Below the pieces are notes generated by a model. That model saw only the letters and a program-made list of their open reading frames with translations. It did not search any database and had not been told where the DNA came from. The position numbers were made by a program, and so were the translations under genes. This document shows, piece after piece, positions 1 to 64,000 of a DNA stretch of 64,000 nucleotides (position 1 is its first letter; each line of letters begins with the position of its first letter). Source of the stretch: Pandoraea capi (GTDB lineage Bacteria > Pseudomonadota > Gammaproteobacteria > Burkholderiales > Burkholderiaceae); NCBI RefSeq assembly GCF_902459735.1, contig NZ_CABPRV010000001.1:1-64000 (forward strand), written 5' to 3'.

Positions 1-357
1 TCGCTGCATCAGCAGCAGAGAAGTGAGATTATGTCGCAGCTTCTCGTCGTCGTCAACAGTTTTTTTCGCTCTTTTCGTTCGTCGCCGTAGCGACTCACAA
101 GCTCCAAAACCACTAACCACCGGGCTTTTCAGCCCGTCGCTTTCAACCTCGTCGCTGCTTTCGCTGCGTCGCTGTCGTTGCGAGAGACGAGATATTAATG
201 ACCTTCTCGAAGACGCGCAAGCACTTTGTGAAACTATTTTGAAGACCGCGCATTTTCCTTCGATTCGACCACGCGACGTCACGTCTCTTCACTGCCTCGT
301 CCCTATAGACAGAAGAACGCCACACCGACGCCATCGCCTTTGGGCACAATAGCGTCC
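1..357. other. Upstream non-coding region with a degenerate repeat
   Basis: I see no convincing gene in the first 357 bases; the short open frames are Ser/Arg-rich and unlike known proteins. Two related stretches occur, at about 1-50 and 159-213. Each has a TCGCTGC-type run, then a purine-rich GAGA..GAGAT..TATG-like core (about 18-32 and 183-199), then TTCTCG. A small hairpin CGGGCT-TTTC-AGCCCG sits at 121-136 and could be a weak terminator for a gene ending left of the window. The function is unknown to me. Confidence 0.4.
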
Positions 358-1368
358 ATGAACACCGACCTTCCCAACGACGTCTCCGGGCACGCCCATC
401 CGTTCGCCGCCCTGCTCCCCGACACCGTCATTACCGCTGTCGAGCAACTCGGGAGTTATAGCGACGGGCGTCTGCTCGCCCTCAATAGCTACGAGAATCG
501 CGTCTATCAGATAGGGATGGAGGACGGTCCCCCGCTGATCGCCAAGTTTTACCGTCCTCAACGCTGGACGGACGACGCCATCCTCGAAGAGCACGCCTTC
601 ACACAGTCGCTCGCGCAAAACGAAATCCCAGTCGTCGCCCCCATGGAGATCGGTGGCCGGACCCTACATCACTTCGAGGGCTTCCGCTTCGCGCTATTCC
701 CCCGTCGAGGCGGTCGTGCCCCAGAGCTTCAGGACCCCGACACCCTCAACTGGCTCGGCCGCTTCCTCGGACGCATCCACGCACATGGCGCGACGCAACC
801 GTTCCGCCATCGCCTCACGCTGGATATCGATACCTACGGCCGCGCGCCCGTCGACTATCTGTGGACGAGCGGATTCATCCCATCCGATCTGCGTGACGCC
901 TGGCGCAGCATCGTCGATCTGGCGCTCGACGGCATCGCTCGCGCCTACGAACGTGCGGGAGACGTCAAACGCCTGCGCGTGCACGGCGACTGTCATGGCG
1001 GCAACGTCTTGTGGACCGACGCCGGCCCGCACTTCGTCGACTTCGACGACACTTGTATGGCGCCCGCGATGCAAGACCTATGGATGCTGCTCTCCGGCAC
1101 CCGCGCCGAGATGACCGTCCAGCTGGACGAAGTACTCTCCGGCTATGAAGACTTCGCCGACTTCAACCCGCGCGAGTTGCATCTGACGGAAGCCCTACGC
1201 ACGCTGCGCCTATTGCACTACAGCGCCTGGCTCGCACGCCGTTGGGACGACCCGGCGTTCCCCGCCGCGTTCCCGTGGTTCAACACGCAGCGCTACTGGC
1301 AGGACCGCATTCTGGAGCTACGCGAGCAAGTGGCGTTGATGGACGAACCTCCGCTCACCTGGCGCTGA
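358..1368 (+). CDS. srkA: Stress response kinase SrkA (YihE/RdoA family)
   Basis: Protein Ser/Thr kinase of the APH/choline-kinase fold, counterpart of E. coli SrkA (YihE), which is linked to envelope and oxidative stress and limits MazF-mediated death. About 336 residues, close to the family's usual 328. It has the family start (GSYSDGRLLALNSYENRVYQ split over two segments), the Brenner-type catalytic loop HGDCHGGNVLW near residue 210, and the metal-binding FVDFDD about 15 residues later. A TTG at 340 is in frame, but the ATG at 358 gives a normal N-terminus, so I chose it; neither has a clear ribosome site. It stands alone, convergent with the downstream membrane hydrolase gene. Confidence 0.9.
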   Translation: MNTDLPNDVSGHAHPFAALLPDTVITAVEQLGSYSDGRLLALNSYENRVYQIGMEDGPPLIAKFYRPQRWTDDAILEEHAFTQSLAQNEIPVVAPMEIGGRTLHHFEGFRFALFPRRGGRAPELQDPDTLNWLGRFLGRIHAHGATQPFRHRLTLDIDTYGRAPVDYLWTSGFIPSDLRDAWRSIVDLALDGIARAYERAGDVKRLRVHGDCHGGNVLWTDAGPHFVDFDDTCMAPAMQDLWMLLSGTRAEMTVQLDEVLSGYEDFADFNPRELHLTEALRTLRLLHYSAWLARRWDDPAFPAAFPWFNTQRYWQDRILELREQVALMDEPPLTWR

Positions 1369-1391
1369 CAGGCCGCTCACCTCGAACCCAC

Positions 1392-1850
1392 TCACCACCA
1401 TCGCCACATGGCGAACGCGAGCGCTGCCGCCACGCACCACTCGGCGGCGGACCCCGTCGTGACATAGAGCGGAGAGCGAAAGCGTGTCCGAAGCGGCCAG
1501 CATAGCGGCACGCCCGAGGGCGTCAGCCAATCGGCCAGCAGATGCGACAAGTAGCCGGCACAGAGCGCGAGCATCCACGCCGGGACATAGCCCCATCCAT
1601 AGAGACAACCGACGATCGCGAGCGCCGGCATCAATAGCGAATGCGTCATGCCGCGATGGCCGAACAATCCGGAGATCGCCAGCGACAACGGCGCCACACG
1701 ACGCCCCAACAGACTTTTCGGATGATCGATATCGGGCAGTAACGCGCCGACGAGCGTCAACGGCCATGCATGAACACTTGCGGCCCAACCGGTGCGATGC
1801 ATCAGCCACGTGGCCCCGATACCGAATATGAGATGACTTCTGGCTTGCAT
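1392..1850 (-). CDS. YdjM-like metal-dependent membrane hydrolase (DUF457)
   Basis: Small inner-membrane protein of the LexA-regulated YdjM / DUF457 family, annotated as metal-dependent hydrolases; the true substrate is unknown. Visible family motifs are LPDIDHP, HRGMTHS and HLLADWLTPSGV, whose His/Asp residues are the presumed metal ligands. They are separated by hydrophobic segments, giving about four membrane spans in 152 residues. The start is set at the ATG beginning MQARSHLIFGIG, because the longer open frame adds a Cys/Arg-rich leader not seen in the family. I see no obvious LexA box upstream. Confidence 0.8.
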   Translation of the reverse strand: MQARSHLIFGIGATWLMHRTGWAASVHAWPLTLVGALLPDIDHPKSLLGRRVAPLSLAISGLFGHRGMTHSLLMPALAIVGCLYGWGYVPAWMLALCAGYLSHLLADWLTPSGVPLCWPLRTRFRSPLYVTTGSAAEWCVAAALAFAMWRWW

Positions 1851-2180
1851 GAAAGACTTGTCGACACGCGCAAACGGCTTCGCATCTGCGCAAAAAGGGG
1901 GCCGAAGTCTATCACCGCACATCGAACGAAGCTCACACAAAAAGCTCCGGCGTCACCACATCGGGCGTCGACACGCAATGCCGTCGTCACAGACCTCATC
2001 GCCACAGCGGCAAATACGACACTTTCCGCCGCCTTTCGTTGCGATTCGATTGACGGTGTCATATCCGGAATTTACGATCCGCTCGACCCATGAAATCCGG
2101 CCGGATTGTCGTCCGATCGCCGGCGCCCGCACCCAGGCGAATCCAAACCGACAAGAACAGGGCCCTCGCAGGAGTATTCG

Positions 2181-2909
2181 ATGAAGAAGTTTCTGATTCT
2201 CGCCGCCGCAATCGCACCACTCAGTGCCCATGCCACGAATCCTCTCGTGACGGACGACACCGGCACGCAGGACACCGGCAACTGGCAGCTCGAACTCAAT
2301 AGCGAATGGCTCACGCAGCCGACGTCGCGCCAGCAGCAGTGGACCAACACATTGACGTACGGCGTGCTGCCGACGCTCGACATCGCTATTCAGGCACCGT
2401 ATCAACGCTCACGTCCCGATGGCGACGGCTGGACGAGCGGTTTCACGGATCTGCAACTGCAAGCCAAATGGCGCTTTCTCGAAGGTGAGCAGTGGAGCAT
2501 CGGTATCAAGCCGTTCATCACGCTCCCGACCGCGAGTCAGGACCGTGGGCTCGGCAACGGGCGTGCCACGACGGGAGCGAACCTGCTCATGCAATACAAC
2601 GTCGACCGATGGACGCTGCTCGCTAACGCCGGCTACACATGGAATAACAACAGCATCGGGAACCGTCAGAGCCTGTGGAACGTATCCACGGCCGTAATCT
2701 TCAGTGTGACGGATACCCTGCGACTCGTTGGCGACATCGGACTCGCCACGAACCCCGACAGCACGACACAGACGAAACCCGCCTACGCCCTGATCGGCAC
2801 CATCTACAGCCCCACGAAGGATCTGGACCTCGACGTCGGCTACAAGCGCGGCCTGAATCCGGCATCGCTCTCCCATTCGGTTCAGGCTGGGGTCACGATT
2901 CGCTGGTGA
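2181..2909 (+). CDS. Outer-membrane barrel protein, phenol MetA-pathway family (PF13557-like)
   Basis: 242-residue exported protein. A signal peptide is clear at residues 1-18 (MKKFLILAAAIAPLSAHA, cleavage after AHA). The rest alternates amphipathic strands such as LDIAIQAPY, LQLQAKWRF and WSIGIKPFITLP, and ends in ...GVTIRW with a C-terminal aromatic, typical of an outer-membrane beta-barrel. It resembles the putative MetA-pathway-of-phenol-degradation family, often annotated as transporters but with no firmly established role. The ATG at 2181 has an AGGAG-type site just upstream and starts exactly at the signal peptide; longer open frames are rejected. It stands alone before a tRNA gene. 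Confidence 0.75.
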   Translation: MKKFLILAAAIAPLSAHATNPLVTDDTGTQDTGNWQLELNSEWLTQPTSRQQQWTNTLTYGVLPTLDIAIQAPYQRSRPDGDGWTSGFTDLQLQAKWRFLEGEQWSIGIKPFITLPTASQDRGLGNGRATTGANLLMQYNVDRWTLLANAGYTWNNNSIGNRQSLWNVSTAVIFSVTDTLRLVGDIGLATNPDSTTQTKPAYALIGTIYSPTKDLDLDVGYKRGLNPASLSHSVQAGVTIRW

Positions 2910-3089
2910 CGTCGGAGATCTCTATCTATATGAATAGACAGGACAATGACGGTGTACGCAACGCGTCGGACCACGCGCAGGACACCTAAAAAACGCACAC
3001 GTCACGCATGAATTTCGGGAGCGCATTCAATTTAATGTCATAAATGCTTGACCAATGCGTGGAATACCCGTACTATTCATCTCCTCAGA

Positions 3090-3166
3090 CGCGGGGTGGA
3101 GCAGTCTGGCAGCTCGTCGGGCTCATAACCCGAAGGTCACAGGTTCAAATCCTGTCCCCGCAACCA
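3090..3166 (+). tRNA. Initiator tRNA-Met (CAT)
   Basis: 77-nt cloverleaf with encoded CCA end. The acceptor stem begins CGCGGGG and ends CCCCGC-A-ACCA, so position 1 is an unpaired C facing A72, the bacterial initiator hallmark. The anticodon loop is CTCATAA, closed by GGG/CCC, the three G-C pairs required for P-site binding. The TTCAAAT loop is canonical. A hairpin terminator follows at 3221. Confidence 0.97.
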
Positions 3167-3220
3167 AATTTGATTCACTGTCGCTCAGCAAGTCGGGCGT
3201 ACGAGTGAAAAGTGAAGATT

Positions 3221-3250
3221 GGCCGGCTACCAAGCCGGCCATTTTCATTT
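3221..3250 (+). terminator. Rho-independent terminator after tRNA-fMet
   Basis: Perfect 8-bp stem GGCCGGCT / AGCCGGCC with an ACCA loop, followed by ATTTTCATTT. It sits 55 nt after the tRNA and before the convergent cupin gene, so it can end the tRNA transcript. Confidence 0.85.
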
Positions 3251-3342
3251 CCAGCCTCACATTCTCCTTCGGCAGCAAGTCAATCACGCTACCGACAGAT
3301 TCCCTTCAGTCATCCTCTCGCCCATGTTTCGGCAGCGGGGCC

Positions 3343-3768
3343 TCAAATCCACTGATCGTTCTGCACCGTGCGCTCATTGGTTGCGCCGTCCCCGGTATTG
3401 AGCACCCCTCGTGGTTCGACCAGCAGCAGTTTCACTTCGCCTTGTGCGCAGGGCTTGTGCTCGATCCCTTTCGGAACGACAGCCATCTGTCCGGCACGCA
3501 ACACGATCGAGCCATCGCCCGAAGGGCCGCCGCGAAAGTCGATCCTCAATTCGCCGTCCAGCACAACGAACGTCTCATCCGTGTCACTGTGCTGGTGCCA
3601 GACAAATTCGCCTTCTATCTTCACGACCTTGAACTGGTAATCGTTCATTTCCGCGACCACACGCGGCTGCCAGTGACCGTCGATCAATGCGATCTTGCCA
3701 GTCAGGTCAATCGCCTCGCATTGTCCGCGTGCGGTAGGTGCAGTGCCGGGATTCGGTGATGCAGACAT
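3343..3768 (-). CDS. Cupin domain protein
   Basis: 141-residue single-domain cupin. Motif 1 is visible as HQHSDTDETFVVLDGEL (metal-binding His-x-His and Glu near residues 58-64), and motif 2 as PKGIEHKPCAQGE, supplying the third His. A mononuclear metal enzyme or sensor is likely; the substrate cannot be read from sequence. It is encoded head-to-tail with, and 82 bp downstream of, an AraC-type regulator on the same strand, so the two may share a function, though the spacing does not prove co-transcription. Confidence 0.8.
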   Translation of the reverse strand: MSASPNPGTAPTARGQCEAIDLTGKIALIDGHWQPRVVAEMNDYQFKVVKIEGEFVWHQHSDTDETFVVLDGELRIDFRGGPSGDGSIVLRAGQMAVVPKGIEHKPCAQGEVKLLLVEPRGVLNTGDGATNERTVQNDQWI

Positions 3769-3850
3769 CGTTCTCTCCGTTCGGTGTAGATGTCCTTCCG
3801 AGAATACGTAGTCGCTGGAGCGCTGTATTGAACGATCTTGGGGGAGTGTT

Positions 3851-4678
3851 TCAACCGCGACGCACGCTGGCCATGATCTGGAGCCAGCGTCCCGGCGTGA
3901 CGCCGAAGGTCTTCAGAAAGTGACGTGTCATGTGGCTTTGATCGGCAAAGCCAGCGTCTGCTGCCGCGCTCGCGAGCGAAACGCCGCAGAGCATCATGCG
4001 TCGCACCGCATCGAGTCGGCGCATGGTGAGGTAGCGATACGGGCTCGTGCCGTAGAACGCCCGAAAATCGTGACAGAGACTCCAGCGGTCCCGGCCTGTG
4101 GCCACCTCCAACTCCGGGAGCGTGACCACGCGGGTGAAGTTCGCGCGCAGATAATCGCGCGCACGACAGGCGGCAAAATAATCCCCCTTTCCTCGCGCGC
4201 GCGGCGCACCCGCGACAGCGGCTAGCGCATGCGCCAGCTCGGCCAGCGCGTCATTCTGCTCAAGTGGTTCGACGGTATGGTCGACGTGCTGGAGCAAGAC
4301 TTCCGTTGCGGCCGCGATACGGGGGTCGGTCGTCACCCCGCCTTCGAGAAACGGTAATCCACTGCCACCCAATACGTCCTGAAAAAGTGCGGGATCCACG
4401 TAAATCATGCGATAGCGGAAGCCCTCGTCGGTGCCTGCCTGGCCGTCATGCGCTTCGTCGGGATGCAACACGATCGTGTTACCCGGCATGCTGTCGCGCC
4501 GACTACGTCGATAGCTGAAGCTCTGCACCCCGGCAATCGTACGACCGATCGCGTACGTATCGTGGCGATGCATGGCATACGCTTTGCCATGAAACCAGGC
4601 CTCGATGCGCTCGACACCCTCTGTCGGCTGGGCACGAATGACCCAGTCCGGACGTTTGGATGCGGTGCTTCGGGCCAT
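3851..4678 (-). CDS. AraC-family transcriptional regulator
   Basis: 275-residue regulator. The N-terminal half is an AraC ligand-binding cupin (pattern FHGKAYAMHRHDTYAIG with paired His, then PGNTIVLHPDEAHDGQ). The C-terminal about 100 residues hold two helix-turn-helices: LPELEVATGRDRWSLCHDFR, and a second ending FADQSHMTRHFLKTFGVTPGRW, the standard AraC signature. It is divergent from the isochorismatase-like gene (start to start 188 bp) and upstream of the cupin gene; either could be its target. The ligand is unknown. Confidence 0.88.
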   Translation of the reverse strand: MARSTASKRPDWVIRAQPTEGVERIEAWFHGKAYAMHRHDTYAIGRTIAGVQSFSYRRSRRDSMPGNTIVLHPDEAHDGQAGTDEGFRYRMIYVDPALFQDVLGGSGLPFLEGGVTTDPRIAAATEVLLQHVDHTVEPLEQNDALAELAHALAAVAGAPRARGKGDYFAACRARDYLRANFTRVVTLPELEVATGRDRWSLCHDFRAFYGTSPYRYLTMRRLDAVRRMMLCGVSLASAAADAGFADQSHMTRHFLKTFGVTPGRWLQIMASVRRG

Positions 4679-4866
4679 CGCAAGTCACCAAAAGAGTGAA
4701 TGGGGTTCGCGTCGGCGTGACGCGCAACTTAGCGCCTGATTTTACAGACGAACGGCGAGGCCATCAGCCCTGCCCGACGCATCAGCCCGGTCACGACATC
4801 GCACAACGCATGAAGCCTCCAACATCATGCTAGAGTCGCCCCATCCCCCCGTCACCGCGAATCCTC

Positions 4867-5505
4867 ATGCCGTCCTCCATCGAACGCACGCCCGTCGATT
4901 CGACGGCAGATCCCTACGACGCGCTCAGCACGACAATCGTCCCCGCGAGAACGGCGCTGCTCGTGATGCACTACCAGACCGACATTCTTGCGTTGTTCCC
5001 GACGGTCGCCCCGACACTGCTGGCCAACACGTGCACGCTGTGCGATGCCGCCCGCGATCAGGGTATCGATGTCTTCTTCGTCAAATTCCACTTCAGCCGC
5101 GGCTACCCGGAAGTCAGTCCGATGAACCGGAATGGGCAAGGCGTCAAACGGCTCGGGTTGTTTGTCGACGACGAGATCTGTCCCGAACTCGGACGGCGTC
5201 CGGATGAGCCGCGCATTCTTGCCCATCGTGCCAGCGCATTCTTCGGCACCGACTTGCAGACACAGCTTGCGGCGCGCGGCATCGATACGCTGATCATGGC
5301 GGGCATCGCGTCGACTGGCGTCATGCTCTCGACGATTGCCTACGCGAGCGACGCCGACTACCGTCTTTTCACCGTGAAAGACTGCTGTTTCGATCCGGAC
5401 ACCGTTGCACACGACCGCCTGTTCGCCACGGCCTTCGATTCCCGGTCCACGGTGCTTACGCTCGCAGACATGCTGCCGTTGCTTCGTCGAACCCGCGAAG
5501 AATAA
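4867..5505 (+). CDS. Isochorismatase-fold protein lacking the catalytic triad
   Basis: 212-residue protein of the isochorismatase/cysteine hydrolase superfamily, recognisable from TALLVMHYQTDIL, the SAFFGTDLQTQLAARGIDTLI strand-helix (in two pieces) and the MAGIASTGVMLST turn. The three residues that make the family's Asp-Lys-Cys triad appear changed: His35 where the first strand normally has Asp, Arg121 where Lys is usual, and Gly151 in place of the nucleophilic Cys. A Cys-less branch with a TSGV-like turn exists in this superfamily, so the gene need not be broken, but ordinary amidase chemistry is unlikely. It is divergent from the AraC gene. Confidence 0.75.
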   Translation: MPSSIERTPVDSTADPYDALSTTIVPARTALLVMHYQTDILALFPTVAPTLLANTCTLCDAARDQGIDVFFVKFHFSRGYPEVSPMNRNGQGVKRLGLFVDDEICPELGRRPDEPRILAHRASAFFGTDLQTQLAARGIDTLIMAGIASTGVMLSTIAYASDADYRLFTVKDCCFDPDTVAHDRLFATAFDSRSTVLTLADMLPLLRRTREE

Positions 5506-5617
5506 GCGTCACGGCCCTGGCATCGGTGTCGCCTGCGTTGTCATGCGCGCGCCCTGTCTCACTCCCGCCATTGCTTTCGTCGTCTCCCCGACGCCTCAGC
5601 CTTTCGTCAGCCTTTCG

Positions 5618-6586
5618 TCAGCCTTTCGTGCGCGTGAACCGCTGCTCGGTGACCTTGCTGCCCCACTGATCCCCCTCGAACTCCTCCGTGAGACAGAAGC
5701 CATTCGACTCGTACAGATGGCGCGCCGCGTCCAGGCCTTTGAACGTCCACAGATAGGTCTCGCGAAAACGCGCATCGACGAAGGCCATGGCGTTCGACAT
5801 CAGACGTCGCCCCACGCCCGTGCCGCGCAGCACGTCGTCGACGATGAACCAGCGCAGGTGAGCCACCCCCGTCTCGAGATTGCCGTCGATGGCGAGAGAC
5901 GCCAGCGTTCGTCCGTTCTCGACGTAGAGCCACAGCGCTTTGCCGTCCGAGGGCAACGCGCCGGCAAACTCGGCCAGCCCTGTCGCCACCTTCTTCTCGA
6001 AGAACGCGCCGAAACCCCAATGCGCCGCGTAATAACGTGCGTGAAGACTCGCGATGTCACCGATGCACCCAGGCTGATAGCCCTGGGTGATCTGCGTGGC
6101 GATGTCGGCGTCCGCGTCGCGTTTGGCCGAGTTGTCCTGCGCGAGCGCGTCGGCATACAACGCGAGCGAGCGGACCAGCGCCGCCTGATCCGAGGGCACG
6201 ATGCGTCGAAGCGCGCTCGACACCTGATCGGTCGCAAAGCGATCGATCTTGCTGCGCACTTTCTGCCCGGCGTCGGTCAGATAGAGCTCTGAGGCGCGTG
6301 CGTCGTCGCTTGCGGTCGCGCGTAGCACGAGCCCGCCGGCCTCCAGCTTCGCGACCTGACGACTCGTATTCGATTTGTCGAGACGCAGAATATTGCCGAG
6401 ATCCTTGGCGCTGATCCCCGGCGTGGCGCCGATTTCGATGATGGCGTGCACGGCCGACGGTGCGAGGTCGCTATCGGCGAGCGTGTTGCGCATGAAGCCG
6501 AGTTCGCGAACCAGTCGACGGGAGAAGTCGCGAAGCTCAAGAATCTCCGCGTCGCGGGGTTTGCCGGGAAGATCGACGATATCCAT
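5618..6586 (-). CDS. MarR-GNAT fusion regulator/acetyltransferase
   Basis: About 322-residue two-domain protein. Residues 1-150 form a MarR winged helix (LGNILRLDKSNTSRQVAKLEAGGLV recognition region in pieces, then the DDARASELYLTDAGQ wing). Residues 165-322 form a GNAT acetyltransferase (VDDVLRGTGVGRRLM gives the acetyl-CoA P-loop R-x-x-G-x-G/A; HLYESNGFCLTEEF is the C-terminal motif). This fusion is a recognised architecture, but its substrates are mostly unknown. The ATG at 6586 has GAGG eight bases upstream; the GTG at 6598 lies inside that site. Two palindromes directly upstream suggest autoregulation. Confidence 0.87.
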   Translation of the reverse strand: MDIVDLPGKPRDAEILELRDFSRRLVRELGFMRNTLADSDLAPSAVHAIIEIGATPGISAKDLGNILRLDKSNTSRQVAKLEAGGLVLRATASDDARASELYLTDAGQKVRSKIDRFATDQVSSALRRIVPSDQAALVRSLALYADALAQDNSAKRDADADIATQITQGYQPGCIGDIASLHARYYAAHWGFGAFFEKKVATGLAEFAGALPSDGKALWLYVENGRTLASLAIDGNLETGVAHLRWFIVDDVLRGTGVGRRLMSNAMAFVDARFRETYLWTFKGLDAARHLYESNGFCLTEEFEGDQWGSKVTEQRFTRTKG

Positions 6587-6620
6587 GAGACGCCTCACTT
6601 AAGTTGAAAACACCGCAAAA

Positions 6621-6658
6621 GTTGCGATACGCAACCAATATAGTTGCACATCGCAACT
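6621..6658. promoter_or_regulatory. Paired palindromic operators upstream of marR-GNAT
   Basis: Two 15-bp palindromes of the same design: GTTGCGATACGCAAC at 6621-6635 and GTTGCACATCGCAAC at 6643-6657 (extendable to AGTTGC...GCAACT). Their centres lie 22 bp apart, about two helical turns, on the same face of DNA, 35-70 bp upstream of the MarR-GNAT start. Size and position fit MarR dimer sites; autorepression is inferred. Confidence 0.75.
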
Positions 6659-6692
6659 TATGCAAGTCGGACATCTCAAGTTGCTGCGCGTA

Positions 6693-7013
6693 TCACTTCG
6701 CGACGTACGCTCGCCCCGAATCCCACCGCGACTGCCAGTGTTCGACGTATTGCCGCGCCACGTCCGGCATACCGCGAATCACGACGACATTCTCCGAATT
6801 CTCCGTCTCCGCCGATTTGGCGAAGTTGAACGACCCCGTCTCCACCGTCGCCCCGTCCACGATGATCGTCTTGTCGTGATGGATGTGAAACCGGTCGTTA
6901 GTGCGGACTTCGACGCCCTGACGCGTCACCCAATCCATCGCATCCCGGCTCGTCTTCGCTTCGTTGCGTTTCTTGTCGACGACCACCCGCACGTCGACGC
7001 CACGACGCTTCAT
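6693..7013 (-). pseudogene. Phospholipase D-like (Nuc family) C-terminal remnant
   Basis: The 106-residue product is the C-terminal half of a Nuc-type phospholipase D/endonuclease. It begins at KRRGVDVRVVVD and carries the single HKD motif as FHIHHDKTIIVDGATVETGSFNF (H-x-K-x4-D-x6-GS-x2-N; in pieces, all residues present). Nuc-family proteins run about 150-180 residues with a signal peptide and the first strands of the fold; roughly 60 N-terminal residues are absent here, replaced by the MocR gene whose stop overlaps the ATG (ATGA). It may be a truncated remnant or a short cytoplasmic protein translated by coupling. I favour a remnant. Confidence 0.65.
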
Positions 7014-8407
7014 AACGGCAGACGGTCGATGACCGCACGAACCTCGGCCAGCACCGGCCCGACTTGCGCATCGGACATCGAACTGAGCCCCAGACGCAGC
7101 GCATGTGGTGCATGCCGTGTCGTGGCATAGGCCTGCGCCTTCGACACGGCGATGCCGCTCGCGGCAAGCGCCGAGGCCACCTGATCCATGCGCAAGCCTT
7201 CCGGCAGCGGCAGCCAGAGAAACAGCGACGACGGATGCGCAACAACGGCCATGCCACGCAGCACCTCACGCGCAATCGCTTGCCGCTGCCTCGCGCGCTC
7301 GCGCTGCCGTTGCTCCTGACGCTCGACCTCCCCACTCGCCAGCCACCGCGTCGCGATCGCCGTCACGATGCTCGGCAGGCTCCAGTAAGTCGCGCGAATC
7401 ACTCGCTTGACGTCCACCGCATGCGCTTTCGGCGCGACGACATAGCCGAATCGCATCCCCGTCGCCACGCTCTTCGAGACGCTGGACACATGAAACGTGC
7501 GCTCCGGCGCGAGCGTCACGATGGGCGGCGGGGCATCGTCCACCAGATAGGCATACGTGGCGTCCTCGACGATCAGGCAATCGTGACGCCTCGCAATCTG
7601 GACCAGTGCTCGGCGCTGCGCCTCGCTCAATACCCAGCCGAGCGGATTGTGCAGCGTAGGCATCGTATAGATCGCGCGGATCGCATGCCGACGGCAAAGT
7701 GCGTCCAGCGCCGCCAGATCCGGGCCGCCATGACCACCGTTACCACCGTTACCACCATGACCGCCATTCGCCCCATTGAGATAAGACACGGGTTTCAACG
7801 CCAGTCCCCCGAGCGACGCCGTCATCCTGAATCCCGGATACGTCAGCGCATCGACAGCCACCGCATCGCCGGGCCGTAGCGCCGCCCGCACCACCACGTC
7901 GAGCCCTTGTTGCGCACCGCCGACGAGAAAAACCCGCTCGCTTTCCGCCTCGATGCCACGAACGTCGCGCAAATACGATGCGACGATCTCCCGCTCGTGC
8001 TGACGCCCGCCCGGCGGCTGTTGACGCATGAGCGCGCTGAGATCCCCCGCCGTCGCCAGTTCGCGCAGCGTCGCGCGCAACAGCTCGCTCTGCTCCGGCC
8101 AGGACGGATGGTTGAACGACAGATCCACCGCGCTCGAACTCAGCCGAGCCTCGTCGTCGACATCCCACTCACGCTGCATCGGTCGATCGCGCACGAACGT
8201 CCCTCGCCCGACCTCGCCGACGACCAGCCCCAGCTCACGCAGCTTCGCGTAGACCTTGGTGGCCGACGCGATGGCAATGCCGTACTGGAGAGCGAGTTTG
8301 CGATGCGTCGGCAACGCCATGCCCGGTGGCAGCACGCCACGGCGAATATCGTCGGACAAGCGCTCGACGAGCCGGGCAACGGGAGACGGGGAGGATGCGT
8401 CAGTCAT
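7010..8407 (-). CDS. MocR/PdxR-type regulator (GntR HTH + aminotransferase fold)
   Basis: About 465 residues. N-terminal GntR winged helix (residues 5-75: LVERLSDDIRRGVLPPGMALP, LALQYGIAIASATKVYAKL) is followed by a fold-type I aminotransferase domain with the PLP-lysine context SSVSKSVATGMRFGYV. MocR proteins usually use PLP plus an effector to control a divergent gene; here the divergent gene is a thioesterase 80 bp away, with an inverted repeat between. The start is the ATG beginning MTDASSPSP; the longer frame would run into the operator region. Oddity: a Gly/Asn/His-rich insert near residues 210-226, coded by short tandem repeats at about 7729-7775. Confidence 0.9.
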   Translation of the reverse strand: MTDASSPSPVARLVERLSDDIRRGVLPPGMALPTHRKLALQYGIAIASATKVYAKLRELGLVVGEVGRGTFVRDRPMQREWDVDDEARLSSSAVDLSFNHPSWPEQSELLRATLRELATAGDLSALMRQQPPGGRQHEREIVASYLRDVRGIEAESERVFLVGGAQQGLDVVVRAALRPGDAVAVDALTYPGFRMTASLGGLALKPVSYLNGANGGHGGNGGNGGHGGPDLAALDALCRRHAIRAIYTMPTLHNPLGWVLSEAQRRALVQIARRHDCLIVEDATYAYLVDDAPPPIVTLAPERTFHVSSVSKSVATGMRFGYVVAPKAHAVDVKRVIRATYWSLPSIVTAIATRWLASGEVERQEQRQRERARQRQAIAREVLRGMAVVAHPSSLFLWLPLPEGLRMDQVASALAASGIAVSKAQAYATTRHAPHALRLGLSSMSDAQVGPVLAEVRAVIDRLPL

Positions 8408-8418
8408 CACTGTACGTA

Positions 8419-8438
8419 GGACAATTTCTTGATTGTCC
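8419..8438. promoter_or_regulatory. Inverted repeat between mocR and thioesterase genes
   Basis: GGACAAT-N6-ATTGTCC, a perfect 7-bp inverted repeat, with an extra ATTGT half-copy at 8440-8444. It lies 12 bp upstream of the MocR start in the divergent region. MocR regulators commonly bind such repeats; assignment to this MocR is inference. Confidence 0.6.
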
Positions 8439-8486
8439 GATTGTAGACGGCGACACTGCGTAGAGCCACCCCCAACCGAGACCGTC

Positions 8487-9002
8487 ATGCCCTCCCTGCC
8501 CGCTCAGCCTTCCCCGCCTCGGGACCCCGCCGAATCCCTCCCGGTCCTGCACTACCTGCGACGTCAGCTCGACGGCACACTGCGCGGTGACGAGACGATC
8601 CACATGCGTTACCCGACAGCGATCTCGCAATTCCTCGGCTTTCGTATCGTGGAGATCGGTGAAGCGTCAGCCGTCATCGAGTTGCATGCCCGGGCCGAAC
8701 TGCACGGCAATCAGCAAGGCACCGTGCACGGCGGCATGTTGTGCGAGCTGGCCGACGCCGCCATCGGCACCGCCCATTCCACCCTGATGGCCGACGGCGA
8801 GACGTTCACCACGATCGATCTCAAGGCCAGGTTTCTGCGCCCGGTCTGGGACGCCCGGCTCCTCGCCCACGCCTGGGCGACCCACCGGGGGCGCACCGTC
8901 TCGCACTATCAGTGCGACATCAAGCGCGACGACGGGAAGATCGTGGCGAGCATCGACAGCGCCGTAATGACACTGCGCGGCGACCACGCGAAGGGACGAT
9001 AG
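8487..9002 (+). CDS. PaaI-type hotdog thioesterase
   Basis: 171-residue acyl-CoA thioesterase of the hotdog fold (PaaI/4HBT group). Visible are the HGNQQGTVHGGMLCELADAAIG segment with the HGG turn and acidic residue on the central helix, the strand TFTTIDLKARFLRP, and the terminal DGKIVASIDSAVMTL strand. Such enzymes hydrolyse aryl- or medium-chain acyl-CoA; the substrate here is unknown. The ATG at 8487 is preferred over an in-frame ATG at 8433 that lies in the divergent operator region. Likely controlled by the MocR encoded opposite. Confidence 0.87.
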   Translation: MPSLPAQPSPPRDPAESLPVLHYLRRQLDGTLRGDETIHMRYPTAISQFLGFRIVEIGEASAVIELHARAELHGNQQGTVHGGMLCELADAAIGTAHSTLMADGETFTTIDLKARFLRPVWDARLLAHAWATHRGRTVSHYQCDIKRDDGKIVASIDSAVMTLRGDHAKGR

Positions 9003-9029
9003 AGGACAATCAGCGTCGCCCAATAAGCC

Positions 9030-9065
9030 AATGGCCCGCCGATCTTTCGACCGGCGGGCCATTGT
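9030..9065. terminator. Bidirectional hairpin terminator
   Basis: 13-bp perfect stem (9030-9042 with 9053-9065; core AATGGCCCGCCG / CGGCGGGCCATT) and a 10-nt loop, between the convergent thioesterase and autotransporter genes. It has no long U tract on either side, so efficiency is uncertain. Confidence 0.7.
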
Positions 9066-9113
9066 CATGTCGACGCGCAAGCGTCAGAAGCCCCGGCAGT
9101 GACGACCACTGCC

Positions 9114-12100
9114 TCAGAACGGCGCGGAGAACGTCAGCCGCACCCCTTGCTGCAAGCCGCCCATGCCGGTCGTCACGCTGTAGTCCAGCCCGAAGACGAG
9201 CACACCGGTACGCAGTTTCGTCCCCGCCCCGACTTGCACGCGATCGCTGCCATACGGACTGCCCGGCACGAAGTACACCGGCCCGCTCGACGCGATATCG
9301 GCATAGGCCAGCCCGGCAAGGCTCTGACCGTTGAAATCGTGCTGCAACTCCACGCGAACATACGGTGAGAAGGTGCCGATGCGCGTCGCTTTCGCGAAGC
9401 CCGCGCGCACGCCGAGCGTGCCCGACAGCGTGTTGACGTTTTGCTTGAAGTACGTGAGCGCATTCAATCCCGCGCCCGATTCGCTGTACTGATCGAGCGT
9501 GGAGCGCGACGCCGTCAGACGGCCGTACGGAGAGAACAGCCAATCGTCGGTGCGGTATTCATAACCTGCCGACAACGAGCCGAAGAACTGCTGCCCGTTG
9601 CGCTTGCCGGTGGCGAAGTCGTTCGCATCGACGACCCAGCGGCGCGAGTCGAAACTGAGCGTGCCGTAGCCCGCGACGGCGTCGACGAACAACGTCGGCA
9701 ACGGACGGAAGCTCGCATAGATCGCACCGCTGTAGCTGTCGCCCGTGCTTCGCGTGCCTGAACTGCCGATATCCGTGGCGTCATGACCGTAGCCCACGCC
9801 CGCGCCGAGCGAGAACTGGTCCGAGAAGCGATAGTCCGCCCCCATCGTCACGCCGCCGGTCGTGAACTTGAAACCCGAGCGCTGGGCCGCCGTGTTGGCG
9901 AAACCGAAGTCCACCGTGCCGGCCGTCCAGTAGGCAAAGCGCTGGTCGTCTCCCGCGCCCACGCCGGGCAGGTTCGGACCGTCGCCCGACTCGCCGGTCG
10001 CCACACCGCTCGCGCCCACGCTCTTGTCGCGCACGTCGAGACTCCTGGCCTTGCTCAGTGCCGTCGGGCTGACTTCGCCGCGCAGACAGGCGTCGCGATC
10101 GGTAATGCCTGCGATGTCCTGGCAACGCGACAGATCCCGGCTGCTGCCGCGATCCGAAGACGGCAGCACCACGTTCAGTCCATTGCTGGACGGCGCGCGC
10201 CCCTTGCCGTGCAGCGCTTCGAGACGCTGGTTGTAGTTGCCGATCTGCGTCGTGGCGAAGCGCCGCGCTGCTTCGACCTGCGCACCGATGAGGCCGGTGA
10301 CGTCCGGGTCCGTGCTCGGGTCCTTACGCGGCGCGACGGTGACCTTCACCGTGCCCGGCGCGGATGTCGCATTGGCGTTCGAGATCGTGTACGTGATCAC
10401 CGCCATGCCGGCGAACGCCGCAGCGGGCACGAAGCGCAAGGTGTACACGTTGCCCGTGGGCGCAGCGGCCGCGCGCGCCACGCCGGCCGCCGCAGGCGTG
10501 GCTGCGGCCGTCGAGATGATCGTGACGGTGCCCGCATTCGCCGGGGAAATCGATACGACGTTGGCCCCGGTGAATGGACCACCGGTCGCGCCGGTCGTGA
10601 TGTCCAGATCGGCTGTCCCGTTCGCCGCCACCGAGGCTTCGAGCGAGGCCGCCGTGACCGGCACGGCCTTCACCGACACCGTCACGCTGATCGGCGCCGA
10701 CGTGCCCACGGCGTTCGTCAGCGTGTACGTGAAGGTCACGTCGCCGTTGGTGTTCGCCGTCGGCGTGTAGATGATGTCCTCGCCCTCCACGACCGCCGTA
10801 CCGCTTTGCGGCGGCGTGGCGATGGCAATGCGCGTGAACGGTGCGCCCACGGCATTGGCCGTCGCACGAATGCGCAACGGGGCGTTCGACAGCGTTTGTG
10901 TCTGCACCGCCGGGGCCGAAGCGACCTGACCGGTGATGTTGAACGCGAACATCTTCGCTACCGTGAGCGGCGTGCCGGGACCGGTGCTGGAATCCGTCGC
11001 AGTGACGGTGAAATTGCTGGCGCCGGTCGAGGTGGGCGTGCCGCTCAGAATCCCCGTGGCCGGATCGAGCGTCAGCCCTGCCGGCAACGTCCCGCTCGTG
11101 ACGGTGTAGCGATACGGCGCCGTGCCCCCCGAGGCGGATAGCGTCTGCGTATAGGCTTGCCCGGCAACCGGCGTGGTCAGCGTCGACGGCGAGAGTGTCA
11201 TCGGCGAGGCATTCACCGTCAGCGACAGCGATTTGTCGACGAAGTACGGCGCGCCAACCCCTGCCGTGCTGTCCGTCATGCGGACCATCACCGTGAACGT
11301 CCCCGTCTGCGTCGGTGTGCCGGAGATCGCGTTGCCCGTCACGCTCAGGCCGGCCGGCAATCCAGTCGCCGTGAAGGTGTAGGGCGTGACGCCGCCCGAG
11401 GCGGTGAGCGTCTGGGTGTAAGTCGTTCCGACGGCGGCATCGGTCAGCGCGGTCGTGGTGACCGCCAGCACCGGCGCCGTGACCTGAAGGGTCAGTACGA
11501 CCTGCGCGGGGAACTGATTCGCATCCTTCGCTTGCAGCGTGAACGTGAAGCCGCCGACATTCTTCAGATCGCCCGTGATCGCCCCCGTCGCGGTGTTCAG
11601 CGTGACACCCGGCGGCAGACTCCCTCCGACGATCGAGTAGGTATAGGGGGCGGTCCCGCCCGATGCCGTGACCAACTGGTTATATGCCGTGCCGCTGGGC
11701 ACCGCCGTCAGCGACGTGGTGCTGAACGCAATCGTCGGCGCGACCGTGGTGATCCGGATCGTGCCGCTCGTCGCCGAGTAAGGACCGCCGGGCGTCGTGT
11801 TATCGGTAGCCGTCACCGTGATGTCCTGTACATCGACGGAAGTCGGCGTGCCATGCAGGGTGCCGCTCGAATCGAGTGTCAGGCCCTGCGGCAGGTGTCC
11901 GGTGGTGATGGAATAGCTATACGGTGTCGAGCCGCCGCTGGCGACAGCAAGTGCCGTCGACGAATACGACGCGCCCACGCTCGCCTGCAACGTGGACGGC
12001 GGCGAGTACGTGATGGTCGGCGTTCCGACGGTGACAGACACCGTACCGGCGGTGGACGTGCCGCCGACGTTCGTCAGCGTGTACGTAAACGAGTCGGTGC

Positions 12101-14777
12101 CCGAGTACCCCGCCGTGGGCCGGTAGGTCAGCGAGGTGTTGCTGCTGACGGTTGCCTGTCCGTGCGACGGACCTGTGCCGACGCTCACCAGCGTCACGGC
12201 GCTCGCGCCGCTCGACAGGTCGACGTTGACGGGTACGGCAGCGCTGTTGAACGGCACCGACACCGAGACAGGCGCGGCCGTCGGCGCGGCGACATACGTG
12301 AACCGATCGCCAGCGCCCGTAGCGCTCGTTCCGCCCGGCGTGGTGACCGTCACATCCAGCACACCGGCCGCGCCAGCCGGCGAGATGGCGGTGAGTTGCG
12401 TCCCCGTACCGGGGCTGAACGAAATCGCGTTGGTCGCGCCAAACTTCACGCCCGACACGTTGGACAGGTTGGTGCCGTTGATGGTCACGGTCGTGCCCCC
12501 GGCCGTCGGGCCAGCGGTCGGCGAAATCGACGTCACGCTCGGCGCACCGACGTAGGTGAACTGGTCGGCAGCGCTCGTTGCGGTCGTGCCGCCCGGCGTC
12601 GTCACACGAATGTCGACCGTGCCCGTCCCTGCGGGCGCTTGCGCGGTCATCGACGTGCTGCTGGTCACATTGAACGTCGTGGCCGCTGTTCCCCCGAAAG
12701 TCACCGCCGTCGCGCCCGTGAAGCCTGTACCGTTAATCGTCACGGTCGTGCCGCCAGCCCCCGGACCACTTGTCGGCGAGATGGAGGTGATGGTGGGTGC
12801 CGCGATGTAGGTGAATACGTCGCCCGCCACGATTGGCGAGGTGCCGTTGGCGGTCGTCACACGGACATCGGCGGGGCCGGTCCCAGCGGGCGCCGTGGCA
12901 TTGAGCGTGGTCGAGTTCACGAAGGTGACGCCCGTGGCGGCCGTGGAACCGAACGCCACCGTCGAGGCCGCCGTGAAATTCGCACCGGTGATCGTCACGC
13001 TGGTGCCGCCCGCTGCCGGACCGGTCGTGGGTGAAATCGACGAGACCGTCGGTCCGGGGATGTACGTGAACTGATCGGCCGCGCTCGTGGCACTGGTGCC
13101 GCCCGGCGACGTCACCGTGATATCCACGATCCCGGTCCCGCCGGGTGACGTCGTGGTAATCGAGCCGGGGCCGGTGACCGTGAACGCCACACTCGTCGCG
13201 CCGAACTTGACGTCCGTGACATCGCTCAGGTTCGTGCCGTTGATCGTCACGGCCGTACCGCCCGACGCCGACCCCGTGGGCGGGAGGATGCCGGTCACCG
13301 TCGGCGCGGCCACATATTTGTAGCTGGAGGGAAGCGTAACACTGCCGCCCCCCGTGCTCACCACGACATCGACACTGCCCGCAGCGTGCGCCGGCGCGTT
13401 GACGCTCGCCGACGTCGCACTGTTCACGACGAGGCCGGATGCCGACGTGCCGCCGAACGTCACGGTCATGCCCGAGGTGAATCCCGAGCCCGTCAATGCC
13501 ACCGATGTCGAACCGCCAGTCGGCCCGGCAACCGGAGAGACGGCCGACAGCGTCGGCGTCGCGAGATAGGTATAGCGGTCGCCCGGCACGGTCGCGCTGG
13601 TCCCCGCAGCGGTCGTGACGGAAACGTCGACGGTGCCCGCTGCGCCTGCCGGAACGGTGGCCGTGAGCGAAGTGGTGCTGTTCACGACGACGCCCGTCGC
13701 CGGGGTACTGCCGAAGCTGACCGTGGTCGAACCGACCACGAAGTTGGTGCCCGTGATGGTGACCGTGTTGCCGCCGCCAAGCGGCCCCTCGTTCTGCGTC
13801 ACCGATGCCACGGTAGGCGAATTGACATAGGTGTACTTCGCCGACGCGCTGACGGCGCTCGTGCCGCCGCCCGTCGTCACCAGAACGTCGACCATTCCCG
13901 CAGTTCCCGCCGGCGCGGTCACCGTGATCTGCGTCCCAGTGTTCCCGGTGATCGCCGCCGCATTGCCGCCGATGGTCACGCCAGTCGCCCCGCCGAGATC
14001 GGTGCCGTTGATCGTCACGCTATTGCCACCGCCCGTCGATCCTTGCGTTGGCGACACGGACGTCACGACGGGTGTCGGGAGATAGGTAAACGCGCCGGTC
14101 GCCGTTGACGAACCGCCGGAGGTGGTCAAGACGACATCAACGGCGCCGGCGGTGTGCGCCGGCGCCGTCACATTGATCTGCGTGGGGCTGACGACCGTCA
14201 CCCCGGTAGCAGCCGTTCCGCCGAACGTCACCGTTGCGTTGTTGACGAAGTTGGTACCGGTGAGGGTTACCGAACCACCAGTGGCAGAAGGTCGAACGGA
14301 AGGCGAAATGCCTGAGATTGCCGGAATACCGCGCTCCCGGTTGATGACAAGCTCTCTGGAACTTCCATCGCTGCCATACAGCGTGAAAGTCCATTGCGTC
14401 TGCGTCGTCGTCGGGCTCGGCGTGAAAACCACGACGTCCTCGGGGACAGCGTTGGTATCGATCTTTAGCTTGGAACCGTCTCCGGTTGACGAAGGAATAT
14501 CAGACGTCCCCTGACTCGCGTCCGAATAAATGCCGCCGTCATTGAAGTTCCCGTAAAACGGGTCGCAATTCTGGAACCCCGCCGTGGTTTGTGTCGACAG
14601 CGTGTAAGAACTTGCACCGGCTGGCCCCGCATTCCACGTGTAGCACACCGCAGCCATGGCTGACGACGCAAAGCCGAACAGCACCAGCGCGACCAGCGCG
14701 CGCAACCAATGGAACCCGACGGCACACAGACCTGAGCGCATATGAGAGACGCGCGAGGCCGCGCTGGGGGCATTCAT
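9114..14777 (-). CDS. Giant autotransporter with IPT/TIG and Ig-like repeats
   Basis: About 1,887-residue type Va-like surface protein. Signal peptide 1-42 (hydrophobic HWLRALVALVLFGF, cleavage near SAMA). A unique Cys-bearing segment (43-150) precedes eight IPT/TIG repeats of about 85 residues (roughly 151-830; each has a P-x-V-x-S-I-S-P-x-x-G start, a GGT-V-TI-GT-F/L turn and a final FTY). Then come a cadherin-like domain, four He_PIG-type Ig domains (GGTAPYTYS, LPPGLTLD patterns), two more Ig-like domains, a Ser/Arg-rich linker, and a C-terminal beta-barrel of about 280 residues ending in APF, a terminal Phe as outer-membrane barrels need. Likely an adhesin. Start chosen at MNAPSAAS; ATGs at 14789 and 14741 are alternatives and none has a good ribosome site. 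The DNA is highly repetitive. Confidence 0.88.
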   Translation of the reverse strand: MNAPSAASRVSHMRSGLCAVGFHWLRALVALVLFGFASSAMAAVCYTWNAGPAGASSYTLSTQTTAGFQNCDPFYGNFNDGGIYSDASQGTSDIPSSTGDGSKLKIDTNAVPEDVVVFTPSPTTTQTQWTFTLYGSDGSSRELVINRERGIPAISGISPSVRPSATGGSVTLTGTNFVNNATVTFGGTAATGVTVVSPTQINVTAPAHTAGAVDVVLTTSGGSSTATGAFTYLPTPVVTSVSPTQGSTGGGNSVTINGTDLGGATGVTIGGNAAAITGNTGTQITVTAPAGTAGMVDVLVTTGGGTSAVSASAKYTYVNSPTVASVTQNEGPLGGGNTVTITGTNFVVGSTTVSFGSTPATGVVVNSTTSLTATVPAGAAGTVDVSVTTAAGTSATVPGDRYTYLATPTLSAVSPVAGPTGGSTSVALTGSGFTSGMTVTFGGTSASGLVVNSATSASVNAPAHAAGSVDVVVSTGGGSVTLPSSYKYVAAPTVTGILPPTGSASGGTAVTINGTNLSDVTDVKFGATSVAFTVTGPGSITTTSPGGTGIVDITVTSPGGTSATSAADQFTYIPGPTVSSISPTTGPAAGGTSVTITGANFTAASTVAFGSTAATGVTFVNSTTLNATAPAGTGPADVRVTTANGTSPIVAGDVFTYIAAPTITSISPTSGPGAGGTTVTINGTGFTGATAVTFGGTAATTFNVTSSTSMTAQAPAGTGTVDIRVTTPGGTTATSAADQFTYVGAPSVTSISPTAGPTAGGTTVTINGTNLSNVSGVKFGATNAISFSPGTGTQLTAISPAGAAGVLDVTVTTPGGTSATGAGDRFTYVAAPTAAPVSVSVPFNSAAVPVNVDLSSGASAVTLVSVGTGPSHGQATVSSNTSLTYRPTAGYSGTDSFTYTLTNVGGTSTAGTVSVTVGTPTITYSPPSTLQASVGASYSSTALAVASGGSTPYSYSITTGHLPQGLTLDSSGTLHGTPTSVDVQDITVTATDNTTPGGPYSATSGTIRITTVAPTIAFSTTSLTAVPSGTAYNQLVTASGGTAPYTYSIVGGSLPPGVTLNTATGAITGDLKNVGGFTFTLQAKDANQFPAQVVLTLQVTAPVLAVTTTALTDAAVGTTYTQTLTASGGVTPYTFTATGLPAGLSVTGNAISGTPTQTGTFTVMVRMTDSTAGVGAPYFVDKSLSLTVNASPMTLSPSTLTTPVAGQAYTQTLSASGGTAPYRYTVTSGTLPAGLTLDPATGILSGTPTSTGASNFTVTATDSSTGPGTPLTVAKMFAFNITGQVASAPAVQTQTLSNAPLRIRATANAVGAPFTRIAIATPPQSGTAVVEGEDIIYTPTANTNGDVTFTYTLTNAVGTSAPISVTVSVKAVPVTAASLEASVAANGTADLDITTGATGGPFTGANVVSISPANAGTVTIISTAAATPAAAGVARAAAAPTGNVYTLRFVPAAAFAGMAVITYTISNANATSAPGTVKVTVAPRKDPSTDPDVTGLIGAQVEAARRFATTQIGNYNQRLEALHGKGRAPSSNGLNVVLPSSDRGSSRDLSRCQDIAGITDRDACLRGEVSPTALSKARSLDVRDKSVGASGVATGESGDGPNLPGVGAGDDQRFAYWTAGTVDFGFANTAAQRSGFKFTTGGVTMGADYRFSDQFSLGAGVGYGHDATDIGSSGTRSTGDSYSGAIYASFRPLPTLFVDAVAGYGTLSFDSRRWVVDANDFATGKRNGQQFFGSLSAGYEYRTDDWLFSPYGRLTASRSTLDQYSESGAGLNALTYFKQNVNTLSGTLGVRAGFAKATRIGTFSPYVRVELQHDFNGQSLAGLAYADIASSGPVYFVPGSPYGSDRVQVGAGTKLRTGVLVFGLDYSVTTGMGGLQQGVRLTFSAPF

Positions 14778-15421
14778 ACCTGGGAACATGACGAGAACGG
14801 GCAAAAGCGAGAACAGACCACCGACCGTGTCGCACGTCACGCGCGCAATCGCGGCGCATCAGCGACGTCGACGAAACGAACGAAAAGGAAAACTCAGGAA
14901 GTTTCCACGCGCATCTGGCGTGGCAGTGACCGTGGCGGGTCGATGAATGTCTGGCTACCCAACTGCCGCATCGTTGCGGAACTACCCCGTAAGCACTCGC
15001 GCTTCATGTCTATGGCCCCCGAACCCCAACCGAACGATCGGCCGGAACTCCATTGTTATTTTCACCACCTCAACCACCGAAATAGCCAGCAGCATTTGCC
15101 TACCATATTTTTCGGTATTTTTTATTAATGCTTTTTTGTACTAACCAACCAGCTTTGCTTTGTTGGCGAAGGTTAAAAGAACCATGAAATCTCCGTCAAG
15201 CAATGTTCTTCCCATCCTCTCTGCAATCAACCTTTATTAGGGTAATTCCTTATAAATATTGGCGCTCAAATCACCGACAACCATACTTCAAACGATCGTT
15301 TTATAAAATTTGAAAACCCGAAGGACTTCAAAATAAATTTGAAAGTTTGGTTTGAGATGGCACAATTCGCGCCAATAAGAAATCAAAGATCGTGGCGTCG
15401 CCACTTAACGAGGAAAGACCA
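14778..15421. promoter_or_regulatory. AT-rich divergent intergenic region
   Basis: About 640 bp between the autotransporter and the tail-collar trio with no recognisable gene. From about 15050 to 15385 it is strongly AT-rich (for example TTTTTATTAATG near 15120 and TTTATAAAATTTG near 15300) in an otherwise GC-rich window. It probably holds divergent promoters and could bind H-NS/MvaT-type silencers; transferred origin is possible. No clear long inverted repeat was found. Confidence 0.6.
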
Positions 15422-15970
15422 GTGGAAGAAGCATATCTCGGGGAAATACGATTGTTCTCGTTCGCCATGTCTCCACGCGATTGGTTGCCGTGCGACGGGC
15501 GCTACATGAACGTTAATGTCAATCAGGCGCTGTATTCGTTGCTTGGCGTGCAATACGGAGGAGACGGCCGAACGACGTTCCGACTACCGGACTTGCGTGG
15601 GCGCGTCGCGATGCACCGGCAGCCCGGCAAATATGAACAAGGGGTTCCGAACGGTACGGAGACCGTCACTCTGACTGCGCAACAGATTCCGGCGCACACA
15701 CATGAATTCCACACTGCCTCGATCGGCGCCACGCAACCGGTGGCGGGACCGGACAAGAACCGGGTGCTCGCCAAGAGCGTGAATGTGAAGGACGGCCAAA
15801 CGACCGACGGTCCGTTGCTCTACGGTCCGGTCACGTCGAGCACGCTGTCGGCCGAATCCCCGGAAGCCTGCGGCACGACAAGCGACGCTCTGGGCCACAA
15901 CAACATGCAGCCGTCGCTGGTCATGAACTACATGATCTGCGTCAACGGCATCTACCCCTCGCGCAGCTAG
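15422..15970 (+). CDS. Tail-collar (MdpB-like) protein 1
   Basis: Phage Tail Collar domain protein of the microcystin-dependent-protein (MdpB) type, about 182 residues. Hallmarks: YLGEIRLFSFAMSP-x2-WLPCDG at the N-terminus, VQYGGDGRTTFRLPDLRGRV, an IPAHTHEF histidine motif and the C-terminal NNMQPSLVMNYMICVNGIYP. The open frame begins at a GTG at 15392, but a GTG at 15422 has AGGA eight bases upstream and yields MEEAYLGEIRLF, matching the start of its two neighbours, so I chose 15422. First of three tandem paralogues with no other phage genes nearby; the function of stand-alone copies is not established. Confidence 0.85.
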   Translation: MEEAYLGEIRLFSFAMSPRDWLPCDGRYMNVNVNQALYSLLGVQYGGDGRTTFRLPDLRGRVAMHRQPGKYEQGVPNGTETVTLTAQQIPAHTHEFHTASIGATQPVAGPDKNRVLAKSVNVKDGQTTDGPLLYGPVTSSTLSAESPEACGTTSDALGHNNMQPSLVMNYMICVNGIYPSRS

Positions 15971-15979
15971 GAGTTCGAC

Positions 15980-16513
15980 ATGACACCGTACATTGGCGAG
16001 ATTCGCCTGTTCGCCGGCAGCTACGCGCCCGTCGGCTGGATGCTTTGCAATGGACAGAAGGTCAACATTTCCGACTTCGAAGTGCTCTACTCCCTGATCG
16101 GCATGACCTACGGCGGCAATGGGCAAACGGACTTTGCGCTGCCGGACCTGCGCGCTCAGGTGCCGATCGGCATGGGCCAGGCGCCTGGATTGACCCCGCG
16201 CACGATCGGTCAAAAGATCGGCAGCGCTAGCGTCACGCTCAAGCCGGAGGAAATGCCGGGACACACGCACGTGATCAATGCGACGTCGAGCGATGCGACA
16301 TCGGCGACGCCCGCCAGCGATCTCCTGCTCGCGGTGACGAAGGAGAACTTTTACGACAACGGCGCCCGTAACCCCACGGGCAAAGCGGCGTTATCTCCCC
16401 AGGCCATCGCGCCCTCCGGCAGCGCGGCCCCTGCTGCGCACGCCAACATCATGCCAACCGTGACGATGAATTACATCATTGCGGTCGAAGGCGTTTATCC
16501 GTCGCAAGGCTGA
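15980..16513 (+). CDS. Tail-collar (MdpB-like) protein 2
   Basis: 177-residue paralogue of the flanking genes: MTPYIGEIRLFAGSYAPVGW, CNGQKV, MTYGGNGQTDFALPDLRAQV, MPGHTHVIN and the terminal MPTVTMNYIIAVEGVYP (given in pieces). AGGAG formed partly by the preceding stop codon sits 7 bases before the ATG, so it is translated together with gene 1 (9-bp gap). The region between the HTH motif and the C-terminus differs from its sisters, as variable tail-tip or receptor regions do. No signal peptide. Confidence 0.87.
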   Translation: MTPYIGEIRLFAGSYAPVGWMLCNGQKVNISDFEVLYSLIGMTYGGNGQTDFALPDLRAQVPIGMGQAPGLTPRTIGQKIGSASVTLKPEEMPGHTHVINATSSDATSATPASDLLLAVTKENFYDNGARNPTGKAALSPQAIAPSGSAAPAAHANIMPTVTMNYIIAVEGVYPSQG

Positions 16514-16525
16514 CCCGAGCAAACC

Positions 16526-17047
16526 ATGGATGAATACTATATTGGCGAAGTGCGCATCTTCGCCTGCAACTTTGCACCGAACGGCTGGGCATTCTGCGAC
16601 GGTTCGTTACTCCAGATCCGCACGTTTCCGACACTGTTCGCGGTGATCGGCAATCTGTATGGCGGTGACGGCAAACTCACGTTCGCGGTCCCCGATCTGC
16701 GCGGCCAGATCGTACAAGGCATGACAGTGCCGACCGATATGTACAAGCGTCAGGGTAGCGAGACCGTGACGCTGGACGACACACAGGTCCCGATGCACAC
16801 GCATACGGCCTATGTGAACGGTGGGCGACCGTCGTCGCTGACGCCGGGCGACCGTCTGCCGATGCGATTCTTCGCGGGGGGCAACAATACCTATCTCGAA
16901 GACACGGCGTTGCAGTCGCCCGTCGCGCTCTCACCACAGGCGATTAGCGTCGTCGGCAGCGGTGGCTCGCACAACAACATGCAACCGTTCCTGCCGATGA
17001 ATTTCTGCATCGCGGTGCAATATGGGGAGTTTCCGCCGCGTCCGTAA
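16526..17047 (+). CDS. Tail-collar (MdpB-like) protein 3
   Basis: 173-residue third paralogue: YYIGEVRIFACNFAPNGW, CDGSLL, NLYGGDGKLTFAVPDLRGQI, VPMHTHTAY and a terminal HNNMQPFLPMNFCIAVQYG (in pieces). It starts 12 bp after gene 2, completing a three-gene unit. It shares the His-Thr-His motif of the family but has its own middle segment (residues about 95-140). No signal peptide or membrane segment is visible, so export, if any, needs another route. Confidence 0.87.
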   Translation: MDEYYIGEVRIFACNFAPNGWAFCDGSLLQIRTFPTLFAVIGNLYGGDGKLTFAVPDLRGQIVQGMTVPTDMYKRQGSETVTLDDTQVPMHTHTAYVNGGRPSSLTPGDRLPMRFFAGGNNTYLEDTALQSPVALSPQAISVVGSGGSHNNMQPFLPMNFCIAVQYGEFPPRP

Positions 17048-17071
17048 GATCGACGCCCACGGTCGTGACGT

Positions 17072-17476
17072 TCAGTTGCCGAACAGATCGTGGGCGTTCA
17101 GGATTTCGTAGGCGATCTCTGGACGCTCCTTGAGACATCGGCGCACGGCCGCAGGAATGGACGCCCGGGTTTTGCGACACAGGCCCGGGCGTTCTTCCAG
17201 ATGGATATCGAAGCCGCTCACCGTGCGGACTTCGTTCGAGCCGGGACCGATCTGCAACTCAATGCCCAGTTGCTCGTAGATCCGTTTCGCAAGATGCCGG
17301 AGATCGGCATAGCTCGTCGCCGCCTCGATGCGGGCCACCAGTCGCTTCTCCTCGGCCTGCGTGAGCATCAGAATGCGCCGGTCGCCATTCGGGTCCTGCA
17401 ACAGGACCTCGCGCTCACAGGTGCAGGCACCGGGCGGGCACTCCGTACGAATGAGGATCTGGATCTCCGCAGCCAT
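17072..17476 (-). CDS. Hypothetical protein with N-terminal CPPGACTC motif
   Basis: About 134 residues, not recognised as a characterised family, though it feels like a conserved Burkholderiaceae hypothetical. After MAAEIQILIRTE comes CPPGACTCERE with three cysteines, then an acidic-basic helical stretch (LTQAEEKRLVARIEAA) and a further Cys pair region (LCRKTRASIPAAVRRC). The Cys cluster could bind metal or form a disulfide. I start at MAAEIQ because the longer frame adds a low-complexity Arg/His leader; there is no strong ribosome site. It ends 24 bp from the tail-collar trio, convergently. Confidence 0.6.
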   Translation of the reverse strand: MAAEIQILIRTECPPGACTCEREVLLQDPNGDRRILMLTQAEEKRLVARIEAATSYADLRHLAKRIYEQLGIELQIGPGSNEVRTVSGFDIHLEERPGLCRKTRASIPAAVRRCLKERPEIAYEILNAHDLFGN

Positions 17477-17680
17477 GACAGGGACAGCGTAAGGGTTGGG
17501 GGAACGGGCGTGGCGCCCATTATCGGCCAAACCAGTATCGCCCGTGTGATGCCTCCGATCCATTAGGGATTTCGACGGCGAGGGCTGCGACGCTCTTTGC
17601 ATTTGAGCCAGCGCAAACGGGTTCGACCTGACGCACGCTATACTCTCGCGCTCTTAACGCCTTCACTCCAGGAACTCCCC

Positions 17681-18022
17681 ATGAGCGCATTGCCCCCTTG
17701 CCCGAAATGCAACTCCGAATTCACCTACGAAGATGCGGGAGTGTGCATTTGCCCGGAATGCGGCAATGAATGGTCAACGCAGGCGGACGCAGCGGCTGAG
17801 CCGACCGAGCGAGTCTATCGCGACGCCACCGGCGCAATTCTGCAAAACGGCGATACCGTCACCGTCATCAAGGACCTGAAGCTCAAAGGCTCTGGCGGCA
17901 CGATCAAGATGGGCACCAAGGTGAAGAACATCCGCCTCGTGGACAGCGATCACGACATCGACTGCAAGATCGACGGCTTCGGCGCGATGAGCCTGAAGAC
18001 GGAGTTCGTCAAGAAAGCGTAA
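17681..18022 (+). CDS. PhnA/YjdM-type zinc-ribbon protein
   Basis: 113-residue protein of the PhnA (YjdM) family. The N-terminal zinc ribbon is CPKC-x12-CICPECG; the C-terminal PhnA domain contains [17 protein letters not shown] and a final KTEFVKK. Despite the historical name it is not a phosphonoacetate hydrolase in E. coli, and its role is uncertain. The start is the ATG with AGGAAC upstream; the longer frame is not family-like. Single gene, convergent with the GFA gene. Confidence 0.9.
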
Positions 18023-18070
18023 GCACCGCCCCAGGCGGATGGCCGGGGGTACGTCGCCGGCTGTCCCGCC

Positions 18071-18469
18071 TCAATCGAACTGCGGCAAATGATCCTCGAT
18101 CGTGTACCAGGCCGCTTTCGACGCCACATGAAGATGCTTTTGCCCCGGCGCGGCAAAAGGGGTATCGATGGTCCCGAGCGCCACGGCAATCCATTCGGCC
18201 AGCTCGTCGCTATTGCCCGACCAGAACAGCGACGCACCGCAGTGCACACAGAATTCCCGCCGCGCCCGTTCCGACGACGCATACGCCTTGATGCTCTCCC
18301 GGCCCGCCAGAATGTGAAGATCCGTGCGCCTCGTCCGACCATAGCTCGCAAAGGCCGCGCCGTGTCCCTTCCGGCATTGACTGCAATGGCAATGGCTGAA
18401 CTTGACCATCGGCCCGCGAATCTCGAACTTGACGGTCCCGCACAGACAACTTCCCTGAAGCACAGACAT
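18071..18469 (-). CDS. GFA-family (CENP-V/Gfa) zinc protein
   Basis: 132-residue member of the glutathione-dependent formaldehyde-activating (GFA/CENP-V) family. Zinc ligands are visible as SCLCG near residues 7-11, HCHCSQCR near 27-34 and FCVHCGASLFW near 76-86, the usual three-cluster layout. Most members are not proven formaldehyde enzymes; the substrate is unknown. The ATG at 18469 has GAGGAG eight bases upstream, which decides against the longer frame. Confidence 0.9.
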   Translation of the reverse strand: MSVLQGSCLCGTVKFEIRGPMVKFSHCHCSQCRKGHGAAFASYGRTRRTDLHILAGRESIKAYASSERARREFCVHCGASLFWSGNSDELAEWIAVALGTIDTPFAAPGQKHLHVASKAAWYTIEDHLPQFD

Positions 18470-18682
18470 CGGCAGACTCCTCGAAACGCGGAAAAAGGGG
18501 GGCGACGCCGCTCGCGCCAATCTCCGGAAGTTTACGCCCGACGCCCGCTAACGTCCCCGCCCCACCGATTCCCTCCACTTTGCGCAACAGAGGCTTTCAG
18601 TTTCGGGCGTTTATCGGATTGCGGCGGATCCCTACACTGTCACACATGCAGTGAGACGGGAGGAGACGCCCGCCAAAATGAC

Positions 18683-18712
18683 GAAACCGGCGCACACAGG
18701 TGCGCCGGTTTC
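18683..18712. other. Strong hairpin in the 18470-18752 intergenic region
   Basis: Perfect 13-bp stem GAAACCGGCGCAC / GTGCGCCGGTTTC with an ACAG loop. A second, smaller hairpin CGGG-AGGAGACG-CCCG (about 18658-18673) and a CACTG/CAGTG stem (about 18636-18654) lie just left of it. It is upstream of both flanking genes, so it is not an ordinary gene terminator; it may end a small RNA or form the 5' leader of the small membrane protein gene. There is no long U tract. Confidence 0.45.
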
Positions 18713-18752
18713 CGATTTCAGAACCCCAACCGTCTCCGCCAGGTGCGTCTCC

Positions 18753-19040
18753 ATGACGCCCAACCACACATCGACGGCCATGAAAAAGAAGATAGCGTTA
18801 GCCGCGTTTCTCGCAGTGCCCGGGTCCTTCGCGATCCTCGCCCTCGCCTGCCTGCACCCCGTCCTGCGCCGCGAACTCGCTCGCGCCGCCGGCCTCGAAC
18901 CGGTCTTCGCGAATGTATCGCGTCAGGTCGTGCTGCTCGCCCTCGTCTACCACCTGAACATGCATCACCGCCATCGCGAACGCGCGCTGCGCGCCTGCCT
19001 GGCTCGTGGCGGCGCCGATTGCGACGCCTTCGCCCAGTAA
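18753..19040 (+). CDS. Small hypothetical membrane protein
   Basis: 95 residues, not recognised. An N-terminal KKK is followed by a hydrophobic segment (IALAAFLAVPGSFAILALACL) that can span the membrane or act as a signal anchor, then a basic, His-containing tail with two cysteines near the end (RACLARGGADC). AGGTG sits about 8 bases before the ATG at 18753; an internal ATG at 18780 would start directly at MKKK. Arg-rich frames on the opposite strand are shadows. Confidence 0.5.
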   Translation: MTPNHTSTAMKKKIALAAFLAVPGSFAILALACLHPVLRRELARAAGLEPVFANVSRQVVLLALVYHLNMHHRHRERALRACLARGGADCDAFAQ

Positions 19041-19115
19041 TTCGACGTTTCCCCACGGCGGTCCGGCGCTCGCCGGGCGCCGTCTATGCTCTGCCGTTAG
19101 CGCGTCGCCGACTGA

Positions 19116-20321
19116 TTAGCGTAAATTCGCCGACTTCGCCCGAATCGCGAACCCGTCGACGTAGCCCGCCAGATCGGCAGCCACGGTAGCATCCCACACC
19201 CGGCCGTCACATAGCGTCTGGGCCGCAGAGCGAGCCACCACTGGCACCCCTTCCGCCCGCGCGGCTGCCTCGAACAACGCCGTCTGACTGACCGCCGCCG
19301 CCGTGCTTGCCGCCCCGGCAACCGCCGCCTCGCCGACCATCCCCCAGCGACGATATTGCGAGACGAACCACATCCCGTCCGACGGATGCGGATAATTCAC
19401 CACGCCCTCATCGAAGAAGCTCACCGCCAGCAACGCATGACGACCGGACAGACGTCCGAAATCGCCCAGCAAACGCGCGGCGATCAGGTCGCGCGGCGCG
19501 CCAACCCACGCCGGCTCCGCCAGCCATCCCGCCGCTTCCGCCCGGTGCCCCGGCATGTCCAGCCACCGGCAGGCGCTCAGCAGCGTTCGCACCAGCGCCT
19601 GCGCCGTGTTCGGATAGCGGGCGACGAAGTCCCGCCGGCAGGCGAGCACCTTTTCCGGATGATTCGGCCAGATGTCGCTCGACACCGTGACCGTGCGTCC
19701 CAACCCGCGTGCCTGCGCCACGGCGTGCCATGGCTCGCCGCAACAGAAGCCGTCCAGCCCGCCCTCCTCCATCGCCGCCACCATGTGCGCCGGCGGAATC
19801 ACGATGCTGGTGATGTCCGTGAGCGGGTCGATACCCTGCGCCGCGAACCAGTAGTTCATGAACATCGCGTGGGTGCCCGTCGGGAACGTCTGCGCGAAGA
19901 CCGGCTTGCGCCCGAGCGACGCCAGCGCCCGGCGCAGATCTCCGGTCTCGGAGATCGCATCGGCCAGCGACGGCGTCACCGTCACCGCCTGCCCGTTGCG
20001 GTTGAGCACCATGAGCACGGCCATGTCCTCGCGCGGGCCGCCAATGCCCAGTTGCACGCCATACACCAGCCCGTAGAGCGAATGCGCCGCATCCAGCTCA
20101 CCGGTGATGAGCTTGTCGCGGATGGCCGCCCACGACGCCTCACGGCTCAACTCCAGCGTCAGCCCATGCTCGTGGCCCAGTTCCAGACGCTTTGCCACGA
20201 CCAGCGGCGCCGCGTCCGACAGCGCGACGAACCCCACGCGCAAATGACGCTTCTCCGGTACCCCATCCGATATCTCGTCGGACGGCGGCACGTCGGAAGC
20301 CAACTTCGATGATGTCGACAT
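19116..20321 (-). CDS. nasS: Nitrate sensor NasS (NrtA/CmpA-like, cytoplasmic)
   Basis: 401-residue protein of the NrtA/CmpA periplasmic-binding fold, but the N-terminus (MSTSSKLASDVPPSDE...) is hydrophilic with no signal peptide or lipobox, so it is cytoplasmic as NasS is. It keeps the family's ligand-binding core: LRVGFVALSDAAPLVVAK, FPTGTHAMFMNYWF, GEPWHAVAQARGLG and the YPHPSDGMWF loop. In NasS-NasT systems NasS holds the antiterminator NasT inactive until it binds nitrate or nitrite. It starts 9 bp after nasT, as a two-gene unit downstream of the nitrate-assimilation genes. Confidence 0.9.
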   Translation of the reverse strand: MSTSSKLASDVPPSDEISDGVPEKRHLRVGFVALSDAAPLVVAKRLELGHEHGLTLELSREASWAAIRDKLITGELDAAHSLYGLVYGVQLGIGGPREDMAVLMVLNRNGQAVTVTPSLADAISETGDLRRALASLGRKPVFAQTFPTGTHAMFMNYWFAAQGIDPLTDITSIVIPPAHMVAAMEEGGLDGFCCGEPWHAVAQARGLGRTVTVSSDIWPNHPEKVLACRRDFVARYPNTAQALVRTLLSACRWLDMPGHRAEAAGWLAEPAWVGAPRDLIAARLLGDFGRLSGRHALLAVSFFDEGVVNYPHPSDGMWFVSQYRRWGMVGEAAVAGAASTAAAVSQTALFEAAARAEGVPVVARSAAQTLCDGRVWDATVAADLAGYVDGFAIRAKSANLR

Positions 20322-20330
20322 GAGCAGTGT

Positions 20331-20906
20331 CTATCCCAGTAATTCGGCTATCGAGACGAGCTGGCGCGCCACTTCGACGAGCTTCTCGCCCTGATCCATC
20401 GCCCGTTTGCGCAGGATGGCATACGCCTCCTGCTCGGAAATCCTGCGCCGGTCCATGAGTAGACGCTTGGCGCGGTCGATCAGCTTGCGGTCGGCCAGCT
20501 CGCTCTCGGCTTTCGCCAGCCGGGCCCGCAGCTTCTCCTCATGCGCGAAGCGCGCGAGCGCGACCTCGAGAATCGGCGCGAGCCGGTCGGCCGCCAGCCC
20601 TTCCACGGAGTACGCCGTCACCCCGGCGTCGACCGCCGCGCGAATGAGCGACTGGTTGTCGTCGGCGGAGAACATCAGCACCGGCCGTGGCGCCGCCGCA
20701 TTCATCACCGCCAGTTGCTCCAGCGTGTCCCGCGAAGGCGATTCGGTGTCGATGATGACCACGTCCGGCCGCTCGCTCTCCACCACACGCGGCAACGCCT
20801 GCGGCTTGGCGACCTCGGCCAGCATCTCGCAGCCTAGCCGGGCGAGCGCCGCGCGCAACTCGCCGATCGGCTTGTCCGTATCGGTGATGAGCAACACGCG
20901 CAGCAT
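20331..20906 (-). CDS. nasT: Nitrate-responsive antiterminator NasT (receiver-ANTAR)
   Basis: 191-residue response-regulator-like antiterminator. Residues 1-120 form a receiver fold (MLRVLLITDTDKPIGELR, PDVVIIDTESPSRDTLEQL, VLMFSADD). Residues 130-190 form the ANTAR RNA-binding helices, with the signature DRAKRLLMDRRRISEQEAYAILRKRAMDQG. ANTAR proteins bind paired hairpins in leader RNA and prevent terminator formation; a matching hairpin and terminator precede nirB. An in-frame extension to 21053 exists but is Pro/Arg-rich and unconserved in type, so I chose the ATG at 20906. Confidence 0.92.
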   Translation of the reverse strand: MLRVLLITDTDKPIGELRAALARLGCEMLAEVAKPQALPRVVESERPDVVIIDTESPSRDTLEQLAVMNAAAPRPVLMFSADDNQSLIRAAVDAGVTAYSVEGLAADRLAPILEVALARFAHEEKLRARLAKAESELADRKLIDRAKRLLMDRRRISEQEAYAILRKRAMDQGEKLVEVARQLVSIAELLG

Positions 20907-21162
20907 GCCCTGCGCCGCCGGCCGGTTGGCGGGAGGCGCAGAACCAGCAGTCTTGCGGGAGGGGGCGGCCGGCGGATCGATGTCCCCGGCGTCCGGTGTT
21001 TTCGGCAAGTTTCGTGAGGGCCGACACAGTCGGCCAGTCGGTGAGAGGATCACGTCGACACCCTCGTCAGGTCACGACTGTGCGGCCTGACGGTGGCATC
21101 TCATTCGGTCGCGGATACCCAAGCGGCTCCGCGTTCAGTATAGGCATTGACGATACAACGCT

Positions 21163-21978
21163 TCACGCAGCGCGGGGGATGACGTGCGCCATGTCGTGGT
21201 TGCCGTCTCGCGTGTGCATCGCCGCCGCATCCGCTCCATCAGGCACATCCGCCACACAGGGCATCGCAGCGGCTTCAGCGACCGCGCCGCCCACGAGCAG
21301 AATCGTGGGGCTGGCGAAGCCCCCGGCGCGCACGTCCGCCGCCAGTCGACCGAGCGACGTCACCATCCGACGCTCTTGCGGCGTGCCCGCCCACTGCACC
21401 GCGCCCGCCGGCGTGGCGGCATCGAGATGCGCCAGCAGCGTCGCGCTCAGTTCCTCGACCCGGTGCAGCCCCATGTAAATCGCCAGCGTGGTGCCCGATG
21501 CCGCGAGCGCCGCCCAGTTGGGCGCACTGCCGTCCTGCCGATGCGCGGTGACGAAGGTCACGCCCGCGCAGTGATCGCGATGCGTGAGCGACATGCCGAG
21601 ACCGGCCGCCGCCGCGAACGCCGAAGACACCCCGTTGACGATCTCGACCGGCACCCCCGCGCGACGCAGCGCCGCCATCTCCTCGCCCGCTCGGCCGAAC
21701 ATCAGCGCGTCGCCGCCCTTGACCCGCACCACATGCGCGCCGCACTTCGCGAAGCGACACATCATGCGCTCGATAAACGCCTGCGGCGTGGAGCGACAAC
21801 CGCCGCGCTTGCCCACGGCAATCACGCGCGCCTGCGGGGCGAGCGTGGCGATCTCGGGATTCGCCAGATCGTCGACGAGCAACACGTCGGCTTCGCCCAG
21901 CACGCGCGCCGCGCGCAACGTCAGCAGATCGAGTGCCCCGGGCCCCGCGCTGAGCAGTGTGACTTTGCCGTGCTTCAT
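21163..21978 (-). CDS. cobA: Uroporphyrinogen-III C-methyltransferase (SUMT)
   Basis: 271-residue S-adenosylmethionine uroporphyrinogen-III methyltransferase making precorrin-2, the precursor of siroheme and of cobalamin. Signatures: VTLLSAGPGALDLLTLRAARVL, VGKRGGCRSTPQAFIE, VVRVKGGDALMFGRAGEE (in pieces). It is a stand-alone SUMT rather than a CysG fusion. It starts at the ATG at 21978 with GGGAG seven bases upstream, and is the last gene of the nirB-nirD-nasA-cobA series, which makes sense because both NirB and its Fe-S/siroheme centre need siroheme. It may also feed the cobalamin genes at 57-64 kb. Confidence 0.93.
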   Translation of the reverse strand: MKHGKVTLLSAGPGALDLLTLRAARVLGEADVLLVDDLANPEIATLAPQARVIAVGKRGGCRSTPQAFIERMMCRFAKCGAHVVRVKGGDALMFGRAGEEMAALRRAGVPVEIVNGVSSAFAAAAGLGMSLTHRDHCAGVTFVTAHRQDGSAPNWAALAASGTTLAIYMGLHRVEELSATLLAHLDAATPAGAVQWAGTPQERRMVTSLGRLAADVRAGGFASPTILLVGGAVAEAAAMPCVADVPDGADAAAMHTRDGNHDMAHVIPRAA

Positions 21979-22059
21979 GATCGTTCTCCCGTGATTCCTG
22001 TCGTGATTCCTGCTTGGTGTCGATGTCTTCGATGTCGGCAACGTCCCGCTGGCGTACCG

Positions 22060-24789
22060 TCATGCAGCGCTCGCCGCCACGGACGGGACCGGTACCTTGG
22101 GTGTCGCCCCGCTTGATGCGGCACACATGCGCTGCAACTCCGGCACGCATGACCCGCAGACGGTGCCGCAACCGAGTTTCGCCTTGAGTTGCGCAACATC
22201 CGCGCCTGCCTCGATGGCCGCGCCAATGCTCGACGCCGTGACCGACTTGCACTGACAGACCGTCCGGTCGCGCGGCGCCGCCGGGCCGCTGTCGGCCACG
22301 AACACAGCGTGCCGCGCGCGCGTCCACGGCGAGGTCTCGCGCACCCGCGCCAACAGCGACGTCGAGCCGGCGACGTCCGCCTCGCTGCCCGCCACCAGCA
22401 CGCCGTCGATCAGCGTCCCGCGCCAGGCCACGCGCTTGGTCACCGCCAGGCGTGCATCGCGATACTCCAGCAACGATTCGTCGCGCGGCAAGCCGAGCGC
22501 CGTATGCAAACGCTCCAGCCATTCGGCGTCGGGACGGTCGTCGGCGGCCGACACGACAATACGGTCGTCGCCCTCCAGACGCACCGTTGCGAAGCGCCGC
22601 TGTGCCAGCAACGGCTGCACCGCCGCGTGCAGTTGCAGCGCGTCGCCTCGACGCACCGCCGCCACGCGCCACGGCAGCGTGAGCGAGTCGACACGCACCG
22701 CCGCATGCTTCAGTTCCGGCTGTTTCGAATACTTGTCGACGGCGCCAATCGTGATGTCGTTCACGCCTCCGCCGCCGAGAAACTGACCGCTCCAATGCAT
22801 CGGCACGAAGACCGAGCCGGACGCCACGTCGTCGCTCACCGTCAACAGCAGCACGCGCTCGCCGCGACGACTCGACAGTCGCACGAAGTCGCCCGCACGC
22901 AGACTGCGCCGCGCAGCATCCGCCGGATGCATCGTCAGCGCCGGCTCGGGCGCATGCTCGAACAACTGCCCCACGCGTCCCGTGCGGCTCATGCCGTGCC
23001 ACTGGTCCCGCAAACGTCCGGTAATGAGACGCAGCGGATGCCGCGCGTTGATCGGCTCGGCCACCGGTCGATACTCGAACGCGTGAAACTTCGCGCGACC
23101 GTCGGCCGTGGCGAATACGCCATCTTCATAACGACGTGCCGCCCCGTGCGTGGCCCCTGCCGGGAACGGCCACTGCTGCGGCCCGCGTTGCGCCAGCAAG
23201 GCGTAGTCGATACCGCAGATGTCGAGATCGCGGCCGACGGTCAGCGCGCGATGCTCGTCGAAAATCGTCTCGATGGACGAAAACGCAAACGGCTCGGACG
23301 GCACACCGAGCTTCGCGGCAAGTCGCCGCGCCACTTCGCTTGCGATCCACCAGTCCGGACGCGCGGCGCCCGGCGCCGGCACCGCAGCGCGTACGCGGGA
23401 AATGCGGCGCTCCGAGTTCGTGACCGTGCCTGCCTTCTCGCCCCAACTAGCGGCGGGCAGCAACACGTCGGCATACGGCACGGTATCCGTCTGATGAAAC
23501 GCTTCCTGCACGACGACGAACTCCGCCGCCGCGAGTGCTTCGCGCACACGCGCGCTGTCCGGCATCGAATGCACGGGGTTCGTGCACGCAATCCAGATCG
23601 CCTTGATGCGCCCGTCGCGAACCGCGTCGAACATCTCCACGGCAGGCAGCCCCGGCTTGTCCGACAGACCCTGCACGCCCCAGAGCTGCTCGACCTCGGC
23701 GCGATGCGCGGCATTGCCGATGTCGCGATGTGCGGCGAGCATGGTCGCGAGGCCCCCGACTTCGCGTCCGCCCATCGCATTGGGTTGCCCGGTCAGCGAG
23801 AACGGGCCGGCGCCCGGGCGTCCGATCTGCCCCGTCGCGAGATGTAGATGGATGAGCGCGAGGTTCTTTTCCGTGCCGTGGCTCGACTGGTTCAGCCCCA
23901 TGCAATAGAGCGACAGCGCCGCCGGACTCTCGCCGAACCAGTCAGCCGCCTGGCGCAGCGCCGACTCCTCGATACCGCAGATATCCGCGACGAGTTGCGG
24001 CGGATAGGCTCGCAGCATTTGCTTGAGCGCGTCGAACCCGTCGGTATGCGCATCGATGTAACGGCGGTCGATGCGCCCCTCCCAGATGAGGTGATGCAGC
24101 ATGCCGTGAAAGAGCGCGACGTCGGTGCCCGGCACGATCGGCAGATGCAGGTCGGCCATCGCTGCCGTGTCGGTGCGACGCGGATCGACGACGATCCAGC
24201 GAATCGACGGATCGGCGGCCTTCGCGGCTTCCAGTCGCCGGAACAACACCGGATGCGCATACGCCATGTTGCTGCCCGCGAAAATCACCGTGCGGGCGGC
24301 TTCGAGATCGTCGTAGCACGTGGGCGGACCGTCTGCGCCGAGCGCCATCTTGTACGCGCTCACGGCGCTGGACATGCACAGCCGCGAGTTCGTGTCGATG
24401 TTGTTGGTGCGCACCAGCCCTTTGGCGAGCTTGTTGAAGACGTAGTAGTCCTCGGTGAGCAACTGTCCGGAGACGTAGAACGCCACGGCGTCCGGGCCGT
24501 GACGCTCGATGACGTCGGCAAAACGCGACGCCACCGTCGCCAGCGCAGTGTCCCACGTGGCAGGCGCGCGCTCAGCCTCGCGCGAGGTGCGCAGCTCGGG
24601 CATCAGCACGCGTCCGGCGAGCGACTGTGCGGTGAGCGGCAGCGTCATGCCCTTGCTGCACAGCCGCCCGTAGTTCGCCGGATGCGCCGGATCGCCCTGC
24701 ACACCGACGATGCGCTCGCCGTCGCTCTCGACGAGCATGCCGCAACCGACGCCGCAGTAGCAGCAGGTGGTTTGCGTGATGGTTGTCAT
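22060..24789 (-). CDS. nasA: Assimilatory nitrate reductase, large catalytic subunit
   Basis: 909-residue molybdopterin enzyme (Mo-bisMGD) reducing nitrate to nitrite in the cytoplasm. The N-terminal [4Fe-4S] motif is Cys9-x2-Cys12-x3-Cys16 with the fourth Cys in GRLCSKG. Molybdopterin-domain landmarks are FYVSGQLLTEDYYVFNKL, TNNIDTNSRLCMSS and GQPNAMGGREVG. A molydopterin-dinucleotide binding domain occupies about 590-710. The C-terminus (about 840-900) carries a Fer2_BFD [2Fe-2S] domain, CQCKSVT...GCGTVCGSCVPEL, as in the Klebsiella-type enzyme. No Tat signal, which separates it from periplasmic Nap. It sits 34 bp after nirD in the same operon. Confidence 0.94.
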   Translation of the reverse strand: MTTITQTTCCYCGVGCGMLVESDGERIVGVQGDPAHPANYGRLCSKGMTLPLTAQSLAGRVLMPELRTSREAERAPATWDTALATVASRFADVIERHGPDAVAFYVSGQLLTEDYYVFNKLAKGLVRTNNIDTNSRLCMSSAVSAYKMALGADGPPTCYDDLEAARTVIFAGSNMAYAHPVLFRRLEAAKAADPSIRWIVVDPRRTDTAAMADLHLPIVPGTDVALFHGMLHHLIWEGRIDRRYIDAHTDGFDALKQMLRAYPPQLVADICGIEESALRQAADWFGESPAALSLYCMGLNQSSHGTEKNLALIHLHLATGQIGRPGAGPFSLTGQPNAMGGREVGGLATMLAAHRDIGNAAHRAEVEQLWGVQGLSDKPGLPAVEMFDAVRDGRIKAIWIACTNPVHSMPDSARVREALAAAEFVVVQEAFHQTDTVPYADVLLPAASWGEKAGTVTNSERRISRVRAAVPAPGAARPDWWIASEVARRLAAKLGVPSEPFAFSSIETIFDEHRALTVGRDLDICGIDYALLAQRGPQQWPFPAGATHGAARRYEDGVFATADGRAKFHAFEYRPVAEPINARHPLRLITGRLRDQWHGMSRTGRVGQLFEHAPEPALTMHPADAARRSLRAGDFVRLSSRRGERVLLLTVSDDVASGSVFVPMHWSGQFLGGGGVNDITIGAVDKYSKQPELKHAAVRVDSLTLPWRVAAVRRGDALQLHAAVQPLLAQRRFATVRLEGDDRIVVSAADDRPDAEWLERLHTALGLPRDESLLEYRDARLAVTKRVAWRGTLIDGVLVAGSEADVAGSTSLLARVRETSPWTRARHAVFVADSGPAAPRDRTVCQCKSVTASSIGAAIEAGADVAQLKAKLGCGTVCGSCVPELQRMCAASSGATPKVPVPSVAASAA

Positions 24790-24823
24790 GGGGGGCTCCG
24801 GCAGTCGTTCGTGTCGGGGACGG

Positions 24824-25207
24824 TCAGGCCGCGACCGTGTGGGTCACGTTGTTCACATTACTCACGTCGGCCTGCACCGTCTCGTCGAACGCCAGATAGA
24901 CCTCACCGGCGTCGATGCGCACGGGAAAGCGCTGCGCGCAGCCGACATCCGGCGCGCAGGCCTCGCCGGTGTTCAGATCGATGTTCCAGGCGTGCAACGG
25001 ACACGTCACCTTCTCGCCGTGCACGATGCCCTGCGACAGCGCGCCGCCCTTGTGCGGACACTTGTCGCGCAGCGCGAAGACGTTATCGCTCTCGGTGCGA
25101 AACAGTGCGATGTCACCGCTCGGATGCGTGAGCACACGCGTGCCCAGACGCGGAATCGCATTCACATCGCACACATGCAGCCAGATCGGCCGGGATTGTT
25201 CAGTCAT
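24824..25207 (-). CDS. nirD: Nitrite reductase small subunit NirD (Rieske type)
   Basis: 127 residues. It has intact Rieske [2Fe-2S] ligands, Cys50-x-His52 (CPHKGG) and Cys69-x2-His72 (CPLHAW); many NirD proteins such as that of E. coli have lost them, so this is the Rieske-bearing form. It works with NirB in six-electron reduction of nitrite to ammonium. It lies 27 bp after nirB and 34 bp before nasA. Confidence 0.93.
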   Translation of the reverse strand: MTEQSRPIWLHVCDVNAIPRLGTRVLTHPSGDIALFRTESDNVFALRDKCPHKGGALSQGIVHGEKVTCPLHAWNIDLNTGEACAPDVGCAQRFPVRIDAGEVYLAFDETVQADVSNVNNVTHTVAA

Positions 25208-25234
25208 GGCAGCCCCTTCAAGGCAATCGAGCAG

Positions 25235-27706
25235 TCAGGCAGTCGTGGTTTCGGTAGACAACGCGTCGGCAGGCACGCCGGAGACCGTCAGCGGACGGTA
25301 CTCGTTGGCCTGCGTGCCGTTGATGCGGGCTTGCCACGGATCGGGCAGACCGTCGAGCGAGAACAGCAGACGCTCGTACAGCGCCCGACGATTGGCCGCA
25401 TCGGCCACTACGCGTTGCTTCACGTAGTCCAGGCCGACACGGTCGAGGTAATGCACCGTGCGGTCGAGGTAGTAGGCTTCTTCGCGATACAACTGAAGGA
25501 ATGCGCCGGTGTACTCCTTGACCTCTTCGGCCGTCTTCACCTTGACGAGGAACTGCGCCACTTCGGTCTTGATACCGCCGTTGCCGCCCACGTACAGTTC
25601 CCAGCCCGAGTCGACGGCGATCACGCCGACGTCCTTGATACCGGCTTCGGCGCAGTTGCGCGGGCAGCCCGATACGGCCAGCTTCACCTTGTGCGGCGAC
25701 CACATGTTCGCGAGCATCGTTTCCAGATCGATGCCCATCTGCGTGCTGTTCTGCGTGCCGAAGCGGCAGAACTCGCTGCCCACACACGTCTTCACCGTAC
25801 GGATCGACTTGCCGTACGCGTGCCCCGACGGCATGCCCAGATCGCGCCAGACATTCACGAGGTCGTCCTTCTTCACGCCGAGCAAGTCGATGCGCTGACC
25901 GCCCGTGACCTTCACCATCGGAATCTGATACTTGTCGGCCACGTCGGCGATGCGGCGCAATTCGCTCGCATTCGTCACGCCGCCCTTCATCTGCGGAATG
26001 ACGGAGAACGTGTTGTCCTTCTGGATGTTGGCGTGCACGCGCTCGTTGACGAAGCGGCTTTGCGGATCGTCCACCGCCTCCTTGGGCCACGTGCTGAGCA
26101 TGTAGTAGTTCAGTGCGGGGCGGCACGTGGCGCAGCCGTTCGGCGTACGCCATTCAAGGAAGTCGAAGGCAGCGCGGTGCGTGGTGAGACGGTGCTCGCG
26201 CACGGCGCGGCGCACGTCCGCGTGCGACAGATCGGTACAGCCGCACACCGCCTTTTCCTTCGGTGTCGCGTCGTACGTCGTGCCCAGCGTGCTCATCAGA
26301 ATCTGTTCGCACAGGCCCGCGCAGGACCCGCACGAACTCGCCGCCTTGGTGTGCTTCTTCACTTCGTCGAGCGTGAACAGGCCCTTCTCGGTGATCGCCT
26401 TGACGATGGTGCCCTTGCACACGCCGTTGCAACCGCACACTTCGTCGCTGTCGGCCATGGCGGAGGCCCGGCTCTGGCCTTGCGTGCCGACGTCGCCCAC
26501 GCTCGTCTCGCCGAACATGATGCTGCTGCGCAACTCGCCCAGCACGCGCCCTTCGCGCAGCAGCTTGAAGTACCACGCGCCGTCGGTCGTGTCGCCATAG
26601 AGACAGGCGCCGACGAGCTTGTCGTCGCGAATCACGAGCTTCTTGTAGACGCCGCTCGCCGGGTCCGACAGCACGATTTCTTCCGTGCCTTCGCCACCGA
26701 GAAAGTCGCCGGCCGAGAACAGATCGATGCCGGTGACCTTGAGCTTCGTCGAGAGCACCGAGCCGCGATAGCTGCCGATGCCCATGAGCGCCAGGTGATT
26801 CGCACAGACCTTGGCCTGCTCGAACAGCGGTGCGACGAGACCGTACGCCACACCGCGATGGCTCACGCACTCGCCCACGGCATAGATACGCGGGTCATAG
26901 GTTTGCAGCGTGTCCGAGACCACGATGCCGCGCGCGCAGTGCAGACCGGCCGCTTCGGCCAGCGTCGTGTTCGGACGAATACCGGCAGCCATCACCACGA
27001 GATCGGCCTCGATCTCTTCACCGTTGCCGAACTTCACGCCACGCACGCAGCCCGCCTCGTCGCCGAGAATTTCCGATGTCTGATGCGAGAGGCGGAACGC
27101 GAGACCGCGCGCTTCGAGCGACTGTTGCAGCAGCTTGCCCGCAGTGCTGTCGAGCTGACGTTCGAGCAGCGTGTCGGCGAGGTGCACGACGGTGACGTCC
27201 ATGCCGCGCAACTTCAGACCGTTGGCCGCTTCCAGACCGAGCAGACCGCCCCCGATCACGACCGCACGACGCTTCACGCGCGCCGTCTCGATCATGATTT
27301 CGGTGTCGCGAATGTCGCGGTAGCTGATCACGCCATCGAGATCCTTGCCCGGCACAGGCAGGATGAACGGGCTGGAGCCGGTGGCGATCAGCAGGCGGTC
27401 GTACGGCGCTTCGGTGCCGTCGGCACAGCGCACGACGCGACGCGGCCGGTCGATCTGCGTGACTTCCTTGCCCAGATGCAGCGTGATGCCTTTTTCCGCA
27501 TACCAGTCGAGCGGATTGAGCACGATGTCCTTGAACGACTGCTCGCCCGCGAGCACCGGCGAGAGCAGGATGCGGTTGTAGTTCGGATGCGGCTCCGCGC
27601 CGAATACGGTGATGTCGTACTGATTCGGTGCGATCTCAAGCAGCTCTTCGAGCGTGCGGATACCGGCCATGCCGTTGCCGATGACGACCAGACGAGGTTT
27701 GCCCAT
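25235..27706 (-). CDS. nirB: NADH-dependent assimilatory nitrite reductase NirB
   Basis: 823-residue siroheme nitrite reductase. The N-terminal FAD/NADH oxidoreductase (LVVIGNGMAGIRTLEELLE; second dinucleotide motif VVIGGGLLGLEAANGLK) is followed by a Fer2_BFD domain (CGCNGVCKGTIVKAI, CGSCAGLCEQ). The C-terminal half holds NIR/SIR domains with siroheme/[4Fe-4S] cysteines CVGSEFCRFG and GCPRNCAEAGIKDVG. Length is normal. First gene of the operon, preceded by a leader with an intrinsic terminator. The start is ATG with an AGGAGA-type site (GGAGAAGACAAC ATG on the minus strand). Confidence 0.95.
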   Translation of the reverse strand: MGKPRLVVIGNGMAGIRTLEELLEIAPNQYDITVFGAEPHPNYNRILLSPVLAGEQSFKDIVLNPLDWYAEKGITLHLGKEVTQIDRPRRVVRCADGTEAPYDRLLIATGSSPFILPVPGKDLDGVISYRDIRDTEIMIETARVKRRAVVIGGGLLGLEAANGLKLRGMDVTVVHLADTLLERQLDSTAGKLLQQSLEARGLAFRLSHQTSEILGDEAGCVRGVKFGNGEEIEADLVVMAAGIRPNTTLAEAAGLHCARGIVVSDTLQTYDPRIYAVGECVSHRGVAYGLVAPLFEQAKVCANHLALMGIGSYRGSVLSTKLKVTGIDLFSAGDFLGGEGTEEIVLSDPASGVYKKLVIRDDKLVGACLYGDTTDGAWYFKLLREGRVLGELRSSIMFGETSVGDVGTQGQSRASAMADSDEVCGCNGVCKGTIVKAITEKGLFTLDEVKKHTKAASSCGSCAGLCEQILMSTLGTTYDATPKEKAVCGCTDLSHADVRRAVREHRLTTHRAAFDFLEWRTPNGCATCRPALNYYMLSTWPKEAVDDPQSRFVNERVHANIQKDNTFSVIPQMKGGVTNASELRRIADVADKYQIPMVKVTGGQRIDLLGVKKDDLVNVWRDLGMPSGHAYGKSIRTVKTCVGSEFCRFGTQNSTQMGIDLETMLANMWSPHKVKLAVSGCPRNCAEAGIKDVGVIAVDSGWELYVGGNGGIKTEVAQFLVKVKTAEEVKEYTGAFLQLYREEAYYLDRTVHYLDRVGLDYVKQRVVADAANRRALYERLLFSLDGLPDPWQARINGTQANEYRPLTVSGVPADALSTETTTA

Positions 27707-27764
27707 GTTGTCTTCTCCTGTTGCCGCGCTTCATGCTCCGGAACCCGGTCCCGAAGTACAGCCC

Positions 27765-27814
27765 CGAAAAACAAAACGGCGTCCATCCGCGCCGAAGCAC
27801 GGAGGGACGCCGTT
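27765..27814 (-). terminator. Leader terminator upstream of nirB (NasT target candidate)
   Basis: On the minus strand AACGGCGTCC pairs perfectly with GGACGCCGTT (10 bp); inside is a second stem CCGTGC/GCGCGG capped by TTCG, and the hairpin is followed directly by TTTTGTTTTT. It is a textbook intrinsic terminator placed 59 bp before the nirB ATG, inside the leader rather than after a gene. With nasT and nasS downstream, the natural reading is transcription attenuation relieved by NasT. Confidence 0.88.
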
Positions 27815-27880
27815 GTCCTGTGGGTACGTCGCAGGCTGTCCCGCCCGACGCCGCACCAGAATTCGTTGCCGGCGACGCCT

Positions 27881-27907
27881 TTGCCGCTAGCGCTATGGCT
27901 AACGCAA
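27881..27907 (-). promoter_or_regulatory. Hexaloop hairpin in nirB leader (candidate ANTAR site)
   Basis: Minus-strand hairpin: TTGCGTTAGC pairs with GCTAGCGGCAA (one bulged G) around a 6-nt CATAGC loop, 67 nt upstream of the leader terminator. ANTAR proteins recognise hairpins with six-base loops, normally two in tandem. I find only one convincing copy, and the loop does not put A and G exactly at positions 1 and 4. The rest of 27707-28099 holds two further GC hairpins (28006-28022; 28030-28049) and no gene. Confidence 0.5.
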
Positions 27908-28099
27908 CAAGCGTGCCAGCACGAACGGGACTATCGACAAAGCGTTGCCGGACAAGGGGAAGACATGAAGTTGTCTATGGGAAGTGTCCGATTCTTGAGC
28001 GTCATCTGCTGCACCGCAGCAGTGCACGACACGGGGCGCCTGCCCCGTGCGCACCATCATGATGCCTACACGCGGTGCGTCGGCACCTTGGTCGTCACC

Positions 28100-29515
28100 T
28101 CATCTCGACGGTGACGGCTGATGCCCGCTCACCTGCGCGCCGGCGTCGGCCGGCAGACGCGAACCGTCGATCATGGCGAGCAGCGCAATCCCGGCCATGA
28201 CGACGAACGTCCAGCGAAAACTCGCGGTGCTGAACGGCGTGACACCGGCGACCTCGGTGATCTTGAGCACGAGCGCACCGAGCGCGATGCCCATGCCGGT
28301 CGTCATTTGCTGAAGCGCCGAGGACAGCGTGCTGGCGCCGCTCATGTCGGCCGGCGGCACGTCGGCATAGGCCAGCGTCGCCAGCGTGGTGAACTGCACC
28401 GAGCGACAGATGCCGCCGAAGAGCAGCACCAGCGCAATGATCCACAGCGGCGTCGTTGCCGAAAGCATCGCGCACAGGGCGAAGCCCACGACCACGAGCC
28501 ACCCGTTGCCCAGCAACACCCGGCGGAAACCGAAGCGGCGCATGATCGGCGTGGTCGCCGGTTTGATGCCGAGGTTACCCGCGAACAGCGCGAGCATCAG
28601 CAACCCGGACGTCACGGCGCTCATGCCGAACGCCAGCTGGAACATCAGCGGCAGTAGAAACGGCGCGCTGCCGATGGCGATCCGGAACATCGAGCCGCCC
28701 CACACGGTGACGGCAAACGTCTGCACCCGCATCGCCCCCAGATTGAGAAGCGGATGCGACGTGCGGCCGAAGTGGCGGATCGACCACGCCATCGCCAGGC
28801 CGCCGATGACCAGGCAACCGATCACGGCCGGCCAGTGCGCCGGGGTGCGGCTCGCGAGTTCGACACCGAACATCAGCAGGCTGGCACCGACGCCGCTCGC
28901 GACGAACCCCGCCAGATCGAACGGCTTGTGCTGCCCCGGCGACGGCTTGACCAGCCACAGCGCCGCGGCGAAGGCCGCCATGCCCAGCGGCACATTGATG
29001 AGAAAGATCCAGTGCCAGCTCCATGTCGACGAGATGAAGCCGCCAAGCGCCGGACCGAGCACCGGGGCGGCGAGACCCGGCCAGGTGATCGTCGCGATGG
29101 CGCGCACGAGCGCCGGCTTCGGCGTGCTGCGCAGCACGACCAGACGTCCGACCGGGACCATCATGGCGCCGGCGAGCCCTTGCAGCACGCGACACACGGT
29201 GAACATGTCGAGACTCGTGCTCATCGCGCACAGCACCGACGCGAGCGTGAACAGCGCAATCGCTGCCGGGAACACGCGACGCGGCCCCAGCCGGTCCGCG
29301 AGCCAGCCGCTCGCCGGAATGAATGCCGCGAGTGCGACGAGATAGGCGGACAGGCCGATCGAGAGCTGCGAGGGAGCGACGCCGAAGTCCCGCGCCATGG
29401 CGGGAATCGACGTCGTGATGATCGTCGCGTCGAGGTTCTCCATGAAGAACGTCGAGGCGACGAGCAACGGCAATGCCGTCGGTGACACTTTCTGCGCGGG
29501 CGTCTGCACGTTCAT
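28100..29515 (-). CDS. DHA2-family MFS drug exporter (EmrB/HsrA type)
   Basis: About 471 residues with roughly 12-14 hydrophobic spans. The DHA2 motif pattern is clear: FFMENLDATIITTSIPAMARDF in span 1, ASGWLADRLGPRRVF (motif A), VCRVLQGLAGAMMVP, and FISSTWSWHWIFLINVPLG (all in pieces). Proton-driven export of hydrophobic compounds is likely; the substrate is unknown. The ATG overlaps the acyl-CoA dehydrogenase stop (ATGA), so the two are translationally coupled; the longer open frame upstream is a shadow inside that gene. Confidence 0.88.
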   Translation of the reverse strand: MNVQTPAQKVSPTALPLLVASTFFMENLDATIITTSIPAMARDFGVAPSQLSIGLSAYLVALAAFIPASGWLADRLGPRRVFPAAIALFTLASVLCAMSTSLDMFTVCRVLQGLAGAMMVPVGRLVVLRSTPKPALVRAIATITWPGLAAPVLGPALGGFISSTWSWHWIFLINVPLGMAAFAAALWLVKPSPGQHKPFDLAGFVASGVGASLLMFGVELASRTPAHWPAVIGCLVIGGLAMAWSIRHFGRTSHPLLNLGAMRVQTFAVTVWGGSMFRIAIGSAPFLLPLMFQLAFGMSAVTSGLLMLALFAGNLGIKPATTPIMRRFGFRRVLLGNGWLVVVGFALCAMLSATTPLWIIALVLLFGGICRSVQFTTLATLAYADVPPADMSGASTLSSALQQMTTGMGIALGALVLKITEVAGVTPFSTASFRWTFVVMAGIALLAMIDGSRLPADAGAQVSGHQPSPSR

Positions 29516-30681
29516 TCGTCCTGCATCAGGGCGCGGCCAATGATGAGTTGCTGGATCTGGGTCGTGCCTTCGTACAGACGCAACAGGCGCACGTCGCGAT
29601 AGAAGCGCTCGACCTTGTACTCGTTGATGTAGCCCGCGCCACCGTGCACCTGCACGCCGCGATCGGCCACACGCCCGACCATCTCCGTGCAGAACAGCTT
29701 GGCGCACGACGCGCGCATGCTGACGTCGGCGTTGCGCGCGCCGGCGGGTTTGGCGTCATAGCGCACCGCGCAGTCCTGCACCATCGACCACCCGGCATAG
29801 AGTTCGGCCTGACTGTCGGCCAGCATCGCCTGCACCAGCTGGAAGTCGCCGATGCGCTGACCGAACTGCTTGCGCTCGCGCGCATAGGCCACCGATTCGT
29901 CCAGAATGCGCTGCGCCATGCCGCACGCGAGCGCCGCCACATGCAGACGGCCACGGTCGAGCACCTTCATGGCGGTCTTGAAGCCCTTGCCCGCCACCCC
30001 GCCGATGATGTTCGCAGCAGGCACCCGCGCGCCTTGCAACACCACGTCGCAGGTCTTGGTGCCGCGCTGGCCCATCTTCTTGTCCGGCTTGCCGAGCGAC
30101 AGGCCCGGCGTATCGGCGGGCACGATGAAGGCCGAGATGCCGCCCGCGCCCTCGCCGCCGGTGCGCGCCATCAGCGTAAAAGCCCCGGCGCGCGGCGCGT
30201 TAGTGATGAAGCGCTTCACGCCGTCGATCACATAAGTGTCGCCGTCGAGCACAGCGCGCGTCTTCAGCGCCGCAGGGTCCGATCCGGCGTCCGGTTCGGT
30301 CAGTGCAAACGACATGATCAGCTCACCACTCGCCACGCGCGGCAGCAGGTCTTGCTTCTGCGCGTCGGTGCCGTCCATCAGAATGCCCTGCGAGCCGATG
30401 CCCACGTTGGTGCCGAAGACCGAGCGGAACGCCAGCGACGTCTGCCCGAACTCGTACGCCACGCGCACTTCCTGCGCCATCGACAGACCGATGCCGCCGA
30501 ATGCCTCCGGGATCGAAAGCCCGAACAGGCCCATCTCCTTCATCTCGTCGACAAGGGTCTGCGGCACGTCGTCCTGCGCCTCCACGTCGTTCTCGGCGGG
30601 CACCAGCCGCTCGCGGATGAACCGTTGCACCGCCGCGAGCAGCAATTCGAACGATTCGCTATCCAGTCCCTTCGATGTCAT
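29512..30681 (-). CDS. Acyl-CoA dehydrogenase
   Basis: 389-residue FAD acyl-CoA dehydrogenase. Landmarks: MSFALTEPDAGSDPAAL (FAD/substrate loop), TYVIDGVKRFITNAPRAG, YARERKQFGQRIGDFQLVQAMLAD, VQVHGGAGYINEYKVERFYRDVR (in pieces) with the EGTTQIQQLIIGRAL end. The catalytic Glu of the short/medium-chain type is the E of YEGTTQIQ. An AAGGGA site precedes the ATG at 30681. It is coupled to the MFS gene and divergent from marR, an unusual partner for an efflux protein; CoA-linked detoxification plus export is a guess. Confidence 0.9.
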   Translation of the reverse strand: MTSKGLDSESFELLLAAVQRFIRERLVPAENDVEAQDDVPQTLVDEMKEMGLFGLSIPEAFGGIGLSMAQEVRVAYEFGQTSLAFRSVFGTNVGIGSQGILMDGTDAQKQDLLPRVASGELIMSFALTEPDAGSDPAALKTRAVLDGDTYVIDGVKRFITNAPRAGAFTLMARTGGEGAGGISAFIVPADTPGLSLGKPDKKMGQRGTKTCDVVLQGARVPAANIIGGVAGKGFKTAMKVLDRGRLHVAALACGMAQRILDESVAYARERKQFGQRIGDFQLVQAMLADSQAELYAGWSMVQDCAVRYDAKPAGARNADVSMRASCAKLFCTEMVGRVADRGVQVHGGAGYINEYKVERFYRDVRLLRLYEGTTQIQQLIIGRALMQDE

Positions 30682-30859
30682 GGGGCGTCCCTTGAAATAT
30701 GTCGTAACACTTGTCTGCCGGCCGGCGCGACCACGAAATAGCGCCGTGAGTGCCGCTATCTTACCTGCGCAAATCGCGCAAAGGCACGTCCCGCGTGCCT
30801 GTCCACGCCTTTCCGTGAGCAAGACTTCCCATCATTTCCACGCCTGGCGCAACAGGCTA

Positions 30860-30894
30860 TTAACTAGCATCCTAATTATTAGTTAACATATAAT
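30860..30894. promoter_or_regulatory. MarR operator overlapping a leaderless promoter
   Basis: Inverted repeat TTAACTA (30860-30866) / TAGTTAA (30880-30886), centres 20 bp apart, is followed by a perfect -10 TATAAT at 30889-30894. Transcription should start near 30901, two bases from the marR ATG at 30903, and no ribosome site precedes that ATG, so the mRNA is probably leaderless. The palindrome would let MarR block both divergent units. Confidence 0.7.
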
Positions 30895-30902
30895 CTTTCG
30901 CC

Positions 30903-31376
30903 ATGACCTCCCTGGAAACGCTCCGCTTCGTCTTCACCAGCCATCTGCTGCTGGCGGGCAAACAGTGGCGCCAGTTGTCGCAGGGCGCGATCGTCGAATA
31001 CGGTATTTCCGCGGCGAGCGCAGGCCCCTTGCTGTTCATCCGCCGTCTTGGCCAGGGTGTGCGTCAGGTCGAGCTGGCCGAGTACGTCGGGCTGGAAGGC
31101 GCGTCGCTCGTGCGTCTGCTCGATCAACTGTGCGCCGCCGGTCTGGTCGTGCGTGAAGTCGATGCCAGCGACCGGCGCGCCAACGCACTGAAGCTGACCG
31201 ACGCCGGCGAAGCGCTCGCCGAGAAGCTCGAACGCGAACTCAGCCAGCTGCGCGCCAAGGTATTCGCCGACATCCCCCGAGAAGACTTCGAGGCGGTGTT
31301 GCGCGTGTTTGAAACGCTCAACCGTGCGGCCGACCCCGATGGGTCCATCCTCGCCATGGCGCTCCCCAAGAAGTAA
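30903..31376 (+). CDS. MarR-family regulator of the FUSC efflux operon
   Basis: 157-residue winged-helix repressor: LAEYVGLEGASLVRLLDQLCAAGLV recognition helix (in pieces) and the wing VDASDRRANALKLTDAGEAL. First gene of a tight five-gene unit; FUSC starts 3 bp after its stop. The family typically responds to phenolic acids, which suits an AaeB-like exporter. A palindrome and -10 box sit directly upstream, suggesting autoregulation. Confidence 0.92.
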   Translation: MTSLETLRFVFTSHLLLAGKQWRQLSQGAIVEYGISAASAGPLLFIRRLGQGVRQVELAEYVGLEGASLVRLLDQLCAAGLVVREVDASDRRANALKLTDAGEALAEKLERELSQLRAKVFADIPREDFEAVLRVFETLNRAADPDGSILAMALPKK

Positions 31377-31379
31377 ACC

Positions 31380-33380
31380 GTGCTCACCTGGCCATCTTCA
31401 CGCGACTGGATTTTTTCGATCAAGGCGTTCGTCGCCTCGATGCTGGCGCTCTACATCGCGCTCGCGCTCGGCCTGCCTCGCCCCTACTGGGCCATGGCGA
31501 CGGTCTATATCGTCTCGCACCCGCTGACGGGCGCCACGCGCTCCAAGGCGCTCTATCGCGTGCTCGGCACGCTGCTGGGCGCGGCGGCCTCGATTGCGTT
31601 CGTCCCCGCTCTCGTCGATACGCCGGAACTGCTGATGGCCGCCGTCGGGCTGTGGACCGGCACGTTGCTCTACATCTCGTTGCTGCATCGTTCGCCGCGC
31701 AGCTACGTCTTCCTGCTCGCCTCGTACACGTTGCCGCTGATCGCACTCCCGGCGGTGAACACGCCCTCCGGTATCTTCGACATCGCCATCGCGCGCTCCG
31801 AGGAGATCATTCTGGGCATCGTCTGCGCGAGTGTCGTGGGTGCCGTGATTCTGCCGACGAGCGTTGCGAAAGTGCTGCACGACCGCTCCACGCGCTGGCT
31901 CACCGACGCCGCTCGCTGGACCACCGACATGCTGTCGGCCGATCCCGAAGGCAAGGCCACGCGCCACATGAGCCGTCATCGCATGGCGGCCGACATTCTG
32001 GCGCTCGACCAGTTGATCAGCCAGTTGTCTTATGACGCCGACACCTCCGAGCGCGTACGCGACGCGCAGGAGTTGCGCGGACGCATGACGATGATGATGC
32101 CGGTCCTCTCGACGGTGGCATCGCTCGTGCAGACGTTGCGCCTGCATCCGAAAGGCGCGCCCGAAGCGCTGGAGGCCAAGATGGCCGAAGTGGTCGCCTG
32201 GCTGCGGCGCGGTGCGCCCTCGGCTGCCCCGGCGCACCTGCTCAAGCCGCCACAGTCGGCCGGCGAAGCGTCGGACTGGTACGGCGCGCTCGTCGCGGCG
32301 ACCGAAGACCGTCTGCGCTCGCTCGTGCAGTTGTGGCAGGACTGCGCGTCGCTGCAACGCCGTTTCAGTCAGCAGGGCGACGCGCCCGAGTGGACGCCCG
32401 CCTTCCCCTACTGGGAACTCGGCGGCGCGCGCCACTACGACCACGGCCTGCTGCTGTTCTCGACGATCTCCGCGGCGCTGTGCACGTTCATCATGGGACT
32501 GGCGTGGATCTACACGGGCTGGAACGACGGCGCTGCCGGCGTCTCGCTCGGGGCCGTCGCCTGCTGCTTCTTCGCGGCCATGGACGAACCCGCACCGTTC
32601 ATCCGCTCGTTCTTCTGGGCGACGGCCGTGTGCGTGGTCCTTGCCGCCGTCTATGTGTTCTTCATCCTGACGAATGCCCACGACTTCGGCCTGCTGGTCG
32701 CCCTCTTCGCCGTGCCCTACCTGTTGCTCGGCACGTTCATCCCGCAGCCTCGCTTCACGATGGTGGCGATGCTCGTGGCCGTGAACACCGCGAGCTTCGT
32801 CGGCATTCAGGGCGGCTACAGCGCCGACTTCCCGGCGTTCTTCAACAGCAATATCGCGGGGCTGGCCGGTGTGCTGTTCGCGCTGTTGTGGACCCTGCAA
32901 ACGCGGCCGTTCGGCACGCGCGTGGCCATGCGCCGCCTGATTCATTCGAGCTGGCGCGACATCGCGAAGAACGCCATGGGCCGTTCGGTGAGCGAGCACA
33001 ACCGGCTGCGTGCGCGTCTGCTCGACCGGCTCGGGCAACTGGTGCCGCGTCTGGCCGCGAGCGAGAGCGAGACATCGAGCGACGGCTTCACCGAAGTACG
33101 CGTCGAACTCTCGGCACTCGCCTTGCAGCGCGAGCTGCCGCATCTGCATCCCTTGCAGCGCAGTGCGGTCGAAGCGGCGCTCACCGACGTGGCGCGCTTC
33201 TATCAGTCGCGACTCGACGAACAGGTGAGCCAGCCGGACAGCTCGCTGCAAGACAAACTGCTGGGCGCCGTGCGCTCGCTGGTCGCCCATAGCGATCAGG
33301 CCTCGCGCAGCGCGCGTGCCTCGCTCATGGACATCCACGTCGCGCTGTTCCCCGCCACCACTACCGGGAGTGCCCAATGA
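31380..33380 (+). CDS. FUSC-family inner-membrane transporter (AaeB/YccS-like)
   Basis: 666-residue FUSC (fusaric acid resistance) protein with the duplicated layout: an N-terminal set of membrane spans (from WIFSIKAFVASMLALYIALALGLPRPYWAM), a soluble middle of about 170 residues, a second set of spans (LLLFSTISAALCTFIMGLAWIYTGW onward) and a soluble C-terminus. FUSC proteins export aromatic acids with a HlyD partner. It starts at GTG, 3 bp after marR, and overlaps the DUF1656 gene by ATGA. Confidence 0.92.
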   Translation: MLTWPSSRDWIFSIKAFVASMLALYIALALGLPRPYWAMATVYIVSHPLTGATRSKALYRVLGTLLGAAASIAFVPALVDTPELLMAAVGLWTGTLLYISLLHRSPRSYVFLLASYTLPLIALPAVNTPSGIFDIAIARSEEIILGIVCASVVGAVILPTSVAKVLHDRSTRWLTDAARWTTDMLSADPEGKATRHMSRHRMAADILALDQLISQLSYDADTSERVRDAQELRGRMTMMMPVLSTVASLVQTLRLHPKGAPEALEAKMAEVVAWLRRGAPSAAPAHLLKPPQSAGEASDWYGALVAATEDRLRSLVQLWQDCASLQRRFSQQGDAPEWTPAFPYWELGGARHYDHGLLLFSTISAALCTFIMGLAWIYTGWNDGAAGVSLGAVACCFFAAMDEPAPFIRSFFWATAVCVVLAAVYVFFILTNAHDFGLLVALFAVPYLLLGTFIPQPRFTMVAMLVAVNTASFVGIQGGYSADFPAFFNSNIAGLAGVLFALLWTLQTRPFGTRVAMRRLIHSSWRDIAKNAMGRSVSEHNRLRARLLDRLGQLVPRLAASESETSSDGFTEVRVELSALALQRELPHLHPLQRSAVEAALTDVARFYQSRLDEQVSQPDSSLQDKLLGAVRSLVAHSDQASRSARASLMDIHVALFPATTTGSAQ

Positions 33381-33586
33381 GCGGCGAGATCGACATCTAC
33401 GGCGTATTCGTGCCGACGCTGCTGGCCCTGATGGTCGTGGCATTCGTGCTGACGGGCGCACTACGCTTCGTGCTCGCACGCATCGGCTTCTACAAGCTCG
33501 TCTGGCACCGTTCGTTATTCAATCTTGCTGTGTACATCATCGCGCTGGGCGGCATCGTCGCCCTCGCGCGCGCCTGCCAATCATGA
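33377..33586 (+). CDS. DUF1656 small membrane protein (AaeX-like)
   Basis: 69 residues with two membrane spans (VFVPTLLALMVVAFVLTGAL and LFNLAVYIIALGGIVALAR), the size and pattern of DUF1656/AaeX, always found between FUSC and HlyD genes. Both ends overlap neighbours by ATGA, so translation of the operon is chained. Its function in the pump is not established. Confidence 0.93.
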   Translation: MSGEIDIYGVFVPTLLALMVVAFVLTGALRFVLARIGFYKLVWHRSLFNLAVYIIALGGIVALARACQS

Positions 33587-34545
33587 AACTGAAACTTCGC
33601 TCCCTCGGCCCCGTCGTCCTGACGCTTGCCGTCTCCTGCGTCGCGATCTTCGTGCTGCTGCATCTGTGGGATTACTACACCGTCGCCCCGTGGACGCGCG
33701 ACGGCCGCATTCGCGCCGATATCGTGCAGGTCGCGCCCGACGTCTCCGGTCTCATCACCGATGTCGACGTGAAGGACAACCAGCAAGTGCATCGCGGCGA
33801 TCTGCTGTTCGTCATCGATCGCGACCGCTATACGCTCGCCTTGCAGCAGGCCGAAGCCAACGCCGCCGCGCAACGCGCCACACTGGCGCAGGCGCGTCGT
33901 GAGAATGCCCGCAATCATCAACTGACGGAAGTGGTCGCGAAGGAAGTCGTCGAAGCCGGTCAGGCCAAGGTCGAATCCGGTGAGGCGGCCGTGGCTCAGG
34001 CTGACGCCGCCGTGCGTCTCGCGAAGCTCAACCTCGAACGCACTCGCGTACTCGCGCCCGCCGACGGTTATCTGAACGACCGCCTGCCGCGCGTTGGCGA
34101 TTACGTGAGCACCGGGCGTCCGGTACTCTCCATGGTCGATGCGAACTCGCTGCACGTCGAAGGCTATTTCGAAGAGACCAAGATGCGCGGCATCCACATC
34201 GGCGACAAGGTGGAGATTCGCCTGATGGGCGAGCGTCATGTGCTGCACGGCCACGTGCAAAGCATCGTCGCGGGGATCGAGGATCGTGACCGCACCAGCG
34301 GCGCATCGATGCTCCCGAACATCAATCCGACATTCAACTGGGTCCGTCTGGCACAGCGCATTCCGGTGCGTATCGCGCTCGACGACGTGCCCAAGGACAT
34401 GCGCCTCGTCGCCGGTCGCACGGCGACGGTCACTGTCGTGCAAACGCAGGACAAGGCAACCCAGCCGAAACAGGCATCGACGGCCTCGCTTGCCGCCGTC
34501 TCTCAGAACGGGACGCCGGCTGCACATGCGGAGGCTCGCCAGTGA
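33583..34545 (+). CDS. HlyD-family periplasmic adaptor (AaeA-like)
   Basis: 320-residue membrane-fusion protein: one N-terminal membrane anchor (LGPVVLTLAVSCVAIFVLLHLW), a biotinyl-lipoyl hybrid split by a helical hairpin (VSGLITDVDVKDNQQVHRGDLLFVID; LNLERTRVLAPADGYLNDRLP, in pieces), a beta-barrel and a Gln/Ala-rich tail. It bridges FUSC to the outer-membrane channel encoded next. The start is the ATG overlapping the DUF1656 stop. Confidence 0.92.
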   Translation: MKLKLRSLGPVVLTLAVSCVAIFVLLHLWDYYTVAPWTRDGRIRADIVQVAPDVSGLITDVDVKDNQQVHRGDLLFVIDRDRYTLALQQAEANAAAQRATLAQARRENARNHQLTEVVAKEVVEAGQAKVESGEAAVAQADAAVRLAKLNLERTRVLAPADGYLNDRLPRVGDYVSTGRPVLSMVDANSLHVEGYFEETKMRGIHIGDKVEIRLMGERHVLHGHVQSIVAGIEDRDRTSGASMLPNINPTFNWVRLAQRIPVRIALDDVPKDMRLVAGRTATVTVVQTQDKATQPKQASTASLAAVSQNGTPAAHAEARQ

Positions 34546-36053
34546 AGTCCGTGCAAGTCAAAACCCGAACACGTTTTGCGTTGATGAGTGCCGTGGCGAC
34601 TGCCGCTGCGCTCGTCGCCGGTTGCACGACCGTCGGGCCGGACTACCATCTGCCGGAGCATTCGGTGATGCGCTCGCCCGACGCGAACGGTCCGCTCGCG
34701 GATGCGTCGCAACGCGCCGTCTCCATCGACGCGGTACCCGACGATTGGTGGAAGCTCTATGACGATCCGCAGCTCGACACGCTCGTGAGCGAGGCGCTGA
34801 CGGTCAACACGAACGTGCGCGTAGCGCTGGCGAACGTGCAGCGTGCGGTGGCGATGTATCACGAAGTGGAATCCGAGAATCTCCCGCAGGGGGGCGTGGA
34901 GGCCGAAGCGGCCCGCGCGCAGATCTCGGGCGAGAGCCTGCTCAAGGAAGAGAAGCTGCCGGTGGTGAACATCGCCGTCGCAACGCTGGGCATCTCCTAT
35001 CAGATCGACTTCTTCGGCAAACTCGCGCGTGCCGACGAAGCCGCGCTGGCCGCCGCCGAAGCGAGTCAGGCTGCACTCGACGTCGCGCGTGTGAGCGTGG
35101 CGGCCGAGACCGTGCGGGCGTACGTGCAAGGTTGCGCGGCGAACCACGAATACGACATCGCCAACGAGCAGTTGCGGTTGCAGGAGCGCAGCGTCGCCAT
35201 CACCCGCAAGCTCGTGGACGCCGGACGCGATCAGCCGACCGATCTGCTGCGCGCACAGGCGCAAGCCGACACGCTGCGCGCGGCACTTCCGCACTTCCAG
35301 GCGCAGAGCGAAGCCGCAACGTACCGGCTGGCCGTGATGCTGGGCAAGGTGCCCGGCACGCTCGACGCACGCGTCGCTCAATGCCGCCGCATTCCGCAAC
35401 TCACGCAGGCGCTGCCCGTCGGCGACGGCACCGCGCTGCTCAAGCGCCGCCCGGACGTACGTCAGGCAGAACGCGAACTCGCGTCGGCCACCGCCAGGAT
35501 CGGGGTGGCGACGGCGGACCTGTATCCGTCGATCCGCTTCGGCGCATCGATCGGGGCAAACGGTGTGCTCGAACACTTCGGACAAGGCCGCACGGAACAG
35601 TGGACGGTCGGCCCGATGATCTCGTGGTCGCTACCGACCAACGGCGTGCGTTCGCACATCAAGGGCATGGAAGCAGGCGCCGATGCTGCGCTTGCGCATT
35701 TCGACGGTGTTGTACTCAAAGCCGTGCAGGAAGCCAGGACGTCGCTCTCCGCTTACACCCGCGAATTGCAGCGCGACGACGCCCTGCGCGACGCCCGCGA
35801 CAAATCACGCGATGCGGCCGAGCAGAATCACAAGTTGTATCGCGCCGGTCGCGCGCCGTATCTCACGAGCCTCGACGCCGAGCGCACGCATGCGAGCGCC
35901 GAAGCAGCGCTCGCGGCATCGGAAACGCAGGTCGCCATGGATCAGGTCAATCTGTTCCTGGCGCTGGGTGGGGGATGGCAGAAACACACAAGCCCCGTCG
36001 GGAACGAATCCTCTGGCGGGGCTGTGGAGAGTGACGCATCGCTGCGTCATTGA
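34542..36053 (+). CDS. NodT-type outer-membrane efflux lipoprotein
   Basis: 503-residue TolC/OprM-like channel lipoprotein. The lipobox is LVAGC with Cys28. Two OEP repeats are visible (DPQLDTLVSEALTVNTNVRVALANV; the second with ATADLYPSIRFGASIG and LLKRRPDVRQAERELA). It starts at GTG overlapping the HlyD stop (GTGA), with GGAGG 8 bases upstream. It completes a tripartite pump with FUSC and HlyD. Confidence 0.92.
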   Translation: MKSVQVKTRTRFALMSAVATAAALVAGCTTVGPDYHLPEHSVMRSPDANGPLADASQRAVSIDAVPDDWWKLYDDPQLDTLVSEALTVNTNVRVALANVQRAVAMYHEVESENLPQGGVEAEAARAQISGESLLKEEKLPVVNIAVATLGISYQIDFFGKLARADEAALAAAEASQAALDVARVSVAAETVRAYVQGCAANHEYDIANEQLRLQERSVAITRKLVDAGRDQPTDLLRAQAQADTLRAALPHFQAQSEAATYRLAVMLGKVPGTLDARVAQCRRIPQLTQALPVGDGTALLKRRPDVRQAERELASATARIGVATADLYPSIRFGASIGANGVLEHFGQGRTEQWTVGPMISWSLPTNGVRSHIKGMEAGADAALAHFDGVVLKAVQEARTSLSAYTRELQRDDALRDARDKSRDAAEQNHKLYRAGRAPYLTSLDAERTHASAEAALAASETQVAMDQVNLFLALGGGWQKHTSPVGNESSGGAVESDASLRH

Positions 36054-36193
36054 GACGATTCGCGCGGCGCGGGCGGGACTCGATGTCGAGTCAGGCGGGC
36101 CGTCGGCGAATCGGGGAACTTCAGGTACGACTCAACTGCTCGGGTAAGCGTGTCGACAACGTCGTCGACGATCTTCTCACTGACGCAAACGCC

Positions 36194-36457
36194 TTAGTTG
36201 GTGATCGGAGCTTGCGGTGCACCATTGTGCTGTGCCGCTTCGATTTCGGCCGTACGCTTTTGCAGTTGCACCGACTGCTCGTAGGTGTACGGGAAGTTGA
36301 ATTCCGTCACCGGCGAGAGACCGAGTTCGCGGGCCGCTTGCAGTTCGGCGCGCACATGTTCGCGGGTCACGCCGCTGGACTGATCGGCAGCCATGGCCGA
36401 GCCGGCAGCGAGGGAAAGACTCACCAGCGCAACGGCGGTCAACAGGTTCTTCTTCAT
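36194..36457 (-). CDS. DUF4148 exported small protein
   Basis: 87 residues: signal peptide (MKKNLLTAVALVSLSLAAGSAMA), then the DUF4148 pattern VTREHVRAELQAARELGLSP and a Glu/Gln-rich tail. A small periplasmic protein family frequent in Burkholderiaceae, function unknown. AGGAG lies seven bases before the ATG. Monocistronic. Confidence 0.88.
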   Translation of the reverse strand: MKKNLLTAVALVSLSLAAGSAMAADQSSGVTREHVRAELQAARELGLSPVTEFNFPYTYEQSVQLQKRTAEIEAAQHNGAPQAPITN

Positions 36458-36646
36458 GGAAAACTCCTTTTATCGTTCGTATTTCACTCATGGAGGCGAA
36501 AACTGCTAACCAATCAGTTCGCGCCATGAGTAAATTATAGTTTTCCCTTACGAATCAACCAGCCGCAAAGCAACAACACACTGTTTCGGAAAAAGTGTGA
36601 AATCAGCCAAACACGATCCCAAAATGTCTCGAAAATGACGGAAATG

Positions 36647-37510
36647 TCAGGGAGAAATCAAACCGGTGCTGATTGCCGCTGCAATTGCCTGATGGCGATT
36701 GACCGCACCGAGCTTGCGTTTGGCGTTATTGATGTGAAACGTCACCGTGTGTTCCGATATCTTCAGAATCAACCCGATTTCCCACGCCGTCTTGCCGCGT
36801 GCCGCCCACAATAGACTTTCGATCTCACGCGGACTGAGTTTGCCATTGCTGCGGCTCGCGACCCACTGCATGTCGAGTTGCTGAATCGCCTGATGAAAGT
36901 AAAGCGCCGTGAGATAGATTTCACCGACCATGCGCGATTCAAGTTCCGCCGATTCCTCCGGCGACTTCGCCGTCGCGGCACTGAAAATCGCCCGCTCGCC
37001 GGCAGCCCCGTAAATGGGAATCGATACACCACTGCCGAGCCCGTGAGCGCGCGCATCCGCGAAGATCGGGTGAGGCCGCTTCTGTGTGAGAAAGGTGCGC
37101 CAGAGAATCGGTAAAGGCGACAGATTCGCCGCGACGAGCACCGGATCGACTTCCGCATAGCCCGCACTCTGATAACGCTCGATCCAGGCAGGCGGAAACG
37201 TCGTGAAGATATGGCGGCTCGGCATTCCCTGCGCGGAAATGAGCTGATCGTCCATCTGAAACGCCGCAGCCTCTCGTTCGCGACGGGGCAATAACGGGGC
37301 ATAGAACAGTGCGTCGTATTCCAGCGTTTGCGTCAGTTTCTGAAACTCGGCGTCCAGCGCCTCGACCGACCGGGCACCCAGCAGCCCTTCATACCGATAA
37401 AGATTGTGATGCATTGCGAATTGCACGTTCTCTAATAATTGCCGGTGGATTGCCGATATTCGCGCATTGTAGTCTGAGCTTTGCGTTTTGCGGGGAGTAA
37501 TTTTGCCCAA
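36647..37510 (-). CDS. LuxR-type quorum-sensing regulator (solo)
   Basis: Up to 287 residues. The autoinducer-binding domain (about 55-200) keeps every residue usually needed for acyl-homoserine lactones: Trp109, Tyr113 (W-x3-Y), Asp122-Pro123, Trp137 and Gly161. The C-terminal GerE/LuxR helix-turn-helix is LSPREIESLLWAARGKTAWEIG...SEHTVTFHINNAKRKLG. No luxI-type synthase is in the window, so it is a candidate solo that listens to another locus or to neighbours. The frame opens at TTG 37510; an ATG at 37414 would give 255 residues and remains possible. Confidence 0.88.
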   Translation of the reverse strand: MGKITPRKTQSSDYNARISAIHRQLLENVQFAMHHNLYRYEGLLGARSVEALDAEFQKLTQTLEYDALFYAPLLPRREREAAAFQMDDQLISAQGMPSRHIFTTFPPAWIERYQSAGYAEVDPVLVAANLSPLPILWRTFLTQKRPHPIFADARAHGLGSGVSIPIYGAAGERAIFSAATAKSPEESAELESRMVGEIYLTALYFHQAIQQLDMQWVASRSNGKLSPREIESLLWAARGKTAWEIGLILKISEHTVTFHINNAKRKLGAVNRHQAIAAAISTGLISP

Positions 37511-37562
37511 TAAAACAACCCCACTATATGGCGTGGAGTGCCAATCATTTTCTCATCGAATT

Positions 37563-38456
37563 TCATACCGCGCAGCCCAATGACTCCAATGCCGACAGGA
37601 CTTTTCGCAATCCAGGCGTCAGCGGTTTATCCTGACGCACCACGATCGCCAGCGTTCTCGATAAGGCCGGTGTCAGTGTGGATATACGCAATCCGCGTCG
37701 ATGATGCCCCGCACCGACCGACATTCGCGGCACGATGCTATACCCCAATCCCGCCGCGACCATTTCCTTGATCGCCTCGATACTCCCGAGCGCCATCACC
37801 GGGCGCATACGAATTCCCGCTTGCAAAAACCACTCATCGATCAATAGTCGCGTGCTGCTGCCGGATTCGAACGCCACCATCGGCGCTGCGGCGAGCGCGT
37901 GCGGCGTCACTTCGTGAGCCCACTCGTTGTCGCTTGCCGGCGCGATCGCGACAAACTCGTCTTGCAGTACCGGGGTGACGTGCAGACTGCGTCCGGCAGC
38001 GGGCAAAGTCACAAGCCCGATGTCGAGGCGGTTTTCGGTCACGGCCGCGACAACGTCGTCGGTGTTGCCGGTACTCACACGAATATCGAGCAACGGATGG
38101 CGCTTGCGCATCGCGCGCAGCATCGGCGGCAGCAAGTGGATGCACGCCGTCGCGCCCGTGCCGATCGCCACCTCGCCGGCCGCCCCCAGCGCATGACTCG
38201 ACAGCGCCTGCATGGCGTCTTCGACGGCAGCGTCGATACGCCGCGCGTGTTCGAGCAATGTCTGTCCCGCCGACGTCGGCTTCAGACGTTTGCCGACGCG
38301 CTCGATGAGTCTGACGTTCAAGCGCTGTTCCAACTGGCGAACCTGAAGACTCACGGCGGGCTGCGACAAATCGAGACGTGCGGCAGCCGCAGAGAAACTG
38401 CCGGCGTCGATGACTTCTGAAAACGTATGAAGCTGATCCAGATTCAGGCGCCGCAT
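37563..38456 (-). CDS. LysR-family regulator
   Basis: 297-residue LysR protein: N-terminal helix-turn-helix (LDQLHTFSEVIDAGSFSAAAARLDLSQPAVSLQVRQLEQ, in pieces) and a periplasmic-binding-like effector domain (GLGYSIVPRMSVGAG). The ATG at 38456 matches family starts. Divergent from an MFS gene 191 bp away, which is the likely target. Confidence 0.9.
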   Translation of the reverse strand: MRRLNLDQLHTFSEVIDAGSFSAAAARLDLSQPAVSLQVRQLEQRLNVRLIERVGKRLKPTSAGQTLLEHARRIDAAVEDAMQALSSHALGAAGEVAIGTGATACIHLLPPMLRAMRKRHPLLDIRVSTGNTDDVVAAVTENRLDIGLVTLPAAGRSLHVTPVLQDEFVAIAPASDNEWAHEVTPHALAAAPMVAFESGSSTRLLIDEWFLQAGIRMRPVMALGSIEAIKEMVAAGLGYSIVPRMSVGAGHHRRGLRISTLTPALSRTLAIVVRQDKPLTPGLRKVLSALESLGCAV

Positions 38457-38647
38457 CTCAAAGTTTTCCTTATGAAACGGATAAGATGCCAAGACTTTAC
38501 CAAGAGATGGCGCTGGCGCACCATTCGGCTATTGGACGGATGTCCTGTATCGATTCGTCTCGCGCTATCGTCAATACAGCACCAATACAGCGCCACTACC
38601 GTCACCCCTTCGACTTCCCTTCGGCGCGCTCCTGCCCGCTTCACGTC

Positions 38648-39823
38648 ATGCCCATCGTCATCCGGCTCGGCCTTGCGCAACTCATCAACTGGGGGGTGAA
38701 CTTCTATCTGCCCGGCGCGTTCGCGTGGCGCATCGCGCGCGACATGGGCTGGGCGCAGACATGGGTGTTCGCGGGACCGTCGCTCGCCATGCTGGTCATG
38801 GCCGCAGTCTCGCCATTGTCCGGGCGCTGGCTCGAACGGTTCGGCGGGCGCCGCATCATGTGTGTCGGCACGCTCATTTGTACCGTCGGCTGCGTCGCGC
38901 TCGCCACCGGCAGCACCCTCGTCCAGTTCTATGCCGCGTGGTGTCTGCTCGGGATCGGCATGCGGCTCTCGCTCTACGATGCCGCCTTCGCCACACTCGC
39001 CGCGCTGTACGGTGCGGCCGCACGGCGTCCGATGACACAGATCACGCTCATCGGCGGGTTGGCGACGACCGTCTTCTGGCCGCTGGGCAACTGGCTTGGC
39101 GACACGTGGGGATGGCGCACCGGTGTCTTCGTCTACGGCGTGATCGGCCTCGTCGCGTGGGCCTTGCTGCGCAGCCTGCCGCCAACGCCGCCCAGAATCC
39201 CGGCGGCGGACGAGACCCGCAAGGCACGTGCACCGCTGCCGTGGGCCTCCGCGCTGCTCTACGGCGCGATCATGGCGATGGTCTCGATCCTTTCGTCGGG
39301 CCTGGCTGCGCACCTGACTTCGGTGCTGAGCACGCGCGGGTTGCCGGTCGGACTCGCCGCGCTGTGGGGCGTCGGCCAGGTCTGTGCGCGAACGCTGGAG
39401 TGGCTTCAGCCCCGGCAGGCAAGCGCGGTCAAGCTCAACGTCGTGGTCGGCATCGGCTTGCCGCTGTGCTTCGCGCTGGGGCTGGCCGGACTGTCGTCGC
39501 CGCTCGCGGCCGGTGTCTTCATCTTCGGCTATGGTGCGCTCAACGGACTGGCGACGCTGCTACGCGCCAGCCTGCCGCTCGAACTCTTCTCCCACGACGC
39601 TTACGCCCGGGCCCTGGGCACCTTGCTCGCGCCGGCGTTCGCGGTCTCGGCCGTGGCCCCGTGGGGATATTCCCTCGCACGAGAACGCTGGGGCGACACG
39701 GCGGTACTCTGGGTGTCGCTGGTCATCGGTCTGCTGATCGGGGCGGCAGCGCTATCGCTGCGGCGTCGGGCGCCGCAAGCGCCTGCGTCACGAACGTTCG
39801 AAGAAACTCGATCCACGTCTTGA
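38648..39823 (+). CDS. MFS transporter
   Basis: About 391 residues with 12 predicted spans. Motif A-like region PLSGRWLERFGGRRIMCVG follows span 2, and R-x-PMTQITLIGGLATTVFWPLGNWLGD marks span 5. Resembles MFS proteins often annotated CynX/oxalate-formate-like; the substrate is unknown. The start is the ATG beginning MPIVIRLGLAQL; the longer frame runs into the LysR divergent region. Its last 101 bp overlap the convergent LysR gene. Confidence 0.85.
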   Translation: MPIVIRLGLAQLINWGVNFYLPGAFAWRIARDMGWAQTWVFAGPSLAMLVMAAVSPLSGRWLERFGGRRIMCVGTLICTVGCVALATGSTLVQFYAAWCLLGIGMRLSLYDAAFATLAALYGAAARRPMTQITLIGGLATTVFWPLGNWLGDTWGWRTGVFVYGVIGLVAWALLRSLPPTPPRIPAADETRKARAPLPWASALLYGAIMAMVSILSSGLAAHLTSVLSTRGLPVGLAALWGVGQVCARTLEWLQPRQASAVKLNVVVGIGLPLCFALGLAGLSSPLAAGVFIFGYGALNGLATLLRASLPLELFSHDAYARALGTLLAPAFAVSAVAPWGYSLARERWGDTAVLWVSLVIGLLIGAAALSLRRRAPQAPASRTFEETRSTS

Positions 39824-40676
39824 CCTTCGCGTCGAGATACAGGCGCGACGCGTACACCGCGTAGACGTTCGTCCCCTGCAATTCATACTCGGGCAGCACG
39901 CGCACCAGCGACCCGTTGCGCAGTGCCGGGACTGCGGAGAGCAACGGCACCGGCCCCACGCCGCAGCCGCTCACGAGCGCCGCTGCCAGCGAATCCGCCG
40001 TATTCACGCGCAGACGCCCCGCCGGGATCGGCAGCTTCACGGTGCCGTCCGGACCATCGAAAAGCCAGTGTTCGACGGTGTAGTGCGGCGCATTCAGGCG
40101 AACCCGCGTGTGCTGCGTTAATTCGTCGAGCGACCGGGGCGCCCCGTGCTCAGAGAGGTATTGCGGGGCGGCGCACAGCACCGACGCCATGCGGCAGATC
40201 CGTGTCGAGACGAGTCCCGAATCGGGCAGTTGCGACGCCGCCAGACGCAGCGAGACGTCGATGTTCTCCTCCAGCAGGTCCGGCACGCGCGAAGACAGCA
40301 GCAGATCGACCTCGACCTCCGGATACTGCTCCATGAATCGCGCCAGCGCCGGCACGACGAAGACCTGCCCGAAACTCGCCGGCGCGTGCAAACGGAGCTT
40401 GCCGCTCGGCGCCGCGTTGGTCGCCCCCGCCTCGGCTTCCGAGACGTCGACCATCGCGATGATGTCGCGGCACCGCGCGAGGTAGCGCTTGCCTGCATCG
40501 GTGAGCGCCAGCCGGCGAGTGGTGCGATGGAGCAGCCGCGTGCGCAGATGCGCCTCCAGCTCGGAGATAGCTTTCGAGACCTGCGGCGTGGTCATGTCGA
40601 GCGCGCGCGCTGCGCCGGCAAAGCTTGCGCCGTCGGCCACGCGCACGAAGATCCGCATGTTTTTGAACGTGTTCAT
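39723..40676 (-). CDS. LysR-family regulator (CrgA-like)
   Basis: 317-residue LysR protein of the common MNTFKNMRIFVRVADGASFAGAA type; helix-turn-helix residues 1-60, effector domain to about 300 (PSGKLRLHAPASFGQVFVVPAL). The final Ala/Pro-rich residues overlap the 3' end of the MFS gene in antisense by 101 bp. Divergent from the nitroreductase gene (182 bp between starts), its likely target. Confidence 0.9.
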   Translation of the reverse strand: MNTFKNMRIFVRVADGASFAGAARALDMTTPQVSKAISELEAHLRTRLLHRTTRRLALTDAGKRYLARCRDIIAMVDVSEAEAGATNAAPSGKLRLHAPASFGQVFVVPALARFMEQYPEVEVDLLLSSRVPDLLEENIDVSLRLAASQLPDSGLVSTRICRMASVLCAAPQYLSEHGAPRSLDELTQHTRVRLNAPHYTVEHWLFDGPDGTVKLPIPAGRLRVNTADSLAAALVSGCGVGPVPLLSAVPALRNGSLVRVLPEYELQGTNVYAVYASRLYLDAKVKTWIEFLRTFVTQALAAPDAAAIALPPRSADR

Positions 40677-40857
40677 GAGACGGGATGATAGCGCCCGGTG
40701 ATAAGGACATGCTGCGATATTGGTTGGGATCGGACGACGCGCGCGGTATCCTAGCGACCCGCTCAGGCTCGCCCGGGCGCAATTACCGCATGACCGTCGG
40801 CCTGACGCCGACATGCCGCAGCACTCTCTCCCGTATTTTTGCCGACGAGACATTCGC

Positions 40858-41466
40858 ATGACCGATATCAACACCCTCAACACGCGTCAAGCCGACCATC
40901 CGATCGACCCGCAATTCGTGGCCCGCTGGTCGCCGCGCGCGTTCAAGGACGAAACGATTCCCGAAGCCGACCTGCTGGCGCTGTTCGAAGCCGCCCGCTG
41001 GGCGCCGTCGGCCTACAACGCGCAACCGTGGCGCTTCGTCTACGCACGCCGTGGCACGCCGCACTGGGAACAGTTCGTCGGCTTCCTCAACGAATTCAAC
41101 CAGACGTGGGCCAAACACGCTGCCGCCATCGTGCTCGTGATCTCGAAGTCGACGCTCACGCCCCCGGGCAGCGACAAGGAAGTGCCCGCCCCGACGCATA
41201 GCTTCGACGCCGGCGCCGCATGGGGTTACCTCGCGCTGCAAGCGTCGAACTCGGGTTGGGCCGCGCACGGTCTGGCCGGCATCGAGCACGACAAGATCCG
41301 CAACGAACTCGATCTGTCGTCCAAGTACAAGATCGAAGCGGCAGTCGCGATCGGCCGTCCCGGCGGCGACGTCAACGCACTGCCGGAAGGCTTGCGCGCT
41401 CGCGAAGTGCCGAGCCCGCGCGAACCGCTGGCGAAGATCGCCTCGGAAGGTCGCTTCGCGTTCTGA
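40858..41466 (+). CDS. Nitroreductase-family flavoprotein
   Basis: 202-residue FMN nitroreductase-fold enzyme. FMN-contact motifs: RWSPRAFKDETIPEADLLALFEAARWAPSAYNAQPWRFVY (in pieces; the ARWAPSAYNAQPW turn is diagnostic) and AVAIGRPGGDVNALPE. Acts with NAD(P)H on nitroaromatics, quinones or similar. ATG at 40858. A strong terminator follows. Confidence 0.9.
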   Translation: MTDINTLNTRQADHPIDPQFVARWSPRAFKDETIPEADLLALFEAARWAPSAYNAQPWRFVYARRGTPHWEQFVGFLNEFNQTWAKHAAAIVLVISKSTLTPPGSDKEVPAPTHSFDAGAAWGYLALQASNSGWAAHGLAGIEHDKIRNELDLSSKYKIEAAVAIGRPGGDVNALPEGLRAREVPSPREPLAKIASEGRFAF

Positions 41467-41509
41467 CGTTCAGACGCCTGCGCGTCGCCCTCACCGCGAC
41501 ATCGCATGA

Positions 41510-41547
41510 AAAAACCCCGCCGGATCGCAAGACCCGGCGGGGTTTTT
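41510..41547. terminator. Bidirectional intrinsic terminator
   Basis: Perfect hairpin AAAAACCCCGCCGG (41510-41523) / CCGGCGGGGTTTTT (41534-41547) with a 10-nt loop, giving a T tract on both strands. It serves the nitroreductase gene (+) and the end of the RND operon (-). Confidence 0.93.
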
Positions 41548-41574
41548 GTTTGACGACCGGCGAACCGGCGTCGC

Positions 41575-43038
41575 TCAGGATTCCTCGGCGTTCGGCGTCC
41601 AGCCGCCGCCCAGCGCACGGTACAGCGCCACGTGATTGACCAGCACGCGCTGCTTGACGTCGATCAACTGCTGCGCTGCCTGAAAGTCGCTGCGCTGCGC
41701 ATCGAGCAGTTCGAGATAGCTCGCCACACCGTTCGCATAACGACGCTCGGCCAGCTTCAGCCGCTCGCGCTCCCCGTCCGATACCCGCTTTTGCGCATCG
41801 AGCTGGCGCGAGAGCCATTGCTGCGCCGTGAGCGCTTCGTTGACTTCCGTGAATGCGGTCTGGATGGCACGCTCGTACGACACGATCGCCATTTCCTTGC
41901 GCACGTTCGCCAGGTTCAGCCCCTGGATGTTGCGTCCGCCATCGAAGATCGGCACGGTGATCTGCGGCAGGAACGACCAGACGCCCGTGCCCGCACTGAA
42001 CAGATCGGCAATGCGCGAACTGGCGGTCCCGATGTCCGTCGTCAACCGGATCGACGGGAAGAACGCCGCCCGGGCCGCGCCGATGTTCGCATTTGCGCCG
42101 CGCAGTTGCGCTTCCGCCTGCCGGATGTCCGGACGCCGCATCAGCAACGACGAGGGCAGCCCTGCCGCGACCGGCACGACGAAGGCGCTGTCGAGCGCCG
42201 CCTCCGTGGACGGTCGTGTCGCCACGTCGCCCGTGAGGACTTGCAGGATGTGCGAAATCTCGCTGCGCTGGCGCTCACGCTCGGCGAACGCCGCACGTGC
42301 CACCTCGACCTGCGTCGTCTCCGTATTCAGATCGAGGCCGTCGACGAGTCCCCGCTCGGCGCGCAGGCGAATCACCTGCATGCCCGCTTCGCGCGCTGCC
42401 AGCACCTTGGCCGCGTAAGCGCGTTGCTCGTTCGCGGCCACGAGTCCGATGTAAGCCGTCGCCACTTCGGCCACGAGACTGACCTGCGCCGCGCGCTGCG
42501 CCTCCTCGCTCGCGAGATACGACTGCAATGCGGCGTCGCGCAGGCTGCGAACGCGCCCGAAGAAATCGAGTTCGAACGCGCTCACGCCGAGCGTCGCGCG
42601 CACATCGTTGGCGACGTAGCCGCCCGGCGGATTGCTGCTGCCGTCGGGTTGTCCGGCGGAGCCGGAATAGCGCTGACGGGAGAACGATCCCCCCGCCTGC
42701 ACGCTCGGCAACAGATTGGCGCCTTCGATGCCGTACAGCGCACGCGCTTCCTGCACCCGCAAGGACGCCAGACGCAAGTCGCGATTCTGCGCGAGCGCGC
42801 GACGAATCAGCGTCTGCAATTCCGGGTCGGTGAAGACGTCGGCCCAATCGGCGTCGCCCGTGAGCGGCGCGGCAAGCGCGAGCTGCACGTCGCCGCCCGC
42901 CGGCGCTGCCTCATACGACGTGGGCATCGGCGCGGCCGGGCGCTCGTACGTGGGCGCCATCGTGCATCCGGCCAGCAGCGCGAAGAGACCCGCTGCGGCC
43001 AGGGTCATCCCGCGAAGGCGGGGTCGAAACATCGTCAT
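41575..43038 (-). CDS. RND outer-membrane channel lipoprotein (OprM type)
   Basis: 487-residue TolC-family lipoprotein with lipobox LLAGC (Cys25) and two OEP repeats (DPELQTLIRRALAQNRDLRLASL; LLMRRPDIRQAEAQLRGANANIGAARAAFFPSIRL, in pieces). Third gene of the MFP-RND-OMP operon; its ATG overlaps the RND stop (ATGA). Confidence 0.94.
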   Translation of the reverse strand: MTMFRPRLRGMTLAAAGLFALLAGCTMAPTYERPAAPMPTSYEAAPAGGDVQLALAAPLTGDADWADVFTDPELQTLIRRALAQNRDLRLASLRVQEARALYGIEGANLLPSVQAGGSFSRQRYSGSAGQPDGSSNPPGGYVANDVRATLGVSAFELDFFGRVRSLRDAALQSYLASEEAQRAAQVSLVAEVATAYIGLVAANEQRAYAAKVLAAREAGMQVIRLRAERGLVDGLDLNTETTQVEVARAAFAERERQRSEISHILQVLTGDVATRPSTEAALDSAFVVPVAAGLPSSLLMRRPDIRQAEAQLRGANANIGAARAAFFPSIRLTTDIGTASSRIADLFSAGTGVWSFLPQITVPIFDGGRNIQGLNLANVRKEMAIVSYERAIQTAFTEVNEALTAQQWLSRQLDAQKRVSDGERERLKLAERRYANGVASYLELLDAQRSDFQAAQQLIDVKQRVLVNHVALYRALGGGWTPNAEES

Positions 43039-46000
43039 ACTTTCCCCTCGACGGCGGGCGCGGCGTCTGCCTGCGCAGGCTTGCCGTCAGTGTGTGATCG
43101 GCGCACGAAGCGTCCGACGATCAGGAAGAACAGCGGCACGAGGAAGATCGCCAGCACCGTGGCCGTCACGATCCCGCCGAGCACCGCGACACCGATCGCG
43201 CGCTGCGCGCCCGACGCCGGTCCCGAAGCGATGGCCAGCGGCACCACGCCGAAGCCGAACGCGAGCGACGTCATCACGATCGGACGCAAACGCAGACGCG
43301 CCGCTTCCACTGCCGCATCGAGCCATGTCATGCCCTGCTTCGTCAGGTCGTTGGCGACTTCCACGATCAGAATGGCGTTCTTCGCCGACAGACCGATCGT
43401 CGCGATCAGGCCCACCTTGAAGTAGATGTCGTTGGGCATCCCCAGCAGACTTACCGCGCCGAGTGCACCGATCACGCCGAGCGGCACCACCATGATGACC
43501 GCCGCCGGAATCGCCCAGCTCTCGTAGAGCGCCGCAAGCGCGAGGAACACCACCAGCACCGACAACGCGAACAGGATCGGCGCCTGGGCGCCCGAGTCGC
43601 GCTCTTCCAGCGACTGCCCGCTCCACTCGTGCCCGATGCCCGCGGGCATCTCCGCCATCAGTTGCTCCATGCGCGCCATGGCCTCGCCGCTGCTCTTGCC
43701 CGGCGCCGCTTCACCCTGAATCGTGAACGACGGATAGCCGTTGTAACGCTTGAGCTGCGGCGAACCGAGCTTCCACTTGAGCGAGACGAAAGCCGAGAGC
43801 GGCACCATCTCGCCATTGGCGTTGCGCACGCGCAGGTTGCCGATGTCTTCCGGCGACACTCGCTGGCGTCCGTCCGACTGCACGAGCACGCGGCGATTCT
43901 CCGAGCCCAGCATGAAGTCACCGACATAGTCCGAACCGAACATCGTCGCGAGCGTGGTGTTCACGTCGTCCATGTTGACCTTCAGCGCTTCCATCTTGCG
44001 ACGATCGATGCTTACGTCCACCTGCGGCACATCGCCCTGCCCCGCGAAGATCACGTTCTTGAGCACCGGGTCCTGCGCGGCTTTGTGAAGCAGATCGTCG
44101 CGCGCAGCCGTGAAGACTTCCTTGCCGACGCCCGCCCGATCCTGCAAGCGCAGGTTGAAGCCGTTGGACGACCCAAGCTCCGGCAGTGCCGGGCTGTTCA
44201 TCGCGATCATCATGCGATCGGGTTGCCCCATGAACTTGCCGTTCACGCGCTCGACGATCGCGCTCACACCGTCGTGCTTTGACGTGCGTTCGTGCCAGTC
44301 CTTGAGCGTGACGTACAACATGCCGCCGCCCGGGCCTGCGCCGAACTCGTTCCAGCCACCCAGCACGAATACGTGCTTGACCGGCTCGTTTTCCATCAGA
44401 TAGTGCTCGATACGTTTGAGCGCGGTCATCGCCTCGGGCAACGTGGCGCCCTGCGGCTCCGACGCCATCACCATGAAGCTGCCCGTGTCTTCCTCCGGAA
44501 TGAAGGCCGACGGCAGACGCATGAACGCCAGCGGCACGGCGATCAGCACGAGACCATAGACCAGCAGCGCGCGCCACGGACGTCGTAGCGTCTTGCCGAC
44601 GGTGCGCGTGTAGCGCTCGGTGCCCACCGCGAACGTGCGGTTGAACCAGCCGAAGAAGCCGCGCTTCTCGTGGTGGTCGTGCGAGACCGGGCGCAACAAC
44701 GTGGCGCACAGCGCCGGGGTGAGCGAGAGGGCGAGGAACGCGGAGAAGCCGATGGACACGGCGAGCGTGACGGCGAACTGACGGTAGATGTTGCCCACCG
44801 CACCCGAGAAGAACGCCATCGGTACGAAGACCGTCACCAGCACCACCGTGATCCCCACGATGGCCCCGCTGATCTGCTGCATCGCCTTGACCGTGGCCGC
44901 ATACGGCGACAAGCCTTCCTCGACCATGATCCGCTCGGTGTTCTCGACGACGACGATGGCGTCGTCGACCAGAATGCCGATGGCGAGCACCATGCCGAAC
45001 ATCGTCAGCGTATTGACCGAATAGCCCAGCCCCAGCAGCACGCCGAACGTGCCCAGCAAAGCGACCGGTACGACAAGCGTCGGGATCAGCGTTGCACGCA
45101 GGTTCTGCATGAACAGATACATCACCAGGAACACGAGCACGATGGCTTCGAGCAGCGTCTTCACGACTTTCTGGATCGAGACCTTCACGAACGACGCCGT
45201 CTCGTAGGGCATCTGATACTCGACACCCGCCGGGAACAACTTCGCCTGCTCGTCCATCACCTGACGCACGGCCTTCATTACTTCGACGGCGTTCGACCCG
45301 GCAGCGAGCTTCACGCCCATGGCCGTGGCGGGCAAGCCGTCGACGCGCGCCGAGTAGTTGTAGTCAGAGGCGCCCAGTTCCACGCGCGCCACATCGCCCA
45401 ACCGGACGGCAGAGCCGTCCGAGCGCACGCGCAGGGGAATGTTGGCGAACTCTTCCGGAGTGGACAACGCGCTGTCGGACACGACGTTGGCGTTGATCGG
45501 GGCGGACGTCGGAGTCGACCCCGTACCGAGATCACCGACGGTCACGCGCGCGTTATAGGCGCGCACCTTGGAGACGATGTCCGTGGCGGTCAGATCGAGT
45601 GCGACGAGTTTAGCCGGATCAGGCCAGATGCGAATGGCCTTCTCCGTGCCCCAGAACTGCACCTGACCGACGCCGGGCACGCGCTTGAGCTGGTTCATCA
45701 CCTGCGACGCGGCAATCTCGCCCAGATCGAATTCGTTCACCGCCGGATTGCGCGATGACAGCGTGACGACCATATGGATGTTGTCGGCCGCGCGCTCGAC
45801 CTTCACGCCGTAACGACGCACGACTTCCGGCAAGCGCGACTCGACCGTCTTCAGACGGTTCTGCACTTCCACGGCCGCCAGATCGAGGCTCGTGCCCTGA
45901 CGGAACGTCAGGTTCACCGAGGACTCGCCGTTGCCGCTGGTGGCGGAGGTGTACATCAGCCCCGGCGCACCGTTCATCTGACGTTCGATGATCGCGGTGA

Positions 46001-46181
46001 CCGAGTCTTCGACGACTTTTGCCGACGCGCCGGGATAGCTGCTCCACACGCTGACCATCGGCGGTGCGATGTCGGGGTACTGCGCGACGGGCAGCGCCCG
46101 GATCGCGAGCACGCCGATCAGCGTGATCAACAGGGAGATCACCCAGGCAAAGACCGGGCGATCGATAAAGAAACGAGCCAT
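43035..46181 (-). CDS. RND multidrug efflux pump, inner-membrane subunit (AcrB/MexB type)
   Basis: 1,048 residues, the usual HAE-1 length. N-terminal MARFFIDRPVFAWVISLLITLIG anchor; proton-relay aspartates in span 4 (GILVDDAIVVVENTER, near residue 405); the relay Lys in span 10 (GLSAKNAILIVEVAND). Two large periplasmic loops contain the PN/PC porter segments. It exports diverse hydrophobic compounds with the neighbouring adaptor and channel. It begins 2 bp after the adaptor stop. Confidence 0.96.
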   Translation of the reverse strand: MARFFIDRPVFAWVISLLITLIGVLAIRALPVAQYPDIAPPMVSVWSSYPGASAKVVEDSVTAIIERQMNGAPGLMYTSATSGNGESSVNLTFRQGTSLDLAAVEVQNRLKTVESRLPEVVRRYGVKVERAADNIHMVVTLSSRNPAVNEFDLGEIAASQVMNQLKRVPGVGQVQFWGTEKAIRIWPDPAKLVALDLTATDIVSKVRAYNARVTVGDLGTGSTPTSAPINANVVSDSALSTPEEFANIPLRVRSDGSAVRLGDVARVELGASDYNYSARVDGLPATAMGVKLAAGSNAVEVMKAVRQVMDEQAKLFPAGVEYQMPYETASFVKVSIQKVVKTLLEAIVLVFLVMYLFMQNLRATLIPTLVVPVALLGTFGVLLGLGYSVNTLTMFGMVLAIGILVDDAIVVVENTERIMVEEGLSPYAATVKAMQQISGAIVGITVVLVTVFVPMAFFSGAVGNIYRQFAVTLAVSIGFSAFLALSLTPALCATLLRPVSHDHHEKRGFFGWFNRTFAVGTERYTRTVGKTLRRPWRALLVYGLVLIAVPLAFMRLPSAFIPEEDTGSFMVMASEPQGATLPEAMTALKRIEHYLMENEPVKHVFVLGGWNEFGAGPGGGMLYVTLKDWHERTSKHDGVSAIVERVNGKFMGQPDRMMIAMNSPALPELGSSNGFNLRLQDRAGVGKEVFTAARDDLLHKAAQDPVLKNVIFAGQGDVPQVDVSIDRRKMEALKVNMDDVNTTLATMFGSDYVGDFMLGSENRRVLVQSDGRQRVSPEDIGNLRVRNANGEMVPLSAFVSLKWKLGSPQLKRYNGYPSFTIQGEAAPGKSSGEAMARMEQLMAEMPAGIGHEWSGQSLEERDSGAQAPILFALSVLVVFLALAALYESWAIPAAVIMVVPLGVIGALGAVSLLGMPNDIYFKVGLIATIGLSAKNAILIVEVANDLTKQGMTWLDAAVEAARLRLRPIVMTSLAFGFGVVPLAIASGPASGAQRAIGVAVLGGIVTATVLAIFLVPLFFLIVGRFVRRSHTDGKPAQADAAPAVEGKV

Positions 46182-46183
46182 GG

Positions 46184-47404
46184 TTAGTGCGTCTCCGCTT
46201 TCGTGGCTTGACGGGTGGCCTGACCGGCCAATGCGGTGGCGTCCGATTTCGTCTTGACTTGCATGCCGTCGGAGAACTGCGCGACGTTCTGCACGATCAC
46301 GTGTTCACCGCCCTTGAGGCCTTCCGTCACGAGCCAGTCGCGACCGTCGATGGCTTCGGCGCGCACCTTCTTGTCATGCACCTTGCCCTGCGCATCGACC
46401 ACGCGCACGATGGCGCCCTCGCCGGTGCGGGTGAGCGATTCGCGCGGCACACGCACGACGTTCGGATTCACCGCGCCCTGCATGCGCACCTGCACGAACG
46501 CGCCGGGCAGCAGCACGCCGTCCGGGTTCGGCAGCAGCGCGCGCATGGCGATGGTGTCGGTGCCCGGGTCGACGGCCAGATCCGTGAAGAGCAATTTGCC
46601 GGGCAGCGTGTACTCGCGACCGTCGGGCAGCGTCACGTGCACCTGCGGCGCAGACGCGCCTTCGCCCGGCTCGCCGCGCTGCAACTTGCCCGCGCGCAGG
46701 TCGCGCGTCATCGCGTAGACCTCGGCAGCCGGTTGCGAGAAGTTCACGTAGATCGGGTCGATCTGTTCGACACGCGTGAGCAACGTGGGGGCGTCCAGAC
46801 CGACGAGCGCCCCTTCCGTCACTTCGGCGCGGCGAACACGTCCTGCAATCGGCGAGACGACGTTCGTGTAACCGAGGTTGAGTTCGGCCTTGCGCACTTC
46901 CGCGCGGGCGGCCAGCACTTCGGCGCGCGTGCGCGCTTCGGCCGCGCGGGACTCGGCGTCTTCACGGGCGCTGATGGCGTGCGATTCGAGCAGGCCGCGA
47001 TAGCGCTCGATCTTGTCACGTGCCGAATCATGTTCGGCCTGCGCCTTGGCGAGCGCCCCGCGGGCGGCGTCGAGCGCAGCCGACAGCGGCTGCGGATCGA
47101 TGCGGAACAGCACCTCGCCCTTGGTGACCTTCTGGCCTTCCTGATACTTCCGCTCCATGACGACGCCGCCCGCCCGCGCACGCACGTCGGCGCTGCGGTA
47201 GGCTTCCAGACGTCCCGGTTGCTGGGTCGTGAGCGGTTCGGCGCGACGCTCGACCGTGCGCACGACGGCCTCCGGCGTGGCGTCCGCCGTCTCTTTTTTG
47301 CCACGGTCCGAGCACGCGGAAAGGAGGAGAACGCTGGCGATCAGACTGGCGGACACACCAGTCAGTAGTCCGAAACGGGTTCGGTAATCGATTTTCGATG
47401 ACAT
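46184..47404 (-). CDS. RND periplasmic adaptor (AcrA/MexA type)
   Basis: About 406-residue lipoprotein adaptor: lipobox LLSAC (Cys31), lipoyl halves (AYRSADVRARAGGVVMERKYQEGQKV; NLGYTNVVSPIAGRVRRAEV, in pieces), a helical hairpin, a beta-barrel and a membrane-proximal domain (VRVPRESLTRTGEGAIVRVVD). I start at the ATG at 47404 beginning MSSKIDYRTRF; the longer frame is Arg/Pro-rich. First gene of the operon, divergent from a LysR gene. Confidence 0.93.
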   Translation of the reverse strand: MSSKIDYRTRFGLLTGVSASLIASVLLLSACSDRGKKETADATPEAVVRTVERRAEPLTTQQPGRLEAYRSADVRARAGGVVMERKYQEGQKVTKGEVLFRIDPQPLSAALDAARGALAKAQAEHDSARDKIERYRGLLESHAISAREDAESRAAEARTRAEVLAARAEVRKAELNLGYTNVVSPIAGRVRRAEVTEGALVGLDAPTLLTRVEQIDPIYVNFSQPAAEVYAMTRDLRAGKLQRGEPGEGASAPQVHVTLPDGREYTLPGKLLFTDLAVDPGTDTIAMRALLPNPDGVLLPGAFVQVRMQGAVNPNVVRVPRESLTRTGEGAIVRVVDAQGKVHDKKVRAEAIDGRDWLVTEGLKGGEHVIVQNVAQFSDGMQVKTKSDATALAGQATRQATKAETH

Positions 47405-47718
47405 GTAAGCACGTGTGATTGACGACATCCGGTCGACGGTGTCGATGCTGCGTTCGGTGCGCGGCGTCGAGCGAGAGCTGGCGCGCCATGCGCCAGCGAT
47501 GGGGGGAACCGGGGGCCCGCATCTCTCCAGGGGCGCCGTGGGTGGCAGGTGCGCGTTGCGCGAAGGAAGTCTATGCCTGAGACCACCGGACCGGGGATCC
47601 GGTCGTCTGCCGCCTCGCCTATGTTGGCGTTTCAATCTGGCGTTTTAGATTGGAGAAGCGCGATTCTGCCGCGAAAATGGTGTTAGAAAAAGTTGGAACC
47701 TATCTATAAAATGAATGG
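47405..47718. promoter_or_regulatory. Divergent control region between RND operon and lysR
   Basis: 314 bp without a gene. It contains three inverted repeats: GCTGGCGC-N5-GCGCCAGC (47477-47497), ACCGGA-N7-TCCGGT (47585-47603) and CAATCT-N8-AGATTG (47633-47652). The last has the size of a LysR recognition box and lies 67 bp upstream of the LysR start. TATAAA at 47705-47710 could be a -10 box, which would give a near-leaderless lysR mRNA. Confidence 0.6.
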
Positions 47719-48591
47719 ATGAACTGGACAATTGAACAATTGCGCTACTTTGTGGCGGCAGCGGAGGAAGGCTCGATATCCGCTGCCGCCCGTCGTTTGG
47801 GAAAAGCCCAGTCGGCCGTGAGCACCGCCATCGCCCTGCTCGAAGCGGATTTGGGATTTGAACTATTCGATCGCAGCCGCCGCAATGCACGTCTCACCGA
47901 TCAGGGCGAGGTGATGCTGCTCGAAGCCAAGGAGTTGTTGCGGCAAGCCGAAGGGCTGAACCATCGTGCCAATGCGCTGGCGTTCGGCGAGCAGCCGCAG
48001 TTGTCGCTCGCGCTCGACGAGGCGCTGCCCTATCAGGCCGTGAGCGAGCTGGTGCGCGACCTCGCCTATCAGTTCGCCTATCTGGAGCTGACGCTGCTCA
48101 ACGGCACGTCGACGGAAGTCGCCGAGTACGTGGAGAAGCAGCGCGCAGATATCGGCTTTCACGTGGATCGCGGCGCGATCTCGTCGGCGCTGGGCCACAA
48201 GTACGTCGGCTCGGCCGTGCAGGGCGTTTTCGTCGCGGGCGACCATCCGCTGGCTTATCGCGATCAGGTCACGCGCGGCGATCTGGCGAAGTACCGTCAG
48301 ATTCTGTTGCAGATGGACGACATCATGCCGCTGCAACTCAGCCCGTCGATCTGGCGCGCGGACAGTTCCTACGTCATCGCCAGCATGGTCGTCGACAAGC
48401 TCGGCTGGGCGGTGCTGCCCATCGATATTGCGGAGTACGAGGATCTGCACGAACTTCGCTGCGACGATCTCGGCCTGCCACAACTGCCCGTGCGCATGCT
48501 GTGGCGCTTCGGACGCGAGCCGAACGACGTGATGCGCTGGTGCGAGGCCCGTTTCGCCGAGTTGTTGCGCGCGGGCGCCGATCAAGCCTGA
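47719..48591 (+). CDS. LysR-family regulator of the RND pump (inferred)
   Basis: 290 residues: helix-turn-helix (NWTIEQLRYFVAAAEEGSISAAARRLGKAQSAVSTAIALLE, in pieces) plus an effector domain ending in a tryptophan-rich segment. Divergent from mfp-rnd-omp, as LysR regulators of RND pumps usually are. The ATG at 47719 begins MNW; no ribosome site is obvious. Confidence 0.9.
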   Translation: MNWTIEQLRYFVAAAEEGSISAAARRLGKAQSAVSTAIALLEADLGFELFDRSRRNARLTDQGEVMLLEAKELLRQAEGLNHRANALAFGEQPQLSLALDEALPYQAVSELVRDLAYQFAYLELTLLNGTSTEVAEYVEKQRADIGFHVDRGAISSALGHKYVGSAVQGVFVAGDHPLAYRDQVTRGDLAKYRQILLQMDDIMPLQLSPSIWRADSSYVIASMVVDKLGWAVLPIDIAEYEDLHELRCDDLGLPQLPVRMLWRFGREPNDVMRWCEARFAELLRAGADQA

Positions 48592-48716
48592 CAGGCTGGC
48601 AAGGTACGAGAACCGTTGTGCCCGCCGCATGTCGAACCGCCACATGATGTCGATAGACTGACCCAACGTTGTCTTCTGCGCGGTGTCGCGCAGAACACCG
48701 ACAAGGAGAAGCCGGG

Positions 48717-49370
48717 ATGGCGAAACCCTCGAAAACCGCCTTGTTCAACGCAGCAAAGCAGTGGCATTGCGACGCGGTCGCCGGATTGCTGGCAGACGCG
48801 CCGGCGCTGATTGCCGCCACCGATCCGAAAAGCCGCACAGCATTGCATCTGGCCTGCGCGGTGCGGCCGTCGGGCGCCGGCGGGCTGGCCGAACCCAATG
48901 GATTGAAGACCGTCGAGACATTGCTCGACGCTGGCGCCGTGCTGGAGCAGGTCGTTCCCATGGATGAAGATGAAGGCGACTTTCAGGCAACGGCCCTCTG
49001 GTACGCCGTCGCACGCGGCGAGAATCGTCCGCTCGTCGACTTCCTGTTGCGACGCGGTGCCAATCCGAGCTATTCGCTGTGGGCCGCAGTCTGGCGCGAC
49101 GACGACGCCATGTGCCGATCGCTGCTCGCCTTCGCGCCGTCGCTGAACCTGCGCGCACACGGTGAAACGCCGATGTTCTACGCCGCGCGCCTGCAACGGC
49201 TCGCGACATTGCGTCTGCTGATCGATGCCGGGGCCGATCCGTCGATTGCCGACGACCGGGGGCGCGATTGTGTCGACATCGCCCGCGAGCGCAGACTGCC
49301 GAGCGATATCGTCGCGATGCTCGAAGCGTTGCGCGACAAGGTGGCAGGCAACACACAAAGCGCGACGTAA
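48717..49370 (+). CDS. Ankyrin-repeat protein
   Basis: 217 residues made mostly of ankyrin-type repeats, e.g. SRTALHLACAVRP, LKTVETLLDAGAVLEQV, ATALWYAVARGENRPLVDFLLRRGANPS, GETPMFYAARLQRLATLRLLIDAGADPS (in pieces). No signal peptide, so probably cytoplasmic. An AAGGAG site lies 8 bases before the ATG at 48717. Likely a protein-binding scaffold; the partner is unknown. Confidence 0.85.
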   Translation: MAKPSKTALFNAAKQWHCDAVAGLLADAPALIAATDPKSRTALHLACAVRPSGAGGLAEPNGLKTVETLLDAGAVLEQVVPMDEDEGDFQATALWYAVARGENRPLVDFLLRRGANPSYSLWAAVWRDDDAMCRSLLAFAPSLNLRAHGETPMFYAARLQRLATLRLLIDAGADPSIADDRGRDCVDIARERRLPSDIVAMLEALRDKVAGNTQSAT

Positions 49371-49445
49371 TCACAAAACTCGACGGAAGACGACACGGCT
49401 CGTCGTCGATCGTCTGACGTCAACGAGACGCGACGCAACACGACG

Positions 49446-49904
49446 TCAGGACGACGCCTTGCGCTGACGCGCAAGAAAACGATCCAGCTCACCGGCAAAC
49501 GCCTTGCTGTCGCGCGGGCTGAACGGTGCAGGTCCGCCGGTCTCGATGCCGGCGGTGCGCAGTTGATCCATCATGTCGCGCACCGACAGACGCTCCCTGA
49601 TATTGTCCGGCGTGAACCAGCTTCCGCGCGGATCGAGCGCATGACCGCCTTTCTCGATCACGCCGGCGGCCAGCGGAATGTCCGCCGTAATCACCAGATC
49701 CCCCGCTTCGACCATCTCGACGATGCGCGCGTCTGCCACGTCGAATCCCGACGGCACCTGAATCGCCTTGATGAACGGCGACGGCGGCGTGCGCAGGAAC
49801 TGATTGGCGACGAGCGTCACCGGTATCGACTCGCGTCGGGCGGCGCGAAACAGAATCTCTTTGATGGCGGCGGGGCAAGCGTCCGCATCGACTAGCACTT
49901 GCAT
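49446..49904 (-). CDS. yaiI: YaiI/YqxD family protein (DUF188)
   Basis: 152 residues, the normal UPF0178 length. Motifs: [49 protein letters not shown] (in pieces), [17 protein letters not shown]-like fold with conserved Asp residues is expected; the biochemical role is not established. The start at MQVLVDADA is set by family alignment. Confidence 0.93.
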
Positions 49905-49973
49905 GTCAGGGGGTCTCGGGTCTCGCTGAGGGAGGCGACCATCATACGGCAAGACGTGTCCGGCATGCCCCGG

Positions 49974-51002
49974 CTACGGCATGGACGCCGCCTCGCTACG
50001 TAGCGCCTCCATCCGCGCATAGAAACTGTCGACCTTCTGCTGGGCGTCCTGCCGCAGGGTGTCGTTGCGCGAGGCGAGCGCGTGCGCATGCTCCTGCGCC
50101 CCGGCTTCGCCCACCGAACGCGACACGTCCTGCACGAACTTGCACAGCGGATAACGCGCCCGACCGAAGGCCTGCAACGTGGCCTCGATGTCCCCGATGT
50201 TCTCCCCTCCCGCAAGCCGCTGCGCCAGCATCACGGCATCTTCCAGCGCCATCGCCCCGCCCTGCCCCATGAACGGGGTGGACGCGTGCGCGGCGTCGCC
50301 AATCACGATCACCCGCCCCCGATGCCATGGCAGCGGCATCGAGACTTCTTCGACGGCGGTGTACAGCACCTCCGAATCCGACGTCAACGTGTCGAGAAAC
50401 TGTCGCGCCGGACCGCCGAACTCCGCGAACCGGGCTTTCATCAACGCCGGCCATTCGGCACGGTCGTACCATGCGCCCGACGGCTCGGCCATCGTGCCGA
50501 ACACATACAGACGGTCGTCGCTGATCGGCATGATGCCGAGCCGCTTGCCCACGCCCATCATCATGATCTTCGCAGTGAGATCCCGGGGGCGCGCGTGCAC
50601 GCTGCGCCACACGCCCAACCCGGTATAGACGGGCGATATCGCGCCAGCGACAAGCTGGCGGACTTCCGAGCGAATGCCGTCCGCGCCAACGACGAGATCG
50701 TACTCGCCGACCGAGCCGTCCGAGAGCGCGACGCAAACCGAATGCGGTGCCTGTTGATCGATCGACACGGCCGTCGTGCCGAGCCGGATATCGACGTCCA
50801 GCGCGGCGATTCGTGCGGCGAGAATGCGATGCATCTCTGCGCGACGAATGCCGACGATCGGCGGGATACCGGGATATCGCGACGGATAAAAGGTGTCGAC
50901 GATCGGCTCTCCGTACTGATCGAGATAGACATTGCGTCCATCGGCGATGGCAAAGCCGCTCGTCCGGGATTCATGTCGGTACGGAAATGAGCGGAGGCAC
51001 AC
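49974..51002 (-). pseudogene. 5'-truncated FAD-dependent monooxygenase
   Basis: 342 residues matching the PHBH/UbiH-type flavin monooxygenases from the middle onward: the second FAD motif YDLVVGADGIRSEVR and the GD motif VIVIGDAAHASTPFMGQGGAMALEDAV are intact. The first about 70 residues, including the Rossmann GxGxxG that binds FAD, are absent; an in-frame stop lies at 51021-51023 and the other frames do not encode them. Only 121 bp separate the frame from the MFS stop, and this gap holds a pentanucleotide repeat. Probably a deletion remnant of a gene once paired with the MFS symporter. Confidence 0.7.
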
Positions 51003-51082
51003 ATGAGGGGCTGCGAGATTCTAGCGCAGCCCTTCACGTGAACCTGCACTGCCTGCCGCCGCCATCCCCCATCCGCCTGCGC

Positions 51083-51127
51083 CTCAACTCGACTCAACTC
51101 AACTCAACTCAACTCAACTCAACTCAA
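51083..51127. repeat. Pentanucleotide tandem repeat (CTCAA)9
   Basis: Nine units of CTCAA in 45 bp: unit 2 is CTCGA and the last seven (51093-51127) are perfect. The array overlaps the stop codon of the MFS gene (51124-51126) and lies 80 bp upstream of the truncated monooxygenase frame. Unit number is likely to vary by strand slippage. Confidence 0.95.
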
Positions 51128-52497
51128 CCCGATACCGTCTCCAGTTGCACGCCCTTCGTCTCCACGCCATAGCGCCAGACACACAAGGCGGCAATACCGA
51201 AGCAGATCGCGCCAAAGAGGAACACGGCATCGCTCGTCGACCATGTCACGATGGCGCCGACGAGCGTCGGCCCTAACAGCGCCCCGACCCGGCCGCAGAA
51301 CGACGCGTAGCCACACCCGGTCGCGCGCGCCCGAGAGGGAAACAACTCCGGCGTATAGGCGTATAGCACCGCCCACATGCCGAACGCGAAGAACTGCATG
51401 CTCGCACCGGTCGCGTAGATCGACCACTGCGGCGCCCCGGCGAGCAGCACCTGACCGAAGGCGTAGGTGGCGCACGCCCCGCCAACCAGCGTGCCGACGC
51501 AGGTCAGCTTTCGGCCCAATCGCTCGACCGACCATGCCGCGACCAGAAACCCCGGTATGCCGCCCACCGAGATGTACACCGTGAAGAGCACCGACTGGGT
51601 GACCACGATCCCCGCCGCCTGCTGGAGCGCCCCCAGCCACGTATTCAGTCCGTAAAAGCCGAGCAGGGCAAAGAACCACAACGCGCCGACCACCAGCGTG
51701 CGCCTGCGATAGCCGTCGGACCAGATCACGCGCAGGCCACGGGCTTCGCGTTGGCTCTCCGGCGCATTGGGCGCCACCTCCGGCAACGACGTCAGCCGGA
51801 GGCGGCGCATGACCGACGCCTCCACCGCACCGACCACGGCATCGGCGGCTTCATAGCGCCCTTGCGACTCCAGCCAGCGGGGCGATTCGGGCACATAGCG
51901 TCGAATGACGAACAGAAACAGCGCGGGGATCGCTTCCAGCGCAAACAGCACGCGCCAGCCATGATGCGCGAGCACGACGTAGGACAGCAGCCCGGCGCAG
52001 ATAAAGGCGAGTGGCCAGTTGCCGTCCATCAGCGCGAGATACTTGCCGCGCCGGTGCGTCGGAATGAACTCGGAGAGCAGCGTTTGCGCCAGCGGCAGTT
52101 CCATGCCCATCCCGATGCCCAGCAACAAGCGAAACGCGCCCAGTTCCACCGGTCCGGACGCTGTGGCGCAAAGCACGCTGCCGACGCCCCAGACGACCAT
52201 GCTGATCTGGAACACCGGTTTGCGTCCGAAACGGTCAGCGGCCATCCCCGAGCCGATCGCGCCGATCGCCATACCGACGAAACTCGCACTGCCGATCAGA
52301 CCGGCCTGCACGTTGGAGAGTGCGAACTCCGTCTTGATCGAACCGAGGACGAACGTCATCGTGGCCAGATCGATGTTGTCGAAGAAAAACGCCAACGCAA
52401 TCACGAGAAACAACCATCGGTGATACCCGCAAACGGGCAAGCGCTCCAACCGCTGCGCCGCCGTTATCCGGCCCACTTCCATCGAATGCATTTTCAT
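51124..52497 (-). CDS. MFS symporter (sugar/aromatic-acid transporter type)
   Basis: 457 residues, 12 spans. Motifs of the PF00083-like/AAHS group: NIDLATMTFVLGSIKTEF in span 1, GMAADRFGRKPVF (motif A), LLGIGMGMELPLAQTLLSEFIPTHRRGKYLA, and PESPRWLESQGRYEAADAV (in pieces). Uptake of an organic acid or sugar-like compound with protons is likely. GGAGGAG seven bases upstream supports the ATG at 52497. The adjacent monooxygenase remnant suggests it once belonged to a small catabolic unit. Confidence 0.88.
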   Translation of the reverse strand: MKMHSMEVGRITAAQRLERLPVCGYHRWLFLVIALAFFFDNIDLATMTFVLGSIKTEFALSNVQAGLIGSASFVGMAIGAIGSGMAADRFGRKPVFQISMVVWGVGSVLCATASGPVELGAFRLLLGIGMGMELPLAQTLLSEFIPTHRRGKYLALMDGNWPLAFICAGLLSYVVLAHHGWRVLFALEAIPALFLFVIRRYVPESPRWLESQGRYEAADAVVGAVEASVMRRLRLTSLPEVAPNAPESQREARGLRVIWSDGYRRRTLVVGALWFFALLGFYGLNTWLGALQQAAGIVVTQSVLFTVYISVGGIPGFLVAAWSVERLGRKLTCVGTLVGGACATYAFGQVLLAGAPQWSIYATGASMQFFAFGMWAVLYAYTPELFPSRARATGCGYASFCGRVGALLGPTLVGAIVTWSTSDAVFLFGAICFGIAALCVWRYGVETKGVQLETVSG

Positions 52498-52728
52498 ACG
52501 CCGCTCCTCCGTTTCGACCTGTCCCGTTGAATAGGCCGGCACCGTGAATCGGTACCGGATGCATCAATATCGGGCGCCAAAACTAGCGGGGCGCGCGGGA
52601 AAATGTCGTGGACAATCGGAGTTACGCCAAGATGCGCGAGGCGAGCGGTCCGCTGGCCTGCCGGTGCTTCGACGTGTCGCCTTGACGAGGAACACGCACA
52701 AGCGAGCGGGCGGACCGCATGACACCCA

Positions 52729-53352
52729 TCACGTCGGCTTGCGATGAAAACGCTGCGGATCGAACGCGCCTTCAGGCAGACCTGACAACGCGGCGCCCCG
52801 CTCGAACGGATATCGCAGATAGGGCGCCTGCGGTTGTCCCGGCGGCGAATACTGGCCGTCAGCGAGAATCCGCTTCTTGGCGCTGAGACTTTCGATGCGG
52901 CAGCGAATGGCCACAATCTGACTCGCCGCCCCCGGCTCGATGGGCGTGTAATCCTTCTCGGGACGAAACTTCCCCAACGCCGTGTTCTGATGCGCGATGA
53001 CGTCGTGCGTGTCCTCGCGCGTCGTCGCCTCGCATCGGGCAATCACGCTGTAGTACTCCAGGCTGGTGTTCTGCCCCTTGGGCGCTTTGAGCAACGCGAC
53101 CGGCCGGTCAACAACGATGGTGACGTGGGGATTCTCACGCAGCAAGCCCGAGAATTTGCCGAAGCGCGAACAGTGGATGAGAAACGCGTCGCCCACGAAG
53201 GTGAAGCTTTGCGGCACGACATAGGGAAACGGCGCGTCGTTCACGGCCACGCGACAAATCAGTTCGTCGCGCAGGAACGCTTCGATCGCCGGCCAATCGG
53301 TCCATGCCAGATCGGTGCGACGCATTTCGGCGTCTAGATAGTCAGGCGTCAT
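52729..53352 (-). CDS. NimA-like flavin (PNPOx-fold) protein
   Basis: 207 residues of the pyridoxamine-phosphate-oxidase split-barrel superfamily, closest to 5-nitroimidazole-resistance NimA/PF12900 proteins: CRVAVNDAPFPYVVPQSFTF, GDAFLIHCSRFGKFSGLLRENPHVTIVVD (in pieces). FMN or F420 binding and a redox or oxidase role are possible. The ATG at 53352 lies 11 bp inside the upstream purA-like gene with GGGA nine bases before it, so it is translationally coupled as third gene of the ridA-purA-nimA operon. Confidence 0.85.
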   Translation of the reverse strand: MTPDYLDAEMRRTDLAWTDWPAIEAFLRDELICRVAVNDAPFPYVVPQSFTFVGDAFLIHCSRFGKFSGLLRENPHVTIVVDRPVALLKAPKGQNTSLEYYSVIARCEATTREDTHDVIAHQNTALGKFRPEKDYTPIEPGAASQIVAIRCRIESLSAKKRILADGQYSPPGQPQAPYLRYPFERGAALSGLPEGAFDPQRFHRKPT

Positions 53353-54739
53353 CGTTGACAGTCCCTTCTGAAAGAATGAGGAGTTGCTCCCGGCGCGGGC
53401 CGAGCCCGATGCCTGCGATGCGGCAGGCCGTCGCCGTCTGCACGGCCGAGACGAACGCCTGAAGCGGCAATGGCAGGCGGGCAATGTCGGTCACATCGTC
53501 GGGAAGTTCGTCGAACGCGGGGAAGTGATACATCGCGGCGGCATGCGCGCCGCCCTCACCCTCGCTCTGCGGCATGAGCACCGGAATCTCTGCGTCGCGT
53601 GTGCCGGAGAAAAGCGACAGGCAGTCGCACTTGTTGAGATACCACTCGTTCACCCCGTGGCGCTCGATGACCTCGGCAAGCTCGGCGACATCGAGCCGTC
53701 CCAATCGTCGTGGACGCCCGCTCCCGGTGCCGTATTCGTTCGTCAGCATGCGCAGCGCCACGCCGACATCGAATTCATCTTCGGACCGGAGCAGTGCCTG
53801 CGGGTCGAAGCGGTCCCGCTCCTCGCGCCAGCCGATACCGCGCAGCGCGGCGTCGGCGCAATAGCGTGACGAGCGCTGCGCACCGAATTCGGTGCGAAAC
53901 GGCCCGGCGCCGACACGTGACGCAATGGCCTTCGCCACGCCGATGGTCTTGCGGTGATATCGCACCGGCAGATCGCCGCCGACGAAGGCAAACGCCGGGG
54001 CGGTGTGGCTGGATGTCACGTACGGCTGCTGTCCGCCGGTCACATCCAGCATCACCGACTGCGCGCCCTCGAAGAGCACACGCGCGCCGCGCTGGACATG
54101 CCGCGTCATCCACCGCGCATCCACCACCCCGACGCTCGGCTTGAGCCTCGCCCACGCCGCGCGCATGCTGGCGATGACGCTCCCGGTCGCCGCCCTCGCG
54201 GCGGGGGTGTCGTCATGCGTCGCGGCGTAGCGGGCCATCTGCTCGAATGCGCCCGCCTCGTCTGCCACCAGGTCGCGAAGCTGCACGACCGTTCGCACGC
54301 CGCCCTGCCATCGCAGCGACAGATCGGCATAGCACGGCCCGATGCCGTTACCGGTCGTACCGATCTGCGCGCCGTGTCGGGCATCGAAGTCGAGATGCCA
54401 CGGCTGGATGACCGCGCATTGCTCGCTCACATGGAGCCGCCCGTCCAGCGAAGCACCGGTACTGCGCAGCGCGTCGAGTTCGTCAGCCAGCTTGACGAGG
54501 CTGACCACGCACCCCGAGCCGATGTACATCAGCGTATGCGCGTGGAACACCCCCGAGGGCACCTGCGCGAGACGGGCGCTCCCCGTCGGCGTCGACACGG
54601 TGTGCCCGGCATTGGCCCCGCCATTGAAGCGGGCGACGATGTCGTAATCCGCCGCCAGCCGGTCGACGATCTTGGCCTTCCCTTCGTCGCCGTATTGCAG
54701 GCCGACGAGGACGTCGGCATATCCGGCGCGCGCGTTCAT
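53342..54739 (-). CDS. Adenylosuccinate synthetase-like ligase (PurA paralogue)
   Basis: 465 residues, longer than PurA (about 430). PurA motifs kept: LQYGDEGKAKIVD (catalytic Asp18, P-loop Lys21), FNGGANAGHT (His46), FEGAQ (226ish), the aspartate loop GTGSGRPRRLGRLD (336-350) and guanine-binding NKCD (369-372). Differences: GTTGNGIGP has Asn131 where PurA has the Arg that reaches the partner subunit's IMP; a segment of about 35 extra residues precedes NEYG; and the region after FEGAQ is divergent (MLDVTGGQQPYVTSSHTAPAF). I infer GTP-driven ligation of aspartate or a like amine to a non-IMP acceptor. ATGA overlap with ridA upstream. Confidence 0.85.
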   Translation of the reverse strand: MNARAGYADVLVGLQYGDEGKAKIVDRLAADYDIVARFNGGANAGHTVSTPTGSARLAQVPSGVFHAHTLMYIGSGCVVSLVKLADELDALRSTGASLDGRLHVSEQCAVIQPWHLDFDARHGAQIGTTGNGIGPCYADLSLRWQGGVRTVVQLRDLVADEAGAFEQMARYAATHDDTPAARAATGSVIASMRAAWARLKPSVGVVDARWMTRHVQRGARVLFEGAQSVMLDVTGGQQPYVTSSHTAPAFAFVGGDLPVRYHRKTIGVAKAIASRVGAGPFRTEFGAQRSSRYCADAALRGIGWREERDRFDPQALLRSEDEFDVGVALRMLTNEYGTGSGRPRRLGRLDVAELAEVIERHGVNEWYLNKCDCLSLFSGTRDAEIPVLMPQSEGEGGAHAAAMYHFPAFDELPDDVTDIARLPLPLQAFVSAVQTATACRIAGIGLGPRREQLLILSEGTVNDDA

Positions 54740-55200
54740 GAGACGAGAGAGAAAGTCGCTTCGACTTCGACCGGCGCGTTGAAGGGCAAACTCGCCACGC
54801 CGATGGCGATGCGGGCATGCTCACCCGCTTCCCCGAAGATCTGCGTGAGCAGTTCCGACGCCGCATTGATGATCGACGGCGCATCGGCAAACCCCTCCGA
54901 CGTCGCCACGAAACCGCCGACCCGCAGCACGCTCTCGATGCGGTCGAGTTGCCCGTTGGTCGCCAGATGCGCCCAGCCCAGCACGTTGAGCACGCACAGC
55001 CGTGCGGCATGCCGCGCGTCGTCGACCGACACGTCGGCGGGTACCTTGCCGGTGCAAACGGGAACGCCCGCGCGCACGGGCAACTGCCCCGACACGATGA
55101 GCGTATTGCCGTGGACCTTGAAGGGACGAAAAGCCGCGGGCGTTACCTTGAGATTGGGTAATTCCAGCCCTGCGGCTGCGATACGTTCGTAGATGTTCAC
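54736..55200 (-). CDS. RidA-family protein (YjgF/UK114, cd02199-like)
   Basis: 154 residues: LPNLKVTPAAFRPFKVHGNTLIVSGQLP, ADVSVDDARHAARLCVLNVLGW, FADAPSIINAASELL and ARIAIGVASLPFNAPVEVEATFSL (in pieces). The Arg that binds the imine/enamine substrate carboxylate in RidA is present (Arg130). GTG start at 55200 with GGAG five bases upstream; the in-frame ATG further up is less family-like. It overlaps the purA-like start (ATGA). RidA proteins hydrolyse reactive enamines/imines, which suggests an amine-generating or amino-acid step in this operon. Confidence 0.88.
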   Translation of the reverse strand: MNIYERIAAAGLELPNLKVTPAAFRPFKVHGNTLIVSGQLPVRAGVPVCTGKVPADVSVDDARHAARLCVLNVLGWAHLATNGQLDRIESVLRVGGFVATSEGFADAPSIINAASELLTQIFGEAGEHARIAIGVASLPFNAPVEVEATFSLVS

Positions 55201-55331
55201 GTCATCTCCACAATGAAGCCGCCACCGTGGCGGCACATTCATTCTGGAGGATCGAATGCGCCCGAATTGTCGGGCTGACGCAAACGTATGTCGCGCTTAC
55301 GCCAACTAGCGACGATGAGTCCTCACCGGCA

Positions 55332-56114
55332 TCAGGTGTCTTTCGGCCGGAAGAATTCGGTCGGCGTGCAGCCGAGCGCCTTGCGGAACATGGCGCTGAA
55401 CGCGCTGGTGCTGTCGTACCCGAGCGACGACGCGATGTCCGTCACCGGACGCTGCGCGCTCAGCATCTGCACCGCGACGAGCAGCCTCGCCTGCTGACGC
55501 CAGCGTGTGAACGTCATCCCCGTCTGCTCGGGAAACAGACGGATGATGGTGCGCTCGCTGGCGCCCACGACCTTGCTCCACGCGCACACCGACGTCTCTT
55601 CTGCCGGGTTCGCGAGAATCCACCGGCAAATGCGTGCGATGCGCTCGTCTGACGGCATGGGCAGGTGAAGCGGTTCGATACTGAGCGGACGGATCTCGTG
55701 AAACAGCAGATCCACCACGACCGCATCGCGGCTGCCCAGCGCATATTCGACAGGCATACGCGCGACGGCGGAAATGAGTTCGCGCAGCAGCGGCGACACG
55801 GACACGACGCAACAGTCGCTCGTATGCAGGGGCAACCGATCCGCGTCGAAATAGAGGGTGCGCATCTCGATGGCGCCCACCGCCTGCATGCAGTGCCGCA
55901 CGCCGGGCGGCACCCAGACCGCGCGCAGCGGCGGCACGACCCAGGTGCCCTTGGCGGTCGTAACGACGATGGAGCCCGTGATGGTGTAGATGAGCTGGCC
56001 GCGAACGTGCTCGTGATAGTCGATGAAAAATCGATCCGGCAAGTCGCGCGCCATGCCGCCGACGGGCCGCGCAATCTGCTGATAATCGTCCCGGTCTTCA
56101 CTCTTTCCGAACAT
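55332..56114 (-). CDS. AraC-family regulator
   Basis: 260 residues: N-terminal cupin (FFIDYHEHVRGQLIYT, WVVPPLRAVWVPPGVRHCMQAVG) typical of the small-molecule-sensing AraC group, C-terminal double helix-turn-helix ending DIASSLGYDSTSAFSAMFRKALGCTPTEFFR. It lies 131 bp upstream of the ridA-purA-nimA operon on the same strand and is divergent from the hydrolase gene, so it may control both. Confidence 0.9.
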   Translation of the reverse strand: MFGKSEDRDDYQQIARPVGGMARDLPDRFFIDYHEHVRGQLIYTITGSIVVTTAKGTWVVPPLRAVWVPPGVRHCMQAVGAIEMRTLYFDADRLPLHTSDCCVVSVSPLLRELISAVARMPVEYALGSRDAVVVDLLFHEIRPLSIEPLHLPMPSDERIARICRWILANPAEETSVCAWSKVVGASERTIIRLFPEQTGMTFTRWRQQARLLVAVQMLSAQRPVTDIASSLGYDSTSAFSAMFRKALGCTPTEFFRPKDT

Positions 56115-56239
56115 GGCGTAACCTCGGCATACCTTGTCACTTGTTCGCGCGCCGCGTCGTCGCGCCTCTCTTAGATTCGGAATTTGCGTCGCGATGCTGC
56201 GGCGTGAAATCGACTTCCATTCCGATTAGTGAGGCTAGC

Positions 56240-57106
56240 ATGCCGGTTTACCGTTCGTTTGATCAAGAGGCACTGGATCTGCAATACAACGTTCGTGCGG
56301 GGATTCCCGATCATCTCGATATCTTTGCGCGCTGGGCTCGCACCGGCGAAGCCTTTCGTCGTGCCAACGCGTTCAGGGAAGACATCGCGTACGGCGAAGA
56401 CGCGAAACAGACCTATGATCTGTTCCCCGCACAGCAGGCCGGACGACCCACGCTCGTCTTCATTCACGGCGGTTACTGGCAATCGCTGGACAAGTCCGAC
56501 TTCAGTTCGCTTGCAGGGCTGTATCAGACGCACGACATCAACTTCGTGGTCGTGAACTATCGGCTTGCGCCGGACGTGCGGATGGGAGACATCGTCGAGG
56601 ACAATCGTCAGGCGGTACTGCATCTTTATCGCAATGCCGCGTCGCTCGGCATCGAGCGCGATGCCCTGTTCGTCTGCGGGAGTTCGGCGGGCGGTCACCT
56701 GACGGCGGCACTGGCCGGCACGGATTGGGCCGCCTACGATGCGCCCGCCAATCTGATCAAGGGCGCTTGCGCCATCAGCGGGCTTTACGATCTGGAGCCT
56801 ATCCGTCTGTGCTATCTGAACAAGGCGGTTCAGCTCGATCGCGGTGAAGTGATGGATTTCAGCCCGATTCACCATCTTCCCAAAGTGCCGCTGCCGTACA
56901 TCCTCAGCGTGGGTGGCGACGAGTCGGACGAATTCCATCGGCTACAGGCGCAGTTTCAGACGCTGCTGGACGACCACGGCCTGAACGTCAAGATCGCGCG
57001 TCAGCGCGACGGGCATCACTTCGATGCCGTCGACCGCGTGGGTCAAGCCGGTAACGAACTGTCAGACGCCATTCTCGAGATGATCGGCGTGACGGCTCGC
57101 CCGTAA
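56240..57106 (+). CDS. Alpha/beta hydrolase (arylformamidase-like)
   Basis: 288 residues. HGGYW at 76-80 forms the oxyanion turn, GSSAGGH at 147-153 gives nucleophile Ser149, VGGDESDEF supplies the acid and RDGHHF the His. The HGGYWQSLDKSDFS region is like the alpha/beta-hydrolase kynurenine formamidases, so an N-formyl or other amide/ester substrate is plausible. GAGG precedes the ATG at 56240. Divergent from the AraC gene; convergent with cobF (4 bp gap). Confidence 0.85.
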   Translation: MPVYRSFDQEALDLQYNVRAGIPDHLDIFARWARTGEAFRRANAFREDIAYGEDAKQTYDLFPAQQAGRPTLVFIHGGYWQSLDKSDFSSLAGLYQTHDINFVVVNYRLAPDVRMGDIVEDNRQAVLHLYRNAASLGIERDALFVCGSSAGGHLTAALAGTDWAAYDAPANLIKGACAISGLYDLEPIRLCYLNKAVQLDRGEVMDFSPIHHLPKVPLPYILSVGGDESDEFHRLQAQFQTLLDDHGLNVKIARQRDGHHFDAVDRVGQAGNELSDAILEMIGVTARP

Positions 57107-57109
57107 CCG

Positions 57110-57877
57110 TTACGACGCGCGTCTGCGCAGCAGATAGGTATCCATGATCCAGCCGTGCGTGCGGCGTGCCTCGTCGCGCACGCGCTCGATCTCGTCCATG
57201 ACGTCGCGCAGACGTCCGGAGATCAGGATCTCGTCGGGTGTGCCGACGTAAGCACCCCAGAAGATGTCGAGATCCTCGTGCGCGAGATGCTTGTACGAGT
57301 GTTTCGAATCGAGCATCACGACGACGGTATCCACGCCCTTCGGAAAGCCGTCGACGATGCCGCGTCCGTTGGTGATCTCGATCGATCGCCCGATCTGGTT
57401 CAGCGGAATGCGATGTTGCGCAGCGAGCGCCTGCACGCTGCTGATGCCGGGGATGACGTCGAACGTGAAGGTGTCGTTGCCCTCGGCACGAATGGCGTCG
57501 AGAATGCGGATCGTGCTGTCGTACAGCGACGGATCGCCCCACACGAGGAACGCGCCGACTTCGCCGTCCTTCAATTCGTCGTCGATCAGCCGTTCGAAAA
57601 TTGCCTGCTTGTCGCGATTCAGTTCGTCGACGGCCGAGCGGTAGTCGGCATCCGATTCGTCGCGCCGACGCTCCGGACTCGTGGCTTCCGCAATCCGGTA
57701 GTCCCGATCCTTCACGAACCGCTCGATGATGTGCCGGCGCAGTGCGATCAGCTTCTCCTTCGCGACGCCCTTGTCCATCACGAAGAACACGTCGGCGCGG
57801 TTGAGCGCGTCGATGGCCTGCACCGTCAGGTAATCGGGGTTGCCGGCGCCAATGCCAATGATGAGGACGTGCTTCAT
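57110..57877 (-). CDS. cobF: Precorrin-6A synthase (deacetylating) CobF
   Basis: 255-residue SAM methyltransferase adding the C1 methyl with loss of acetate, making precorrin-6A; specific to the aerobic cobalamin route. Motifs: VLIIGIGAGNPDYLTVQAIDAL, GAFLVWGDPSLYDSTIRIL, FDVIPGISSVQALAAQH (in pieces). The ATG overlaps the cobM stop (ATGA). Last gene of the minus arm. Confidence 0.94.
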   Translation of the reverse strand: MKHVLIIGIGAGNPDYLTVQAIDALNRADVFFVMDKGVAKEKLIALRRHIIERFVKDRDYRIAEATSPERRRDESDADYRSAVDELNRDKQAIFERLIDDELKDGEVGAFLVWGDPSLYDSTIRILDAIRAEGNDTFTFDVIPGISSVQALAAQHRIPLNQIGRSIEITNGRGIVDGFPKGVDTVVVMLDSKHSYKHLAHEDLDIFWGAYVGTPDEILISGRLRDVMDEIERVRDEARRTHGWIMDTYLLRRRAS

Positions 57878-58632
57878 CGCCCGATCTCCTGTTGCCGGGC
57901 CGTCGCGCCCAGCGTGGAATACAACGACGAATCCGCAAAGCCGTCGGCGGCCAGCACCTGACCGACCAGAATGAGCGCCGTACGCTCGATCCCCGTCTGA
58001 CCGACCTTGGTTTCGATGTCCGCCAGCGTGCCAGTCACACGGGTCTCGTCCGGCCAACTGGCGCGGTACACGACCGCAATCGGGCAATCGTCGCCGTAAT
58101 GCGGCTTGAGTTCGGCGACGATCCGCGCGAGATGCCGTACGCCGAGGTGAATCGCCATGGTCGCGCGGTGACGCGCCAGATCGCCCAGCGCTTCGCCTTC
58201 CGGCATGGCCGTCTTCGTTGCATAACGCGTGAGGATCAGCGTCTGGGAGATGCCCGGGAGCGTGAGTTCGCAGCCGAGCGTCGCCGCGCAGGCGGCCGTT
58301 GCCGTCACCCCCGGCACGATCTCGTACGGGATGCCGAGCGCGCGCAGCCGCCGGATCTGCTCGCCGATTGCGCCGTACAGCGACGGATCGCCCGAATGCA
58401 CGCGGGCGACGTCCTGCCCTTGCGCATGCGCCTCGGACAGCATCGCCACGATGGCGTCGAGATCGAGGTCGGCAGTGTTGACCACGCGCTCGGCCGTATG
58501 ACCGGCCAGCACGGCGTCGGGCACGAGCGAACCCGCGTAGAGAATTACCGGACACGTGCGAATCAGACGCTGCCCCTTGACCGTGATCAGGTCAGGGTCG
58601 CCCGGTCCGGCGCCAATAAAGTAGACCGTCAT
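57874..58632 (-). CDS. cobM: Precorrin-4 C11-methyltransferase CobM
   Basis: 252 residues: VYFIGAGPGDPDLITVKGQRLI, VLYAGSLVP-type segment (ILYAGSLVPDAVL), ARVHSGDPSLYGAIGEQIR, YEIVPGVTATAACAATLGCELTLP (in pieces). Adds the C11 methyl to precorrin-4. Fourteen bases separate it from cobK. Confidence 0.95.
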   Translation of the reverse strand: MTVYFIGAGPGDPDLITVKGQRLIRTCPVILYAGSLVPDAVLAGHTAERVVNTADLDLDAIVAMLSEAHAQGQDVARVHSGDPSLYGAIGEQIRRLRALGIPYEIVPGVTATAACAATLGCELTLPGISQTLILTRYATKTAMPEGEALGDLARHRATMAIHLGVRHLARIVAELKPHYGDDCPIAVVYRASWPDETRVTGTLADIETKVGQTGIERTALILVGQVLAADGFADSSLYSTLGATARQQEIGR

Positions 58633-58646
58633 GCTTCATTCCCTCG

Positions 58647-59399
58647 TCAGGAGGTCGGGTTGTGTTGGATAGGCGCCCCGGCTCGCCACGCATCGAGTGC
58701 GGCCAGCAAGGCGTCTCCCGTCTCGAACGTGCGATCCGCCTCGACGACCGGGGGCCGCGCCAGCATCACCACGGGCAGGCCGCGTTCACGCGCCACGTCG
58801 AGCTTCGCCTCGGTCGCCGCGCCGCCGCTGTTCTTGCTGACGACCACGTCGATGTCATGCTGCGCGAACAAGGCGCGCTCGCTCTCGTGTGTGAAAGGAC
58901 CGCGTGCGCCGATCACGAGGGCTTGTGCGTTGCCCGGATGATCGTCGAGACAGCGCACGACCCAGCGCTGATGCGCGGGGATCGTGTTCAGATGGTTGAG
59001 CGGCTCGCGTCCCGAAGTGAATAACGGCCGCGAGAAGGCTGCGAGGGCATCGCACATGGCGGGCCAGCCGTGCACCGCACGCCAGTCGTCGCCCGGCCGG
59101 GGTTGCCACGGCGCACGGCGCAGTGCCCACACCGGCACATCGCAACGTTGCCCGGCAGTGCGCGCGTTGGCGCTGATTTGCGCGGCGTAGGGATGCGTGG
59201 CGTCGATCAGCAGCTCGACGCTCTCGGTAACGAGATAGTTCGCGAGCCCTTCGCTACCGCCGAAACCGCCGACACGGACCTCGCACGGCAAGTCGTCCGG
59301 TACGCGGCCGAGTCCGGCCAGACTGTAGACGTCGTGCGACGCGAGTTGGCGCGCGAGCTTGCGGGCGTCGCCGGTGCCACCGAGCAGCAGAACGCGCAT
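58647..59399 (-). CDS. cobK: Precorrin-6A reductase CobK
   Basis: 250 residues: nucleotide-binding start [19 protein letters not shown], then VRVGGFGGSEGLANYL, LLIDATHPYAAQISANA, and VVSKNSGGAATEAKLDVARERGLPVVML (in pieces). NADPH-dependent reduction of precorrin-6A. The ATG at 59399 overlaps the cobL stop (TGATG) and has AAGGGA ten bases upstream, so I prefer it to the GTG at 59402. Confidence 0.94.
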   Translation of the reverse strand: MRVLLLGGTGDARKLARQLASHDVYSLAGLGRVPDDLPCEVRVGGFGGSEGLANYLVTESVELLIDATHPYAAQISANARTAGQRCDVPVWALRRAPWQPRPGDDWRAVHGWPAMCDALAAFSRPLFTSGREPLNHLNTIPAHQRWVVRCLDDHPGNAQALVIGARGPFTHESERALFAQHDIDVVVSKNSGGAATEAKLDVARERGLPVVMLARPPVVEADRTFETGDALLAALDAWRAGAPIQHNPTS

Positions 59400-60655
59400 C
59401 ACGACAGCGTCCCTTCAGGTGCCGCGCCGGGATCGTCGGACGGCTTGATCGCTTCGAGCAGTGTGATCGGCAGCGCCGCCCGCCAGGTATCGAACCCGCC
59501 GAGCGGCCGGGCTTCGCTGATGGCCAGACGTGTCAGCGTGCCGCCATGACGCTCGCGCCAGTCGACCAGCGCCGCCTCGCTTTGCAGTGTCACGGCGTTG
59601 GCGACGAGGCGGCCGCCCGAGCGCAGTCGCGACCAGCACAGGTCGAGCACACCCGGCACCGTCACGCCGCCGCCGATGAAGATCGCGTCCGGCGCGGCAA
59701 GTCCCTGCAAGGCCTCGGGCGCACGTCCCGCCACCAGTTCCAACCCGGGCACGCCCAGCGCCTCCCGATTGTGCGTGATGAATGCCTGACGCTCGGGCGA
59801 CGCTTCGATGGCGATGGCGCGACATGCCGGATGCGCGCGCATCCATTCGATGCCGATGGAACCGGAGCCTGCACCGACGTCCCACAACAGTGCGCCCGGA
59901 TACGGCGCCAGACGCGCCAGTGTGATCGCGCGCACGTCGCGCTTGGTCAACTGGCCGTCGTTCAGGAAAGCGTCGTCGGGCAGACCGGTCGCCAATGGCA
60001 GGGAGCGGCCCGTGTCGGCACGACACGTGAGCGCCAGGAGGTTGAGCGCCTCGACCTGCCGGTCGCCCCAGTCGGCGGCAACGGCATCGATGCGCTGCTC
60101 GCGCAGCCCGCCCAGCGATTCGAATACGCTCATGTGCGTCGGGCCGAAACCGCCGGCGCACAGCAGGGCGGCGACATCGGCAGGCGATGCGCCGTCGCGG
60201 CTCAGCACCAGCAGCCTCGCGCCATCTCGCAGGTGCGCGTTCAGTGTGGCGAGCGGCCGCCCGACGAGCGAGACCGTCGGCACATCCTGCAACGCCCATC
60301 CGAGCCGGGCGGCGGCCAGCGACAGCGACGACGGCGCGCCGATCACATGCATCTCGCCCGACGGAAGACGACGGGCCAGCGTTGCGCCTACGCCGAAGAG
60401 CATCGGATCGCCGCTGGCGAGCACACAGACGCGGTGGCCGCGCCATGCCAGCAGCGGCTCGACGTCGAACGGCCTGGGCCACGGTTCACGTCGCGCGCGC
60501 AGGCGTGGGGGAAGCATCGACAGATGGCGCGCGGCCCCGGTCACGATCTCGGCGTCGAGCAGAGCGCGACGGGCGTTGCGGCCCAGACCGGCAAACCCGT
60601 CCTCCCCTATGCCGATCACCGTCAGCCAGGGCGTCATCGCATCGCCGGTCGTCAT
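59399..60655 (-). CDS. cobL: Precorrin-6B methyltransferase (decarboxylating) CobL
   Basis: 418 residues, bifunctional. N-terminal CbiE-type half ([64 protein letters not shown]) methylates C5. C-terminal CbiT-type half ([38 protein letters not shown], in pieces) methylates C15 and decarboxylates. AGAGGA seven bases before the ATG at 60655. First gene of the minus arm. Confidence 0.95.
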
Positions 60656-60709
60656 TCTCGATCCTCTCTCCATCCCTCGTTCACGGCCGTAAAATCGGGG
60701 CCGGAAACC

Positions 60710-60735
60710 GCAAAGCAGGCATAATACCGCTTTGC
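60710..60735. promoter_or_regulatory. Inverted repeat between cobL and cobG
   Basis: GCAAAGC (60710-60716) / GCTTTGC (60729-60735) with a 12-nt AT-richer spacer containing ATAAT, in the divergent region of the cobalamin arms. Candidate operator or promoter element. I see no B12-box sequence, so no cobalamin riboswitch is evident here. Confidence 0.5.
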
Positions 60736-60838
60736 TGAAGCCCCCCGGGGCCCTAGAGGACACGACGGCAATGCGACAGCCGCCGCGACCGCCCGCACAG
60801 ACGGCCGTGCCACGGTCGCGCCTGCCATTCATCGAACC

Positions 60839-62314
60839 TTGGATCTCGTCTCATTTCCCTCTCCCCGGCCTTCGGCCTGCCCGGCGCTCGGACGCATCGT
60901 GGCCAGCCGCGACGGCGGGCTATGCCGGGTCAAACTGCCCGGCGGGAAACTGAGCGCCACACAGGCCATCGCGATTGCCGAAGCCGCCCGGACGTTCGCC
61001 ACCGGTGTGATCGAGCTGACGAACCGTGCGAATCTTCAACTGCGCGGTGTGCAGGCAGGCGCCGAAGCCGCGCTGCATCGACGGCTGATCGACGCCGGAC
61101 TCGGGCCACATGTCCAGCGCTGCGCCGTTGCAGGGGACGATAGCCGCGAACTGACCGGCGACGAAGATTTGGCCCGGCAAACCGCCGTTGCGGACGACGT
61201 GCGCAACCTGATGCTCAGCGCCACCGCCGGCTGCGACGCAGGCGCGCTGTACGACACCACGCCACTCGCCGATACGATCCTCCTCCGGCTGGAAAACGAA
61301 CCGCGCTTCGCGGCGCTGTCGCCGAAATTCTCGGTGCTGCTCGACGGCGGCGAACACCTTGCCGCGCTCGATCATCCGCATGACATCTGGCTGTCGCCGA
61401 TGGCGGCCACCGTTGCCAGCGAACCGATGTTCGCACTCGGTTTCGCTGGCTATCCGCTCACCACGCCCACCACGCCCGGCGGCGCCATCGCAGCGGTTCG
61501 GGCGAGCGACGTTCCCGCACTGGTGCACGCGTTGCTGCACACGTTCATCGATCTGGCTGACGACGACCACAAACGGATGCGCGACCTGTTGCGGGTGCAC
61601 CGCGCTGACGACGTCGCCGATCGCGCCGCAGCGCGCGCCGGGGTCACGTTGCATCGCGACGCAGCGGTGAGCGGCTGGCAACGCGCGCCGGCGGATCCGC
61701 TGCGCCGGTTCGGCGCATGGCCGCAGCGCGATGCCGATGCAAGCCGGTGGCACGTCGGCGCGCAGGCGCCGCTCGGACGCCTCAACGCCGCCACCTTGCA
61801 CGCCATCGCGATGCTGTCGCGCTCACATGCGCAAGACAGTTTCCGCGTCACGCCGTGGCAAGGTCTGCTGATCACTGACGTCGCCGAGCGCGATGTGGCG
61901 CAGGTCGAGCGAGCCCTCGACGGTCTCGGCATGATTCGCCACGCACACACGCCACTGGGTCGCATGATCGCCTGCGCTGGATCGACGGGATGCGCCAAGG
62001 CGCTCTCCGACACGAAGGCCGACGCGCGTGCACTGGCCGAACGTCTGCAAACCGGTGTCGAAGTTCACGTCAGCGGCTGTGTCCGCTCGTGCGCGTCGGC
62101 GCATCGCGCGCCGTGGTCCTTGCTTGCTGTCGGCCCGGGACAGTACGACCTATACCGCGACGCGGCGTCAGACGTAGCCCCCCTCGACCACATCGACACC
62201 CCCGGCACTCGCCGGGACGGCGCCGCCCGCTTCGGCGCGCGCGTCGCCACTCACCTGACGCTCGAAGCGATTGCGCTTCGACTCAACTCGCAAGACCGGA
62301 TTGCCCAGCCATGA
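60839..62314 (+). CDS. cobG: Precorrin-3B synthase CobG
   Basis: About 491 residues of the NIR/SIR-fold oxygenase CobG, catalysing the O2-dependent ring-contraction preparation at precorrin-3[28 protein letters not shown] opens the conserved part; [4Fe-4S] cysteines are [18 protein letters not shown] and [10 protein letters not shown] (in pieces). The frame opens only at a TTG (60839) without a ribosome site, while an ATG at 60771 with GAGGA ten bases upstream is in another frame; the annotated 5' end may therefore contain a frameshift or a sequence error. The cobH ATG overlaps its stop (ATGA). Confidence 0.88.
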
Positions 62315-62937
62315 TTGATTATGTCCGCGACGGACAGGCCATCTACCGCGAATCGTTCGCCACGATCCGCGCCGAAGCCGACCTCTCGCGCATCCCTGCC
62401 GACCTCGAAAAGCTCGCCGTTCGCGTCATCCACGCGTGCGGCATGGTCGATATCGTCGATGCCCTGCAATTCTCGGACGGCGCAGGCACGGCCGGACGCC
62501 ACGCCCTGCGCGCCGGTGCTCCGATCCTTTGTGACGCCAACATGGTCGCGCACGGCGTGACCCGCGCCCGCCTGCCCGCCGCGAACGATGTCGTGTGCAC
62601 GCTCACCGATCCCGCCGTGCCGGAACTTGCCCGCACGATGGGCAACACACGCTCGGCAGCGGCGCTGGAACTGTGGCGACCGAGACTTGAGGGCAGCGTC
62701 GTCGCCATCGGCAACGCGCCGACCGCCCTGTTTCATCTGCTCGACATGCTTGATCAGGGCGCGCCGCGTCCCGCGCTGATCCTCGGCTTTCCGGTCGGCT
62801 TCGTCGGCGCCGCCGAGTCCAAAGCCATGCTCGCGGCCGACAGTCGCGGCGTGCCGTACGTCATCGTTTCAGGCCGCCGAGGCGGCAGCGCCATGGCGGC
62901 GGCGGCCATCAACGCTCTGGCATCGGAGATCGAATAA
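62311..62937 (+). CDS. cobH: Precorrin-8X methylmutase CobH
   Basis: 208 residues: [43 protein letters not shown] (catalytic His in HACGM), [26 protein letters not shown] and the [15 protein letters not shown] segment. Moves the methyl from C11 to C12 to give hydrogenobyrinate. Chained to cobG and cobI by overlaps (ATGA; TAATG). Confidence 0.95.
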
Positions 62938-63668
62938 TGACAACCTCCGGCAAACTCTTCGGCATCGGTGTCGGCCCGGGCGACCCCGAGTTGCTCACGC
63001 TCAAAGGCTTGCGTCTGCTGCAAGCCGCCCCGGTCGTCGCGTACTTCGTGGCGAAGGGCAAGAAAGGCAACGCCTTCGGCATCATCGAAGGCCATTTGCT
63101 CGACTCGCAGACGCGCATGCCGCTCGTCTATCCGGTCACGACCGAAGCGCTCGAACCGCCGCTGTCGTACGAGACGATCATCGCGGACTTCTACGACACG
63201 GCCGCCGCACTGATCGGCGAGCATCTTGAAGCGGGACGCGACGTCGCCGTGGTCTGTGAAGGCGATCCGTTCTTCTACGGCTCCTACATGTATCTGCACG
63301 ACCGGCTGGCCGGACGGTTCGACGTCGACGTGGTCCCGGGCGTGTGCTCGATGCTTGGCGGGGCCGCCGTGCTGGGCACGCCGCTCGTCTATCGCAATCA
63401 GAGCCTGTCGGTGCTCTCGGGCGTGATGCCCGAAGATGAACTGCGCCGCAAGCTCGCCGACACGGACGCCGCCGTCATCATGAAGCTCGGGCGCAACTTC
63501 GATAAGGTGCGGCGTGTGCTCGACGAGCTAGGACTCGCCAGCCGTGCGCTCTACGTCGAGCGGGCGACGATGGCGAACCAGCGCATCGTGCCGCTGGCGG
63601 ACGTGGACCCGAGCGCGTCGCCGTACTTCTCGCTGCTCGTCGTGCCGGGGCAGAAATGGCAGGGATGA
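62937..63668 (+). CDS. cobI: Precorrin-2 C20-methyltransferase CobI
   Basis: 243 residues: [89 protein letters not shown] (in pieces). Adds the C20 methyl to precorrin-2. Starts at ATG sharing one base with the cobH stop. Confidence 0.95.
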
Positions 63669-64000
63669 ACCGCTCGACTACGAGTCAGGCCATCGCGCCG
63701 GCACCGGCCATCGTCGTGCTCGGACGCAGCGCGCTCGACACCGCGCGACGTCTTCAGGCGGGCCTGGCGGGCGCGACCGTGCACGGTCTCGAAGCCCGCG
63801 TCGGGCACGACGCGGACGTGAGCTTCACGCAACTCGGCGAACATCTTCAGGCGCTGTATGCCGACGGCACGCCGATCGTCGCCCTGTGCGCGGCCGGTAT
63901 CGTCATCCGTTGTGTCGCCCCGATGTTGAGCAACAAGGGAACGGAGCCGCCGGTGCTGGCCGTCGCCGAAGACGGCAGCGCCGTGGTGCCGCTGCTCGGC
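63665..64000 (+). CDS. CbiG-type domain, probably the N-terminus of a CbiG-CobJ protein (partial)
   Basis: Open to the end of the window (112 codons). It starts with an ATG overlapping the cobI stop (ATGA). The visible part ([65 protein letters not shown] with [25 protein letters not shown]) matches the N-terminus of CbiG. In related organisms this domain is fused to the precorrin-3B C17-methyltransferase CobJ, which is the one early methyltransferase missing from the window, so a CbiG-CobJ fusion is likely. Truncated by the window edge. Confidence 0.8.

Follow-up and report, generated by a model that had tools for sequence, protein, structure and literature searches.

The PurA-like gene found in the window (the whole 64,000-nucleotide stretch of the Pandoraea capi genome that was analyzed) belongs to a six-gene module conserved in Burkholderiaceae and encodes a paralogue that groups apart from canonical PurA proteins. 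We tentatively read the whole as an inducible module for uptake and breakdown of an organic acid, spread between replicons and carrying an inhibitor-tolerant adenylosuccinate synthetase as accessory.

The module consists of a divergent alpha/beta hydrolase, an AraC-cupin regulator, RidA, the PurA-like protein, a pyridoxamine-5'-phosphate-oxidase-family (PPOX) protein and an MFS transporter (Table 1). The preliminary description had treated the ridA, PurA-like and PPOX genes as a trio; these overlapping minus-strand genes and their overlaps (ATGA at 54736-54739 between ridA and the PurA-like gene; 11 bases at 53342-53352 between the latter and the PPOX gene) are real, but the unit is larger: all 25 other loci carry the regulator and the divergent hydrolase, and 24 of them also the MFS gene. 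The conservation of the neighborhood across Burkholderiaceae was borne out, all six genes being detected in 24 of the 25 other loci (2 of the 24 with partial genes, the 25th locus being cut short where its contig ends). The settings number about 15, a plasmid among them. A FAD monooxygenase gene (49974-51002) was discarded as a member, its Pfam match beginning only at position 98 of a 349-position profile, with tblastn at 1e-6 recovering it in 0/25 other loci. On a Caballeronia plasmid a malic enzyme gene comes after the module; the one other instance seen, as we read the translated sequence, closes locus L091. Module base composition resembles that of the flanks and gave no signal of recent transfer. 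PADLOC models did not match the four module proteins compared, a whole-collection scan yielded 36 pattern matches that led to the P. anhela locus only, and a literature search covering listings, abstract starts and passages returned no paper combining all search terms.

Table 1. Features of the module in the window, in order of position.
Feature	Position	Strand	Evidence or remark
MFS transporter, aromatic-acid/H+ symporter type	51124..52542	-	TIGR00895 268 bits, under cut-off 418.55
PPOX protein, 207 aa, putative flavin binding by family	52729..53352	-	PF12900 82.6 bits, above Pfam cut-off
PurA-like protein, 465 aa, "window type"	53342..54739	-	PF00709 301.4 bits vs cut-off 27
36-residue insertion, residues 288-323, just N-terminal to the aspartate-binding loop, conserved RSxxYC	53771..53878	-	alignments
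RidA-family protein, 154 aa, GTG start	54736..55200	-	PF14588 78 bits, PF01042 42 bits, above Pfam cut-offs
Tandem direct repeat, 21-bp period, upstream of ridA	55268..55304	-	candidate operator of the regulator
AraC-family regulator, N-terminal cupin-type sensor domain	55332..56114	-	PF12833, PF02311
Alpha/beta hydrolase, 288 aa, HGGYW and GSSAGG motifs, divergent	56240..57106	+	PF20434/PF07859

Among the products other than the PurA-like protein, the hydrolase is 59-93% identical to its counterparts in the other loci, and its closest solved chains are 9n8r ("Lipase 1") and 2pbl, with kynurenine formamidase 4e11 lower in the list. In an alignment with E. coli ridA (NC_000913), the RidA protein and seven relatives keep the arginine at E. 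coli position Arg105, which we take to be the active-site arginine of the Rid family; the closest solved chain is 3d01, followed by PA0814 (9bk9). It passes PF14588 but scores 23.4 against the TIGR00004 cut-off of 106.25, and is therefore assigned to a different Rid subgroup. Outside Pandoraea the PPOX protein is better conserved (72-80% identity) than the hydrolase, RidA and PurA-like proteins; it passes the PF12900 cut-off, but as to likeness with NimA nitroimidazole reductases it matches the solved chain of a "5-nitroimidazole antibiotic resistance protein" at no better than E 0.03. Going by relatives, the MFS gene probably starts near 52497. For the candidate operator, a repeat pair of the defined kind occurs in 16/18 loci vs 1.4% of mononucleotide shuffles, a test that is partly circular because the motif was derived from those same related loci.

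A version of the module on a 188-kb Paracoccus yeei plasmid record encodes hydrolase, RidA, PPOX and AraC proteins 53%, 54%, 58% and 46% identical to those of the window, with a TRAP transporter where the window module has the MFS protein. Searches of this record at E<=10 found no PurA, and no 21-bp-period repeat was seen in it. Because of this version with a TRAP transporter and without PurA, the core of the module looks like an uptake and breakdown unit to which PurA is accessory. In the 6 contexts of distant hydrolase relatives checked (from 12 records below 40% identity), uptake genes also adjoin the hydrolase gene or sit within a few genes of it. Judging from family membership, the module, presumably inducible, would import and degrade a small organic acid, the transporter taking it up, the hydrolase cutting it at an amide or ester linkage and RidA hydrolysing the imine or enamine produced when the PPOX protein carries out flavin redox chemistry at nitrogen. 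The PurA-like protein would then be an accessory of the Burkholderiaceae version.

The PurA-like protein falls under both NCBIfam purA equivalog cut-offs (TIGR00184 and NF002223; scores of 279.6 vs 402 and 236.1 vs 395.55). The catalytic and binding residues first reported for it are present: Asp18 and His46 correspond to E. coli Asp13 and His41, Arg342/Arg344 to the aspartate-loop pair Arg303/Arg305, and the NKCD motif is kept. The insertion, initially put at about 35 residues, is likewise real. In contrast, the proposal that Asn131 replaces the IMP-contacting Arg143 of E. coli arose from a mis-mapped residue. In the alignment Asn131 falls on E. coli Arg131 (TTGRGIGP vs TTGNGIGP), where the basic residue is gone in 32/32 PurA-like rows, whereas the Arg143 position keeps its arginine in 25/25 window-type rows (two of them from one genome) and 7/7 rows of the second type described below. 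A 6-residue insertion in this region makes the counterpart either Arg143 or Arg149 of the window protein, both invariant in a 15-row alignment.

Ligand contacts were taken from lists in the available portions of PMC11571797, PMC6973190 and PMC11276676, the aspartate/hadacidin list being the LigPlot table of a docking paper. All eight IMP contacts (Asp13, Asn38, Gly127, Thr129, Arg143', Thr239, Val273 and Arg303), which include four residues touching the 5'-phosphate, are kept as consensus, the sole exception being a Met at 239 in 1/25 window-type rows. Compared with the genome's canonical PurA, 8/10 aspartate/hadacidin contacts are equal, the differing positions 299 and 300 varying among 6 canonical rows too, as are 8/11 GTP/GDP contacts (Gly17 to Ala, Ser414 to Gly and Thr415 to Leu being the changes). 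Over the union, 19/24 contacts are equal vs 144/430 positions overall (hypergeometric p 3e-6). Since the IMP contacts and most aspartate and GTP contacts are kept, the protein most likely still makes adenylosuccinate. Retention of Arg143 and of all listed IMP contacts leaves the residue argument for a non-IMP acceptor unsupported and makes such an acceptor less likely; the antimetabolite tolerance module offered as the other option is a candidate reading that fits better.

The P. capi genome contains a full canonical purA elsewhere, as anticipated, which rules out the window gene as its only purA, and also a third, PurA-like gene of a second type (49% identical). In the tree, 42 canonical PurAs stand apart from the 36 rows that make up the two PurA-like groups (100/100 support), the root being unfixed and long branches flagged; the separate grouping expected earlier was recovered, and the branch of the PurA-like clade is very long. 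Outside Burkholderiaceae, a sample of 398 Pseudomonadota genomes searched at E<=1e-55 gave one further genome, G778, whose match (45% over residues 10-285 only) groups with canonical rows in the tree; the second-type protein found none but its own genome in a 369-genome class sample, as did the PPOX gene in 378 genomes at E<=1e-40. PurA relatives from phages are only remotely similar, the best PHROG scoring 219 bits and all 20 phage records lying below 60% identity. By family assignments, neither the module nor the operon of the second type holds an adenylosuccinate-lyase-like gene, and extra purB-like copies showed no association with PurA-like genes in 15 genomes: carriers G366 and G477 have only one, and G321, G328 and G349, without either PurA-like gene, have two or three. 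The simplest assumption is thus that the product is a substrate of ordinary PurB.

The operon that houses the second-type gene in Pandoraea also encodes SbnA, SbnB and an AurF-type oxygenase and, by family names, has carbamoyltransferase-like and threonine-synthase-like genes. According to the accessible text of PMC11705231, L-alanosine derives from L-diaminopropionate, and its cluster (aln/ala) starts at that compound with an N-hydroxylation. The comparison concerns the second operon alone, which would begin in a similar way, and the parallel counts in favour of the tolerance reading below. CreD, CreE, AlnA and AlnG of that cluster are absent from the operon by family names, although some alanosine clusters also are without Cre genes. 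Alanosine itself therefore appears unlikely as the operon product.

In the tolerance reading, the PurA-like protein would sustain AMP synthesis while the module substrate, or a similar compound, blocks housekeeping PurA; the blocking compound is modelled on aspartate-analogue antimetabolites, hadacidin and alanosine being examples, and the sister protein of the SbnA/SbnB operon would be the producer's self-protection. This protective role is a guess. The hadacidin contacts are nearly all kept, and thus no basis for tolerance is visible in the sequence. The family names of the second operon do not fit the genes named for alanosine, which also counts against tolerance. In addition, of the positions fixed in 6 canonical rows, 27 differ in 90% or more of the clade rows (Arg131, replaced by Asn, is one of them); along with the very long branch, this exceeds what tolerance alone would require. 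The insertion ahead of the aspartate loop could also reshape the donor site.

A rival reading is a ligase of new function, in which the chemistry of PurA (phosphorylation of a carbonyl by GTP, then displacement by an amine) would act on another acceptor or amine as a step in the breakdown pathway and in the Pandoraea operon, a possibility that we rate as somewhat unlikely. The separate, long-branched tree group, the invariant residues of the insertion beside the aspartate loop and the loss of basic residue 131 in every row point this way, as do the tight linkage to RidA and PPOX, the sister gene inside an apparently biosynthetic operon and an identity of 53-60% outside Pandoraea, below that of PPOX. 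The kept IMP contacts, those to the 5'-phosphate among them, most of the aspartate contacts and the PurA-less Paracoccus version argue against it. Still, the contact count falls short of proving IMP, as an enzyme with changed donor or acceptor would also keep its active-site residues; phage PurZ retains many of them despite its changed role. A wider and unlikely extension is that the PurA fold has a further functional lineage in cellular organisms, of non-housekeeping GTP-driven ligases joining aspartate or another amine in a natural-product pathway derived from L-diaminopropionate (the Pandoraea operon) and in a matching uptake and breakdown module (the window), producer and consumer of one molecule sharing sister enzymes.

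A plain backup or flux isozyme, supplying adenylosuccinate for raised AMP demand or for C4-acid feeding with no inhibitor involved, is distinctly improbable: most contacts to all three substrates are kept and the malic enzyme gene would suit C4-acid metabolism, but that gene has just the two occurrences given above, a full-length canonical purA is present in 22/24 other module-carrying genomes and the long branch is odd for a simple backup. A decaying or inactive paralogue hitch-hiking in the operon is very improbable, for despite conservation below PPOX and partial matches at locus L107 (residues 1-207 only) and in the second-type copy of G316 (from residue 81 on only, called in pieces), 20/24 contact positions are invariant over 32 rows vs 115/430 overall and the listed rows are free of in-frame stops, bar one TGA each in G435 and G651.

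If the PurA-like protein is a tolerance copy, the SbnA/SbnB/AurF-type Pandoraea operon may produce an antimetabolite that acts on adenylosuccinate synthetase, and the search for it would have both a target and a tolerant enzyme to work with; should the protein instead be a new ligase, the PurA fold would extend past IMP and dGMP. Either way, the module regulator is a handle for seeking the inducer.

In comparison with E. coli PurA, the window protein shares PF00709, the catalytic Asp and His, the IMP contacts, an NKxD-type motif and the aspartate-loop Arg pair, and differs in its insertion, the Arg131 to Asn change, sub-cut-off equivalog scores, a separate tree group and a gene placed in a module, with canonical purA elsewhere. 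A Rid protein, an alpha/beta hydrolase, flavin enzymes and a transporter occur together in the Rut pyrimidine breakdown operon as well; by family assignments, the window module lacks both a RutA-type monooxygenase and a RutB-type amidohydrolase, and its PurA-like protein is without Rut counterpart. For PurZ, position S23 is presumably equivalent to PurA Asp13; every row that has a residue at this position keeps the Asp, and NF038379 gives 94.3 bits vs a cut-off of 300, and a PurZ-like dGMP enzyme was rejected. PurZ, the phage 2-aminoadenylosuccinate synthetase, is likewise a PurA paralogue with an altered role, and in S-2L its serine lies near the guanine 2-amino group (passages of PMC8342488). 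Resistant target copies are exemplified by ArgK in the gene cluster of phaseolotoxin producers (excerpts of PMC4530439) and by a PurA homologue noted in Hypoxylon clusters (excerpts of PMC12616698). Unlike these, the window copy sits in an uptake-type module rather than a producer cluster; the likeness is that of a second copy of a primary-metabolism enzyme placed beside specialised-metabolism genes.

The chain of ridA, a gene for a PurA-like protein and a third gene lies in the window at the coordinates and with the overlaps first reported, and the products fall into the Pfam families PF14588/PF01042 (Rid), PF00709 and PF12900 (PPOX), respectively. To compare loci, genes were called with a custom script and their proteins clustered, followed by a tblastn check with the window proteins. 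The other loci recovered number 25, from 24 genomes and one plasmid. All of them show the divergent alpha/beta hydrolase, AraC regulator, RidA and PurA-like genes, and 24 show the PPOX and MFS genes, both being absent from L106, where the locus ends. The conserved neighbourhood anticipated in the preliminary description is thus real, yet its unit consists of six genes rather than three (Table). Partial tblastn matches were obtained for RidA and MFS in L100 and for PurA (residues 1-207) in L107, and an extra hydrolase-like copy occurs in both L095, where it is split over two frames, and L103.

The base composition of the module resembles that of its surroundings, and its flanks vary, with about 15 settings, four of them among six Pandoraea genomes, as counted from shared protein clusters (by annotation in the case of the Caballeronia zhejiangensis plasmid). 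In Pandoraea anhela, a close match whose PurA-like protein is 87% identical, the flanking genes are equal on both sides. The FAD monooxygenase adjoining the module in the window had no tblastn match in the 25 other loci, and seems to lack its N-terminal part, since its Pfam match begins at profile position 98 of 349. About nine copies of the 5-base repeat CTCAA run from the last bases of the MFS gene into the sequence directly after it. On the C. zhejiangensis plasmid (L111) the module is followed by genes for an NADP malic enzyme and a second RidA, and an apparent malic-enzyme-like start, read from the translation, ends L091 at the matching spot. In one Pandoraea genome (L068), PPOX and MFS are separated by a LysR-like gene and two adhesin-fragment-like genes, named by reading translations alone.

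A direct repeat of the TTGGCGTNNNCGCGACA type with a 21-bp period lies between the AraC gene and ridA, and the full pattern derived from the window has a single occurrence in the window. In a survey of 18 loci (the window and 17 of the 25, near-copies being omitted), such a pair was scored in 16, versus 1.4% of mononucleotide shuffles, a partly circular comparison, as the motif was derived from the same related loci. In L068, which has both copies, the script took the second as its starting point; in L093 it picked an opposite-strand site. The repeat would suit a putative AraC-type operator, to which the regulator is presumed to bind.

Table. Coordinates of the module, associated features and the second operon
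Feature	Position	Remarks
MFS gene	window 51124..52542 (-)
PPOX gene	window 52729..53352 (-)
PurA-like gene	window 53342..54739 (-)
ridA	window 54736..55200 (-)
AraC gene	window 55332..56114 (-)
alpha/beta hydrolase gene	window 56240..57106 (+)
FAD monooxygenase gene	window 49974-51002
CTCAA repeat	window 51083-51128
21-bp-period repeat	window 55268-55304
malic enzyme and second RidA genes	L111 15561-18364
insert between PPOX and MFS	L068 9540-13527
eight-gene operon	L004 6856-15647 = C3:637355-646146	convergent LuxR-type regulator after it
SbnA, SbnB	C3 operon	both above NCBIfam equivalog cut-offs
PurA-like gene (C3 copy), AurF-type gene	C3 operon
N-acetylornithine-carbamoyltransferase-like gene	C3 operon	271.5 bits, below cut-off 288
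threonine-synthase-like gene	C3 operon	238 bits, below cut-off 303
DAO-type oxidase, flavin-reductase-like gene	C3 operon

A PF00709 search of the 5.85 Mb genome revealed three full copies: a canonical purA on sequence C5 (600 bits), the window copy (301 bits) and a further one on C3 (320 bits). The last two share 49% identity across almost their full length; the canonical proteins listed match the window copy at 36-45% over about residues 10-285 only. Sampling covered Pseudomonadota, with some other taxa brought in by plasmid and phage collections. Among 32 genomes of the genus, 28 carry a PurA-like relative (E<=1e-60): all have the C3 type (46-52% identity, type being assigned by identity), and six, including this genome, additionally have the window type (67-100%). 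The family sample of 398 genomes yielded 47 with matches (E<=1e-55), 19 of them outside Pandoraea (54-61% identity). Full canonical purA genes occur in 22 of the 24 other window-type carriers; in G680 the gene is in pieces, and none was seen in G684, a genome 78% complete.

A maximum-likelihood tree was built from 24 window-type, 12 C3-type and 42 canonical sequences, leaving out two window-type sequences (L070, for a gene call that is too short, and L107, which is interrupted), C3-type L119 and the Caballeronia plasmid copy. Both types jointly split from all canonical sequences (support 100/100; window type 99/97, C3 type 79/87), as a separate group would, although the depth and root of the split are unsure because long branches meet, as the program warned. 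In the loci outside Pandoraea, PPOX (72-80% identity by tblastn) is better conserved than the PurA-like protein (53-60%), whose variability is close to that of RidA (53-71%). Another PurA, found on large replicons of Burkholderia stagnalis (L128) and B. arboris (L130), groups with three alphaproteobacterial PurAs and not with the window type.

The window protein was aligned to E. coli PurA (NC_000913). Its Asn131, previously taken to replace Arg143, aligns with E. coli Arg131, and Arg occupies the Arg143 position in all 25 window-type and 7 C3-type sequences compared (L065 and L066 being one genome). With contact numbers moved to E. coli by matching spacings rather than by alignment (H. pylori 400-402 by assumption), the protein keeps all IMP contacts of the H. 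pylori AdSS list (PMC11571797), 8/10 hadacidin contacts tabulated with LigPlot for the Plasmodium enzyme 1P9B (docking paper PMC6973190) and 8/11 residues that we took as GDP contacts from PMC11276676. Over the union of contacts, 19 of 24 residues are identical to the genome's own canonical PurA, versus 144 of 430 positions overall. Also kept is Asp13, the probable counterpart of a serine in PurZ (PMC8342488). Twenty-seven positions that do not vary among the six canonical sequences used differ in 90% or more of the clade sequences. Immediately before the Asp loop sits an insertion of 36 residues bearing an RSxxYC motif. The novelty of the protein lies in these changes and the insertion, away from the listed contacts.

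A variant of the module was reached through the PPOX protein on a Paracoccus yeei plasmid. Flanked by insertion sequences, it comprises an alpha/beta hydrolase, a three-gene TRAP transporter, RidA, PPOX and, on the opposite strand, an AraC-type gene (identities of 53% for hydrolase, 54% for RidA, 58% for PPOX and 46% for the regulator), the binding-protein-dependent transporter standing in place of the MFS gene. No PurA was found on the entire plasmid record at E<=10, in a search of the plasmid only and without positive control, nor was the repeat seen there. Six plasmids were inspected out of 12 records of distant hydrolase relatives (31-38%), and all six have uptake genes adjoining or within a few genes (ABC systems in five, an MFS gene in one); some contexts add ring-hydroxylating dioxygenases, tryptophan-breakdown genes, or RidA and a flavin reductase. 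At its core, the module looks like a system for taking up and degrading an organic acid, with PurA an addition.

The C3 PurA-like gene belongs to an eight-gene operon. Thirteen Pandoraea loci, out of the 28 genomes having the type, were compared, and in 11 of them all eight genes keep their order and place. In L119 its PurA-like gene was called in pieces; in L121 SbnA and SbnB were called as a single frame and the LuxR gene was not called. The likely starting compound is L-2,3-diaminopropionate, given the SbnA and SbnB scores, and the product may be an N-oxygenated amino acid. A literature search found no description of this operon, which is perhaps undescribed.

All functions in the module are assigned by homology. 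From their families, the transporter would import an organic acid, the hydrolase hydrolyse it, PPOX perform flavin redox at nitrogen, and RidA, whose active-site Arg is present, hydrolyse an imine. Our guess is that the PurA-like protein makes adenylosuccinate usable by ordinary PurB, shielding AMP synthesis from an aspartate-like inhibitor; this is suggested by the retained contacts, by there being no dedicated lyase, by the lack of PurA in the Paracoccus version and by the sister gene's place in an operon for a possible N-oxygenated amino acid. Alternatively, the protein may be a new ligase, which its strong divergence and insertion fit better than a protective role. The non-IMP acceptor proposed in the preliminary description is weighed against by the kept IMP, hadacidin and GDP contacts, though a changed enzyme would retain many of these as well. 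For the protective role, L-alanosine, which is used as a purine-synthesis inhibitor, shares the origin proposed for the C3 pathway, being derived from L-diaminopropionate by N-hydroxylation (PMC11705231); it serves as a model only, because its named genes differ from those of the C3 operon.
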